A program made the position numbers and the translations under genes. A stretch of 46,442 bases of DNA from the IMG/VR virus record IMGVR_UViG_3300050821_003330, positions 1 to 46,442 of that record, one strand, 5' to 3'. Below, piece by piece: positions 1 through 46,442 of this stretch (position 1 is its first letter; each line of letters begins with the position of its first letter). The DNA comes from a virus. The notes under the pieces are model-generated. The model was not told the DNA's origin, did not search any database, and saw nothing but the letters and a program-made list of their open reading frames with translations.

Positions 1-1817
1 GGCAGAACGGACTCTATGACCGTTTCATCCTTCAATACTCCTACCACATCGTCCCCCGTAACAACACCGACGACACCATGCTTCAATGGCATGAGAAGTA
101 TTGTGAGCTTCCAAAGTCCCTCGCGACCATGACTTCTGTCCTAACAAACGAACCCTTCTATAAGCAGGAACGCAAAAGCGAAGACTGGGAAACCAAGCTC
201 CGCTATTGTGGTAAGGATGCCTGTGTTACCCTCGAATGCCATCAACAACTTCTTAAATCACCCTCAACAACCTCTCTCACAAATGGACAAAGCAACAATC
301 ACTATCTGTTTAATTGTAGTATACTTAACCCTTTGCTATACATGGAAATTCGTGGAATGGCTTATGACGGAGAGAAGGCGAAAGCGCGACGAGAAGAAAC
401 GTTGAAGGAGATGTATGAAGCGCAAGTCGATTTGGATAAGGAAACTGGACACGGATTTATAGGTTCTTGCGGCGATGACCGTGATAAAATCTTCGCCCTC
501 GCTACTGAAACAATGTGCTACAAACGCAACCGGATGCAACCCAAAAAGGAGTATCAAGAAGCCTTCCCTCGCGTTCGGGAAATCCTCCATATCGAAACGT
601 GGACGAAAGCGCAAATAGGAGAACTTTCGACCCTCCTAAATGTTCACTGTAATGTCGACTCCCCCCGTTTCACCCAGCTTCTCTACAATAAATTGTGTCT
701 CCCCCTTCAAATCAACAACAAAACAAAACAACCAACCTCCGATTACCATGCCCTCCTCAAACTCGTCAAGAAAACGGACTCGCTCGTGTGTAAGCACGCC
801 CTTAAAATCCGAGACACTTCTACCCACGCCGGTATGCTTGCAATATATGCGGACGATGATGGACGAATACGGTGTGGCTATAACTCTGTGGGGACAGAGA
901 CTGGGCGGCTCACATGCTACACCTCCCCCACCGGCTCCGGTTACAATCTACAAACGATTCCAAAAAAAGACCGTGACCTTTTTCGCGCCGATGCAGGTTA
1001 CATTTTCTTTCAATGTGACTTATCCGGCGCGGACGGTTGGACAGTTGCGGCGTGGTGTAAGCGTCTTGGTGACCCAACTATGCTCGATGACCTCCAGTAT
1101 GGTCTCAAACCAGCAAAGATTCTCGTCCTTATGCTTAGGTATGGAAAAGGAGTTAACGAGAAATCTCGTGAAGAACTTAAAATCTTAAGCAAGGAAGTCA
1201 ACTCTGAGCAATGGGACTACTTCGCAAATAAATGTGTTCTCTACGGCACATGCTACCTCATGGGAGAACGTCTTCTTGGAGAGACGGTCTTCAAAGAGTC
1301 AGAAGGAAAACTTCTTTTAGAGCCGTCAAAAATTCACGCATTCCAACAGAATGTCTTTGTAAGGTATCCGGGTATAAAGATGTGGCACAACTACGTTGAA
1401 CGTCAGATAGCCAAAACCCCCGTAATGACCGCGGCTTCTGGTCTTACTAGACGGTTCTTTGGCCGCCGTGACCAGATTCTAGGAGAAGCTCTCGCGTTTG
1501 AACCTCAAGCAAATACTACTTATGCGACTAATATGGCAATGTTTAATCTGTGGAATGACCAAGAAAACCATAGACGGCCAAACTACGATAACCCCACAAA
1601 TGGAAATCAAACCGTTGTTATGCGACCACGAATTGAACCATTACATCAAGTTCACGATGCCATCGTCGGGCAATTTTCGCAGGACGATACCCAATGGGCG
1701 ATTGGCCGTATTAAAACCTACTTTTCTACTCCCCTACAAATCGCCGGGCAAACCATCACTATCCCTTTTGAAATGGGTATCGGACCTTCTTGGGGTGAAC
1801 TTAAAGAAGTAAAATAA
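1..1817 (+). CDS. DNA polymerase, family A, 3' part (continues from 45662 across the circular junction)
   Basis: Replicative DNA polymerase of the Pol I family. The frame is open from base 3, so the gene has no start here. It continues the gene that begins at 45662, giving 865 residues in total. Visible motifs: exo II NGLYD at the very start, exo III YCGKDA near codon 70, polymerase motif A as CDLSGADGW, motif B as NKCVLYGTCYLMG, and motif C as QVHDAIV near the end. Motif B has Tyr at the position of E. coli Phe762, as T7 polymerase does. Motif A has Asp where the steric-gate Glu of DYSQIE normally sits. The next gene starts one base after the stop codon. The family call is secure; the altered motif residues are seen directly. 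Confidence 0.95.
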   Translation, partial: QNGLYDRFILQYSYHIVPRNNTDDTMLQWHEKYCELPKSLATMTSVLTNEPFYKQERKSEDWETKLRYCGKDACVTLECHQQLLKSPSTTSLTNGQSNNHYLFNCSILNPLLYMEIRGMAYDGEKAKARREETLKEMYEAQVDLDKETGHGFIGSCGDDRDKIFALATETMCYKRNRMQPKKEYQEAFPRVREILHIETWTKAQIGELSTLLNVHCNVDSPRFTQLLYNKLCLPLQINNKTKQPTSDYHALLKLVKKTDSLVCKHALKIRDTSTHAGMLAIYADDDGRIRCGYNSVGTETGRLTCYTSPTGSGYNLQTIPKKDRDLFRADAGYIFFQCDLSGADGWTVAAWCKRLGDPTMLDDLQYGLKPAKILVLMLRYGKGVNEKSREELKILSKEVNSEQWDYFANKCVLYGTCYLMGERLLGETVFKESEGKLLLEPSKIHAFQQNVFVRYPGIKMWHNYVERQIAKTPVMTAASGLTRRFFGRRDQILGEALAFEPQANTTYATNMAMFNLWNDQENHRRPNYDNPTNGNQTVVMRPRIEPLHQVHDAIVGQFSQDDTQWAIGRIKTYFSTPLQIAGQTITIPFEMGIGPSWGELKEVK

Positions 1818-1818
1818 A

Positions 1819-2067
1819 ATGAGAACAAAAAACACAACCTACTTCGGCGTATTTATTGTTTGGTCTTACGAACTTAACTGTCCTACGATTACCGACTTTA
1901 AACTTATCGGAGACAAAGAAGAAGAACACTTTATCAACCTAGAACAACTTGCTATCCTTCGTGAAGAAATGCTAAAACGCTTCGATGTTCTAGTTGAGGA
2001 CGCAAGGAAATCACCTACACAACAAGTTCGTTTAGGATTGGCGGAGGCATTAAACTCGGTGAGGTAA
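1819..2067 (+). CDS. Hypothetical protein, 82 aa
   Basis: I do not recognise this small protein. It starts one base after the polymerase stop codon (TAA-A-ATG), an arrangement seen repeatedly in this genome and consistent with translational coupling. The sequence is acidic in the middle, with a run of predicted helix (EEEHFINLEQLAILREEMLK). There is no signal peptide or membrane segment. Its position between the polymerase and a primase/helicase-like gene suggests an accessory replication role, but only by context. Confidence 0.7.
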   Translation: MRTKNTTYFGVFIVWSYELNCPTITDFKLIGDKEEEHFINLEQLAILREEMLKRFDVLVEDARKSPTQQVRLGLAEALNSVR

Positions 2068-2082
2068 ACCTCCCTTCCGCAA

Positions 2083-2107
2083 GTGCGGTTACATAATATA
2101 ACCGGAC
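2083..2107 (+). repeat. 25-bp dispersed near-palindrome, copy 1
   Basis: Reads GTGCGGTTAC-ATAAT-ATAACCGGAC. It ends 3 bases before the start codon of the primase/helicase-like gene at 2111, so its right arm (CGGAC) overlaps the place of a ribosome binding site. It is one of nine copies spread over the genome. Confidence 0.85.
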
Positions 2108-2110
2108 ATT

Positions 2111-3376
2111 ATGCCCTCATTTTTAGATGACTATTTACTCTACAACGCAGGGAATGAAGCCCACGAGAAATTTCATTTGTGGGCTGCTCTTTCGGTTCTC
2201 TCAAGCGTAGTCTCCCGTAAGGTATGGACTCGCAAATCTGACCCCCGCAAACCTGAACTTGGCAATTACATGTGGGTTAAACCCAACCTCTACATCTGCC
2301 TCGTCGGCGAACAAGGCAATCGTAAAACCACTGCTCGTGACGTAGCCTACGAACTCTACAAATATATCTGCCCCGACGCGGTGGTGACCGCAGAGCGAAT
2401 GTCCCCAGAAGCAATCACCAAGTTCATGGCCGAGGACGAGAACCTTCGTTACTACGAAGACCCCGTGACGAAGGAACGTATTGAATACCGACCCTTGTCC
2501 TGCTTTTGCACAGAGCTAAAATACTTCCTCGGCCAGAACCCTCTCGGTATGATGGAGTTTCTCACTGCAATATTTGACCGTGAATTCTTCGACGTGATAA
2601 TGAAGAACGCCGGGACGGACGTATTGCTCAAACCCTACGTAACAATGCTCGCCTGCGAGACACCTGAATGGATTAAGGACAAACTTAAACTCCGAATCAT
2701 TAGCGGCGGTATAGCCCGTCGCATAATCTTCGTTTATGAAACCGAAGAAGTAAAACGCATCCCCTTCCCGTCCGTCTCACGCGAGAGTGCCCTCGCAATG
2801 GACAGATGTCGATTGCATTTGCGCGAAGTTGATAAGTGTGTAGGGGAATTCAAGTGGACGAAGGAGGCCGCCGACTTCTTCGCGGCATGGTATATTGACC
2901 AGAAGCTACCGGAGGACACGACCCTAAGGGGGTTTCATCGTTCAATGGACACACAAGCCATAAAAATAGCGATGTTACTAGCCCTCTCTCGTCACCCAAT
3001 CGAGATGGTTATAACCCCGGAAAACCTAGCCGAAGCCATAGCGATTTTAACGGACCTCCTTCCAAACATGCAGAAGTTATTCTCCGGCGGGGGACTGAAT
3101 AAATTCGCCGACCCCGGTGTGAGAATATGTGACTTTGTCGAACGAGCAGGGGGTTACCTCCCACAAGAAAAACTAAAATCCTTAATATGGTCAGACCTTG
3201 GCGGCCGGGATTTCAACGAAGTTCTTTCTCACTATATAGACACCCAACAACTATTTCGTCTTGTGGATGAGAAGTTTAAACTACCGGATGGAACACCGAG
3301 ACCGAGAAGTTTGATTTGTAACGCGGAAGGGAAAGCAAAACTAAAAGTCGTAGGGGCAAAAGCAAATGGACATTAA
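2111..3376 (+). CDS. DUF3987-type primase/helicase-like ATPase
   Basis: A 421-residue P-loop ATPase of the DUF3987 type, a family found in phage replication modules and thought to act as a primase-associated helicase. The Walker A motif is GEQGNRKTT near residue 72. A conserved central block carries FCTELKYFLGQN, and the C-terminal part could form a winged helix. It follows the polymerase and one small gene on the same strand, which fits a replication role. The start ATG lies just after palindrome copy 1. The stop codon overlaps the end of the convergent ATP-grasp gene by four bases, so there is no room for an intergenic terminator. The exact enzymatic activity is inferred. Confidence 0.75.
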   Translation: MPSFLDDYLLYNAGNEAHEKFHLWAALSVLSSVVSRKVWTRKSDPRKPELGNYMWVKPNLYICLVGEQGNRKTTARDVAYELYKYICPDAVVTAERMSPEAITKFMAEDENLRYYEDPVTKERIEYRPLSCFCTELKYFLGQNPLGMMEFLTAIFDREFFDVIMKNAGTDVLLKPYVTMLACETPEWIKDKLKLRIISGGIARRIIFVYETEEVKRIPFPSVSRESALAMDRCRLHLREVDKCVGEFKWTKEAADFFAAWYIDQKLPEDTTLRGFHRSMDTQAIKIAMLLALSRHPIEMVITPENLAEAIAILTDLLPNMQKLFSGGGLNKFADPGVRICDFVERAGGYLPQEKLKSLIWSDLGGRDFNEVLSHYIDTQQLFRLVDEKFKLPDGTPRPRSLICNAEGKAKLKVVGAKANGH

Positions 3377-4626
3377 AACACTACCCCCACCTTCTTCGCC
3401 TTCTCAACCTCCTTCACCGCCATCTCAAGTGCCTGCTCATCAGACTGAAGACAATACCCCTTAACCTCTTTTCTATATGCTAGACACTTCTTTATCGCCC
3501 CCTGAATTGTGTCATCCACCGCAACCACAGCCCCTATCAATCCAATTTTCTGTTCGTTCGGAATTACATATTCCTGTCCTTGTAAAACACAAGGATGCTT
3601 CCACTTCACCCATTTCCTTAACTCCTTTGGCACCTCCACAGCCTGCCAATGTTCCTCGGCCCACGAAGACTCAATCATCAATTCAACCCCATATTTACAC
3701 ACCGCCTTCGGTGTAACAACCTCCCCATGAGCACCTCCCCAAACAATCTCTGGCCAGTTGGAATATATCTCGACATAAACCTCACTTGGTGGGGAACCAG
3801 CCCTGCAACAAGGGTCGATGAGATAACCCACTTTCTCTTTGGTAATTCTAACCTCGCTAGAATACAATCCACTGTATTCATAACGAGCAAAGATGGGAGA
3901 GAGTTTCTTGTTGACTTCAATCAACGAAGGGGGAAGGTCTTTATACGCTTTTACCGCCCCGATGTAACCGGCGTCCTTAACTTCAATACCGACTATTCCC
4001 ACCGGTGCGAACGCACCATGCACATTAAAACCATCGTAGCCGATTTCGACCTCTGCGTCCAGTTTGGCTTCAACGACAAACTCTTGCGTGATAGACTTCG
4101 GACCGAGTCTGGCTTGAAGGTCATTGATGAGTTCGGCGCTAAGTGTGTAAGAGATATTCTGAAACGTCTCCGCATCCCCCCGCATGGCACTGACTTTCAC
4201 CCAAGTCCCTGGATGTTGTTCGAGGTGTTTGCGGAGAGAATCTACACCTTTGACAACTTCATACTTCCCCACGGGGAGACCGAGACGAGCTAGGAGCTTT
4301 TTGAACTTAACCCGTTCAAGTTCTAATTCTTCACCAAGTCCCGCCCCCCACACAGGCTTCCCTTGCTTTCTCCAGTAGACCTGCTCTCCACCATACCCCA
4401 CATCAGGGTAGACGAGAACATCGGCGGATTCGTAGTGCTCGAACCTTTCATTAACACGTTCAATTTCAGGATAGCCAACCCCCACCAAACGGTCATTCGT
4501 CTTAGGGAACGCCTTAATCGAGGGTGTCCAATACTTCACCTTCCCAAAACCTTCGGCGAGCTTAAGGGCAAAGTGTAGGAAAAGACCGTTGTCTATTACG
4601 AGACAGGTTTTATCTTTAAGGTTCAC
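3373..4626 (-). CDS. PurD-like ATP-grasp ligase
   Basis: A 417-residue ATP-grasp enzyme resembling phosphoribosylamine-glycine ligase (PurD) and related carboxylate-amine ligases. An N-terminal Rossmann-like part (CLVIDNGLFLHFALKL) is followed by the ATP-grasp fold, with the Lys of GTWVKVS, the acidic EVEIGYDG segment, and the metal-binding region SSEVRI...LIDPCCRAGSPPSE. I chose the GTG at 4626, which overlaps the upstream gene by 11 bases and puts the Rossmann strand close to the N-terminus. An ATG at 4686 would give 20 more residues reading into the upstream gene. Phage copies of this family are known, but their substrates are not established. It is the last gene of the virion arm, so it may act late in infection or modify a virion or cell-wall component; that is inference. 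Confidence 0.8.
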   Translation of the reverse strand: MNLKDKTCLVIDNGLFLHFALKLAEGFGKVKYWTPSIKAFPKTNDRLVGVGYPEIERVNERFEHYESADVLVYPDVGYGGEQVYWRKQGKPVWGAGLGEELELERVKFKKLLARLGLPVGKYEVVKGVDSLRKHLEQHPGTWVKVSAMRGDAETFQNISYTLSAELINDLQARLGPKSITQEFVVEAKLDAEVEIGYDGFNVHGAFAPVGIVGIEVKDAGYIGAVKAYKDLPPSLIEVNKKLSPIFARYEYSGLYSSEVRITKEKVGYLIDPCCRAGSPPSEVYVEIYSNWPEIVWGGAHGEVVTPKAVCKYGVELMIESSWAEEHWQAVEVPKELRKWVKWKHPCVLQGQEYVIPNEQKIGLIGAVVAVDDTIQGAIKKCLAYRKEVKGYCLQSDEQALEMAVKEVEKAKKVGVVF

Positions 4627-5017
4627 TTTGTGAAAGTGCTTGAACCGTCTTCTCGTATTCCTTGAAATCCAAACCAAGTTCCCCACACATCAAACACTCA
4701 AGGTTCGTGGCAAAGAAGTGCTCCTTTTTATACGGAGCTTGCGGGTCATCCCCCGGCTCATCGTCCTCTCCATGCAAACCTTTCTCACGGTCGGCTTCAT
4801 ACTGCTTATCAAAAGCGTCGACTTGCTCAGTGGTTATTCCACGTTTCTTACAAAGTTGAACCTCAATCAACTCATGCAAAGCAACTAATCCCTCATACTC
4901 AAGGTTCCCCATGTCTGACACTCGAATTTCTAGGTTCCCTTTCTCATCAAACCACCAGTCGCCGGGGGTTTCGTAACGTTGTTCTTTGTGCGGAATCGTT
5001 TGGATATTAATGTTCAT
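4616..5017 (-). CDS. Small protein with HELIE metallopeptidase-like motif
   Basis: A 133-residue protein with ALHELIEVQLC near residue 47, resembling the HExxx part of zinc-dependent peptidase helices. A second conserved region contains NLECLMCGELGLDF. The N-terminal block (GDWWFDEKGNLEIRVSDMGN) looks like a compact beta structure. Similar short HELIE proteins occur in other tailed phages with no assigned function. It sits between the giant ejection protein, with which it shares an ATGA stop-start overlap, and the ATP-grasp gene. No third zinc ligand is obvious, so enzymatic activity is uncertain. Confidence 0.7.
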   Translation of the reverse strand: MNINIQTIPHKEQRYETPGDWWFDEKGNLEIRVSDMGNLEYEGLVALHELIEVQLCKKRGITTEQVDAFDKQYEADREKGLHGEDDEPGDDPQAPYKKEHFFATNLECLMCGELGLDFKEYEKTVQALSQSEP

Positions 5018-8000
5018 TTATACTTCTCCCATGGTTTTTGTTGTGGTTGTTCGTCTTCTTCAAATGCGCTGAACCTTGACGGGCCGCGAACCAAATTCAA
5101 TCCCTTCCTAGCAATCGTTTTACGTTCTTCCAAAACCTTTTGATATAAGTCTTTATCGTCAGGAGAAAGTGAATTCTCAAACGCGTGTTCTCTTTCCTTC
5201 TTACCTGTGAAAAGTTCCTTTGGGTACTCTTGGGCATAGTATTTAATAAGGGTAGCTAAGGGTTTCGTCTTCTTTAACTCATCCAACTGTTTCTGTGCTT
5301 CCTTCATATCACCAACACGAAGGGCTTCGTTTAAACCTTGATAGTCTGAAGAGGGTTCCTGTTTATGCACAATCCCTTGCTTCTCATTAAACTCCCGTGC
5401 AAGCCTCGCTATCCTTTGGTGAGGAGAAGGAACTAAATCCGTCTTCACCCCACTTGAAGAAAGCATCTGTCTTTCTACCGCACCGGGATAATCTTCTTTT
5501 AACTCGCCTGTGCCTCCAATCAAAGGTATTTCTTTTGGAACGTACTTATTATACAAAGAAACCGCCGCTCCTGTAGGTATTGGAAAAGGAACCACGTCTT
5601 TCGTATCCCCTGTCCATAAAGCCGCGACCAAATCGTCCAACGAGGACTTCCTCCCTTTCACGTAATCCTGTATCGCCGTTCTCAAGCTCCCTGACTTCTC
5701 CCACCTTGTTGTGATAAGGTGCGTCGTTTCAGCGGCCAACCCTGCCGGATGAAGAAAGAACCCGCTCGACGAGCCTAACTTATCCGGGATGAAGGCTGAG
5801 AGTTTCGCACCAATACCTTCCTCCTTATTGTCCCATGTGGGATAGCCTCTTGTATAAAGATTAATAAGTTGATTTGCCATGAACTGACCAACTAAGAGTC
5901 CCCCAACCGACCTCATTAAAAGCCCACTAGCAATTTTCTCCCCCATTACTTTGTTATAAACAAACTCCCCGGTTTGTTTCATGGCGCCTAACTCACTACG
6001 AATCAAAGCTTCATTCCATTGTGGGGCGAGGACGAGCAACCTTGCGTGGTCTTGTGCCGTCTTGGACTTCAACAATCCTTGTCTACCCAAAGACCCGAAG
6101 CGGGTATTCACATCCTTCACCACCCTCCGGGCAACTTCATCCTCTATAAGTCCCGGACTCCCCTTCTTCACTCGGTCAAACTCCATCCGTGCAATCTCTT
6201 GCATTGCCCCTCGTTGGAAAGAATCAAACAACCACTTATTCATCCCCCCAATAACACCGGGGATTTTCTGCACCCAGTCTTGGTGAAGGGAGTCGAGAAT
6301 CCGACCGACGTTCAAACCCTTGTTTATGAGAAGATTCTGGATACGTTTCTGCTCCCCTAAATCTTTCACCCATTCTTTAGGAATCTGACCCTTCTTCGCC
6401 ATATCCTGTATCGTGGCCTCGTCATAATCCAAAAGGGTCTTACCCTTGCGGTAAGAAAACGGGTTAGGTTTTTCTAAATCCATCGCCCGGATAAAACCAT
6501 TCCATATTGCAATACGTCCAAGATGGAAGGTGTCAAACAAAAGCCGAGTGGACTTTGCTGTCGCGTTGAGTTTTTGAAACGCTTCCCTTGTCCCAGACTT
6601 AGACCACCAACTTGGGTCAGTTAAAGCCGAGAATACTCCCTCCCAACCTTTGTGCACAGCGACAACCTGTCCACCCATCCATTCTTTTGTGTAACCTTTG
6701 GGGACGTCTACGTATTGAGTCCCGTCAGGACGTTCAACAATCTTGGTCTTAGCGATTAAGGGACTCTTAGATACAGGGTCCGTAACCGTTCGAAAAGAAT
6801 CCACCCACTGTTTCATCGCCACCATCTTCTGTCCCACGGCGAGACGATGCTCTAAAAGGTCTATGGAGTCAATGGTCTTCGCCTTTACACCTGCGGCGAT
6901 GGACTCTGCATACGTTGCGTAGTCCCTCTGTTTCTTAAACGAAGTTCCCTCTCCCTCACCGGAGGAAAAGAACCCTCTCTCCATGTCAATATCCTGCGCA
7001 TGATGCACATAGCCCTGTCGCGAAGGCACCTCGAAACCCTGACCTTGTTCATTTTTAATTTGTTGGTCGGTGAAGGACTTGTAAGTCTGCGCGACTTGTT
7101 GAAGGGAGTTCCATTGAGAACGGGCGTAGTCGATGGCCTGTAGGGCGTCCTTCTTATTCGTCGAGGACTTGGAGGAATTTATAATAGTCTTCCTCATATC
7201 ATCCAAAGACTTAATCTGACCCTTTGCCTCGACCACAAAGGTCAACGCCTTCCGTGCCATGGGAAGATTCTCCTTCGCCGTGACATTCTCAAGTTTATTA
7301 AGGACGTGATTCTTCGCCTGTCGTGCATACAACTTCGGCTGCACATCCGTAGCGTCGCGGGTATAACTTAGGACTTCGCGAAGATTCCCTCGTTTGAAAT
7401 GGTCTCCAATCTGCTTCGTCGTCCCCTGTAACTTATCCACCGCTTTCGTGATTATATCATGCACTGCGGGTGGGATTGTAACCGCTCCGCGCTCTCCGCC
7501 TTGCGGAGTGCCGCCACCAATGCCGGGGAGCTTACCTTGGTTCATTTTTAGCCAAGCCTCTTTGGAGTTGTTCGCTCTCGACTTTGCACGGTCTGCTTCA
7601 GAAAGGGTTGACTCCCCTCCACCTTTAGGTGCTTCCTGTTCAACTTCCACCTTCGGCGTCTTCTTCCCAAAAAGTGAGAAGGGGGTTTCTGAGGGTTTGT
7701 TTAAGGGAAACATCGTGGCGGAGACGTCGGTCTTTGGTGTGCCGTCAGGGTTACGGAAGATTAGGTCTTTGCGGGATTTAGCTGGTTCTATACCAGCTTC
7801 CCTTTGTGCATCTAACGCGTCAAACGCCATCCTATGCTCTCCAAAACTAACCTTCTCTCCCTTCGACCCTGTAAGTTCCTCCACGATACGAGGAAGAAGG
7901 GTGTCGTAGTTGAGGCGCATGCCTTTGGATTGTTGTGGTTCCACATCGTATCCTAAAGACTTAAAGTAGTCAATTACCTTTTGTGGAGCATCTGGCTTAA

Positions 8001-9942
8001 GTAAATACTTTGTAGTATCTATTTTTTGTAGATAGCCACCGTTTATTCCTTTTTCTAGTTCATCCATCTTTGCATATAACTCTGCTGGCTTCATCTTACC
8101 AGTAGTATCTATATCAAATACTCTACCTTGCCTATCATGCCCCTCCGTCATCATCCCCGTCTCCGCATCACTCACCGCAATCGCATCAGCACCCTCATTC
8201 CTTGCATGTTCAATAAGTGCTTTGAGGGCGAGACGGTTGTAGTCGTGGAGAAGGGGGTCTTGGAGATTAGCCAAACGTTGCTTATCATGTTCCATCATAC
8301 TATCTAGAACACGTCCGGGCGCTCTTTCAATAACTGCTTTTCGCTTAGCCACGTCCGCCGCCCAATCACTCTGCACCTCTATCACATGAAACGACTTACC
8401 TTGCTTCCATCGTTCAATATTATTAAGAGGCTTTTCGACACTAATTTCACCGGTGTTTTTATTAACCCATATAGGTTCCATATAGCCACGACCAAAAGCA
8501 AGGGTGTTTGGTGGGAAGGAGTGGGTGGAGGGGAATTGTGGCTCTGTCACCCATTGACCGCCTTGACGATAACCAGAACCACGAGAAGCTGTGTTTTCCT
8601 TTGTTACCTGTTGTGGTTTCGTCACCGCCAATTCCACATATCCCGGCATGTCGGCTTCGGACTTGGGGGCTATGGATTGCCAGTGGGAAGTGTTTGGATT
8701 GCTTTGCTCCCTTTCACTTGGCAATAAATTTTCATTGAGTCCAGAGTATACGGCAAGCTCTTGTGGAGTCATGGATTCGGGAGTCAATAATACTCCACCT
8801 CTACGTAGTCTAACTCTATCACCTATCCGTTCGAGGTCTACTCCAAGAGTATCTGCTTGATGTTGAAACTGCGCAAAAGAGGCTTGTGCTTTAGTGCTTC
8901 CGCCGCCAAACTTCCTAACCTCCACCTTCGGCCCATTGTCCTGCATCCATTGGGCGGTTTCTTTCACGGTGGGGCGAGTAGCTAGAAACTCGTTCAACCC
9001 CGCATCCTTATAAACCTGCACCTCCACCGGACTCACCCTCCCTTGCTTGGACAGATTCTCAAGTCTACCAACCATCTGCTCCGCTGCCGGTCTTGCTTGA
9101 GAAGCAAACCCAGAAACCTTAGGGTCTAAAAGAACCAACGGCCCTTCGAGCGTATACCCCGAACGCAAGTCCTTTTCCTTCGTGAGATAATCCGTGAAGA
9201 TATTCCTAGGTATCGCGCCACGTTCCTTGTTCCTCTCCACCGCAGCTTGCGTCCCTTTACCAATCGTCCCCGGTTGCCTTATCTGTGTATCTGACACGTC
9301 CTCCCCTTTCGGGCCAATCTTACGTGGCACGGCTTCTGTCTCCACGATACCTTTCAATGGTAGAATCGTCCCCGCGCCCGAAGCAAGTGTCCCCACACCA
9401 CTTCTCACCGCTCCCTCCACATTACCTTGCTTCGCTTGCTGATACGTCTCCTTCGCTCCTTTTGCAGTCTCATATCCCATGAGACCAGAAAACCCTAAGC
9501 TAGTCAACTTCGGTGCAATCGACGCCAACCCACCCCCGCTGGCAATCATTGACAAGGAACCGGGGGACGTCACGGACTCTGCTACATCCCCAACACCTTC
9601 CTGCGCCCCAGTAACCGCTTGCTTTACCTTACCCTCTGGTAAAAGACGGCGACCCAATTCCAAAGCTGGTGTAACAACAGGAACAAACCTCGTCCCAGGA
9701 GCGTCCTCCACAAAACCTAAAGGGTCTTTAAACGCCCCTACGGCCTTATCGACAAAACTACTTTGGTCACCTTCCGGCGTCCGTCCTTGAAAGAAAGATG
9801 CCGGTGCCGGTGTAGAAAATAGCTGCGGCTCAGGTGCGGTTATATTTTGTAACGGCACATTTGAGGCAGAGGAATACTTCGTCCACGGCCCTGGAACCTG
9901 CAAGGTGTCCGTCCCTCCATACTTCTCCCACGGGCCACTCAT
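5014..9942 (-). CDS. Giant ejection/polyvalent virion protein, 1642 aa
   Basis: By position and size this is the large internal virion (DNA-ejection) protein of a podovirus. Three PWxKY motifs are visible: GPWEKYGG at residues 3-10, GPWTKYSS near 20, and KPWEKYK at the extreme C-terminus. Residues about 510-700 (VIEVQSDWA, GADAIAVSDAETG, GMRLNYDTLLPRI) match a domain of phage large polyvalent proteins. A hydrophobic, possibly membrane-inserting segment lies near 1337-1365 (LLMRSVGGLLVGQFMANQL). Much of the rest is helical and polar. I saw no lytic transglycosylase signature. The start at 9942 gives an ATGA overlap with the upstream gene; an ATG at 9960 would add six residues. Palindrome copy 2 lies in codons 29-36. 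Confidence 0.75.
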   Translation of the reverse strand: MSGPWEKYGGTDTLQVPGPWTKYSSASNVPLQNITAPEPQLFSTPAPASFFQGRTPEGDQSSFVDKAVGAFKDPLGFVEDAPGTRFVPVVTPALELGRRLLPEGKVKQAVTGAQEGVGDVAESVTSPGSLSMIASGGGLASIAPKLTSLGFSGLMGYETAKGAKETYQQAKQGNVEGAVRSGVGTLASGAGTILPLKGIVETEAVPRKIGPKGEDVSDTQIRQPGTIGKGTQAAVERNKERGAIPRNIFTDYLTKEKDLRSGYTLEGPLVLLDPKVSGFASQARPAAEQMVGRLENLSKQGRVSPVEVQVYKDAGLNEFLATRPTVKETAQWMQDNGPKVEVRKFGGGSTKAQASFAQFQHQADTLGVDLERIGDRVRLRRGGVLLTPESMTPQELAVYSGLNENLLPSEREQSNPNTSHWQSIAPKSEADMPGYVELAVTKPQQVTKENTASRGSGYRQGGQWVTEPQFPSTHSFPPNTLAFGRGYMEPIWVNKNTGEISVEKPLNNIERWKQGKSFHVIEVQSDWAADVAKRKAVIERAPGRVLDSMMEHDKQRLANLQDPLLHDYNRLALKALIEHARNEGADAIAVSDAETGMMTEGHDRQGRVFDIDTTGKMKPAELYAKMDELEKGINGGYLQKIDTTKYLLKPDAPQKVIDYFKSLGYDVEPQQSKGMRLNYDTLLPRIVEELTGSKGEKVSFGEHRMAFDALDAQREAGIEPAKSRKDLIFRNPDGTPKTDVSATMFPLNKPSETPFSLFGKKTPKVEVEQEAPKGGGESTLSEADRAKSRANNSKEAWLKMNQGKLPGIGGGTPQGGERGAVTIPPAVHDIITKAVDKLQGTTKQIGDHFKRGNLREVLSYTRDATDVQPKLYARQAKNHVLNKLENVTAKENLPMARKALTFVVEAKGQIKSLDDMRKTIINSSKSSTNKKDALQAIDYARSQWNSLQQVAQTYKSFTDQQIKNEQGQGFEVPSRQGYVHHAQDIDMERGFFSSGEGEGTSFKKQRDYATYAESIAAGVKAKTIDSIDLLEHRLAVGQKMVAMKQWVDSFRTVTDPVSKSPLIAKTKIVERPDGTQYVDVPKGYTKEWMGGQVVAVHKGWEGVFSALTDPSWWSKSGTREAFQKLNATAKSTRLLFDTFHLGRIAIWNGFIRAMDLEKPNPFSYRKGKTLLDYDEATIQDMAKKGQIPKEWVKDLGEQKRIQNLLINKGLNVGRILDSLHQDWVQKIPGVIGGMNKWLFDSFQRGAMQEIARMEFDRVKKGSPGLIEDEVARRVVKDVNTRFGSLGRQGLLKSKTAQDHARLLVLAPQWNEALIRSELGAMKQTGEFVYNKVMGEKIASGLLMRSVGGLLVGQFMANQLINLYTRGYPTWDNKEEGIGAKLSAFIPDKLGSSSGFFLHPAGLAAETTHLITTRWEKSGSLRTAIQDYVKGRKSSLDDLVAALWTGDTKDVVPFPIPTGAAVSLYNKYVPKEIPLIGGTGELKEDYPGAVERQMLSSSGVKTDLVPSPHQRIARLAREFNEKQGIVHKQEPSSDYQGLNEALRVGDMKEAQKQLDELKKTKPLATLIKYYAQEYPKELFTGKKEREHAFENSLSPDDKDLYQKVLEERKTIARKGLNLVRGPSRFSAFEEDEQPQQKPWEKYK
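9834..9858 (+). repeat. 25-bp dispersed near-palindrome, copy 2 (inside a coding region)
   Basis: Reads GTGCGGTTAT-ATTTT-GTAACGGCAC on the plus strand. It lies in the 5' part of the 1642-residue gene and is translated on the minus strand as VPLQNITA. The stronger half-site is on the plus strand. Confidence 0.85.
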
Positions 9943-10889
9943 TGGGTCACCTGCTCCCACGAGTTCGGGTCAGAAGGATTACCTCCCTTAAACCTAAAAC
10001 CGTCCTCAATCTGGCCGGGAGTGGGTGCGTTTGTGGGTGCCCCTCCTTGCGGAGCGACCGGGGAATTGGAATCATTCGACTGGAAAATGTTCATATAATG
10101 TTTTATTTTATCGTCCATTGATAATCCATTTAAAGGTGACCCAGTGGAAGACATTTGTTCTTTAATCTGTTTGGCCATCTTTACAACTTGACTAGGCTCT
10201 ACTCCTTTAGCAAGAAGTGCTGTGATTATCTGTGTGTTATTTTTATCTTCGTCGACCGCCTTGCCCGGTGCTGTGAACGGCTGGTTTCTAGGATTCATTG
10301 TTTCCACACTTGTCGACCCCGCTGGAACTGTTGTTCTTTCAGGGACTTTATACCCCGTCATCGCACTTGCAGCTAAAGACGGGTCTTTCCCTATCCCCGA
10401 CGCAGACATAGAAACCTCCTTCATAATACTCGGCATAAGTTGAGGGTCTAACTTATTTATCGTAGCCAAACTCTGTGCTAAGGTCGACGCTGTTTCGGGT
10501 GTAACATTACCTGACGTCAACGCTTCCTTCACAAAATTACCCATATCTTGACCCAACTTCACATGCAACTGGTCTTGCGTGGTGAGTTGCCCTTGCTTCG
10601 CCCGGTTCAAAGCAGCCTCCGAATCATACATCCCGGCCTCGGCCATACTCGTCTTCCCTTTAGCCGTAGCCTCACCCGCCTGTGCTCTTAACAAATCTGT
10701 TTGAAACGGTGCCATCTGCTGTTCCTGTTGCATTTTTAACTGATTCATCAGGAACTCTTGCTGCATCATTCGTCCCTCCGCTTGCGCCTTCGGCACTTGC
10801 AAAAGAGCAGATTGTATCGTATCACCTAAACCCTGTCCCGCCCGCGCAGCACCAAGCCACGGATTTTGTGATTGAAAATAGTCTGGCAT
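9939..10889 (-). CDS. Putative internal virion protein, 316 aa
   Basis: The function is not recognised from sequence. The protein is rich in Ala, Gln and Met, largely helical at the N-terminus (MMQQEFLMNQLKMQQEQQ) with likely coiled coil at residues 35-130, and becomes disordered and Pro/Asn/Gly-rich at the C-terminus. It has no signal peptide. The order of short Ala/Gln-rich genes just before a giant ejection protein matches the internal-core genes of T7-like and related podoviruses, so a core or ejection role is likely by context. A weak AGGATAAAAT leader precedes the ATG. Confidence 0.7.
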   Translation of the reverse strand: MPDYFQSQNPWLGAARAGQGLGDTIQSALLQVPKAQAEGRMMQQEFLMNQLKMQQEQQMAPFQTDLLRAQAGEATAKGKTSMAEAGMYDSEAALNRAKQGQLTTQDQLHVKLGQDMGNFVKEALTSGNVTPETASTLAQSLATINKLDPQLMPSIMKEVSMSASGIGKDPSLAASAMTGYKVPERTTVPAGSTSVETMNPRNQPFTAPGKAVDEDKNNTQIITALLAKGVEPSQVVKMAKQIKEQMSSTGSPLNGLSMDDKIKHYMNIFQSNDSNSPVAPQGGAPTNAPTPGQIEDGFRFKGGNPSDPNSWEQVTQ

Positions 10890-10892
10890 ATT

Positions 10893-11585
10893 TTATCCTA
10901 CAGCTCCCGGAAAGCCGGGTTGGTATTGTTGAAAAAGATTCGTTTTATTATTGAGAATATAAGGTGTTGCAGAAGGAACCGCTTCTCCGGCGGCTGCTCC
11001 TAAACTACCTCCCAAAGCACCCAAAGAACCGGTAATTCCACCAGCGGCACTTAACAAAGACCCTATCCCTGTCCATGTATCCCCGGCATGTTGTGCGGCT
11101 TGCAACTGGTAAGGAAGGAGACTTGCTGTATTCGCGGCGTTCGTGGACAAAACCCCAAGCTGGCCCTTCGCTTGTAAGTCCTTAATCTGCTGCTGTAAAT
11201 CCCACTCAGAGTAGCCCTGTAACTTAGCCTGTGCTGCGTTTGAAAGGTTCGTCCTTCCTTGGTCAACAGTTAAGGCCGAGGAATCACTTTGAAATGGTGC
11301 CTGTTTCCCCGCTGAGTTTAAATCCAAAGATTGCAGCCTTTGATAATCCGACATAGCCTTTTGCTGTCCCTGTGCCATTTCCGTTTGTGCCGTTTGAGGG
11401 GAAGACCCTTGCAAACTCTGTTCAAAGATATTCCTCCCCTGTTTTGCGTAACCTTGTTGTTGGGCAAGTTCATTCTCAACGGCCGAATTCATCGCACTTT
11501 GGGACTTCTGCGTCCCCACGACTTCGACTCCTGCCCCTGCCGCACTTAAGGCCGCCCCAGCTAAAAGTAGAATTGGATAGGGCAT
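10893..11585 (-). CDS. Putative internal virion protein with N-terminal hydrophobic helix, 230 aa
   Basis: The N-terminus MPYPILLLAGAALSAAGAGV forms one hydrophobic, Gly/Ala-rich helix. It is followed by Gln/Ala-rich helical sequence and a Gly-rich stretch near residues 180-210. Podoviral ejection proteins that enter the cell envelope (T7 gp14-like) have this architecture, so an ejection role is plausible but not proven. The start at 11585 is supported by GGAGG eight bases upstream and by a TAATG overlap with the preceding gene. The in-frame ATG at 11600 would add five residues and lose this spacing. Confidence 0.7.
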   Translation of the reverse strand: MPYPILLLAGAALSAAGAGVEVVGTQKSQSAMNSAVENELAQQQGYAKQGRNIFEQSLQGSSPQTAQTEMAQGQQKAMSDYQRLQSLDLNSAGKQAPFQSDSSALTVDQGRTNLSNAAQAKLQGYSEWDLQQQIKDLQAKGQLGVLSTNAANTASLLPYQLQAAQHAGDTWTGIGSLLSAAGGITGSLGALGGSLGAAAGEAVPSATPYILNNKTNLFQQYQPGFPGAVG

Positions 11586-12091
11586 TATTTTAACCTCCAA
11601 ATATCTTTCAACGCAAGGGTTTTGTCAAGGTCATTGGGACTCACGGTATCCGCATCCTCTCTATAGTTCACGATGAAAAGGTCTCCATGACGGGCAAATC
11701 GAGTACCGTATTCAGAGCAAAACATCTTATCCGGGTCACCTTTCTTCACCGCATACGTAAAGCACAAAAGACCCTTCCAATCATACGCTTGGCCCTTTGC
11801 AACATTCTCGAACCATGAAAAGGCTTGGTCATAATTCCAGTTGTGTTTTGAACGACGAACGGAGATTAACTGTTTCGTCCTTAGAGGATAAAGGTTTACA
11901 CCGATACCGTTTCTGCTCGCCGTGGACATTCTCCTTCCATCATTATCGAAACCGTGATAAATCTCCACATGCACAGCGTAGCCAAAAGCCGTTCTTCTCA
12001 TTGTTAACTGCGACCCAATATCCCACCAACCCTTTGACCCGTAGAATAAAAAATCCCCCTGCTGTAACTCGTTTATATCAAATGGTTTCAT
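11585..12091 (-). CDS. Permuted NlpC/P60 (YiiX-like) papain-fold hydrolase, putative virion-associated wall enzyme
   Basis: A 168-residue protein with the circularly permuted NlpC/P60 pattern. GDFLFYG at residues 12-18 comes first, then a catalytic-type His in VHVEIYHG (His41), and the nucleophile-type Cys in KMFCSEYG (about Cys124) late in the sequence. This order (His before Cys) is that of the YiiX/LRAT-like permuted papain fold, whose members act as amidases or peptidases. It has no signal peptide. It lies among ejection-protein genes, so a role in opening the cell wall during DNA entry, or as endolysin, is likely; the substrate is unknown. It starts one base after the preceding stop codon. 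Confidence 0.75.
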   Translation of the reverse strand: MKPFDINELQQGDFLFYGSKGWWDIGSQLTMRRTAFGYAVHVEIYHGFDNDGRRMSTASRNGIGVNLYPLRTKQLISVRRSKHNWNYDQAFSWFENVAKGQAYDWKGLLCFTYAVKKGDPDKMFCSEYGTRFARHGDLFIVNYREDADTVSPNDLDKTLALKDIWRLK

Positions 12092-12092
12092 A

Positions 12093-12860
12093 TTACATTA
12101 TTGACCCGGCTGCGCCAAGACTCGCCCCCACAGCGGGACTCCCACCAACTGGGGTTGGAAAATAACCAGGCTGTCCCACTTGTGCATAATTATTTGCGAG
12201 GTTCTTTGTTAGATAGGTAGAGGCAAAATTACTAAACAATGACCCCAAAGCAGGCCACGCTGTGGGTTGAGAGAACTGAGAGGCCGCAGCCAACGCCTGT
12301 GTCGCTTGTTGTTGAGGGTCGGACGAAACCTGCAACTGATTTAAAAGTGTATTCTCTTCTTGTGCAACATTCGACTGAAGTTGCTGTGCCTGTTGCCGAC
12401 CGGTATTGGCGATGTTTTGGAGCTGGTTTGTTTTCTCGTTATTAAGTGCTCGATTAATGGTGTTCGCTGCCCCGGACGTAGACAAACCACTTCGAGCCAA
12501 ATCATACGTGGTTTGTGCCAGCGTATTTTGATACTGTTGTTGGAACTGGGGCAAGGCGTAGTTTTCATAATCTTGTTGTCTCTGGTCGTAGAAAGCTTGA
12601 TTAAACCCACCGGAGGAAGTTTGCCCTGTGTAAAACTGAGTGCCGGGGGCATACGCTCCGGGGTCGGTTACAACGGCACCGTATTGGTCGTAAAGAGGTT
12701 TTCCCGCAGCGGCGGGGTTTGTGTTAGACACAGGATTAACCCCTTGTCCTCCCGCGAAGATAGACGTAATATCCGACTGCCCCTGCGCGACCGCACTTTG
12801 TTGTGCCTGCTGCGCTGCTGTTACATCATCCGCTGAACCGCTTGAGCCGTAAAGTCCCAT
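12093..12860 (-). CDS. Putative virion protein, Gln/Ala-rich, 255 aa
   Basis: Not recognised with confidence. A flexible Ser/Asp/Gln-rich N-terminus (MGLYGSSGSADDVTAAQQ) leads into a Tyr/Gln-rich region with FYDQRQQDYENYALPQFQQQ and a long helical Gln-rich segment. The C-terminus is Gly/Ala-rich. It is like small core or tail-associated proteins found after the nozzle gene in podoviruses. The ATG is preceded by AAGGAATAAATAAC, a leader shared with the exported-protein gene at 23066, which supports the start. Confidence 0.65.
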   Translation of the reverse strand: MGLYGSSGSADDVTAAQQAQQSAVAQGQSDITSIFAGGQGVNPVSNTNPAAAGKPLYDQYGAVVTDPGAYAPGTQFYTGQTSSGGFNQAFYDQRQQDYENYALPQFQQQYQNTLAQTTYDLARSGLSTSGAANTINRALNNEKTNQLQNIANTGRQQAQQLQSNVAQEENTLLNQLQVSSDPQQQATQALAAASQFSQPTAWPALGSLFSNFASTYLTKNLANNYAQVGQPGYFPTPVGGSPAVGASLGAAGSIM

Positions 12861-12865
12861 GTTAT

Positions 12866-13318
12866 TTATTCCTTATCAATATCACGTTGTTTTGAAAGTT
12901 CAACCATCGCGTCCCAGCCTAGGTGCAATCCTGCTACATGAACCAAAAGGTCAATATCCGCACACCTCGTGGCCGGGGCATGTTGCTTCCGCGCCTCGTC
13001 TTTTTGAATATGGTCACCCCCTATTTGACGAGCAATAGCGGACGAGAAAAGGGCTTTCAGCTCACTTGCATATTGTTTCACGAAAGGGTTGAGAAGTAAG
13101 GAGCACGTGAAATCGTGCAACGCCTTCCACGCCTGTTCCTTCCTTTCCTCATCCCAGTCGGAGTTGTCCATTAAATCGTCAAAGACGTGCTCGAAGTTCC
13201 AAAATGACACAAGAAATATATAGACCGGTAGGTTGCCGTTAGCCACCTTCTCGAAGGTTTTGTAAGCATCCGGTTGCTTTCTAACCTCTTCGTCTCGCTG
13301 CATGTAATCTTTTAACAT
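12866..13318 (-). CDS. Hypothetical protein in tail gene cluster, 150 aa
   Basis: An acidic, mostly helical protein with Trp/Phe-rich patches (YIFLVSFWNFEHVFDDLMD), no signal peptide and no recognised domain. The start at 13318 gives a TAATG overlap with the nozzle gene and has AGAAAGG six bases upstream; an upstream ATG at 13348 would overlap that gene by 31 bases. Context suggests a tail or assembly factor. Confidence 0.65.
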   Translation of the reverse strand: MLKDYMQRDEEVRKQPDAYKTFEKVANGNLPVYIFLVSFWNFEHVFDDLMDNSDWDEERKEQAWKALHDFTCSLLLNPFVKQYASELKALFSSAIARQIGGDHIQKDEARKQHAPATRCADIDLLVHVAGLHLGWDAMVELSKQRDIDKE

Positions 13319-14526
13319 TATCGCCTTTCTTGGACATCGTAGGAACAATTAAACCCCGAAAACACAGCCGCCGACGAATCTGTAGTGACCGCCGAAAACG
13401 AAACATGCGACCCCCTTTTGGAAAAAGACTTCCTCGAAGAATCATACGTATTCGGATTCGCCAACCCCGTTGAATCAAATATAAGGGTAGAGGTTCCCTG
13501 CATCGGGTCGGTAGAAACGGAAAATTGCCAACTCCCGGTCATCGCCATTCCCACCGACCTAAACTGCTTCATGTTCCCCGGCGTTTTAAGGGGTAAATAG
13601 CTCGTCTGCCAAGAGGCGACGCAGTTGTCGAAGGTGTTATTACTAGCTCCACCGTAGAGATAGAAAGCGTCGCTGGTGCGGCAATAGACCTGTCCTTGAA
13701 ACGTGAAAAAGAACTGAGGTGTGAAGGTCGTTTGAACCCCCCCGTTCGCATACGTGGGAGAATACGTTGACCATGCAATAATTTTAGACCCTGGGAAGTA
13801 TGAAAGGACATAGATAGTGTTGGTTAAGAAAAGCCAGTAACGATTTGCCGAGGGGTCGACGGTGGAGGGGGAGGAAGCAATTTGTGCGGGGGTTAGACCC
13901 AAAAGAGCTTGTTGGATTATAGCGTCAATAGGGGAACCTATATCCACAATAAAACCATTCAAAGACGAATCCCGGACTCGCAAAGACCTTATCCCCGTGT
14001 CATAAAGGAAGAAAACGTCCAAATCCCCAATAGATTGCACAGAAAACGGTGCGTTCGTCCCGATATTCTCAAGCGTCTGAACAAGGGTGAACTGTGTCGG
14101 GTCTGGGTCGGTGAGCCATATTTGTATATTGTCACGAGCGAAGACAGCCAACCTGCCCTGATACGCAGCGAACGCTTGGGTTTGCTGTGGGGAAGCGTAG
14201 AAATCCGTAAGGTTAATGAACCCATTCCCAAACCCATTTGGGTCATTAAACACCGTCGGGACGTTGATAGCCGAAAAATACCATGTGGTTCCAGCAACAA
14301 AATGTATACGGTTCCCAAAGGTCGTAACGTAAGAGGGTTGAATCCCTGTAACCTCCCCTGAGCCTACCGTCGTCTCTACCCCTGTTTGACTATCTGTAAA
14401 GACCACATTATAAAGGTCTCCCGTTGTCCAAGAACCGCCGAAGGTCAAAAGCGTATCCTCACCCGACCCCGCGCCGGCTGTAACTCCCCCTTGCATTGTT
14501 ACACATGATGGTAAAAGGGTGGCCAT
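13318..14526 (-). CDS. Tail nozzle (T7 gp12-like), C-terminal part
   Basis: A 402-residue protein matching the middle and C-terminal part of podoviral tail tubular protein B. Characteristic segments are YQGRLAVFARDNIQIW, the LVQTLENIGTNAP block, DVFFLYDTGIRSLRVRD and the VYCRTSDAFYLYGG region. The N-terminal signature of the family is missing from this frame but is present at the start of the preceding gene (14528-16102), so the nozzle is encoded by two consecutive reading frames. One base separates the upstream stop from this ATG, and no Shine-Dalgarno sequence is visible, so translation probably depends on coupling or a frameshift. Confidence 0.8.
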   Translation of the reverse strand: MATLLPSCVTMQGGVTAGAGSGEDTLLTFGGSWTTGDLYNVVFTDSQTGVETTVGSGEVTGIQPSYVTTFGNRIHFVAGTTWYFSAINVPTVFNDPNGFGNGFINLTDFYASPQQTQAFAAYQGRLAVFARDNIQIWLTDPDPTQFTLVQTLENIGTNAPFSVQSIGDLDVFFLYDTGIRSLRVRDSSLNGFIVDIGSPIDAIIQQALLGLTPAQIASSPSTVDPSANRYWLFLTNTIYVLSYFPGSKIIAWSTYSPTYANGGVQTTFTPQFFFTFQGQVYCRTSDAFYLYGGASNNTFDNCVASWQTSYLPLKTPGNMKQFRSVGMAMTGSWQFSVSTDPMQGTSTLIFDSTGLANPNTYDSSRKSFSKRGSHVSFSAVTTDSSAAVFSGFNCSYDVQERR

Positions 14527-14527
14527 T

Positions 14528-16102
14528 TTATGATTGGGTTACGGAAGCAATCACCGCCACTGGGGTGGAAACAATCTGTGACCCCATTGCGTCGGTTACG
14601 GTGCAGACGAAGTTGGTAGTTATCGTGTTATTATTAAACAAACCCGCCTTCGACTGGAAGGTCGTTGAGGAAGCGTTCGGCGTGTTGGCATAAATATTCC
14701 CACCCGTCCCCGGAGGAACCTCTGCCCATAGGAACGAATAAGGACCAATTCCTCCCGTGATGGTCACCGTTACAAGCTGACTCGTGCCGAAAGAAACATG
14801 CCTATTCCCACCGGAGAATGTGACATTATTCACCACGGCCACTGTTGTGGGCGTGACGCTAATCCCTAAGGATTGTGCCGTGCCGAAGATAACCTCCCCA
14901 CCCGTTCCGACATTAACGATTACATTCACCGGGGCGTCGGTGGACGTTGTTATTAACTTGGAAATATAAATAACCTGCCCGGAGGAAAATGCATTATACC
15001 CAGACGTGCCGGAAAACGCATTTATATTGGTAACGATATCCGCGCATGTTTGTGAAACAGACGTATTCCAATTCACCGCCCCTGATTGGATAGACACCCC
15101 GTTGACAAGAACCGTCGTCCCTGTGGTGAATTGTGTCGACCCCTGAACCAATCCAAGGGTAAAAGATATCACTCCGATAATCACATTCCCCGCGGCCGTG
15201 ACCTGAACAGCACTCCCATTAGGTGTTGCCCCGTTCGCGGTCGTCCCTGAGATTATCACCGTATTCCCATTCGCGACGGCTGAATAGTGACTCGTCCCCG
15301 AATTAGCATTAATGTTCGTCGCGACCAGAGCGGCTGTATTTGTATTCGACGTCGTCCAATCAATCGAGGCGGTTAGCAACTGTGTGGACGCCACCTTCAC
15401 TGAGGTAATCTTATTCGTCCCCGGATTAGAAGACCCTGCTTGTATTGCAAATTGACCCACAGAGGCAACGGCCGTGGATGGAGGGATGCCAGTGTTCTCC
15501 ACTAAGGACGTCAAAGTCCCCGAAGCCGAGACCTTTGTGATATTTGTAACATACTGCGTGCCGGGCTTACTGACCACGTCTTGCGTAGAATTCCCATTGT
15601 CCGTGGACGTGTAAGGCACCGTCCCATTAATCAACGCAGCAAGGGCGGTGTTGATTTTCTCCGTGGTATTCTGTGAAGCAAGCACATCCCCGGCGATGAA
15701 ATCTTCAACCAAGGTGCCGTTGTAAAACGCATACACATTATTATCGGCAAACTTCGCCACCACAAAAGCGTTCCCACCGAAGACGGTTTGGCAAATAACC
15801 GCTGTCATAGTGGTGGAACCATCGGGATGTTGTAGCCTTTGATACGTAACCCCGGCAGGCAAAGCTAGATTCAAAGAGCCTTGCGCCACTGACCCAAAGA
15901 TTGTAAGGCCCGCAAGGGTGCCTAAACCCCCAAAAGAATTCGTAGGCAACGCGGTGCGAACAAACGCCTTCCTTTTCTCAATCTCACCCCCCTGATTTAC
16001 ATGACAATTATTCGCGGCTTCCAAAGTGCCGACGACGGACGTCAACTCACTTTTGCGAGAATCTAATCCATACTTAAAATTCTCTAAAACAAAATCAGGC
16101 AT
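14528..16102 (-). CDS. Tail nozzle N-terminal part with inserted repeats and C-terminal Ig-like domain
   Basis: A 524-residue protein. The N-terminus carries the nozzle signature (NFKYGLDSRKSELTSVVGTL, CHVNQGGEIEKRKAFV). Two tandem copies of a beta-rich tail module follow: SIDWTTSNTNTAALVATNIN and a second beginning GAVNWNTSVSQTCADIVTNI, each followed by SGTS.Y.A. The last ~120 residues form an Ig-like domain (GIGPYSFLWAEV, TTNFVCTVTDAMG). The frame then stops and the rest of the nozzle follows in another frame. I chose the ATG at 16102, one base after the upstream TGA; an ATG at 16129 would add nine residues overlapping the upstream gene. Ig-like domains on virions usually mediate weak surface binding. 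Confidence 0.8.
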   Translation of the reverse strand: MPDFVLENFKYGLDSRKSELTSVVGTLEAANNCHVNQGGEIEKRKAFVRTALPTNSFGGLGTLAGLTIFGSVAQGSLNLALPAGVTYQRLQHPDGSTTMTAVICQTVFGGNAFVVAKFADNNVYAFYNGTLVEDFIAGDVLASQNTTEKINTALAALINGTVPYTSTDNGNSTQDVVSKPGTQYVTNITKVSASGTLTSLVENTGIPPSTAVASVGQFAIQAGSSNPGTNKITSVKVASTQLLTASIDWTTSNTNTAALVATNINANSGTSHYSAVANGNTVIISGTTANGATPNGSAVQVTAAGNVIIGVISFTLGLVQGSTQFTTGTTVLVNGVSIQSGAVNWNTSVSQTCADIVTNINAFSGTSGYNAFSSGQVIYISKLITTSTDAPVNVIVNVGTGGEVIFGTAQSLGISVTPTTVAVVNNVTFSGGNRHVSFGTSQLVTVTITGGIGPYSFLWAEVPPGTGGNIYANTPNASSTTFQSKAGLFNNNTITTNFVCTVTDAMGSQIVSTPVAVIASVTQS

Positions 16103-16103
16103 A

Positions 16104-16556
16104 TCAAAATTGCCCACTTGTAAAACCACTTACCGTATTAGACGCTAAGACTTTATAAAAGGTCTGTGCCCCTAGCTTCGCCACGGTAAACCATTGGTTT
16201 GTAACCACCCCTAACCTTGTCCAATTTACAAAATTCGTCGAGGCAAGGACTATGAAAACCACATTATTCGTCACGCCTTTGTAATCCCAACCGTAAGAGA
16301 TTAAAGGGGAGTAATTAAACGTGGGAAGATTCGTGAAACACACACTCTTTCCAAACTTATTCACCCCACAAACAACAACATTCGTCCCTTCTATGTTTGT
16401 GGTCCAATTAGGACTAACCACAACCTCGGCTTTTGTTACCCTCACCGAAGGTAAGGGAGGCAAAGAAAGGGTTACTGGCTTACGCGTCGCAACACTCCTA
16501 CACGATAGTATCGCCACCACAAGCATGAGAAACGGAATAAGCCAGTAACGTTTCAT
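16104..16556 (-). CDS. Putative lipoprotein with a discoidin-like/FYRV-type C-terminal signature
   Basis: A 150-residue protein with a lipoprotein signal (MKRYWLIPFLMLVVAILSC; cleavage before Cys19), predicting lipid anchoring in the cell envelope. The C-terminal half contains VLASTNFVNWTRLGVVTN and AQTFYKV, a pattern very common in secreted Verrucomicrobiota proteins. It overlaps the outer-membrane-like gene upstream by one base (TAATG). It could alter the infected cell surface, for example to exclude other phages. An outer-spanin role is possible but the protein is larger than usual. Function inferred. Confidence 0.7.
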   Translation of the reverse strand: MKRYWLIPFLMLVVAILSCRSVATRKPVTLSLPPLPSVRVTKAEVVVSPNWTTNIEGTNVVVCGVNKFGKSVCFTNLPTFNYSPLISYGWDYKGVTNNVVFIVLASTNFVNWTRLGVVTNQWFTVAKLGAQTFYKVLASNTVSGFTSGQF

Positions 16557-17095
16557 TAAAAGTTGAACCCGATGGAAAAACCATAATTAGGAGTTAATCT
16601 TCCCTGCCCCTTAAAATACACCGGAAGACCCAAGTTAATCCCTGCGAAGGTGTGTTGGGTCATGGATTTTTCAAACTTCAAATCAGGACGAACATACCCT
16701 GCTTTGGCGTCATAATCATAACCACCATTCAATGAAAGGGTGGTTTTCGTATCATACAACGCATAAGCATAGGCCGCTCCCCCGTCTAGTTTTGACAACG
16801 ACCCAAGCGTAGTGTCGTTATAAAATGTAACCACACCATGAAGGGATTGATTCGTGGCGACGGAGAAAAGGTGAGCGTCCACATGGAAGACAGCTAAAAG
16901 CTGCGCGTTGTTCCAATTCTCCGTCCCGGTGGTAATCGCCACGTGGTCATAACCGTCCTGAAAGGTCATGAGGTTTGTATTGAATGACGTGAAGTAGCCC
17001 TGCGCCGTTGTGAAGAACGAAGGGATTGAGTTTGTTTGCGCTTGCGTGCTTACACCCGCGAGGATTAGACTACCAAGAACAAGGAGTTTTTTCAT
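16556..17095 (-). CDS. Exported outer-membrane beta-barrel-like protein
   Basis: A 179-residue protein with a clear Sec signal peptide (MKKLLVLGSLILAGVSTQAQ; cleavage near residue 20). The mature part alternates polar and hydrophobic residues like beta-barrel strands and ends with FSIGFNF, a C-terminal aromatic typical of outer-membrane barrels. An outer-membrane protein encoded inside a virion arm is unusual; surface remodelling or superinfection exclusion would fit. Palindrome copy 9 lies within the gene. It shares an ATGA overlap with the holin-like gene upstream. Confidence 0.65.
   Translation of the reverse strand: MKKLLVLGSLILAGVSTQAQTNSIPSFFTTAQGYFTSFNTNLMTFQDGYDHVAITTGTENWNNAQLLAVFHVDAHLFSVATNQSLHGVVTFYNDTTLGSLSKLDGGAAYAYALYDTKTTLSLNGGYDYDAKAGYVRPDLKFEKSMTQHTFAGINLGLPVYFKGQGRLTPNYGFSIGFNF
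16812..16836 (-). repeat. 25-bp dispersed near-palindrome, copy 9 (inside a coding region)
   Basis: Reads GTGTCGTTAT-AAAAT-GTAACCACAC on the plus strand. The minus-strand reading frame across it is offset by one base from the frame used at copies 2, 4 and 5, giving VVTFYNDTT. It is the most diverged copy but keeps GT, GTTAY, RTAAC and AC. Confidence 0.75.
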
Positions 17096-17370
17096 TTGTT
17101 TTCTGTTGGTTGAGTTCCATCCGAAGTAGTAACGGATGGTGTTTTGACCGTTGACTGGACTACAGATGTTTTCGTAGTCACTGTCGTGTCAAATTGAATA
17201 GAATCCTCTGGATGGGTTTTCAAATAAAGCATCGCTGCCTGACCTACATTAAAGCAAGTCAATACCCCCACTTGTTTCCACGTCAACCCGATAGTTACTT
17301 GAATCATGGCTTGCATGACTCCAGAAAACATCGCAATCAACAATCCCATTTTCCATTGTTTCCATTTCAT
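17092..17370 (-). CDS. Holin-like small membrane protein, 92 aa
   Basis: Two predicted membrane segments (LLIAMFSGVMQAMIQVTIGL and VGVLTCFNVGQAAMLYL) follow a short positively charged N-terminus (MKWKQWK). The hydrophilic Thr/Ser-rich C-terminal tail is about 45 residues long. Size and topology resemble class II holins, and the gene lies near other envelope-directed proteins. I recognise no specific holin family, so this is a topology-based call. It overlaps the next gene as ATGA. Confidence 0.5.
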   Translation of the reverse strand: MKWKQWKMGLLIAMFSGVMQAMIQVTIGLTWKQVGVLTCFNVGQAAMLYLKTHPEDSIQFDTTVTTKTSVVQSTVKTPSVTTSDGTQPTENK

Positions 17371-17383
17371 ATTGTTTTAAGAG

Positions 17384-17983
17384 TTAAGGCCGGGCATAAA
17401 CCTTTGCTTGCCAGTTTGTTAAGGTAATAGGTGAGAAAGCAAATGAGGAAGGCGTAACCATTTCTACCTGAAACGCCCCTGACTGGATTAAATAAACATT
17501 TGTCCCATCTGCAATAGTGTTAAAAGCAGGCCCAAGCAAAGCACCACCTGAGTTATACCCCAAGGCATAAGCACAGTTAAATTCTTGCCCAACCACAAAA
17601 TTATTATCGTTTGTAATACAAACAAGCACTCCCTCTACTATTGAAGGAGTGTTAGTAAAACCATGCGCTTGTTGGATTATAGTTGCGTTGTGAGCTAAGT
17701 TACCATTAGTCGAAATAAATAAGGCAAGGGCATTTGTGTTCGTTCCCGCTACGGCATTGATTATTGTAAACCCACTTCCAGCCTGTAAGTTAACATTAGA
17801 CCCCGCAACCAACTTCCCGTTCGGGTTAATCCCTAACACCCCTTGCCATTGTTGTTCATTCGGAAGGGTTAAAAGGTGACGAGAAAAATCACTTGGTTGT
17901 GAGCCAACATTACCCGGAGAAGGGTAAGGTTGACCAAGTCCTACGCAGGGCAAAAGCAAAAGTGCTAAAATTCCCCACTTCAT
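17384..17983 (-). CDS. Exported protein sharing an N-terminal module with the tail fibre
   Basis: A 199-residue protein beginning with a Sec signal peptide (MKWGILALLLLPCVGLGQ). After it comes RHLLTLPNEQQWQGVLGI, closely matching RTLLPLPTQAAWQAALGI after the signal peptide of the fibre gene at 18254-20152. The remainder is Asn/Gly/Thr-rich beta-type sequence ending in an Ile/Thr-rich strand. It may be a truncated fibre relative or a fibre partner. It shares an ATGA overlap with the gene upstream. Function unknown. Confidence 0.65.
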   Translation of the reverse strand: MKWGILALLLLPCVGLGQPYPSPGNVGSQPSDFSRHLLTLPNEQQWQGVLGINPNGKLVAGSNVNLQAGSGFTIINAVAGTNTNALALFISTNGNLAHNATIIQQAHGFTNTPSIVEGVLVCITNDNNFVVGQEFNCAYALGYNSGGALLGPAFNTIADGTNVYLIQSGAFQVEMVTPSSFAFSPITLTNWQAKVYARP

Positions 17984-18207
17984 TTCACATTAATTGTTTG
18001 ATTAGGTTGGTTCTTTTCCAAATTTAATGTCGTGGCGAGAACGGTAATACTTCTCGTCATTTCAAGGTTCGACGCCTCAAGCGTCTTCAACCTATCCTCA
18101 TGATTATTCACCTGAAAATGCAAAGACGCATACATGTAGATAATCATTACAAGGGAAGAACAAACCGAAAGAATGTTCCCAACAGAGATTTCTTTTTTGA
18201 GTTGCAT
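17980..18207 (-). CDS. Small membrane protein with coiled coil (spanin- or holin-like)
   Basis: A 75-residue protein with one membrane segment (VGNILSVCSSLVMIIYMYAS) near the N-terminus and a hydrophilic helix with heptad character (VNNHEDRLKTLEASNLEMTR). This layout fits an inner-membrane spanin or a small type of holin. Together with the two-membrane-segment protein at 17092 and the lipoprotein at 16104 it could form the lysis set, but the genes are separated by exported proteins, which is not the usual order. Confidence 0.55.
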   Translation of the reverse strand: MQLKKEISVGNILSVCSSLVMIIYMYASLHFQVNNHEDRLKTLEASNLEMTRSITVLATTLNLEKNQPNQTINVK

Positions 18208-18253
18208 GTTAGAATGGATTCTTCGCTAGGCCTGAGGATGGTAAAGGCATAAG

Positions 18254-20152
18254 TTATTCTCCTGAATTCCAAACTAAAAACCGTATTTCGACTTCGCTCG
18301 TCGCAGCGGCATTCAGAAAAAAGGAACAGCTTCCCGTTGCGGGAACCGCCTGAACCGCCGTCGCGGTTGAATCGTGAGTTGCAATAACCGGATAAACAAT
18401 AGAATTGGTCGTTATAAAACTGTCAGTCAAAACAACACTACTCCCGGCAGCAGCGATTCGGATGCTTCCAGACGGAAAATTAATTGTCTTATTTCCTGTG
18501 GTTCCGGGTGCAACCAAGGAATAAGGACTCTTGAAACGATAGCTCGCCACCTTGCTCCATGCCTCATTATTCGTTGAATAAGTTTGGGAACTGGCGGATG
18601 TAGGAGTTCCTATAACTCCAAGAAAAAGGGAGTTATCAGTTGCAAAACGAGGATACATTCCGGTGTTATCCACGAAGAACTCACCTGTCCCGCTGGATTG
18701 AAACAGCATCCCCCCGGAGCCGTCCGTGTTCCACCCGCTTTGTTGCACATCGAAGAATCCATTGGTAGAACCTGTTGCAGACGTGACGAATTGACCGGCC
18801 AATACGCTCGCAGCATTCAATGGCACCTGTCCTACCTCTGCTGAATCAAGTCTCAGATACTCTAACTTTCCGTTGGATTTGATAATTGTCCCATTTGTTC
18901 CACCCACTACAGTTCCATTGGCGAATGTAAACCCAGACGCGCCAAGGGCGTTGATGTAACCAGAACGACTCCCGGTATTCATCCTGAATAACAATGCGGT
19001 GTCAGCATTTCGAGCGTAGATGTTCGTTCCATTTTTAAGAGTGTTTGCAAATGGAAATATGTTGGTTCCAGAAAGGTCGGGGATGCCTATGCTTCCAAGG
19101 TCGGCCCCGGCACCGGCGATGACCAGCATCGGTTGATTATTGTGTCCAAAATCCATCTCGGCAAAAGGAGAAACAAACAATAGTGCCCCCGGAAAATCAA
19201 CGTAAGGTGCCCCGGTTGGAACGCCGACAATCTGAGGAACATCGGCAATCGGATAACCATTAGGTGTTTGATTCAAAGTCGAATCGGGCACCGCGCTCAG
19301 TATGTCGAAAACAAACCCGGCACCCGAAGAATTGGTATATCCGCTGATGGAGATGGATTCGTCACCACCGGAAACACTGCTTGCATCGAACACGAAATTG
19401 GGGCCGGGAAACACGCCATTGGCGAAATATGTGTTGGCCAGCCTGACCGAACCGGAGAAGTTATTAGAGCCTGACATTGCATTATTGTCAGTTAGCCCTG
19501 CCGTTCCTAATGCAGTTCTTGCCGCACTCGCCGTCGTCTGGCCGGTGCCGCCCTGCGCGATTGTAACTGGAAGAGTAACATTAGTTGCAGCTATTCCTCC
19601 ATTAGTAACAAGCCCTTGTTGATACACACTAGTGTAAATATTATAAATATCATTACCTCCATCTCCAGAAAGGGTAACAATTAAATTAACACTAGTCCCC
19701 CCTTTCGCTTCTATTCCTACTACAGTCAGAGGAAAGGCATTAATTCCACTCGGGGTGACCGAAGACAAAATCGTAAAGTTTTTTGACAGTGGTTGAATTG
19801 TAGTGTATTGTAAAGTGGCAGCGATAGTCCCGGTAGAGTTTTGTGGTATATCAATTTGACCACTTACAACATACGTTCCATTAGACGGAGCGGTGAAAAG
19901 GGTATTAGTTGAACTAGTAGTTAATCCGTTTGTATTAAAATTAACCAACGGCACAAGAACGGAGTTAGTAGATATAGCCCCTAACCCACCACCGCCCCCA
20001 CCAGTTATTCCTAAAGCGGCTTGCCATGCCGCTTGCGTTGGTAAAGGCAAAAGCGTCCGTGTATACGGTGTCGTCGACGGAACAACCGGCTGCCCTTGCG
20101 TAGTGCTGTTATAAAATATAACCGCACTTAGGAGAAGAATTAGTTTTTTCAT
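18254..20152 (-). CDS. Tail fibre or spike protein with an N-terminal signal peptide
   Basis: A 632-residue protein starting MKKLILLLSAVIFYNSTTQGQ, a Sec signal peptide, followed by the short module RTLLPLPTQAAWQAALGI. A fibre linker (GGTGQTTASAARTALGT) occurs near residue 207, then beta-rich sequence. The C-terminal region (GSIRIAAAGSSVVLTDSFIT, then SEVEIRFLVWN) is a knob-like module common in phage fibres and cyanobacterial or Verrucomicrobiota surface proteins. A signal peptide on a fibre is unusual; it may instead be a secreted decoy or host-surface protein. Palindrome copy 3 lies within the signal-peptide codons. Confidence 0.7.
   Translation of the reverse strand: MKKLILLLSAVIFYNSTTQGQPVVPSTTPYTRTLLPLPTQAAWQAALGITGGGGGGLGAISTNSVLVPLVNFNTNGLTTSSTNTLFTAPSNGTYVVSGQIDIPQNSTGTIAATLQYTTIQPLSKNFTILSSVTPSGINAFPLTVVGIEAKGGTSVNLIVTLSGDGGNDIYNIYTSVYQQGLVTNGGIAATNVTLPVTIAQGGTGQTTASAARTALGTAGLTDNNAMSGSNNFSGSVRLANTYFANGVFPGPNFVFDASSVSGGDESISISGYTNSSGAGFVFDILSAVPDSTLNQTPNGYPIADVPQIVGVPTGAPYVDFPGALLFVSPFAEMDFGHNNQPMLVIAGAGADLGSIGIPDLSGTNIFPFANTLKNGTNIYARNADTALLFRMNTGSRSGYINALGASGFTFANGTVVGGTNGTIIKSNGKLEYLRLDSAEVGQVPLNAASVLAGQFVTSATGSTNGFFDVQQSGWNTDGSGGMLFQSSGTGEFFVDNTGMYPRFATDNSLFLGVIGTPTSASSQTYSTNNEAWSKVASYRFKSPYSLVAPGTTGNKTINFPSGSIRIAAAGSSVVLTDSFITTNSIVYPVIATHDSTATAVQAVPATGSCSFFLNAAATSEVEIRFLVWNSGE
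20103..20127 (-). repeat. 25-bp dispersed near-palindrome, copy 3 (inside a coding region)
   Basis: Reads GTGCTGTTAT-AAAAT-ATAACCGCAC on the plus strand. It starts 25 bases into the fibre-like gene and encodes AVIFYNST of the signal peptide. The stronger half-site is on the minus strand. Confidence 0.85.
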
Positions 20153-20871
20153 GGTGCTGTAATATAATCCGCGAAGATTAAGTTGCTACCGGAAGTTCCT
20201 ATCGTTAGGGTATTAGGAGTGGACGACACAACAAGAATACACCCGTTATGATACACCTGCGACGAATCCTTCTGAAAAACATCCCGTCCTTGTTTCCCAA
20301 ACTGATAAGTAGGGGAAGTGCCATTACTCGCTGTCGACGTAGGCGACTGCCAATCTGGAACCGACCCATTGGTTGGGGGTGTGCCCGAGGCAAAGGCCAT
20401 TAACCAACAAGCCCCCGCTTCCCCGTTTTGAAACGAGCAATCAACCAACTTACCCGGCGTTCCTGCATCCGCCCATATTTGGAGGTAATTCGCTCCACCT
20501 GTGGAAGCGGCCGCGGTCACAGGAATCTTCGCAAGCGTCCTTGATTCCTCATATTCACATTGAATATCTCCAGTATCTCCCCCTGTGATTATCGTCAAGG
20601 TATCCTTTGTCGTGGACAAGACCAAAGTCAACCCTGTAAAACAAGGCAACCCATCCGACACATGTTCATTGAATTCAAAGTTCGCCTGCGCGACCCATGA
20701 CTTCATCGGGGTAGCTCCATTCGCCGGAACGGTCGCGGAGTCGAATAACATAATATATGCATCCGTGCTTCCTGCCGTTTCATAAAAACCATTCGCCCGG
20801 TAGAACAAGGCAGGAACGGTTGACACTATTAAACTTTTGGCCGTTGGGGCCGTGCGTGCTGTTCTTATCAT
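20149..20871 (-). CDS. Putative virion surface protein with an internal domain duplication
   Basis: A 240-residue protein of unknown family. Two halves align: one ends LVLSTTKDTLTI near residue 95 and the other LVVSSTPNTLTI near residue 225. Both contain a Phe/Ala strand, a 'TPxxxSVPxW' or 'ATPMKSW' loop, and a Cys/Gly-rich turn before the final strand. It looks like a tandem beta-sandwich repeat. It lies between the tail adaptor and the fibre, so a tail or decoration role is probable. It has no signal peptide, and it overlaps the fibre gene as ATGA. Confidence 0.65.
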   Translation of the reverse strand: MIRTARTAPTAKSLIVSTVPALFYRANGFYETAGSTDAYIMLFDSATVPANGATPMKSWVAQANFEFNEHVSDGLPCFTGLTLVLSTTKDTLTIITGGDTGDIQCEYEESRTLAKIPVTAAASTGGANYLQIWADAGTPGKLVDCSFQNGEAGACWLMAFASGTPPTNGSVPDWQSPTSTASNGTSPTYQFGKQGRDVFQKDSSQVYHNGCILVVSSTPNTLTIGTSGSNLIFADYITAP

Positions 20872-20875
20872 ATTT

Positions 20876-21913
20876 TTAACCTAAAAGGACACGACGCGTA
20901 GAACGCGTCTTTGTTTCTGACGTTTCCCCATTAACCCACACCGATGGGGCTGATGGGCCTGCAAGACGTAAAAGGGCCAACCTCTGCGAGAATTGTTGTG
21001 CGACCATCGAGGCGTCGGAGGATTCGCGACGGGCCAACTCCTGTGCCGCGACACCTTTGATTAGAAGGATGTCGTCCAAGTCTGCTTGGTCTATGTCCGC
21101 GGCGAGTGGATTTAGGGAGCGTTCACCGCGAAAACGGATGGTTTGTGGGGTTTGAGGGATGGGCCAGAGTTCAAAAATAGACGCAGGGAGGCTTGAAGAG
21201 GCTAACGGAACGGTTAAGAATGAATCACTAAGACTATCTCCAAAAGCACCACTTATCGGTCTTTGTGCAGCAAAGAAAAAAGCACTCCCTCCTACTTTTG
21301 TTCTATAAATGTTAACTGTAGTGCAAGGAATAGTAACATTCGTTCCTTGCACCACTACAACTGGGGCAGGACCAAATCCGTTAATCAACGCACCTTGATT
21401 GGATAAAGTTAGACTAACGGGAGGACTTGCTAATGTTTCTCCATACTCTGTAACAAAAGTATATACCCAAGAATAAGCCCCGGTAAGAACACCGGCTGCA
21501 ATATTAGCAGCCGGAGCAACGGAAGGAGCAGGAACGTCTTCCTGCCCCACAATCAACCACTTCATCGTCGGGTCGGATGTTTGACCTATCAACGAGTTGA
21601 ACATGTTATAGTCATCCTCCGTAATACCATAATCCATGTCTGTCCATATGAGATTCCAGTTGTTTTTGACCGAGTGGGGACGGTCATAATTCAACAAAGG
21701 AAGTAAATAAAACCGCTGACCACCTACCGTCACAACATCCTGCCGGTCTCTCAAAAAGGGCCAATCATACGCGGAGGCCAATTCGACCTGCTTGTTGTAA
21801 AGAAGCTGGTCAAGCCTCGACGCGTCGGCGGCTGCTTGACCTCCGGTCGTGTCATCCCCAAGCTCGGCCTGTAACATCGCTCGAAGCGTTCCTAATTGTG
21901 TTCCTCTTGGCAT
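20876..21913 (-). CDS. Head-tail adaptor (T7 gp11 / tail tubular protein A-like) with inserted beta domain
   Basis: A 345-residue protein. The N-terminus (LRAMLQAELGDDT, LDQLLYNKQVELASAYDWPF) and the C-terminal block (IRFRGERSLNPLAADIDQAD, then LLIKGVAAQELARRE) match the helical adaptor fold of podoviral tail tubular protein A, which joins portal to nozzle. Between about residues 130 and 235 lies an inserted Fn3/Ig-type domain (SWVYTFVTEYGETLASPPV, TTVNIYRTKVGG). Such insertions are common in adaptor proteins of environmental phages. The gene sits downstream of the capsid and upstream of the nozzle genes, as expected. Confidence 0.8.
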   Translation of the reverse strand: MPRGTQLGTLRAMLQAELGDDTTGGQAAADASRLDQLLYNKQVELASAYDWPFLRDRQDVVTVGGQRFYLLPLLNYDRPHSVKNNWNLIWTDMDYGITEDDYNMFNSLIGQTSDPTMKWLIVGQEDVPAPSVAPAANIAAGVLTGAYSWVYTFVTEYGETLASPPVSLTLSNQGALINGFGPAPVVVVQGTNVTIPCTTVNIYRTKVGGSAFFFAAQRPISGAFGDSLSDSFLTVPLASSSLPASIFELWPIPQTPQTIRFRGERSLNPLAADIDQADLDDILLIKGVAAQELARRESSDASMVAQQFSQRLALLRLAGPSAPSVWVNGETSETKTRSTRRVLLG

Positions 21914-21975
21914 TGGAAATTGGCCCCGTTAGTAACTTCCGGGGCGTTGAATAAAGGGCGGCTGGTCACCCACGA

Positions 21976-22365
21976 TTACTTCTTCACCTCCTCTTTCTTT
22001 TCTTCCTTCACACACGTCGGCCCTGCAATCTCCGCGACCTCCGCGAAGGTTTGAGGCAACTTCGGTGAGGCACCGGGGAAGCAGGCTTCAACCTTCTTCT
22101 TCCCATACGTGCGGGACAAACGCTGAATCTCTTCTGAGTCGGAACGTTTCTTCCCCTTCACCTCTGTGAAGAGTCCTTCCTCCGACGACCATGAAAGGGC
22201 AAGAGCCTCACCCTTTACATCCAACGCCGTTAGGGGAAACCCCCCAACATTATTGAAATGACCGTGGTCTTTATGTGACAAGATAACAACCTCCGCCGGG
22301 GTTACTCCCGACTTCGGTATTGTATCCATCTTGTTGATTTTCATTACTATGTTCGCTGTTTCCAT
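21976..22365 (-). CDS. Hypothetical protein between capsid and tail genes, 129 aa
   Basis: Not recognised. Residues 20-60 look like a small beta domain (PAEVVILSHKDHGHFNNVGG, ALDVKGEALALSW). The C-terminus is highly charged and ends KEEKKEEVKK. There is no signal peptide. By position it could be a head-completion or scaffold-associated factor. Confidence 0.65.
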   Translation of the reverse strand: METANIVMKINKMDTIPKSGVTPAEVVILSHKDHGHFNNVGGFPLTALDVKGEALALSWSSEEGLFTEVKGKKRSDSEEIQRLSRTYGKKKVEACFPGASPKLPQTFAEVAEIAGPTCVKEEKKEEVKK

Positions 22366-22376
22366 TTTCTTATCCT

Positions 22377-23066
22377 TTACGGAGCATAGCCCGTGACTGT
22401 TACCCTATTGATAGTATTACCCGTGGTGTTTGCGTTCGTAGTGCTAGCTGCCGAAGCAAACCTTATCCCCTTCGCACCTTGCACGAATGCAGTGGGAAGG
22501 TTCGTCGAGGCCATGATTATATTCGTCCCACTAACGGTAACGTTAAACGTGAACTGATTTGTCGTCGTGGTATCCGCGTTCGTCCCCCACAAAACCTTTT
22601 CAAGGGTGAACGTAATTACCTGTGCATTCGACGTAACCGTCGCAGCATACAACCCTGGAAAGTTCGTTCCCGGATTTGCGTTTTGATTATCCCCCGGTAA
22701 ATAACCCGGATTGTTCAACATAACCGACACCGTTAAAGGTGCCACATCCGCGTTGGCGTCCGCCCAGATATCAACGTCATGAGACGCTGCACCATAGAAA
22801 AGGACGTTCGACACAGTCGTCCCCGAAGGCTGCACGATAGTGTTAGTGTAGTAAGGGGTGAAGGATTGAATATTCGACGTTCCTATGGAGTTTAGGAAAA
22901 TCGTATTCGTGTTAAATGCGGTGTAAGTTCCACCGTTAGTGAGAAATAAATTCCCACTTCCTGATAGAAGCTGCAACGCCATATGTTTCGCTCCCCCAGC
23001 ACCTTGGGCAAAGACACCCGTGTAGGAGAGACCTAATGCCAGAACAAGTGAAAAGAGTCTTTTCAT
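22377..23066 (-). CDS. Exported Thr/Asn-rich protein immediately after the capsid gene
   Basis: A 229-residue protein with a Sec signal peptide (MKRLFSLVLALGLSYTGVFA, cleavage near residue 20). The mature part is Thr/Asn/Gly-rich and beta-like, with a repeated 'TNT/TNF' style seen in secreted proteins of Verrucomicrobiota. Its position right after the major capsid gene would suit a head decoration protein, but a signal peptide argues for export from the infected cell. The leader AAAGGAATAAATAC before the ATG matches that of the gene at 12860. Function unknown. Confidence 0.65.
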   Translation of the reverse strand: MKRLFSLVLALGLSYTGVFAQGAGGAKHMALQLLSGSGNLFLTNGGTYTAFNTNTIFLNSIGTSNIQSFTPYYTNTIVQPSGTTVSNVLFYGAASHDVDIWADANADVAPLTVSVMLNNPGYLPGDNQNANPGTNFPGLYAATVTSNAQVITFTLEKVLWGTNADTTTTNQFTFNVTVSGTNIIMASTNLPTAFVQGAKGIRFASAASTTNANTTGNTINRVTVTGYAP

Positions 23067-23081
23067 GTATTTATTCCTTTC

Positions 23082-24182
23082 TTAGTTCACTTCGTAGATA
23101 GCCGACGTATTCAACTGGTCAGCCACCAACGCACCGGTGAAGGTCATGCTCTTGAAGAACACGAAGTAGTTGTAAGGACGTTCAGGGGTTAGCAACTTAT
23201 TATCCTCCCCCTCCATTGGACGCAACTTGATATGGTCAGTATCAATGAAGTATGCACGCTTCGCTAAACCGAGGTCGTCCAAGGTGGGGTCATACTCAAA
23301 CTCCAACTTTTTCTTCCCCCGTCGACGGTCGATAGTGGATGCACCGTAGTCGGAAGACATTGAAATCTTCGCGATACCAGCGTCTGTTTTGCCACTATTG
23401 ACAAACCCTTCCTGTGTGTATACCCCTTTGTCCTGCACTTCCAACTCAAGCGCGTCGATAAACTTCGACCCGCACAACGCCTTCGTCGGCCCTGCGCCGT
23501 AACGCATAAGCTGACGCATCTCAGAGCGAAGGGTCTTCGTCAACGTCTGATTCTCTGCCGACGCGGTGATTGCTGAGTTGTTCCCTGAGAACAAACCACG
23601 ATGCCTCCACCATACATTCGCCCCCCTATCCAACCCACCGGTCGACCCTGTTGAGGGAGTCTCGGTGAGAATCGAACGAAGGCCGGGAATCTGCTTCGGG
23701 TCTTGTGAACCATCGCCCCACAACATTTGGTTTTGCAGGCGTGCCCAAGATTCCGCCCAGTCATCCAGACGGTTCTTAAACAACGAGTCAATGATTCGCA
23801 CAACCGCCGCGTTCTTATGCTCCGACATACGGTTGTTATCCGTAATCGTGATACCGTCCTTCTTCAACTCCGTCCAAGAAACCTCCAACCCAAAGTGGGT
23901 TTCCTTCCACGGATACGCAACTCGCAAGAGCGAGTTCGCCTGATTAAAGCTCAACTGGTCATCTTCCGAATACCCTTGAAGAGGGTTGGAGTCTGACATG
24001 TAACTCCCCTGCACCGGGAGAGACACATTATCCTTACCGGCAGGGAAGTCCTCCATTTTCTCACGTAGTATGCGAAGCAGGGGTTTGTCCTGAATCGTCT
24101 GCGCAAGCGCACCTTTCTTGACGTAAAACGTCAATATCGCATTAGCGATATCATTTGCCACTGATAAACCGAGTGTTGCCAT
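23082..24182 (-). CDS. Major capsid protein
   Basis: A 366-residue protein in the expected place after portal and scaffold. The start (MATLGLSVANDIANAILTFY) and the blocks ETHFGLEVSWTELKKDGITI, SWARLQNQMLWGDGSQDPKQ and RPYNYFVFFKSMTFTGALVA are typical of HK97-fold capsids in podoviruses that use a separate scaffold. No protease gene is seen, consistent with assembly by a separate scaffolding protein rather than capsid maturation by cleavage. AGGAAAAAGG precedes the ATG. Confidence 0.85.
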   Translation of the reverse strand: MATLGLSVANDIANAILTFYVKKGALAQTIQDKPLLRILREKMEDFPAGKDNVSLPVQGSYMSDSNPLQGYSEDDQLSFNQANSLLRVAYPWKETHFGLEVSWTELKKDGITITDNNRMSEHKNAAVVRIIDSLFKNRLDDWAESWARLQNQMLWGDGSQDPKQIPGLRSILTETPSTGSTGGLDRGANVWWRHRGLFSGNNSAITASAENQTLTKTLRSEMRQLMRYGAGPTKALCGSKFIDALELEVQDKGVYTQEGFVNSGKTDAGIAKISMSSDYGASTIDRRRGKKKLEFEYDPTLDDLGLAKRAYFIDTDHIKLRPMEGEDNKLLTPERPYNYFVFFKSMTFTGALVADQLNTSAIYEVN

Positions 24183-24210
24183 TTGTTAAAACCTTTTTCC
24201 TCATGGAACC

Positions 24211-25305
24211 TTAATCATCCAATGGCGTGCGATTGGCTACTTCCAACGCCACGTCGAGGGTGGTTTTGGGTTCCTTTTTGTTTCTTACTTGCGAGCCTGT
24301 TTGAGTGCCGAGAGATTTACGGGCCTTGGGCTTAGGGGTGAACTCTCCAAGACGTTGGGTGATTTCCTTGTGGATTTCCACACAGAATTGCACCCTTTCC
24401 TCTGGAGTAGCGCGAGGATTTGCCAACACACGTGCCTTAAGGGCGTCAATCATGAAAGGCAACTTACGTTGAAAATCCGGGTCGGACTTCTTCATAGCTT
24501 CCTCCCACGATGTGACGGCTTGAGCACACCGTGTCGCGAACTGTTGCTGTCCTTGTTCCTCGCGAGTTTGCTTCGTCATGAACTCTTGCGCACGGGCCTT
24601 CGCCAACTGCTTAGCGAGGGGGAGTGAAATATTCCCATCGTCCACTTCCTTTTGCAGGTCTTGAGGGAGAACTTCCCCCCTCGCCTGTTGCAAACCTTGA
24701 ATAATAGGTTCCAAGACCTTAAACGCCTCATCCGCACGGGCGGGGTTCTTGAGCATCGTGACGAGGTTTAATGCCTGTGACGCCTCTTCAGGTAACACAC
24801 CATTGTCCTTCATCCACTTCTCAACATTCCGCATCCGGTTTGCTAAGGGTTCGAGTTCCTGAACCTTCTTCGTGAGTTCTTTAAAACGGGGGTGCTTGTT
24901 AAGACGTTTGTCTTCCTCATCCAACTTCGCCTTGTCTTCCTCATCCTTACCGTCGTCTTCATCAGCATCACCTTCTTCGTCTTCCCCTTCCTTCGACTCG
25001 TCCTGACCATCACCCTCAGTCTCTCCCTCAGGCTTGTCTTCAGGTTCTTTCTCTCCAGACTCGGGAGACTCCTCACCCTCGTCCTTTTTGGATTCATCCT
25101 GTGCGGTTACTTTTTGTAACCCCACATCTTCATCCTCTTTGGCCTTTTTGTCTTGGAGAGCGGCTCCCTCTCCTTCACCACCAGACGTCGCGGCTGCCAC
25201 GGCAAGGGCTACACCGAGAGACGATGTAGGTTCGTTCTTACCTTGGTTATTAGCGTCTGCGGCAGAACCACCATCGGCTCCGTCCGGAAATAGTTTGATA
25301 ATCAT
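24211..25305 (-). CDS. Scaffolding protein
   Basis: A 364-residue protein. Residues 40-135 are extremely acidic (Glu/Asp/Lys-rich low complexity). The middle is helical (FKELTKKVQELEPLANRMRN) and the C-terminus is basic (PKPKARKSLG, NKKEP). The position between portal and capsid genes and this charge layout are those of podoviral and siphoviral scaffolds. No protease motif is seen. Palindrome copy 4 lies at codons 61-68. Confidence 0.8.
   Translation of the reverse strand: MIIKLFPDGADGGSAADANNQGKNEPTSSLGVALAVAAATSGGEGEGAALQDKKAKEDEDVGLQKVTAQDESKKDEGEESPESGEKEPEDKPEGETEGDGQDESKEGEDEEGDADEDDGKDEEDKAKLDEEDKRLNKHPRFKELTKKVQELEPLANRMRNVEKWMKDNGVLPEEASQALNLVTMLKNPARADEAFKVLEPIIQGLQQARGEVLPQDLQKEVDDGNISLPLAKQLAKARAQEFMTKQTREEQGQQQFATRCAQAVTSWEEAMKKSDPDFQRKLPFMIDALKARVLANPRATPEERVQFCVEIHKEITQRLGEFTPKPKARKSLGTQTGSQVRNKKEPKTTLDVALEVANRTPLDD
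25101..25125 (+). repeat. 25-bp dispersed near-palindrome, copy 4 (inside a coding region)
   Basis: Reads GTGCGGTTAC-TTTTT-GTAACCCCAC. It lies in the scaffold gene about 180 bases from its start and is translated VGLQKVTA. Confidence 0.8.
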
Positions 25306-25311
25306 ATACTT

Positions 25312-27423
25312 TTAATTTCTTTGCACCATCGCAGGGAGGGGAGAACCGTTGGTCAAGCGGGGACCCTGCGTTTGCGTTGGTTGTTGCGGTTGTTGGTTAG
25401 AGGGCTGTTGCTGTTGTTGACCGTTTGATTGTTGCTGTGGTTTTCCATCCTGTCCCATCGGCGCGGGAGGTTGCCCATACGGGTCGGCCGGGCGGACATT
25501 CTGCGGCGGGACAAGGGGAAATGCCTCTGCTGGGTCTATGCGGGAGTCATAAATACGTATGGCTTCACGCACAACCCAGTTGGGATTAACCCCGGCGGCT
25601 TGCATGAGGGGGACGAGTTCTTTGAATTTCGCCACGTCGAGAGCTTGATTCGGCCTCCCACTTGAGGCAGCCTGTGCTTCTAGGTAAATATAATTGATAT
25701 AGTCTTGCCTATTCGCTAAAGGCCAAACCGCTCCCGGCCCTGCAACCCTTAAGACCGTCTGCGGCGTAACCTCATGCAAAAGAAGCTCCCCACCATTCTC
25801 AGCGAGGTCGGACAACAAACCATCAAGGTCGTCCACATTTGACTGGGACTTGGACTGTTTCGACTGTTCGGCAATGCTGGCAGCCGTAGCGGTCTCACCT
25901 TTCTTGTGGCCTTGTTGTATACCGAAGTCCCCTTGAGTTTGACCAGTGGTCATAAGAACGTCCGTGAATTGCGGAGACGTATCGTAGACAGGGGGGTCGA
26001 TAGGAACGGTGGGGAAGGGTTGACAAACCTTGGTGAGGTCGCCTAGTGCGGCGGCGGACTCTATTTCGATAATGGCGTTGGACGGAGCAGTCTGTAAAGA
26101 CGTTTTATCATTCTCAGTGAACGTCCCTTTAGGAACCATTGTCCTTGGACGTTTAGCCTTGCGATGTCTTTCCAACTCATGCCGCGCGGAGTTAATCGCC
26201 ATCTGCGGGTGACGCATTAATTCAACGTCCGACGGTGGAAAGGGAGATACCTTGGCTTCGTCGTCCGCCTCCACGGTGTTGAAGGTGAGTGGGAACCACG
26301 GATAAAAGTTCTTAGTGCAAGGCTCGACAAGTTCAGGTTCCTTAAGGAAGGCGGGCCAGCCTTTGCAGACGTAGAAGGAAGTCTTTGTAATCTTGTCATA
26401 CACTTCATAAACACACACCTTCGGATTCGTGGGCATCCCGGAGGCGTTGTTTATGTTGAAGGATTTCAACTCTACATACTCACCACTCTCTCCACTAATA
26501 AACCCATCTAACTGCGACACAGAAATGTTCGTCCCAAAAAACGCATTGAGCCGGTCTATCGTGATACAATGTTCTTCCGCGACCCAGTCTGCACCTACGA
26601 AGCCCGGAAGACATGTGCAGTTCTTATCGGGTATTAAGGAAGTGGAACGGGGAAAATCAAAGTTCAAACGCTCGCCGAGGTCGGTCTGTGCATACGCTTG
26701 GGTCTGCTGCGAGTTAATTCCCTCCATAAGGGTTTTGATTTGCTGCATCTTCGGACTCGTCTCGTCAATATCCCCTTCGGACAATTGTTGGATAAGGGAT
26801 TGTAGAAGCTTCACCCTCTGCACAAGGGTGGCCTTCCCCTCGGACGTCTGCAAAGCATCCTCCCCATGCACGTCGCGGAGGAAGGTCATCTTCACATAGC
26901 CGACGCCCGTGATTATTGTTCTCCGCACCATCTGCTTCATTTGTTTCTTGAAGTCGGGTTGAAGGGAGTCACAATAATACTGGTAGAGAATCTCAAGGGT
27001 CTTGCCAACCTTTTCGAGAAGTTCCTTGATACGGTTACCGTTGAGGTAGTCAAGGATGACCGCTTTAGACTCCATATTCCCCATACCAGAAGCCTGCATG
27101 ATTGAGACGGCGAGGGTTTCAAGTCTCCCATCCCAGAGCTGGTAATTCAAACGGTCACGCGTCTGGAACGTAACCTTAGGGTTCTTCGCATACAAAGAAG
27201 CAACCTTCGACTCCACTTCTTGTAGGCAAATATTCGCCACATACTTATCCCCCGCCAAATCTTCCTGTCCCGGCCATTGAAGACCCGAAACAAACTGCAT
27301 ACACTTCCGCATCCTTTTGAAGTCCTTATCCCAATGGTCTTTAGCCGACTGGATTTCCTGTAGCCACTTCGTAACAGCGGCTTTCTCAGAATCCTCAATG
27401 TCTAAATCGTCGGCTGTTTGCAT
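25312..27423 (-). CDS. Portal protein
   Basis: A 703-residue portal protein of the P22-like/podoviral type. The N-terminal region (AVTKWLQEIQSAKDHWDKDF, FVSGLQWPGQ) and the central ARHELERHRKAKRPRTMVPK, AIIEIESAA and FGIQQGHKKGETATAASI blocks match portal families that form the 12-mer DNA channel. The C-terminal ~60 residues are Gln/Pro/Asn-rich and probably disordered or inserted in the head. The gene lies between large terminase and scaffold, the normal order. Confidence 0.9.
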   Translation of the reverse strand: MQTADDLDIEDSEKAAVTKWLQEIQSAKDHWDKDFKRMRKCMQFVSGLQWPGQEDLAGDKYVANICLQEVESKVASLYAKNPKVTFQTRDRLNYQLWDGRLETLAVSIMQASGMGNMESKAVILDYLNGNRIKELLEKVGKTLEILYQYYCDSLQPDFKKQMKQMVRRTIITGVGYVKMTFLRDVHGEDALQTSEGKATLVQRVKLLQSLIQQLSEGDIDETSPKMQQIKTLMEGINSQQTQAYAQTDLGERLNFDFPRSTSLIPDKNCTCLPGFVGADWVAEEHCITIDRLNAFFGTNISVSQLDGFISGESGEYVELKSFNINNASGMPTNPKVCVYEVYDKITKTSFYVCKGWPAFLKEPELVEPCTKNFYPWFPLTFNTVEADDEAKVSPFPPSDVELMRHPQMAINSARHELERHRKAKRPRTMVPKGTFTENDKTSLQTAPSNAIIEIESAAALGDLTKVCQPFPTVPIDPPVYDTSPQFTDVLMTTGQTQGDFGIQQGHKKGETATAASIAEQSKQSKSQSNVDDLDGLLSDLAENGGELLLHEVTPQTVLRVAGPGAVWPLANRQDYINYIYLEAQAASSGRPNQALDVAKFKELVPLMQAAGVNPNWVVREAIRIYDSRIDPAEAFPLVPPQNVRPADPYGQPPAPMGQDGKPQQQSNGQQQQQPSNQQPQQPTQTQGPRLTNGSPLPAMVQRN

Positions 27424-27428
27424 ATGAC

Positions 27429-27581
27429 TTACTTATGAATCGCGGCACCAAAAACCCGCCACCCCAAAAGGGTGAGAAGTATGAAAAGTCCAAGATTGGT
27501 AGGCCACGCGGCGCGGTTGGTATACAAACCAACAACCAACCAAATCAACATTATAATCCAGAAGCACAAGGCGATTGACAT
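27429..27581 (-). CDS. Small two-helix membrane protein, 50 aa
   Basis: A short frame filling the gap between the large terminase and portal genes. It starts at the ATG at 27581, with a purine-rich AAAGAGAAAGAAAAT leader, and ends TAA at 27429. Two hydrophobic segments (LCFWIIMLIWLVVGLY and LGLFILLTLLGW) are separated by TNRAAWPTN. Such a protein could be a holin or another membrane effector; nothing identifies it further. The compact packing and leader support it as a real gene. Confidence 0.6.
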   Translation of the reverse strand: MSIALCFWIIMLIWLVVGLYTNRAAWPTNLGLFILLTLLGWRVFGAAIHK

Positions 27582-27596
27582 ATTTTCTTTCTCTTT

Positions 27597-29069
27597 CTAG
27601 TTATTCTCCGCGATTAACTGTTCTTGTTTCTTTTGCCGTTCATGTGCTTTAAGCCACGCAACCGTAAAAGGTTTAATATCCGCCACCCCGCTAGTGGCAA
27701 TAGACACAGCACGAAGGGTTTGCAATCCACGACAAACATTTGCCAAGGCATCAACGGTATCATCATGAGTGCCGTTATCAAACTTCAAAAGTTCATCACG
27801 CATCTTCGGCCACCACGAGGCAAAGGCCGGGAACCTTACACGACGGGAGGAAATCATTCCTTGTAGGGCTTGAGCCTTTGCCCGTTTAGACTTGGCGGAC
27901 TGTAAACTCTGCATAGCAAAGAAGACCATCTCTTCGCGTTTGCGGTCTTCGAGAAACGGCCCGATGGCTTTTTCAATGTGGGCGTTTTCTGCAAACCACA
28001 TATGAGGCTCACGTCTCCTTGCCACATTAATCATCTCGTCGACGACTTGTTTAGTGTTAACTTTCTTCCAGAAAATGTCCGGCATGACCCATAGGGTTCT
28101 TTTACCGTCCATACCACAGGGGAGGATAACGGTGAAGTCCGCGTCCTGCTTCTCCGAAACGGCATGGTCAGAACCTACATACATGGAAAGGTCTTTCGGG
28201 TAAGTGTCACGGTCATGGACTTCGCAGTCACGAATAGCGTCCGCCTCGAAGAAGACCCCGGTTTCGGGTGTGGGGTTTTGTTGATACAACGAAGACCACA
28301 CCCTATTATCACTCTTGGCGTCTTCAACCATTTCCTCTGTAAACCATTCGGGCCACAACCTCTCACCCCTTTGCCTCCCTAACACGTCCCCATCCCCCGC
28401 CTCCATTGGTATTGAAATTACTTCCCACCCTTTTTCTTTCGCTAAGATTCGTCCGGCCAAATCGTCTTCATGGAACCGGGTCTGGATAAGAAACACAACA
28501 GCATTAGGCTTAAGGCGAGGTTTAAAATCATTGAGATACCAAGCCCAATGAGAATCACGTATGGTTTGAGATTCAGCATCTTCACGACTACCAATAGGGT
28601 CATCAATGATGGCAAGGTCAGCACGACGACCGGATATACGACCGCCCACACCTGCGCAGAAAAACCCGCCACCTTTGGAAGTAGCCCATTCGTCGGCGGC
28701 TTGGGAGTCTTTTGAGAGTGAGTAGCCAAGGATGTTTTCATGGGTGTCTATGAGGTTGCGGCAGTCACGGCCGAATTTTTGGGCCAAATCTTTTGAGTGG
28801 GAGCAGAGAAGGATGACGTCTTGGGGGCAGTTGGCGAGATAAAATGGTTCGGAGAGGATTGACGCGTAACTAGATTTCGCGCTACCCGGTGGCATGAAAA
28901 TTGCTACTTTCCTTACCTCTCTTTTAATGGCCCGCATTATCACTGCTGTAATTACTTTGTGATGGAGCGCAGGCTCAAACCCACAATGCCTCGCCCACGC
29001 ATTCATGTCGCGACGAACTTCCCTTCGGTAGAGAAGCTCCTTCGCGGCGGTTTGTTGGGAAAGGGACAT
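27597..29069 (-). CDS. terL: Terminase large subunit
   Basis: A 490-residue DNA-packaging motor ATPase and nuclease. Walker A-like MPPGSAKSS lies near residue 59 and Walker B LAIIDD near 150. A GRISGRRADL block and the coupling-motif region QTRFHEDD follow. The C-terminal RNase H-like nuclease has GSDHAVSEKQDADF and THDDTVDAL. These are standard features of the large-terminase family. It overlaps the small-subunit gene by one base (TAATG). Confidence 0.95.
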   Translation of the reverse strand: MSLSQQTAAKELLYRREVRRDMNAWARHCGFEPALHHKVITAVIMRAIKREVRKVAIFMPPGSAKSSYASILSEPFYLANCPQDVILLCSHSKDLAQKFGRDCRNLIDTHENILGYSLSKDSQAADEWATSKGGGFFCAGVGGRISGRRADLAIIDDPIGSREDAESQTIRDSHWAWYLNDFKPRLKPNAVVFLIQTRFHEDDLAGRILAKEKGWEVISIPMEAGDGDVLGRQRGERLWPEWFTEEMVEDAKSDNRVWSSLYQQNPTPETGVFFEADAIRDCEVHDRDTYPKDLSMYVGSDHAVSEKQDADFTVILPCGMDGKRTLWVMPDIFWKKVNTKQVVDEMINVARRREPHMWFAENAHIEKAIGPFLEDRKREEMVFFAMQSLQSAKSKRAKAQALQGMISSRRVRFPAFASWWPKMRDELLKFDNGTHDDTVDALANVCRGLQTLRAVSIATSGVADIKPFTVAWLKAHERQKKQEQLIAENN

Positions 29070-29713
29070 TAAGTTGCGACCATTGTTGAACCATCCTTCG
29101 ACCGGACAATCTTCAAAAGCTCATCATCACCCACAGATGAAGCATCCACCGTGGAAGCATGGGTGATTGGTTGGTTGGGTTTACCAAGGTAACGGTCAAG
29201 GAGCTTGTCCGCCGCCGTGATACGGTCTCGGTCGAGCGCGGTCTTATCATCCCTAACCTCTATCAAAGTCCAAACGGAGTCCTCGGCCTGACTCGCGAGC
29301 AAACCATGCAACGCATCCCGACCGGCCTGTTCAAGTTCTTGCCGGAGGCGGATTCTTGCCCACGGCTGCTTAAGCACCTCACACACGGTTTGTGGCACAA
29401 CATCACACTTCACGGCGATTTCCTTATTCGTAAACCCTTGGGCCTTTAGCATCACAAACAAGCGATGAACAGGTTGCTCACGCTGCCGGGCTTTGTGTGG
29501 CTCGCTATCGCCGAACAATGCACCCTCTCCCCGGTAGGCTTCTTCGGCCAAGTCCGACCCATTCAACGCGCTTCCATCGAAGGTGTATTTAGGGTCTGAA
29601 ATCGGGCGCGGGGTCTGCTCTTGGACTTCATCTTGTCCAAGGTCATCATACTCCCCAAGGAGTTCCTTCGCTGTTTTTAACTGACTCACTTGCTTTGTAG
29701 CGTCCTCGCTCAT
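29069..29713 (-). CDS. Putative terminase small subunit
   Basis: A 214-residue protein immediately upstream of terL. A helix-turn-helix lies at about residues 94-115 (GFTNKEIAVKCDVVPQTVCE) and is followed by a helical region with AADKLLDRYLGKPNQPI, a segment typical of small-terminase-like proteins. The N-terminal 70 residues are acidic and probably disordered. It would recognise phage DNA for packaging. The call rests on domain plus position. Confidence 0.75.
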   Translation of the reverse strand: MSEDATKQVSQLKTAKELLGEYDDLGQDEVQEQTPRPISDPKYTFDGSALNGSDLAEEAYRGEGALFGDSEPHKARQREQPVHRLFVMLKAQGFTNKEIAVKCDVVPQTVCEVLKQPWARIRLRQELEQAGRDALHGLLASQAEDSVWTLIEVRDDKTALDRDRITAADKLLDRYLGKPNQPITHASTVDASSVGDDELLKIVRSKDGSTMVAT

Positions 29714-29907
29714 GCTAGTAACAACTCGTCCAAAGGGCTGAAGTGGATTGCCTCGCGGACCCGCGGCGCGGCTTGTCTCTCAAGTTCGGTTACATTTTGT
29801 AACCGCACAGGGGCGGAGCCAAGCGTCTGCAAGGTTAAGGGGGAAAGGTCTTGCGCACGCAAAATCGCCCTAATCTTGTCGGACATTAAATGTTGCACAT
29901 CACTCAT
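29710..29907 (-). CDS. Hypothetical protein at the head of the virion arm, 65 aa
   Basis: The first gene of the minus-strand arm. It is Leu/Arg-rich with no recognised domain, and its stop overlaps the start of the small terminase gene as ATGA. Palindrome copy 5 lies within codons 34-41 and encodes VRLQNVTE. As the most upstream late gene it could be a small regulator, but this is not shown. Confidence 0.6.
   Translation of the reverse strand: MSDVQHLMSDKIRAILRAQDLSPLTLQTLGSAPVRLQNVTELERQAAPRVREAIHFSPLDELLLA
29784..29808 (-). repeat. 25-bp dispersed near-palindrome, copy 5 (inside a coding region)
   Basis: Reads GTTCGGTTAC-ATTTT-GTAACCGCAC on the plus strand. It lies about 100 bases into the first gene of the virion arm. 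The minus strand carries the perfect GTGCGGTTAC half-site. Confidence 0.85.
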
Positions 29908-30569
29908 CTTCCAAAAATATCCCTCGCGGCTTCTCGTCTCGTCGCTTTCACGTGTTCACTCTACACATTCAATATAGCATAGGCCCGGCGCAGCCGCAAA
30001 TAATATCTTTTCCGTCCCCCCGCAAAGGATAAATTGCTTTCTCCACACCTACCAAATGTTCCCAGCTTGCGCGGTTTTTAGGGGGGAGGCTCCATTCGGA
30101 GCACGCACATACACATAGGGGTGGTAGGGGGTGGCCGGCTCTGCCGGGTGACAGCAAGCTGGCATGGTTCTTGCTTGCATGGAATGTGGCATGAGGATTG
30201 CTTGCATGGCCTTGGCATGGGATGTGCTTAGGAGGGTCAAGCAAGAGGGATGCCGGATAGGTGGCATGAAAGCTGCTAGCAATCTCACCTAAGCCGCTTA
30301 AGAACGTCGGGCATGATTCTTGCTACCCGCTCCGGGCGGGCAATCCGCCTGTCTTATATCAGAGCATATCCCATGCCACATTCCCTCAAGCCAAGCAAAT
30401 AAAGATGGAAAGAAGCCTTGCGCGGACATAGGGGATGGTTTATCCTTCTCTCATTGGATAGAAAGCTATCCCGGTTCTTTGAAGCATTTAGGGTTTTGTA
30501 GAATTTGCCCGGCGGTCGGGGCAAGCTGGCAATAACGCCAGACCTTGTCCGCTAGGCGGAATAGGACAA
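29908..30569. other. Divergent non-coding region between the two transcription arms
   Basis: A 662-base region with no convincing gene, from which the two arms diverge. It should hold the main early and late promoters, though I cannot place reliable -35/-10 pairs. It contains a cluster of GCATG words (two perfect GCTTGCATGG copies at 30173 and 30200, and GGCATG at about 30161, 30188, 30214 and 30262), a GGATAG-AAAG-CTATCC hairpin at 30456-30471, and a three-hairpin leader before the gene at 30570. The 12-mer GAGGGATGCCGG at 30245-30256 recurs inverted at 31399. Confidence 0.6.
30505..30569 (+). promoter_or_regulatory. Three-hairpin structured leader, candidate RNA switch
   Basis: Three consecutive inverted repeats directly precede the first plus-arm gene: TTGCCC/GGGCAA (30505-30524), CTGGC/GCCAG (30526-30541), and a pair of mutually exclusive stems. 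TCCGC/GCGGA (30548-30560) competes with TTGTCC/GGACAA (30545-30569); the latter would trap the AGGA ribosome binding site. This is seen by eye; no folding was computed. Confidence 0.4.
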
Positions 30570-30887
30570 ATGAGTGAAAACAAAACCAAAGAAGCGAAAA
30601 TCAGCGAAGCGGACATCACCGCTGGTATTACACCCCACGTGGATGCCATCTTGGAAATTCAATCCAAACGTGGTGATTCTCCGAAATGGGATAAATCAGC
30701 GCACATTTCGCTAATCGCGAGAATCGCCGTGGATTGCGGTTTGCCAGAAGACGCGAAAGCAGACTTCGCACAATTCATGGCGGAAGCCGGAATTGGTGGT
30801 AATCAGTCACAATTCCTTCAATCGAAGTATTTGAAGGATAAATTGCCAAAAACCGCGACGAGGAAACAGCTTGTAGAGGCGTATTGA
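30570..30887 (+). CDS. Hypothetical protein, first gene of the plus arm, 105 aa
   Basis: Not recognised. It is a Lys/Ala-rich helical protein (ISEADITAGITPHVDAILEI; CGLPEDAKADFAQFMAEAGI) without membrane segments. AGGA four bases before the ATG gives a good ribosome binding site that can be paired in the upstream leader hairpin. As the first gene after the divergent region it is probably expressed first, where host-takeover proteins are usual, but no function can be assigned. Confidence 0.7.
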   Translation: MSENKTKEAKISEADITAGITPHVDAILEIQSKRGDSPKWDKSAHISLIARIAVDCGLPEDAKADFAQFMAEAGIGGNQSQFLQSKYLKDKLPKTATRKQLVEAY

Positions 30888-30947
30888 ACCTTGTGGGTGA
30901 AAGAAACTAACACCCACACATTCAGTTCACTAAAAACCAAAAAACAT

Positions 30948-31148
30948 ATGACAAAAGAAGAAAAATTAACACAAGAAGTGCAAATTTTACACAAAGCTAT
31001 ATTGGCTTTTGTAGAAGCAGCACCAACGTTTGAAAACGAAAAAACACTAGCACAAGACATGGGTCGTGCTTTAGCGAACGTTGAAACAACGTTACATTGG
31101 CAATTCGATTGTTTTGAACTAGGATTGCCAAAATTCTTAAAGGAATAA
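30948..31148 (+). CDS. Hypothetical small helical protein, 66 aa
   Basis: An acidic helical protein starting MTKEEKLTQEVQILHKAILA with no recognised domain. The frame is open upstream to a TTG at 30891, but the ATG at 30948 gives a natural start. Base composition is more AT-rich than in the virion arm. The gene is followed by palindrome copy 6. Confidence 0.6.
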   Translation: MTKEEKLTQEVQILHKAILAFVEAAPTFENEKTLAQDMGRALANVETTLHWQFDCFELGLPKFLKE

Positions 31149-31486
31149 TCGAAATGTGCTATTATATTTTGTAACAGCACTTTAGACCTTTGAATATATC
31201 CTTTTGGTAATCAACAAAAGCGTGTGTGCTTGTTTGTGGGTGGATTAAAAAATAACCATCTATTTTCGACACTAAACCTACGTAAAACAGCATATTCTAC
31301 ACCTACAGATACCCTTTCTTACTGTCTAAAAAAAAAAAAATTAAAACAATAAGAAGGGGAAGGGTTTATCACGTTAAGGGGTTTTCAATTTATCCTTCCC
31401 GGCATCCCTCAAGCAGGATGGCTATAGCGATTGGCACGCACAAACAAACACACACCCAAAAAGAGGGAAGGATATTTTGAATTGCC
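31149..31486. other. AT-rich non-coding region, candidate origin/terminator zone
   Basis: These 338 bases contain no supported gene. They hold palindrome copy 6, an AT-rich stretch with a run of 13 A (31328-31340), a 9-bp inverted repeat ATCCTTCCC (31392-31400) / GGGAAGGAT (31465-31473), and CCGGCATCCCTC, which recurs inverted at 30245. The inverted repeat lies just beyond the end of the minus-strand GIY-YIG gene and could act in termination. With the two DnaA-box-like sites nearby, a replication-origin role is possible. Confidence 0.45.
31156..31180. repeat. 25-bp dispersed near-palindrome, copy 6 (intergenic)
   Basis: Reads GTGCTATTAT-ATTTT-GTAACAGCAC. It starts 7 bases after the stop of the 66-residue gene. 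Its outer arms GTGCT/AGCAC are perfectly paired even though they differ from the consensus. It is not next to a start codon, unlike the other three plus-arm copies. Confidence 0.8.
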
Positions 31487-31978
31487 TTAACCTTTTAATT
31501 TGTTAAGCACCAAAACCATTTTACGAGTATCCGCAATGAAGATTGCAAGTTCATCCTCGGTGACTTTGGTCAAATCATTGAGACGTTCATTGCCAAAAAC
31601 CTTTGTGGATAAGTCGTTTAAGGTTTGTTCTAAACCACCCTTATATTCTTTATCTTCTTGTCTTAGGTATGAACTAGGACTTTGTGTAGTTGAGTTTGCA
31701 TGGTTAAACTCTGGTTTAAGTGAGTGGATTAACATAATCTCTATCTTTAACAAGTCTTGTTTATCCACAAATAAAACCTTGAAAGTATCGGCAGGACTAA
31801 CGTGAGATTTTTTATTAATCACGTGGTGGTCTGAGTGGAATAATCGTTGAACGCCATCCTCACTTTGGCCAACATATAAGCAAGCATCGTAACGAAACCA
31901 CACGTAAACACATGGTTGCTTCAACCTTAGCCATTCTTTACCGGACACTTCGTAAGAAAACTCAATTTTATTTTTCAT
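31487..31978 (-). CDS. GIY-YIG nuclease-domain protein
   Basis: A 163-residue protein with a GIY-YIG-type core: CVYVWFRYDACLYVGQSEDG at residues 23-42, Arg and His in VQRLFHSDHH, and the Glu-bearing helix KIEIMLIHSLKPEFNHAN. The C-terminal ~60 residues are helical. Stand-alone GIY-YIG proteins in phages are often homing or defence-related nucleases. It is transcribed against the surrounding plus arm, together with the zinc-finger gene it overlaps, suggesting a laterally acquired pair. Two perfect TTATCCACA sites lie in the gene. Confidence 0.75.
   Translation of the reverse strand: MKNKIEFSYEVSGKEWLRLKQPCVYVWFRYDACLYVGQSEDGVQRLFHSDHHVINKKSHVSPADTFKVLFVDKQDLLKIEIMLIHSLKPEFNHANSTTQSPSSYLRQEDKEYKGGLEQTLNDLSTKVFGNERLNDLTKVTEDELAIFIADTRKMVLVLNKLKG
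31604..31769. promoter_or_regulatory. Two perfect DnaA-box consensus sites
   Basis: TGTGGATAA at 31604-31612 and TTATCCACA at 31761-31769 are both exact matches to the bacterial DnaA box, in opposite orientations 149 bases apart inside the GIY-YIG gene. An AT-rich stretch lies close by at 31190-31360. Related TTTATCC words occur at about 30440, 31389 and 32154. A role in origin recognition is inference; coding constraint could explain each alone. Confidence 0.3.
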
Positions 31979-32144
31979 TTTGTTCTTCCTTTACAATTTT
32001 ATGTGTCTGCCAGTAATGGTCACGTCCACATTGAGGATTGCAATAAACCTGCCATGAACGATACGGCACGAAGGACTTATTACATTGCGGGTTCAGGCAT
32101 TGTTTCGCTGGTAACGGGATACGGGGACTTCGTGATTTTGACAT
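31968..32144 (-). CDS. Small treble-clef-like zinc-finger protein, 58 aa
   Basis: A short gene that overlaps the start of the GIY-YIG gene by 11 bases. It begins MSKSRSPRIPLPAKQC and has four regularly placed cysteines: CLNPQC at residues 16-21 and YCNPQCGRDHYW at 34-45. Two Cys pairs separated by a short beta/turn region, followed by an Arg/His/Trp helix, are typical of treble-clef zinc fingers that bind DNA or assist nucleases. The overlap suggests co-translation with the nuclease and a shared job. Confidence 0.65.
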   Translation of the reverse strand: MSKSRSPRIPLPAKQCLNPQCNKSFVPYRSWQVYCNPQCGRDHYWQTHKIVKEEQNEK

Positions 32145-32446
32145 ACAATTTGATTTATCCTAGCTCTTTCGATTGCCTGCTCGCTATCCGCAAGGCTAGC
32201 TACTTAGCATTACACCAAAAAGCTAATATGAGCTATTATAAGGCTATTTATGCTCTTTGCCAGCGAAAAAGGTGAATTTATTTGCATCCCACATATCTAT
32301 GTGGCATTGCGCCTGCTAATAGCAATCGGCTTGCCATCTTGCCTTTTCCCTAGCAAATATAATGCGATTTTCCCCTTGCCGTCCTCCCCCTATATATGCG
32401 AGGATGGAAGCATGCAAGCCGCATTGCCTAAAAGGATAATCCCTGA
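32145..32446. other. Non-coding region upstream of the zinc-finger/GIY-YIG pair and the gene at 32447
   Basis: About 300 bases with no supported gene. Divergent transcription of the minus-strand pair and the plus-strand gene at 32447 should start here. It contains the perfect palindrome CCACATATCTATGTGG at 32289-32304, a plausible operator, and several GCTAGC/GCAAG-type words also found in the region at 30,200-30,300. AGGAT lies about ten bases before the ATG at 32447. Confidence 0.5.
32289..32304. promoter_or_regulatory. 16-bp perfect palindrome, candidate operator
   Basis: CCACATATCTATGTGG is a 7-bp perfect inverted repeat with a 2-base centre, placed midway in the divergent gap between the minus-strand zinc-finger gene and the plus-strand gene at 32447. 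No binding protein can be named. Confidence 0.4.
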
Positions 32447-32791
32447 ATGAGCACCACCCCCTTTCCCTCTTTGGACTCCGACCTTGCGGTCTGGCAGGAA
32501 AGACACAAGGTGCTTTTGAGAGACCAGAAGTATCCTTGGCGGTTGACGAGAAGGATTGTTGGTCAAATCAATGGGATACCTACAAGCCACGGCGTCTTGG
32601 TTTCAACCAACGGGATTGAATGTTACATAGAACAAGAGCAAGGTAACGGGAAAATAAAACTATTCCGCGGCCACATTGCATGGTTCATCCCCGACGACCT
32701 TGAAGATTTAGCGGAGCTAAGTGAGACCCGCGCCTCGAAATCTCCCTCTCCACGTGAAGCGAAGGTGAGGAAACAACTTGAGATTTATTGA
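32447..32791 (+). CDS. Hypothetical protein, 114 aa
   Basis: Not recognised. The central part reads like a small beta barrel (GVLVSTNGIECYIEQEQGNG, then KIKLFRGHIAWFIPDDLEDL), possibly SH3- or OB-like. The N-terminus is short and hydrophilic and the C-terminus is charged. There is no signal peptide. It lies in the early part of the plus arm among other small unknown genes. Confidence 0.65.
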   Translation: MSTTPFPSLDSDLAVWQERHKVLLRDQKYPWRLTRRIVGQINGIPTSHGVLVSTNGIECYIEQEQGNGKIKLFRGHIAWFIPDDLEDLAELSETRASKSPSPREAKVRKQLEIY

Positions 32792-32941
32792 ATGAGAGGG
32801 CATGGAAACATGATAAGTCAGCGTGTTAGCCGAACGAGCAATCGTCGGTCTGCTTGTAACGAACTATTAACACAGTTCCCCTCGCGCCAATTTGAACAAG
32901 ACCAGAAACCGCAGGTTTCCAAATCCCACTTCAACCCTTAA
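32792..32941 (+). CDS. Possible small basic protein, 49 aa (doubtful)
   Basis: A frame starting directly after the preceding stop (TGA-ATG) and ending three bases before the next gene fills the whole gap. The product is Arg/Ser/Gln-rich (RVSRTSNRRSACNELLTQF) without known features. The same DNA can fold: GTGTTA/TAACAC (32823-32873) encloses a CCG-A-ACGA hairpin with a GCAA tetraloop. Its last part is the leader hairpin also found non-coding at 33634. Either a tiny gene or a structured spacer. Confidence 0.3.
   Translation: MRGHGNMISQRVSRTSNRRSACNELLTQFPSRQFEQDQKPQVSKSHFNP
32903..32931 (+). repeat. Leader hairpin repeat, copy A
   Basis: AAACC-GCA-GGTTT within CAGAAACCGCAGGTTTCC, followed by AAATCCCACTT, lies just before the zinc-ribbon gene at 32945. 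It matches copy B at 33634-33663 with one gap and a few substitutions. Confidence 0.55.
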
Positions 32942-32944
32942 AAT

Positions 32945-33127
32945 ATGGCAAAACTAAACCTTGACCAAATAATGAACGCGGTAGAAAACGACGACATGGT
33001 CGGATTTTGCACCGCGTGCGGGCATGAACAGGATGGTTGTGAGCCGGACGCAAGGAATTATGAATGTGAGAATTGTGGTGAGAAGAAGATTTTCGGGGCA
33101 CAGGAACTTCTGATAATGTTTTGTTAA
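32945..33127 (+). CDS. Small zinc-ribbon protein, 60 aa
   Basis: Two Cys pairs, FCTACGHEQ at residues 22-30 and YECENCGEKK at 39-48, form a rubredoxin-type zinc ribbon; DGCEPDARN lies between them. Similar small zinc-ribbon proteins are widespread in phages and environmental bacteria, without a fixed function; nucleic-acid or protein binding is likely. The next gene starts one base after the stop (TAA-T-ATG). No Shine-Dalgarno sequence is visible. Confidence 0.75.
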   Translation: MAKLNLDQIMNAVENDDMVGFCTACGHEQDGCEPDARNYECENCGEKKIFGAQELLIMFC

Positions 33128-33128
33128 T

Positions 33129-33440
33129 ATGCCAACAATCCACCTTTCAGCACATCATAAAAGCGGCAAGCGTTTTCTGGCCGTGGGGCAAGACGACACG
33201 CAGGCGAAGCAGGCTTTGTATGCGTCGGTGGCTAGGGCAGACGTCGACCGTTCTTTTATCGTGGCCAATGAATACTATCACCTAATGAAGCATTTAAGGG
33301 AGTTTGAGGAAACGGTGAAGGAAAAGTGTGTTTTGCTCACGCAAGATAGTGAAGAATGGTCTTTGCGCCGTGTAAGGTTTGAAAATCAAACCATTTACGA
33401 ACTCGACGACCTACCGGGGGTGAAAACCTTTCAGCTTTAA
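33129..33440 (+). CDS. Hypothetical protein, 103 aa
   Basis: Not recognised. It is a mixed alpha/beta protein (GKRFLAVGQDDTQAKQALYA; RVRFENQTIYELDDLPGVKT) with no membrane segment. It is tightly packed in the zinc-ribbon operon: one base separates it from the genes on both sides, suggesting coupled translation. Confidence 0.65.
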   Translation: MPTIHLSAHHKSGKRFLAVGQDDTQAKQALYASVARADVDRSFIVANEYYHLMKHLREFEETVKEKCVLLTQDSEEWSLRRVRFENQTIYELDDLPGVKTFQL

Positions 33441-33441
33441 T

Positions 33442-33627
33442 ATGTGTGCTATTAATCCAGTCCATAAAAAGAGATTTGTGTTTGACGTATACACAGCCAA
33501 CCCCAAGTTAACGAAAGAAGATTTTGAAACGCTTGCGTTGGAACACCTTTTACAAGCAGAAGAACAAGCAAATGCGATTGGTGTTTTACGTTTTCATTTA
33601 AAAGAGTCAAATCAAGAAGCGGATTAA
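33442..33627 (+). CDS. Hypothetical protein, 61 aa
   Basis: Not recognised. A short, largely helical protein (KLTKEDFETLALEHLLQAEE) beginning MCAINPVHKKRFVFDVYTAN. It follows the previous gene by one base. The intergenic leader that follows carries hairpin copy B. Confidence 0.6.
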   Translation: MCAINPVHKKRFVFDVYTANPKLTKEDFETLALEHLLQAEEQANAIGVLRFHLKESNQEAD

Positions 33628-33633
33628 CAAAAG

Positions 33634-33663
33634 CAGGAAACCGAAGGTTTCCAAGTCTAACTT
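33634..33663 (+). repeat. Leader hairpin repeat, copy B
   Basis: GGAAACC-GAA-GGTTTCC is a perfect 7-bp stem with a three-base loop, followed by AAGTCTAACTT and then the ATG at 33664. Sequence and position match copy A at 32903. There is no U-run, so it is not a simple terminator. Confidence 0.6.
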
Positions 33664-33804
33664 ATGAACAACAACACAAAAGCAAGAATACGTCGGTGGC
33701 GTAAAGGAATTAGAATATCTACTGGAAAGAATCCACAAGCGCAGAAACGCAAGTCCCTTCCGAACGGACGCATGTGGGGCAAGACACTTTCATCCAAAAT
33801 ATAA
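33664..33804 (+). CDS. Small basic protein, 46 aa
   Basis: A strongly basic peptide (TKARIRRWRKGIRISTG; QAQKRKSLPNGRMWGK) with a calculated excess of Arg and Lys and no acidic patch, suggesting nucleic-acid binding. It lies directly after leader hairpin copy B. No family is recognised; the gene call rests on packing and the clean ATG-to-TAA frame. Confidence 0.5.
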   Translation: MNNNTKARIRRWRKGIRISTGKNPQAQKRKSLPNGRMWGKTLSSKI

Positions 33805-33825
33805 ACCCCTAACAAACAAAAACAA

Positions 33826-33978
33826 ATGACCATAAATGAAGCAGTGGCAAAACTACAAGAAGTCCATAAAGGCTTGAGTGAGTTCACAACGACAGAAACA
33901 AACGAGGATGATGTTTTGAACGCGGTTTCCTCGGTCGAGGACGCTATCTCGTTTCTTGAAGCCATTGAACAGGAATAA
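33826..33978 (+). CDS. Small acidic helical protein, 50 aa
   Basis: An acidic protein (MTINEAVAKLQEVHKGLSEF; TNEDDVLNAVSSVEDAISFL) predicted as two amphipathic helices. There is no known domain. It follows the small basic gene by 21 bases and ends with tandem stops TAATAA. Confidence 0.55.
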   Translation: MTINEAVAKLQEVHKGLSEFTTTETNEDDVLNAVSSVEDAISFLEAIEQE

Positions 33979-34081
33979 TAATTTCACGCCGTTAGGCGTA
34001 AACCGACACCTTGACGGTTTCAAGGTAGGTGGACGTGGAGACCATCAAAACTTCCCCACACAAACAAAACATAAAGTAAAA
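33979..34081. other. Leader region with hairpin before the 229-residue gene
   Basis: A 103-base gap carrying the stem ACCTTGA/TCAAGGT (34008-34026, loop CGGTT) and a small GCC/GGC stem just upstream. It may be a structured 5' leader or promoter region; nothing more can be said. Confidence 0.35.
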
Positions 34082-34771
34082 ATGAAACAAACCGAATACC
34101 GTTCACTTGGCATTGATGTCAAGTTGAACACACCCGATAGTGTTGCTGAATTCGACGCATTGGCAAAGCGTGTCGATGGCTGTTTGGAAGAGGCAACGAA
34201 CAATGTTGTCTACCGTGGGATGCTCGCGGAGTTCCGTGAGACTTTTCTGCATGGTTGTGAAAAGACCGAAGACTCTCCCGCTATCAAAGGCGTGGAAGAA
34301 CGCAGCGGGATTGAACGTAAGTTCAAAACCGTGATGAAGGACGGAAAAACTGTCCTGCGGAACGGAGAAGAAGTCACAGTCTGGGCCGAAACCGAAGGCG
34401 ACTACTTCAAGCGTGTGCTTGCGGAGTTGTCCAAGAAAGAAGGAAAGGATGTGCCCGCAGCGCATTTCCAAACCCTCGCAGATGAAGTCGCTGCCTCTCT
34501 GGTCTTCGACCCGACCGAGCGCGAACGCAAAGAACGCGGCCCGGTCAAGCTCGCCAAGATGTATGTCGAAAAAGCCACGGAGGTCCTCACCCAAGGACGT
34601 CACGAAAAGGTCATTCAACACATCCAGAAAGACCTCAAGGACACGGTGCCGGTGCCGGTTCTGGCCGACGGCGACACGGAAGAAGTCAAGACCAAGAACA
34701 TCAACGCTTTGGGTCATTACATCAAGGCGCACATCTCTTGGAAGGAGAAGAACTCCGTAGCAAAGTATTAA
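34082..34771 (+). CDS. Hypothetical protein, 229 aa, possibly abundant
   Basis: Not recognised. A charged, mostly helical soluble protein (SVAEFDALAKRVDGCLEEAT; GVEERSGIERKFKTVMKDGK; RHEKVIQHIQKDLKDT). The frame is open upstream to 33956, but the ATG at 34082 follows an A-rich leader and excludes the region that forms a hairpin. Its own leader upstream and a strong terminator-like hairpin downstream (34793) suggest a separate, possibly highly expressed transcript. GC content is higher than in neighbouring small genes. Confidence 0.7.
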   Translation: MKQTEYRSLGIDVKLNTPDSVAEFDALAKRVDGCLEEATNNVVYRGMLAEFRETFLHGCEKTEDSPAIKGVEERSGIERKFKTVMKDGKTVLRNGEEVTVWAETEGDYFKRVLAELSKKEGKDVPAAHFQTLADEVAASLVFDPTERERKERGPVKLAKMYVEKATEVLTQGRHEKVIQHIQKDLKDTVPVPVLADGDTEEVKTKNINALGHYIKAHISWKEKNSVAKY

Positions 34772-34792
34772 GCCTTAGTCTTCTTTCAACAC

Positions 34793-34820
34793 GGAGCCAT
34801 CTTCGGGTGGCTCCCTTTGA
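34793..34820 (+). terminator. Strong hairpin with UUCG tetraloop, probable terminator or processing site
   Basis: GGAGCCATC-TTCG-GGTGGCTCC (34793-34814) forms a 9-bp stem closed by the very stable UUCG loop, followed by CTTTGA. The U-run is short, so termination may be partial. It lies 22 bases after the 229-residue gene. Confidence 0.6.
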
Positions 34821-34832
34821 GGGAAGAAAAAT

Positions 34833-34857
34833 GTGCGGTTATAAAATATAACAGGAC
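34833..34857 (+). repeat. 25-bp dispersed near-palindrome, copy 7 (before a start codon)
   Basis: Reads GTGCGGTTAT-AAAAT-ATAACAGGAC. Its last bases AGGA form the ribosome binding site for the ATG at 34862, five bases away. It shares the variant arm CAGGAC with copy 8. Confidence 0.85.
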
Positions 34858-34861
34858 TTGG

Positions 34862-35062
34862 ATGCAAGAAATCAAAAACTTTAACCTTGAAAAGATAGCC
34901 GACCCTGTCTTTCCTAACAAGTTAAGGTATAAATTCCGGCAAGGCAAAATCACGGTTTGGTCGGCAATTTTTGATGATACAACACCGAAAGAAGAATTAA
35001 AAAATATCCTTTTGGAGTTTGAACATCGAGTAAACGAAGAAAAACGTTTCTGGAACATATGA
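34862..35062 (+). CDS. Hypothetical protein, 66 aa
   Basis: Not recognised. A small basic alpha/beta protein (PVFPNKLRYKFRQGKITVWS; ELKNILLEFEHRVNEEKRFW). The start at 34862 is supported by AGGA contributed by palindrome copy 7. It overlaps the next gene as ATGA. Confidence 0.6.
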   Translation: MQEIKNFNLEKIADPVFPNKLRYKFRQGKITVWSAIFDDTTPKEELKNILLEFEHRVNEEKRFWNI

Positions 35063-35283
35063 AAATCACTAAAGATAACATAAAACAATTTAGGCGTGAG
35101 CGTATCGCTTTTTTAGATGGAGTAATCGAAGGTATTACTTTATATGCGGTTTGGTCAAATGGAGAACAATTAGTTGGTTGTCTACGTGCCCCATTACAAC
35201 AAGTGCTTCTACCATACGTAGAAGAAAAGACAAGAATAATTAAAGAACTTTCCATAGACGAGGCTTTACTAACAAAGGTCTAA
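35059..35283 (+). CDS. Hypothetical protein, 74 aa
   Basis: Not recognised. It begins MKITKDNIKQFRRERIAFLD and ends with an amphipathic helix (VEEKTRIIKELSIDEALL). It has a conserved-looking VWSNGEQLVGCLRAPL strand pair. It is translationally coupled to the gene before it by an ATGA overlap. Confidence 0.6.
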   Translation: MKITKDNIKQFRRERIAFLDGVIEGITLYAVWSNGEQLVGCLRAPLQQVLLPYVEEKTRIIKELSIDEALLTKV

Positions 35284-35285
35284 AA

Positions 35286-35492
35286 ATGCCCCTAACTCAA
35301 AACTACGACAAATTCCTCATTCTCGGTCGTTTGACCGACCGGACAATAGCCAAGTATCAAAAACTAGGCTTCTACGGCGTGGACGCGATGAAGGCTTTGC
35401 AAGTTCGTGACGCGAGAAGGAACAAAGCCACGGAGGAACGTAAAAAGCAGGTGGGGAAACCATCGAAGATGGAAATGTTAAAGATTTACTAA
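35286..35492 (+). CDS. Hypothetical basic protein, 68 aa
   Basis: Not recognised. A strongly basic, helical C-terminal half (QVRDARRNKATEERKKQVGK) suggests nucleic-acid binding. The N-terminal half (KFLILGRLTDRTIAKYQKLG) could be a short helix-turn-helix-like fold. It lies two bases after the preceding gene. Confidence 0.6.
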   Translation: MPLTQNYDKFLILGRLTDRTIAKYQKLGFYGVDAMKALQVRDARRNKATEERKKQVGKPSKMEMLKIY

Positions 35493-35493
35493 T

Positions 35494-36066
35494 ATGGAAA
35501 CCACTCAACCCCAATCTTCCCAAATCCCATGGCGTCTACGTGAAGAACAATTCCGTCGTTATGAGGAAATCCTCAAACGCGCTGTGGAAACCTTCCCCCT
35601 TGTTTATAGGGTTAATCCAAAAGACTGGGACTTGCCTAATGCTTTAGTAACGTGTTCGGCAAGACTCCGGGACGCCAAGATTTCATTCTTGCGTTACAAC
35701 TGGCCCTCCGTGATTGACCGTCAAAGATACCTCGAAATCCAAGAAGAACTAGTCGTCGCCGAAGGCACCGGCTTCCTCGTTCTTGGTCGTCTCGATGAAG
35801 TCCGTGCCTTTTTCAAATCCCAAGTCCCGCAACATCCCTTAATCTCCTCGGACAAGGTGCAAGAAGACGCTTATGAACTTGGCGTCACACGTGACCAATT
35901 CTTCTTTCTATGCCAACTCGCGGCCAACAACGCCTTTTCAAAAGACCTTGTAATCTTCTCCAGTGACGAGCTTTTCAACCTCAACGAACACGCACCACTT
36001 GCCTCTGACACCTATGCGATAAGTATAGTCTCCGAAGGGGAGAAGTGGCGTATCTTGACTACATAA
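35494..36066 (+). CDS. Hypothetical protein, 190 aa
   Basis: Not recognised. A soluble alpha/beta protein with no signal peptide (WRLREEQFRRYEEILKRAVE; DRQRYLEIQEELVVAEGTGF). It begins one base after the previous stop (TAA-T-ATG) without a visible Shine-Dalgarno sequence. Confidence 0.65.
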   Translation: METTQPQSSQIPWRLREEQFRRYEEILKRAVETFPLVYRVNPKDWDLPNALVTCSARLRDAKISFLRYNWPSVIDRQRYLEIQEELVVAEGTGFLVLGRLDEVRAFFKSQVPQHPLISSDKVQEDAYELGVTRDQFFFLCQLAANNAFSKDLVIFSSDELFNLNEHAPLASDTYAISIVSEGEKWRILTT

Positions 36067-36070
36067 ATAT

Positions 36071-37195
36071 ATGAGCTACGTAGTAAAAGACGGTGACAAG
36101 TTTTATCAGATGAACCCGCCGGATATCCAGACTGGCGACGAAATCTTAATCGGTAAGAACTGGTTCGATTACCGAGAAATCTGTGATGAACCAGAAAAGT
36201 GCGGACTGCATAAACAACGAAAACGCCGCCGGCTTATCGACCCCAACTTGAACGCCAAGCCGGGAGAGACGTGGAAAATTGTGGGGTTGGAAGATTCAAT
36301 GCCAAACGATTATGAACTATTCAACAAAAACGACAACGAGTGGCACGGTTATTTCTCTAACTATCAAGGAAAACTCACAGTAAAAGAATGGCTACTCGAC
36401 GCTGAGAACATCCTCGCCATTCGCGTCCGCGTGGAGCAGGATGAGATGGGTAAAGTCGATAAGCAAGACGAGTCAATGCTTACTGAAAAGGAGATGGCCG
36501 CACTGAACAAATCAGTTAAGCCATTTAACAAAAAGCTCGTTCCAGTTGAGAGCAACACGGGGCAGGAGATTTGTGAGTGTGGGCACCGTAATGATTCGCA
36601 TTCAGCTAATAGGTGTTTCGGCACATGGGAATGCCTCTGCCAACAATTCAAACCCGCAACCCGGAAGGAAGGTGATGAAGGACATTGTGATAATGCCATG
36701 ATTCATCCGCGCATCTACACTCATTGCCCTGCTTGCGGTAATGACACATTGACCATTAACAAAGGTCATCTACTTTGCACTTGGCATGAATGTCCTGAAC
36801 CTACGTTGATTGACAAAGGCCAGCGAGTCCCTCCCAAACCCGTATCCGTGAAGGAGAGGTTGCCGATGATTGAACTTTACAAGTTCGTTCGTGCTCGTGG
36901 TTTAGTTGAAGATAAGATAGCCTGTGACAATGGTATTGGCACTCATCAATGTGACTATCATGCCGGTGCAGCTAACAAATGCGTTGAGATATGGGAATGG
37001 ATTGAGATTAATGGTGGATTAACTAAGGAGCAAATCATGAATGCAAGAGCCATCCCACCCACTCCCACCACGAGCGATGAGGGGTTTGAGGAGTGGTGGT
37101 TTCGGCATACGAAAGTAAATGTAGACATAATGGATGATGAAAAGGCATTAGCACTAGCAGCATGGCACGCTGCTAAGAAGAAGGAGGGGGTGTGA
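36071..37195 (+). CDS. Multi-zinc-finger protein of unknown function, 374 aa
   Basis: A mosaic, Cys-rich protein. After a beta-rich N-terminal domain with EICDEPEKCGLHKQRKRRRL at 36-55, there is a Cys/His cluster ICECGHRNDSHSANRCFG near residue 168 and a zinc ribbon HCPACGNDTLTINKGHLLC near 219. A further pair follows in GTHQCDYHAGAANKCVE. The C-terminus has the FEEWWFRHTK...KALALAAWHAA pattern found at the ends of many small phage proteins. The gene looks assembled from several small phage domains. Role unknown. Confidence 0.6.
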   Translation: MSYVVKDGDKFYQMNPPDIQTGDEILIGKNWFDYREICDEPEKCGLHKQRKRRRLIDPNLNAKPGETWKIVGLEDSMPNDYELFNKNDNEWHGYFSNYQGKLTVKEWLLDAENILAIRVRVEQDEMGKVDKQDESMLTEKEMAALNKSVKPFNKKLVPVESNTGQEICECGHRNDSHSANRCFGTWECLCQQFKPATRKEGDEGHCDNAMIHPRIYTHCPACGNDTLTINKGHLLCTWHECPEPTLIDKGQRVPPKPVSVKERLPMIELYKFVRARGLVEDKIACDNGIGTHQCDYHAGAANKCVEIWEWIEINGGLTKEQIMNARAIPPTPTTSDEGFEEWWFRHTKVNVDIMDDEKALALAAWHAAKKKEGV

Positions 37196-37356
37196 AGAAA
37201 TACGCAACCTATGTGATGATTCTACTGGCAGGCATGGCTATTGGAATGGATGATTTACCGTGGGCACTATTTTGGGGAATCTTTGGAGGACTACTGCTCG
37301 ACTGGAATTGGATAACCCAACCCACCAACAATGACAAGCGAAAGGATGAGGAATGA
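37192..37356 (+). CDS. Small two-helix membrane protein, 54 aa
   Basis: Starts with GTG at 37192, overlapping the previous stop (GTGTGA) and preceded by GGAGG at good distance. Two hydrophobic segments (YVMILLAGMAIGM and LFWGIFGGLLLDW) are followed by a hydrophilic, charged tail. It overlaps the next gene as ATGA. This may be a holin-like or other membrane effector. The strong ribosome binding site and two-sided overlap make it a convincing gene despite its size. Confidence 0.6.
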   Translation: MKKYATYVMILLAGMAIGMDDLPWALFWGIFGGLLLDWNWITQPTNNDKRKDEE

Positions 37357-37544
37357 AAACATGGGCAGTTAAAGTGATTCAAGCGGAAGGCAATCGCACT
37401 ACAACGTGGTTTGTAAAAGCAAGCACACAAAAAGACGCAGAACAACTAGCATTTGCTTTGGACGGCAGATGGGGCAAAGAGAAAGACGCAAGAGATATGC
37501 TTGCGTTAGCTCAAACCTATTCATCAGCTATTCCAAAACCATAA
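37353..37544 (+). CDS. Hypothetical protein, 63 aa
   Basis: Not recognised. It resembles short ferredoxin-like or dsRBD-like phage proteins in pattern (TWAVKVIQAEGNRTTTWFVK, then KDAEQLAFALDG): two strands, a helix and a C-terminal helix. It is coupled to the membrane-protein gene by an ATGA overlap. Confidence 0.6.
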   Translation: MKTWAVKVIQAEGNRTTTWFVKASTQKDAEQLAFALDGRWGKEKDARDMLALAQTYSSAIPKP

Positions 37545-37567
37545 CCCCTCAACCTCAAAGCGGTGAT

Positions 37568-37681
37568 ATGAAAAAAGATTTTATGTTTTATGTGTGCCTC
37601 GGATTTATTTGTAGCACATTGTTCGTCATAGAAATGTTGTTGCAGGAGATATTACAACTCTTACAAAAGGCAATTAAATGA
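37568..37681 (+). CDS. Tiny single-pass membrane protein, 37 aa
   Basis: One hydrophobic helix (MFYVCLGFICSTLFVIEMLL) between a short basic N-terminus and an amphipathic C-terminal helix. The frame is open further upstream, but the ATG at 37568 excludes the neighbouring gene. Function unknown. Confidence 0.45.
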   Translation: MKKDFMFYVCLGFICSTLFVIEMLLQEILQLLQKAIK

Positions 37682-37736
37682 CCTCCCACAAACACTTTAA
37701 GAAAGGTGGTGAATAAACCATGAAGACACGAATATT

Positions 37737-37805
37737 TGGGTATGCTTAGACAGCATAATATTAACTGCTCAAGCGCAGGCAAGTCTTTCGAGAACCCATT
37801 TTTTT
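37737..37805 (+). ncRNA. Candidate branched RNA with terminator-like U-run
   Basis: TGGGT (37737-37741) pairs with ACCCA (37794-37798) and is followed by seven T. Inside are three small hairpins: ATGC/GCAT, CTGC/GCAG and TCT-TTCG-AGA, the last stacked directly on the closing stem. The arrangement is cloverleaf-like, but it does not fit a functional tRNA. It may be a terminator with internal structure or a small RNA. Confidence 0.35.
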
Positions 37806-37832
37806 GGTTGCAGAAACACAAACATTAAACCT

Positions 37833-38309
37833 ATGCCCGACTCACCTCCCTTAACCCTAACCTCTCCATACGACCCGGAACGTCCCGATGACGATAAATG
37901 TCGTATCCAGTGTAATATTAACAACGAAGACTACACCCTTATAAAAATGATGCGTCTCCGTTGGGGGAATCTGGAATCCACTCTCGGCACCCTCGTTCAC
38001 GGTCTCTCCGAGGCTTGTAGAGAATTTCAAATCAAAGACTATCAACAATACGAATCCTATGTCCGACTCATCAAATCCATCACCTTTGAACACAACGGAA
38101 AAGTCTACCGACCCTACGCCGACCCTCTACCAACAGGAGGAACCCCTTCTGTCCTTGACACCAAAACGTCTAACGGAGATGACGGAGGAAGAACTCAACG
38201 CGAACATCTCCCACTGGAGGACGCTCCGTCAAAGCAGCCCAACGCTAAGAAGCGAGCTACAAAAGGACACGGAGGAGTTAATGGGGGGAAAGGGACAGAA
38301 AAAGGTTGA
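37833..38309 (+). CDS. Hypothetical protein, 158 aa, with disordered C-terminus overlapping the next gene
   Basis: Not recognised. Residues 1-105 look folded (CRIQCNINNEDYTLIKMMRL; CREFQIKDYQQYESYVRLIK; EHNGKVYRPYADPL). The last ~50 residues are Gly/Lys/Ser-rich and disordered, exactly where another frame (38059-38325) begins to encode a folded segment. The two genes overlap by 251 bases. NNEDYTLIKMMRLRWGNLES resembles a ribbon-helix-helix-like segment, which would suit a small DNA-binding protein, but this is weak. Confidence 0.6.
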   Translation: MPDSPPLTLTSPYDPERPDDDKCRIQCNINNEDYTLIKMMRLRWGNLESTLGTLVHGLSEACREFQIKDYQQYESYVRLIKSITFEHNGKVYRPYADPLPTGGTPSVLDTKTSNGDDGGRTQREHLPLEDAPSKQPNAKKRATKGHGGVNGGKGTEKG

Positions 38310-38325
38310 CCTTTCGGAGTATTAA
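38059..38325 (+). CDS. Overlapping small protein, 88 aa, in the +1 frame
   Basis: The first ~30 residues are low complexity, but residues 30-75 read like a real phage protein family (LSLTPKRLTEMTEEELNANI, then HWRTLRQSSPTLRSELQ), a pattern seen in many small phage proteins of unknown function. Most of its folded part lies where the 158-residue gene is disordered. The true start may be the internal ATG at 38179, or the frame may be entered by +1 frameshifting. Confidence 0.5.
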   Translation: MSDSSNPSPLNTTEKSTDPTPTLYQQEEPLLSLTPKRLTEMTEEELNANISHWRTLRQSSPTLRSELQKDTEELMGGKGQKKVDLSEY

Positions 38326-38337
38326 AAAAGGAAACTT

Positions 38338-38676
38338 ATGGGACTTGATGTTTCACACGGAAACTTTTCAATGAGCTATGGTTCTTTCAATATACTAAGA
38401 ACCAAAATTTGTAGTTCATTAGGTTTAGAAATGAACTCTTTTAAGGGATTCGGTGGGTTTCGTGATTGGAAAGAACTTAAATCACCAATTAAACCATTAC
38501 TTAATCACTCAGATTGTGATGGGAATTTAACGGTAGCCGAAATGGAAGCAATGATTCCTGAACTAGAAAGATTGGTTGGTCTTTGGGAACCTACCTATTT
38601 CAAAAGTTGTTTAATCGAGCTAATTGACTCAATGAAAATCGCAGTAAACGATAAAGAACCACTAGAATTTCAATGA
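38338..38676 (+). CDS. Conserved phage/bacterial hypothetical protein (MGLDVSHG family), 112 aa
   Basis: The opening MGLDVSHGNFSMSYGSFN and the later LNHSDCDGNLTVAEMEAMIP match a small family found in phages and bacteria with no known function. The HSDCDG motif followed by acidic residues might bind a metal. It overlaps the nuclease gene downstream as ATGA. Base composition is more AT-rich than in the following recombination genes. Confidence 0.65.
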   Translation: MGLDVSHGNFSMSYGSFNILRTKICSSLGLEMNSFKGFGGFRDWKELKSPIKPLLNHSDCDGNLTVAEMEAMIPELERLVGLWEPTYFKSCLIELIDSMKIAVNDKEPLEFQ

Positions 38677-39812
38677 ACAACCTCCCACCATTACCTCTCA
38701 CCGACGGCTGGCTTTTCATCGACAATTCCACCCTTGACATACTCACAACCTGCCCACGTGCGTTTGAATACTTCTTCTTCCACAATAAAATCGCCTCTGG
38801 AGAACGTTCCGCACTAAACTTCGGCTCCGGGATGCACTTAGCCCTTGAGAACTTCTACCGGACAGGACTCGAAAAGGACTCAAACCTCTCCCCCTATCAA
38901 GCAGGTCTAAACGCCCTCACCGAACACTTCACTCTCCACCCACAGGCGGAGGACGAGTATCGTTCCCTCGACCTCGCGACGAAGATGTTTGACTTTTACA
39001 CCTCAAAATACCTCTCCGAAGACTTCGAGATTTGTGTCCTCGCCAACGGTAAGCCATGTATTGAAACAACCTTCTCTCTTCCTTTGTTCGATGACTACGG
39101 TCTTCCTAAAAGGTTTTTCTTCACCGATTCTAGTGGTCAAACACATTCCTTCTGCGTGATGTATACAGGGAAAATAGACCTCATCGTCAAAAAGAACCTA
39201 CAAATCTTCACCCTCGACCATAAGACGGCTTTCCAATTCGGGCAAACGTTCTGGCAGGAACAACAAATGTCTGCGCAGCATGTAGGTTACTGTGACTCGG
39301 CGGATAAAATCTTGAACCTAACAACAAGTGGCTACATCGTCAACGGGATGAGAACAAGGAAACTAGGTGGCAAAACTCACCCCCTTCCTTATGACGAAGA
39401 TTTTGAGCGTAACATTTATTACCTCACCCCGGAGCGTAAGAAGGAATGGCGCAATAACCTTATCCATCTAATCCACGAGCTTTGTGATAATGTGTCAAGG
39501 GACTATCTACCTATGAAAACAAAATGGTGTGTGGGGAAGTATGGCCCTTGTCCTTACTTTGACATTTGCTCCCTACCAAACCCAATCGAACGTAAGCTCG
39601 TTCTTGAAAGCGGGCTTTACCGTGATAATGATTGGTCTCCTTTGAAACAAGTAAAACAAGAAACACTAGACAAACTAAAAACATTCATCACCTCTGTGGA
39701 AGACCTTGCTCATGGTGTCATGATTCATGCCGGGGTGGAAACCGTAACCGAATTGGTCAACGCAGCAGAACAACTAAAACTCGCGTTGGAGAATGAGAAA
39801 GATGTTTACTAA
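38673..39812 (+). CDS. PD-(D/E)XK exonuclease (Cas4/RecB-like)
   Basis: A 379-residue nuclease of the PD-(D/E)XK superfamily. The N-terminal SNSTLD-type start appears as FIDNSTLDILTTCPRAFEYF. GSGMHLALENFYR follows, then catalytic VMYTGKIDLIV and FTLDHKTA (Asp and D-x-K), and the QXXXY-like helix QQMSAQHVGYCDSA. CPRAF plus C-terminal WCVGKYGPCPYFDIC give a Cys set like the iron-sulfur cluster of AddB/Cas4 nucleases. It is followed directly by a Sak4-like ATPase and a probable ssDNA-binding protein: a phage recombination module. Confidence 0.85.
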   Translation: MNNLPPLPLTDGWLFIDNSTLDILTTCPRAFEYFFFHNKIASGERSALNFGSGMHLALENFYRTGLEKDSNLSPYQAGLNALTEHFTLHPQAEDEYRSLDLATKMFDFYTSKYLSEDFEICVLANGKPCIETTFSLPLFDDYGLPKRFFFTDSSGQTHSFCVMYTGKIDLIVKKNLQIFTLDHKTAFQFGQTFWQEQQMSAQHVGYCDSADKILNLTTSGYIVNGMRTRKLGGKTHPLPYDEDFERNIYYLTPERKKEWRNNLIHLIHELCDNVSRDYLPMKTKWCVGKYGPCPYFDICSLPNPIERKLVLESGLYRDNDWSPLKQVKQETLDKLKTFITSVEDLAHGVMIHAGVETVTELVNAAEQLKLALENEKDVY

Positions 39813-40573
39813 TGCAAACTGCATCACCATCCTCCCCCCGTCCTCGTCAACCCAAACAAATCCTTTTAATCGGCCTACCCGGTTGTGGGAAAACTGGTTT
39901 CACCTTAACCTTTCCTAATCCTGCAATAATCGACGCCGACCTCAATGTTGACGGGGCTGAACGTCGTTTACGGATTACAAACAAGGACTTAGAATATAAA
40001 TACGCCGCTCTTGCTTTTGACGAAAAAGGCGTGGTCATCCCTGAAGACGAACGTTTTGTGCGTATGCTACGGGAATGTGAGTCAGCCAAGACCGACCCTT
40101 GGGTCAAGACCATCATCTTTGACTCCCTCACCATGCTCCACCAATACCTCATCTGGCAGATACAAGCAGCGAACAAAACCGACTCAATGGCTATCAAAGA
40201 ATGGGGTAAACATCGCGGCTCCATGTTAAGTCTCCTCGCCAAGCAACGCGCCACTGGTAAGACTACAATAATGATATGCCACCGGCAAGAAAAGACCCGT
40301 AAGAAGAAGGACAACAAGGGCAACGACACTTTAGAAGAAGAAGTGTTAGGTTACCTTCCTTCAATCAACCCTGGTTTACAGGAGGACATTGGAGGCATGT
40401 TCACGGACATCTACCACGTAACAATGAAACTAAAGGCAGGTGACCAGTATGAAAACTGGATTGAAACCATGCCTACGACAATGATGCCCTATTTGAAAAA
40501 CTCTATAGGGTTGCCTCCGCGTCTCGACGTAACCAAAGGCTTCTCTGCCCTGCAACCTTATTGGAAGGACTAA
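39812..40573 (+). CDS. Sak4-like RecA-fold ATPase (ssDNA annealing/recombination)
   Basis: A 253-residue P-loop ATPase. Walker A is LIGLPGCGKT near residue 20, and a Walker B-type strand is KTIIFDSLT near 105. AIKEWGKHRGSMLSLLAK and a catalytic-type MICHRQEK follow. This is the AAA_24/Sak4 pattern of phage single-strand annealing proteins. It overlaps the nuclease gene by one base (TAATG), so the two are almost certainly co-translated. Confidence 0.8.
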   Translation: MQTASPSSPRPRQPKQILLIGLPGCGKTGFTLTFPNPAIIDADLNVDGAERRLRITNKDLEYKYAALAFDEKGVVIPEDERFVRMLRECESAKTDPWVKTIIFDSLTMLHQYLIWQIQAANKTDSMAIKEWGKHRGSMLSLLAKQRATGKTTIMICHRQEKTRKKKDNKGNDTLEEEVLGYLPSINPGLQEDIGGMFTDIYHVTMKLKAGDQYENWIETMPTTMMPYLKNSIGLPPRLDVTKGFSALQPYWKD

Positions 40574-40577
40574 CCAC

Positions 40578-40790
40578 ATGGAACACTGCCCCTTCTGCCG
40601 TCAATCAATCCTCCCCGGTCACTTCCTCGAAGACCAACCCGACCTTGGGATACAACACGACCCACCACCGGAGCGTGTAGACCTCAACAACGAACGAGCT
40701 AAGCTCGGTCTCTCTCCGTTGAAAAAACCAATCTCTCAGGCTCTGCCTGATGTAGAACAAAACAAACAACAAAACACAAAAAACAAATGA
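40578..40790 (+). CDS. Small protein with N-terminal CxxC, 70 aa
   Basis: Begins MEHCPFCRQSILPGHF, a half zinc-ribbon (CPFC), followed by a Pro/Asn/Lys-rich disordered tail. It is placed between the annealing ATPase and the putative ssDNA-binding protein, with which it overlaps (ATGA). Function unknown; a recombination accessory is likely from context. Confidence 0.6.
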   Translation: MEHCPFCRQSILPGHFLEDQPDLGIQHDPPPERVDLNNERAKLGLSPLKKPISQALPDVEQNKQQNTKNK

Positions 40791-41296
40791 TAAACATTAA
40801 ACGAATTAGTGACGGCACGGACACGGCAGGGGCCTTCGTGGACGAAGAAGATGCCTTGTTGGCGACGGATACGTCCAAAACGGATACCTCCTACCCAATC
40901 CTCCCCGAAGGTATCATGGATATGGAAATCGTCTCCGTGACCAAGGTCGAAGCCAAGTTGAAAGAAGGGCAGACCAAGCCCGGAAAGAACTTGGAAATCA
41001 AGATGAAGACCACGGTGGCGAAAATCCCCTACGGTGGCCAAGGCGACGAAATCCAAGCCGGGTTCCCGGTGACGACCTACATCTCTCTAACAGAGAGTGA
41101 GAAGTACACCAAATCCGGGATTGAAAAGTCTCTCGCGTCGTTCACTCAAAGCATCGACCGCACGGCCGCTGGTGTTCTCCCCCTCGACCAGTGGGCGGGA
41201 CGGATGGCACAGGTGAAGGTGTCTTACAAAAAGGAATCGGGTGGGTTTCCTCCCGGTAACAACTTCCGCTTCGTGCCTTTGAAGGCCACGAGCTAG
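40787..41296 (+). CDS. Putative ssDNA-binding protein next to Sak4
   Basis: A 169-residue protein with an OB-like beta pattern (PILPEGIMDMEIVSVTKVEA; GKNLEIKMKTTVAKIPY; VTTYISLTESEKYTKSGIEK; AGRMAQVKVSYKKES). It resembles the small proteins that accompany Sak4 and PD-(D/E)XK genes in phages and bind single-stranded DNA. Assignment is mainly from context. It is the last gene before a 165-base structured gap. Confidence 0.55.
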   Translation: MINIKRISDGTDTAGAFVDEEDALLATDTSKTDTSYPILPEGIMDMEIVSVTKVEAKLKEGQTKPGKNLEIKMKTTVAKIPYGGQGDEIQAGFPVTTYISLTESEKYTKSGIEKSLASFTQSIDRTAAGVLPLDQWAGRMAQVKVSYKKESGGFPPGNNFRFVPLKATS

Positions 41297-41313
41297 GAAG
41301 CCTTAAACAATGT

Positions 41314-41431
41314 GGAGAGTGGTGGAAAAGAGACACCGCAGATTACAATAAGGCGACTCGTGCGGCGAGACATATGTCATTGATTGTAATGTGTAGAATC
41401 CGCAATGCTGGTTGAAATGGCCAGCCTCTCC
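41314..41431 (+). ncRNA. Candidate tRNA-like structured RNA
   Basis: GGAGAG (41314-41319) pairs with CTCTCC (41426-41431), like a tRNA-Ser acceptor stem. Inside are a D-arm-like GGTG/CACC hairpin (41321-41337), a large central arm closed by ATTACAAT/ATTGTAAT (41342-41390) containing CTCG-TGCGG-CGAG and palindromic GACATATGTC, and a T-arm-like GCTGG/CCAGC hairpin (41407-41425) stacked on the closing stem. The TGCGG loop could also pair with CCGCA at 41400-41404. CCTTTTG follows. The central arm does not form a normal anticodon arm, so this is not a standard tRNA. Confidence 0.4.
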
Positions 41432-41436
41432 CTTTT

Positions 41437-41461
41437 GTCCTGTTATAAAATGTAACCGCAC
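41437..41461 (-). repeat. 25-bp dispersed near-palindrome, copy 8 (abuts a start codon)
   Basis: Reads GTCCTGTTAT-AAAAT-GTAACCGCAC on the plus strand. It ends at the base before the ATG at 41462, leaving no normal ribosome binding site. The stronger half-site is on the minus strand, and its other arm is the CAGGAC variant shared with copy 7. Confidence 0.85.
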
Positions 41462-41803
41462 ATGAAAATCATCATCGACGACGTCGACGCGGAGGAAATT
41501 ATTAAGGTGATTAAACTCCGTTTGAAACTCACCGAACCTCTTTCAGACGAATTCATCCGTGAGTCCCTTCACAATATAAAGGTCTTCGATAACAAGCAAG
41601 CTGATTACGGTTCACGAAACATCTCCCAATTCGGCTTTATGGGTTGCATCATCCGTATGTCCGACAAATTCGAGCGCATCAAAAACCTTCTCGGTGTCAA
41701 ACGCAAACGCGCCATTAATGAATCCGTCATGGATAACCTTGATGACATTGGGGTTTATACCATAATTGCAAAGTTATGTCACAAAGGGAAATGGCCCAAA
41801 TGA
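41462..41803 (+). CDS. DUF1599-like (nucleotide-modification-associated domain) protein
   Basis: A 113-residue protein with the pattern of DUF1599 / nucleotide-modification-associated domain 1: KQADYGSRNISQFGFMGCI, then IRMSDKFERIKNLL, then ESVMDNLDDIGVYTIIAKLC. This all-alpha fold is related to NTP pyrophosphohydrolases and is found in phages with modified DNA bases. The ATG immediately follows palindrome copy 8, so translation or transcription is likely linked to that site. It overlaps the next gene as ATGA. Confidence 0.75.
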   Translation: MKIIIDDVDAEEIIKVIKLRLKLTEPLSDEFIRESLHNIKVFDNKQADYGSRNISQFGFMGCIIRMSDKFERIKNLLGVKRKRAINESVMDNLDDIGVYTIIAKLCHKGKWPK

Positions 41804-42036
41804 GTGAAAATTTAATCGCCGGAGACATCGTCAAAGTCCCCTCCACCGGACGATGCTTCTTCTACGCGGGCCACCTACCCGCACAAGGTCACTTTGTAAA
41901 AGACGCTTGGGAGAACATCCATCTTCTTCCAAACCACGAAGTTCCTATCCTCTCCGTCCGTCAACAACAGCGTCCCACAATCGCGACGCAACTTGTCTAC
42001 CATAAAACCTACTTCCCTCATGACGACACCTACTAA
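41800..42036 (+). CDS. Hypothetical protein, 78 aa
   Basis: Not recognised. A small beta-rich protein (AGDIVKVPSTGRCFFYAG; AWENIHLLPNHEVPIL). The ATG at 41800 gives an ATGA overlap with the preceding gene; an upstream ATG at 41776 would create a long overlap. It overlaps the start of the DUF1937-like gene. Confidence 0.6.
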   Translation: MSENLIAGDIVKVPSTGRCFFYAGHLPAQGHFVKDAWENIHLLPNHEVPILSVRQQQRPTIATQLVYHKTYFPHDDTY

Positions 42037-42364
42037 ACCCCTAATCTACCTCGCTTCACCTTACTCCCACTTCCTTATCCGCGTAGAAAGAGAACGGCAT
42101 TTTGCTGTGTTGAACTGCGCGGCTCGTTTAATTGGAGAAGGTAATGTAGTTTTCTCTCCCATCGTGCACTGCCATCCAATTAAAGAACTCATGCGAGGAT
42201 GTGGTGACTGGGATACGTGGAAAGAATACAATAAAACCTTCCTCGACCACTGCGAAGAAATGATTGTCCTTATGCTAACAGGGTGGGAAGAAAGCGTAGG
42301 AGTAAAAGCAGAAATTGAATACACGAAAGCGCTTAACAAACCCATTTCTTACATCCTTTCTTAA
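42020..42364 (+). CDS. DUF1937-like nucleoside deoxyribosyltransferase-fold protein
   Basis: A 114-residue protein of the nucleoside 2-deoxyribosyltransferase-like superfamily (DUF1937). PLIYLASPYSH starts the Rossmann-type strand, VVFSPIVHCHPI follows, DWDTWKEYNKTFLDHCEEMI carries the conserved acidic stretch, and MLTGWEESVGVKAEIEYTKA holds the catalytic-type Glu. Phage members are thought to act on nucleotides or modified bases. I chose the ATG at 42020; nine extra codons upstream would overlap the previous gene further. Confidence 0.8.
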   Translation: MTTPTKPLIYLASPYSHFLIRVERERHFAVLNCAARLIGEGNVVFSPIVHCHPIKELMRGCGDWDTWKEYNKTFLDHCEEMIVLMLTGWEESVGVKAEIEYTKALNKPISYILS

Positions 42365-42365
42365 C

Positions 42366-43934
42366 GTGCAAACCATCGAACTTTCCAAAATCCTAATCCT
42401 CGACCGACAACGTTATGAACTCGGAGACCTTGAACGCCTCGCAACCTCCCTCAAAGAACACGGTCAAATACACCCAATCCTTCTACGACAATCAGATTCT
42501 CGTCTTGTTGCTGGTGGGAGACGGTGTGCGGCCACTGAATTACTGGCGTCGCGTGGAGAAACGATTCGGGGCTTTGCGCTTGGCACTATTGCTTACTCAT
42601 TTCGAGAGACGTTATCAGATGAAGAACTCGCAGAACTTGAGTTGGAAGAAAACATAAGACGGAAGAGTCTTACATGGCAAGAAAACGTCTTCGCCATTTG
42701 CAAACTCCACAAACTTTACACCCAACGCGGGGTGATGGAAGGGAAGAAGTGGGGGCAGCGAGAAACCGGGGAACTTCTTGGTGTATCCACAACCCCCGTT
42801 TTCAACGCACTAAAGCTCGCGGAATACCTTGAACGCGATAGGAACAAAGGTGGAATCTGGTTATGTGAGTCCCCTTCTGACGCTATCCGTTTTATTCTAA
42901 GGGAACAAGAAGACGCCGCGACAGCAGAAAAGGCGCGTCGAACCTTGGCGAATCTCGAACCCTCCACGCAAGGAGATGAAGTCCTTTCGGACTATGATAA
43001 TCTTGAAGATGTCCCCGAAGAAACAATCGACCTCACCCAACCACCTCCCTACATTGAACGTGACGAAACCGGCCGTCGAAAGCGTTTATTCCTATGGGAC
43101 AATAAAGACGAGGCTAAAAAATCCTACGAGAAGAACGTGCTCAACACAATGCCGTGGGAGGAATACCTTACAAAATCCCTCGAAGCGTGGAAGGCGGAGA
43201 AGGACATTGTGCCTTTGTCGTCCTTAGTCTTTAACATCGACTGTCTCACCTTCATGAAGGAACATCTCGACTGTTACGACCACATAATCACCGACCCCCC
43301 TTACGGTATCGAGATGAAGAACCTTTCGCAAGAGAACTCCGGCATGGAGAACATTGACCAAGTGAGTAAAGAACACGACGTGGAAGAAAACCTAATCCTC
43401 CTTGACCAGTTTATCAAAGCTTCGTGGCTGTCTTTGAAGGAAAAGGGTTTCCTTGTGATGTTCTGTGACGCGATGAACTTTCGTGCCTTGCATGACCTTG
43501 CTGTGGCGACGGGGTTTCGTGTCCAACGCTGGCCATTCGTCTGGCACAAGACACATGCTTGTCTCAATCAAATGGCTGGGTTTAATACGACAAAGAACTT
43601 CGAGTTCGCTATCATCTGTCGCAAGCCTAACTCACAACTTATTACACCGTGTTCCTCAAGCGTCCTCTCCTGTCCCAATGACGCTACTCGTGACTCCGGA
43701 CATCCCTTTGCAAAGCCTGAGAGTCTCTGGCAAAAGCTCGCCACTCACCTTTCTTACGAGGGTCAGCTTATCCTCGAACCCTTTGCGGGTCGAGGCTCCG
43801 GCACCCTTTCAATGCTTTCCATAGGACGGCGGGTTGTATCGTGCGAGTCTAACGAAGTTCACTTCGCCCATCTTGTGGAGAATCTCAAACAACACTACAT
43901 AAAAACAATCGGAGACCATGTGAGGTTCAAATGA
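42366..43934 (+). CDS. ParB-domain / DNA methyltransferase fusion
   Basis: A 522-residue fusion. Residues 1-75 are a ParB/Srx-type domain (LKEHGQIHPILLRQ; RLVAGGRRCAATELL). A ParB-like helix-turn-helix follows (WGQRETGELLGVSTTPVFNA). The C-terminal half is a beta-class amino-methyltransferase with motif IV TDPPYGIE near residue 312 and motif I EPFAGRGSGTLSML near 472, so it should methylate adenine-N6 or cytosine-N4. The start is probably GTG at 42366; an in-frame ATG at 42315 would overlap the preceding gene. Such fusions occur in phages. The ParB/HTH half probably gives DNA-site specificity. Confidence 0.85.
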   Translation: MQTIELSKILILDRQRYELGDLERLATSLKEHGQIHPILLRQSDSRLVAGGRRCAATELLASRGETIRGFALGTIAYSFRETLSDEELAELELEENIRRKSLTWQENVFAICKLHKLYTQRGVMEGKKWGQRETGELLGVSTTPVFNALKLAEYLERDRNKGGIWLCESPSDAIRFILREQEDAATAEKARRTLANLEPSTQGDEVLSDYDNLEDVPEETIDLTQPPPYIERDETGRRKRLFLWDNKDEAKKSYEKNVLNTMPWEEYLTKSLEAWKAEKDIVPLSSLVFNIDCLTFMKEHLDCYDHIITDPPYGIEMKNLSQENSGMENIDQVSKEHDVEENLILLDQFIKASWLSLKEKGFLVMFCDAMNFRALHDLAVATGFRVQRWPFVWHKTHACLNQMAGFNTTKNFEFAIICRKPNSQLITPCSSSVLSCPNDATRDSGHPFAKPESLWQKLATHLSYEGQLILEPFAGRGSGTLSMLSIGRRVVSCESNEVHFAHLVENLKQHYIKTIGDHVRFK

Positions 43935-44308
43935 CAAAAGAACAAGAACAGGTAAGAGAATGGATGTTAAAGGCAGACCAAGATTGTCCAGTAAAACCTA
44001 AGCTTCCAGAAGAAAGTGTAGCAAAACTTCGCTATCACTTAATTCAAGAGGAACTTGATGAGTTTGACGAAGCCGATAACAAAGAAGAAATTGTCGAGGT
44101 CGCGGACGCACTTGCAGACCTTATGTATGTTGTTCTAGGCACCGCCGTCGCTTATGGCATAGACCTCGAACCACTCTTCCAAGAAGTCCACCGTTCAAAC
44201 ATGTCCAAATTCATAGACGGCCACCGTAGGGAAGACGGCAAGTGGATAAAGGGGCCAAGTTACTCACCGGCGAATCTCCAACCCATTATTGAGGCACAAA
44301 GTAAATGA
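43931..44308 (+). CDS. MazG-like nucleotide pyrophosphohydrolase
   Basis: A 125-residue all-alpha NTP pyrophosphohydrolase. The metal-binding pattern is YHLIQEELDEFDEA followed by EIVEVADALADLMYV (EExxE...ExxD), and the C-terminal SNMSKFIDGHRREDGKWIKG matches phage MazG/PRA-PH-like proteins. It may clean up or convert non-canonical dNTPs, or affect the host alarmone response. It is coupled on both sides by ATGA overlaps. Confidence 0.85.
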   Translation: MTKEQEQVREWMLKADQDCPVKPKLPEESVAKLRYHLIQEELDEFDEADNKEEIVEVADALADLMYVVLGTAVAYGIDLEPLFQEVHRSNMSKFIDGHRREDGKWIKGPSYSPANLQPIIEAQSK

Positions 44309-45426
44309 ATGAAACCATTACCCCACCACAGCCAAAACCCGAAATCATCCCCACCGAGGAACAGCAACTCGCTATCGACACGATAGTTAAATGGATGGAC
44401 GACCCTTCGTCACGTGAGTTCAAACTTGGTGGCTACGCAGGCACTGGAAAAACCACCGTTATCAAATCCCTTTTAAAGTCCCTCGACCCAAAACTCCGCA
44501 CAACCGTCTCTGCCTTTACAGGCAAAGCTGTTCATGTCCTGTCCAAAAAACACATCTACGCTCAGACCCTTCACTCCTTAATGTATGATGTAGAAGTTCT
44601 TCGCGGTGGTGGAGTGACCTTCCATAAAAAATACAAACTTGAAGGAGACCCTTCTCTTGTAATCGTGGACGAATCTTCCATGTTATCCACCGACCTTTAC
44701 CGTGACTTATCCTCCTACAAAAAGAAATACCTTTTCGTCGGAGACCCCGGACAACTTGAACCTGTCGGCGACAACCCTAATCTAATGGCTAAACCAGACT
44801 TGGTGCTTTCCAAAATTCATCGTCAGGCAGAGAAGTCCCCCATCATTCACCTAGCAAATCAAGTCCGGTTAGGCGGTAGTGTAAAAACTGACCTCAACAC
44901 CGACGAACTAACCATCCGTAATAAAAACATAATGGCTAGTGACTTCACCAAAAACGACCAAATCATCTGCGCGAGAAACGCGACTAGGACAAGTTTGAAT
45001 AATAAAATAAGGTTGTTTCGTAAGCTACCCGACAAGCAAATCACCATTGGTGAAAAACTCATCGTCCTCCGCAACAATCTTTCTTTCAACGTCTTCAACG
45101 GCCTAATCCTTTTTGTGGACGAGATTAAACTTGACGTCGCTACTCATTGGACGGTCAACGCTCATGACGAGACTGATAAAAAATATAACAACCTCCCTAT
45201 CTGGAAGAAACCCTTCGTCGAACCATTAAAAAAGGACGCCTACATCCCTAAAGAATGGGTGCATTGCGACTTTGCCTACGTAATAACCTGTCACAAATCC
45301 CAAGGTAGTGAATGGGACTCCGTCATGGTCATAGATGAATGGATGCCACCGCAGGTATGGGACATGAAAAGGTGGAGATACACGGCGATTACACGTGCAG
45401 CGAAGAAACTTACTTATTGTATATGA
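44305..45426 (+). CDS. SF1B DNA helicase (Dda/RecD-like)
   Basis: A 373-residue superfamily 1 helicase. Walker A is GGYAGTGKTT near residue 47, Walker B is VIVDESSML near 118, motif III VGDPGQLEPVG follows, and the C-terminal UvrD_C_2-type region carries VITCHKSQGSEWDSV and RYTAITRAAKKL. This is the T4 Dda/RecD2 pattern, 5'-3' helicases acting at forks and in recombination. It is close upstream of the polymerase. Confidence 0.9.
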   Translation: MNETITPPQPKPEIIPTEEQQLAIDTIVKWMDDPSSREFKLGGYAGTGKTTVIKSLLKSLDPKLRTTVSAFTGKAVHVLSKKHIYAQTLHSLMYDVEVLRGGGVTFHKKYKLEGDPSLVIVDESSMLSTDLYRDLSSYKKKYLFVGDPGQLEPVGDNPNLMAKPDLVLSKIHRQAEKSPIIHLANQVRLGGSVKTDLNTDELTIRNKNIMASDFTKNDQIICARNATRTSLNNKIRLFRKLPDKQITIGEKLIVLRNNLSFNVFNGLILFVDEIKLDVATHWTVNAHDETDKKYNNLPIWKKPFVEPLKKDAYIPKEWVHCDFAYVITCHKSQGSEWDSVMVIDEWMPPQVWDMKRWRYTAITRAAKKLTYCI

Positions 45427-45665
45427 AACCCGTTGACTTTGCCGAAGCAAATTGTCGTCTCCGTGCCCCTGAAGGTATGGATAACTGCGTCGACCTTCCT
45501 TTTTGTAAAGAAGAACACGAAGGACTTCTAATAGCCACTTCTTGTTGGGAACTATCCGAAGAAGAAGTTGAATCTATAATAAAAAGTAAACGAGTTATCG
45601 TTCAAGTAACCGGAAACTCTTTTCCACCCATGCGATTATTTGTCGCGAAAGAGGAAATGAAATGA
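45423..45665 (+). CDS. Hypothetical protein, 80 aa
   Basis: Not recognised. A Glu-rich alpha/beta protein (CKEEHEGLLIATSCWELSEE; IKSKRVIVQVTGNSFPPMRL). The start at 45423 overlaps the helicase stop (ATGA), and its own stop overlaps the polymerase start (ATGA), so it is embedded in the replication operon. Confidence 0.65.
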   Translation: MKPVDFAEANCRLRAPEGMDNCVDLPFCKEEHEGLLIATSCWELSEEEVESIIKSKRVIVQVTGNSFPPMRLFVAKEEMK

Positions 45666-46442
45666 TAGTCCCCAACCAATTCCCTTCCATACCCACGAAC
45701 AAATATCGTATCGCGGTAATCGGCGAAGCACCTGGCCGAGACGAGGAAGTCGTCGGACGTCCCTTCGTCGGTGCATCCGGCAAACTCCTCAAAGACATTC
45801 TCGGCAAGGTAGGTCTTCCATCAGATACACTATTCTTCGGCAACATCTGTCAACATCGACCCCTCAACAATGAAATCGAAAACTTCGCATGGGACTCACA
45901 AGAAATTCAATCAGGTCTCGTCCAACTTGCTTCTGACCTCGAAAAATTCAACCCTCATCTCTGTATCCTCCTTGGTAAAACCGCCCTTTTCGCTGCCACC
46001 AACCGCCATGATATCACCAACCAACGCGGCTCGGTCTTCGTCGCGAGTCAAGTCCATACTCCTTTCACGGGAAGAAAATGCCTCGCGACTTACCATCCGG
46101 CGGCTATTCTTCGTGTATACGAGTGGAGACCCTTTCTCGCTTTTGACCTACGACGGGCGGCTGACGAAGGTCAATCCCCTCATTGGCAACCCCCTTATCG
46201 TGACATCGTCATTTGTAAAACGACACAAGAAGTGGCAGCTTGTTTATCAAACGTGGAGCACGCCAAGTGTGGAACGGATATTGAGGGCTATGTTAGTGAT
46301 TTGCAATGTATCGGGATAGCGGATACTCCGGCACATGCTTTTGTTATCCCTTTTAAAAACGCACAAGGCGACTCCTTCTGGTCTCTTGAAGATGAACGTC
46401 TCGTCTGGCAAATGTTAGCTTCTTGGCTGGAGAGTCCCCTTT
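45662..46442 (+). CDS. UDG-like domain fused to DNA polymerase, 5' part (continues at base 1)
   Basis: The 5' part of the polymerase gene. Residues 1-~180 match family 4 uracil-DNA glycosylase: VIGEAPGRDEEVVGRPFVG near residue 19, GNICQHRPLN near 64, and ATYHPAAILRVYEW near 140. The CxxC iron-sulfur ligands of typical family 4 enzymes are absent, so cluster binding or activity is doubtful. From about residue 200 the 3'-5' exonuclease begins (CGTDIEGYVSDLQCIGIAD). The frame runs off the window and joins base 1 in frame. A UDG-like domain ahead of a phage family A polymerase is known from SPO1-type phages. Confidence 0.85.
   Translation, partial: MIVPNQFPSIPTNKYRIAVIGEAPGRDEEVVGRPFVGASGKLLKDILGKVGLPSDTLFFGNICQHRPLNNEIENFAWDSQEIQSGLVQLASDLEKFNPHLCILLGKTALFAATNRHDITNQRGSVFVASQVHTPFTGRKCLATYHPAAILRVYEWRPFLAFDLRRAADEGQSPHWQPPYRDIVICKTTQEVAACLSNVEHAKCGTDIEGYVSDLQCIGIADTPAHAFVIPFKNAQGDSFWSLEDERLVWQMLASWLESPL

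Follow-up and report, generated by a model that had tools for sequence, protein, structure and literature searches.

The late virion operon of the IMG/VR virus record analysed here (46,442 bases, the whole of which is referred to as the window) carries a block of genes whose products begin with export signals, and sequence comparison suggests that this block was gained inside the operon and inherited within one clade of phages. Judging from their N-termini, the five proteins concerned are very probably exported, and the large exported proteins of the clade are likely to bind a receptor or glycan. As an overall reading, there is about an even chance that the block supplies exported receptor-binding and envelope proteins which act at the cell surface or join particles at lysis.

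The minus strand of the window, from ~29.7 kb to ~5 kb, encodes the terminase, portal, scaffold, capsid, tail-tubular-type, stabilisation-type and internal virion genes, and by this gene content the window and its clade are judged to be short-tailed-type phages; all features described below lie on this strand. The major capsid protein (23082..24182), the basis of the clade tree, matches phrog_9953 (E = 2e-32). Among annotated phages, the nearest to the window are Microcystis phage Mae-Yong1326-1 (capsid identity 38%) and Rhizobium phage RHph_N65 (35%). The left edge of the exported block is formed by the tail-tubular-type protein (20876..21913; 42% identity over the conserved part to the tail tubular protein of Mae-Yong1326-1) and the right edge by the stabilisation-type tail protein (14528..16129; 39% over 137 aa to the packaged DNA stabilization protein of the same phage), the likely start Met of which is near 16102. 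Both annotated phages have the order terminase, portal, scaffold, capsid, g129, tail tubular and stabilisation gene seen in the window; however, neither has an exported block between the tail tubular and stabilisation genes, the gap measuring 530 bp in Mae-Yong1326-1 (one HNH gene) and being absent in RHph_N65, compared with 4747 bp in the window.

Signal peptides were scored with our own rule-based caller, calibrated on controls. The five genes that the initial annotation had listed as encoding exported proteins were verified on the minus strand within the run of head and tail genes, and all five products were called, four as Sec substrates and one as a lipoprotein, against two of the 743 core virion and packaging proteins of relatives. 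Their N-termini have a basic n-region, a short hydrophobic core and mostly an AXA-type site with Q as the next residue, with a lipobox in the product of 16104..16556. The caller recovered each of 16 known E. coli signal peptides, and its false-call rate was 0.7-0.9% on random protein segments and 11% when the first 40 residues of genuine signal-peptide proteins were shuffled. Lom, Rz and RexB were the lambda proteins flagged; across the cultured phages the calls comprised Lom, the membrane-anchored Rz of lambda and P22, a handful of further membrane proteins and, in Flavobacterium phage 11b, a lipoprotein, while none of the fibres, tailspikes and lectins of lambda, P22, crAss001, Flavobacterium 11b, EBPR podovirus 3, Mae-Yong1326-1, RHph_N65 and P8625 was called. 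These controls (core proteins, cultured phages, random and shuffled segments) rule out chance or composition as the source of the signals. Thus the signal peptides are as convincing as first described, and the remark that exported products are unusual amid structural genes is borne out by the core proteins and the uncalled cultured fibres and applies clade-wide.

The alternative that the N-terminal hydrophobic segments stay unprocessed and serve virion proteins as membrane anchors or as docking peptides is very improbable. The caller also flags the membrane-anchored Rz of lambda and, weakly, the holin-like protein of the block, and the cleavage sites are predicted ones, but the short hydrophobic core, the lysines of the n-region and the Q at +1 after AXA-type sites (19 cases) argue for cleavage, and the occurrence of lipobox and Tat forms in equivalent slots would make no sense for docking peptides.

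The gene immediately following the capsid gene is pm229 (22377..23066), encoding an exported protein of 229 aa with a Sec signal peptide (MKRLFSLVLALGLSYTGVFA, predicted cleavage before Q). A signal peptide is present in 14 of 14 aligned homologues, although these are only 13-29% identical to the protein of the window. The AF2 model of pm229, of moderate confidence (pLDDT 62), has an N-terminal helix and beta strands forming a predicted beta-sandwich, with weak fold matches to lectin, carbohydrate-binding (CBM) and jelly-roll structures. The idea that pm229 is a known head protein with an added signal was rejected (hhalign probability of 0.1 against the post-capsid proteins of sister phages), and the gene following the capsid gene in RHph_N65 is not detectably related to it.

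The gene fib632 (18254..20152) encodes an exported fibre-like protein of 632 aa with a Sec signal peptide (MKKLILLLSAVIFYNSTTQG, predicted cleavage before Q), the motif GGTGQTTASAARTALG, which we take to be of fibre type, and a conserved C-terminal domain common to loci L004 and L140 and to gp15 of EBPR podovirus 3. Searches of family libraries with the window's own exported proteins, including fib632, returned no significant match. The AlphaFold model of fib632 was uninformative (pLDDT 31), and a PDB match to an MS2 coat protein construct was spurious (~13 bits per repeat). Receptor-binding roles in the block are assigned from motifs and domains, which for fib632 itself means its motifs and the shared C-terminal domain, with no family match; in relatives, proteins of the same slot have clearly recognisable domains of this kind. 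A second, cytoplasmic start codon appears unlikely by eye, fib632 having no nearby internal Met past the signal and the Met of pm229 not being conserved. Upstream of fib632 and translationally coupled to it through a 4-bp overlap is the non-exported g240 (20149..20871), a member of a family restricted to the exported clade (16 loci) and possibly a docking or virion partner; a weak export call for g240 was taken as a false positive.

The remaining exported products are smaller. The 199-aa protein sp199 (17384..17983) has a signal peptide (MKWGILALLLLPCVGLG, predicted cleavage before Q) followed by a fibre-style mature N-terminus, SDFSRHLLTLPNEQQWQGVLGI, and shares a domain with exported proteins of L140 (15224; blastp E = 3e-6) and L015 (13957; E = 6e-5). 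The 179-aa protein omp179 (16556..17095) has a signal peptide (MKKLLVLGSLILAGVSTQA, predicted cleavage before Q) and ends in F; no relatives were found by direct scan, and its slot in L004 and L147 holds exported proteins (195 and 179 aa) that end in an aromatic residue, which makes omp179 a candidate small outer-membrane barrel. The lipoprotein lp150 (16104..16556) has the lipobox ILSC (MKRYWLIPFLMLVVAILS, predicted cleavage before C) and a C-terminal STNFVNW...FYKV domain; lp150-like lipoproteins occupy the same slot in L147 and, weakly, in L140 and L004, and lp150 is a candidate lysis (o-spanin-like) or surface lipoprotein. The labels 'barrel-like' and 'fibre-like' given to genes of the block are plausible but provisional.

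Two further genes of the block may contribute to lysis. The product of tm75 (17980..18207), with an N-terminal membrane helix and a coiled coil, was not called as exported; it has weak PHROG matches to an Rz-like spanin (E = 0.0058) and a holin (E = 0.005) and a homologue in L004, and is a candidate inner-membrane lysis protein. The small membrane protein hol92 (17092..17370) is holin-like, takes the same place in the cassette in L004 (63% identity), L140 (44%) and L147, and was weakly flagged by the export caller. In a predicted topology like that of the Rz/Rz1 spanins, tm75 and lp150 combine a small lipoprotein with an N-anchored coiled-coil protein near a holin-like protein, but lp150 has an extra C-terminal domain, the two genes are not nested and neither has a significant family match. 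The exported set could in principle be mainly an elaborate lysis module of spanin-like lipoprotein, outer-membrane disruptor and holin in which the fibre-like proteins are carried along, in keeping with the weak matches of tm75 and with the order of the holin-like, exported barrel-like and lipoprotein genes, which the window shares with L147 and which is similar in L004. Such a module would, however, leave unexplained both pm229 beside the capsid gene and the exported lectin and GH28 fibres of relatives, and we regard it as a highly improbable account of the whole block.

Scans with the capsid protein found ~120 relatives among IMG/VR records and ten within bacterial genomes, and a maximum-likelihood capsid tree of 82 sequences placed 14 of 14 loci with exported genes in one 16-member clade (support 100/100), the other two members being contigs that end at or just past the capsid gene. 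The gap between the tail tubular and stabilisation genes is mostly 3-6 kb in this clade, whereas almost every other lineage with sufficient sequence has a gap near 0 and no exported genes, and the sister phages have hardly any signals. Among block genes of at least 100 aa in the clade, 74 of 125 were called as exported, compared with 3 of 187 outside the block and 32 of 1217 outside the block in other loci. Since relatives carry the exported block across the clade, an accident of one genome is ruled out. The gene order of L147 is that of the window: a signal-peptide protein after the capsid gene, tail tubular protein, g240, signal-peptide fibre, holin, signal-peptide protein of 179 aa, lipoprotein and stabilisation protein. 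There are exceptions within the clade, as the slot protein of L126 has no signal and L035 and L036 have no block. In L067, from another lineage, a 5.5-kb insertion at the position of the block has no signals, so that insertion at this position alone does not bring export.

Large exported proteins number one to four per member in most of the clade, are mutually dissimilar and are often 500-900 aa long. Pfam searches with 45 exported proteins detected LamG_3 in four and BNR_2, a right-handed beta-helix and GH28 in one each, and an exported 521-aa protein of L015 has matches (E = 2e-6) among the minor tail proteins of phages of Arthrobacter and Microbacterium. Of the LamG_3 proteins in the fibre slot, those of L003, L010 and L096 start with a Sec signal and that of L019 with a Tat signal (MKLSRRQFVK); an RRxFL motif (RRKFLGG) is found in L001. 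As three LamG loci use Sec and another uses Tat, export itself looks selected, and what is conserved in the fibre slot looks to be export, with a signal class that varies.

The cassette also occurs in L140, the capsid protein of which belongs to another family (phrog_1328). The exported fibre and the holin-like protein of this phage correspond to those of the window (40% and 44% identity, respectively), and the region also encodes lipoproteins. Additional fibre-style proteins of L140 are exported as well, including a hub-like one of 902 aa with an uncertain start codon; no relationship to g240 was detected for the 127-aa gene that precedes the fibre. The cassette thus seems to be mobile between phages.

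Regarding the host, the assignment to Verrucomicrobiota proposed in the initial annotation is not established. Relatives in bacterial genomes were mostly in Alphaproteobacteria, with others in a Myxococcota MAG, a Vibrio, an unclassified bacterial MAG and, as a weak match, Bacteroidia; all those placed in the capsid tree fall outside the exported clade, which has no host-linked locus. The cultured Verrucomicrobia phage P8625 has tail fibre and ConA-like lectin genes in its tail region, but its authors' SignalP run found no signal peptides in any protein (PMC4642752) and it has no TN bias, so exported fibres are not a general trait of verrucophages. The TN-rich style, read as typical of that phylum, does fit a style of secreted proteins, Thr-Asn dipeptides reaching 2.6x expectation in the exported mature proteins compared with 1.06 in clade core proteins and 0.93 in P8625, but it singles out no one phylum. 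The ASTNFVNWT...FYKV signature lies within the C-terminal domain of lp150, and it is this domain (ST...W...FY.V) that recurs in the L147 lipoprotein.

What the exported proteins do depends on whether they become part of the particle. They resemble tail fibres, tailspikes and minor tail proteins in their fibre motifs, their beta-helix, GH28 and LamG domains and the match to Arthrobacter minor tail proteins. A tail fibre is expected to be synthesised in the cytoplasm, and the tail fibres and tailspikes of the cultured phages examined have no signal peptide, whereas the fibre-like proteins of the window and of most clade members start with one. No receptor-binding candidate without an export signal was recognised among the ORFs of the window, and the exported proteins are therefore its best receptor-binding candidates. 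To our knowledge there is no precedent for tailed-phage fibres that are exported before joining particles, and exported tail fibres were reported in no title or abstract found in the open-access literature. Because virions of tailed phages assemble in the cytoplasm, fibres that had been exported would be out of reach until lysis, which counts against their being virion parts.

It is conceivable, though we hold it only tentatively, that the proteins are not virion parts at all and that the phage encodes surface proteins for superinfection exclusion, receptor masking, glycan trimming or use as decoys, an arrangement like that of Lom or T5 Llp enlarged to a block. Lambda Lom shares with the block an export signal, a neighbouring position to tail genes and an expected outer-membrane location, and Bor and T5 Llp are likewise exported phage surface proteins. 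The clear export signals, the lectin and glycan-active domains, suited to binding at a surface, and the presence of lipoprotein and barrel-like products in the same block all agree with such a role. Unlike Lom, Bor and Llp, however, the clade has a conserved multi-gene block with large fibre, lectin and beta-helix proteins and post-capsid proteins; the size and mutual dissimilarity of the large proteins recall receptor-binding proteins, the window offers no other candidate for that function, and the minor tail match in L015 also speaks against a purely surface role.

For the exported proteins to be physically part of the mature virion is a little less than an even prospect. A specific form of this, in which receptor-binding proteins are secreted via Sec or Tat and particles reach completion beyond the cytoplasm, either in the periplasm or once the cell has lysed, with assembly split over two compartments, is put forward tentatively; joining particles at lysis is only slightly favoured over staying on the host surface. 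Under the overall reading of exported receptor-binding and envelope proteins, the block proteins would be made late, together with the virion genes, as the overlapping genes in one run suggest. With export via Sec or Tat, the large proteins would build up late in infection, either in the periplasm or on the cell surface, with lp150, tm75 and the holin-like protein presumably acting as a lysis set, and at lysis the large proteins would join the released virions or would occupy and trim surface glycans.

Clade-wide export signals on fibre-like and post-capsid proteins would mean that the particle receives some of its components outside the cytoplasm, or else that the host surface is coated or trimmed before lysis, in which case several kilobases of the virion operon would be spent on the host surface. 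Either reading changes how receptor-binding genes should be recognised, as automated annotation could label them as secreted proteins of the host, and the export block offers a marker that can be tested, both for the clade and for phages that share the cassette.

The stabilisation-type tail gene of the window (14528-16129, minus strand) is listed with a GTG start, which is probably too far upstream. Homologues of its product begin at the methionine matching MPDFVLENF (near 16102), and with this start an overlap with the lipoprotein gene is no longer required.

Regarding the exported block, the signal-peptide genes between the tail-tubular-type and stabilisation-type genes, exceptions within the capsid-tree clade of the window were L126, having a fibre-slot protein without a signal (13497-14417), and L035 and L036, in which the block is absent and the exported post-capsid protein is retained. 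Two clade members encode a response-regulator-like protein (LxVDDDxAD) within the block (L147, 6274-6708; L019, 14580-15011). Virion-arm genes of the window (11585-12091, minus strand) and the relative locus L004 (6935-7381) have products that, recognised by eye, are possibly NlpC/P60- or YiiX-like; the L004 candidate is flanked by an exported 195-aa protein and a lipoprotein.

Signal peptides were also found in L140, in a hub-like 902-aa protein (11597-14305; read from an uncertain start codon) and two fibre-style proteins containing the motif GYTFxPGExPTT (14302-15237 and 15224-16162). A 50-aa membrane ORF of the window (MSIALCFWIIMLIW...LLGWRVFGAAIHK; 27429-27581, minus strand) also recurs in this phage (L140, 9840-10133), whose capsid protein is different and which shares the exported fibre cassette.
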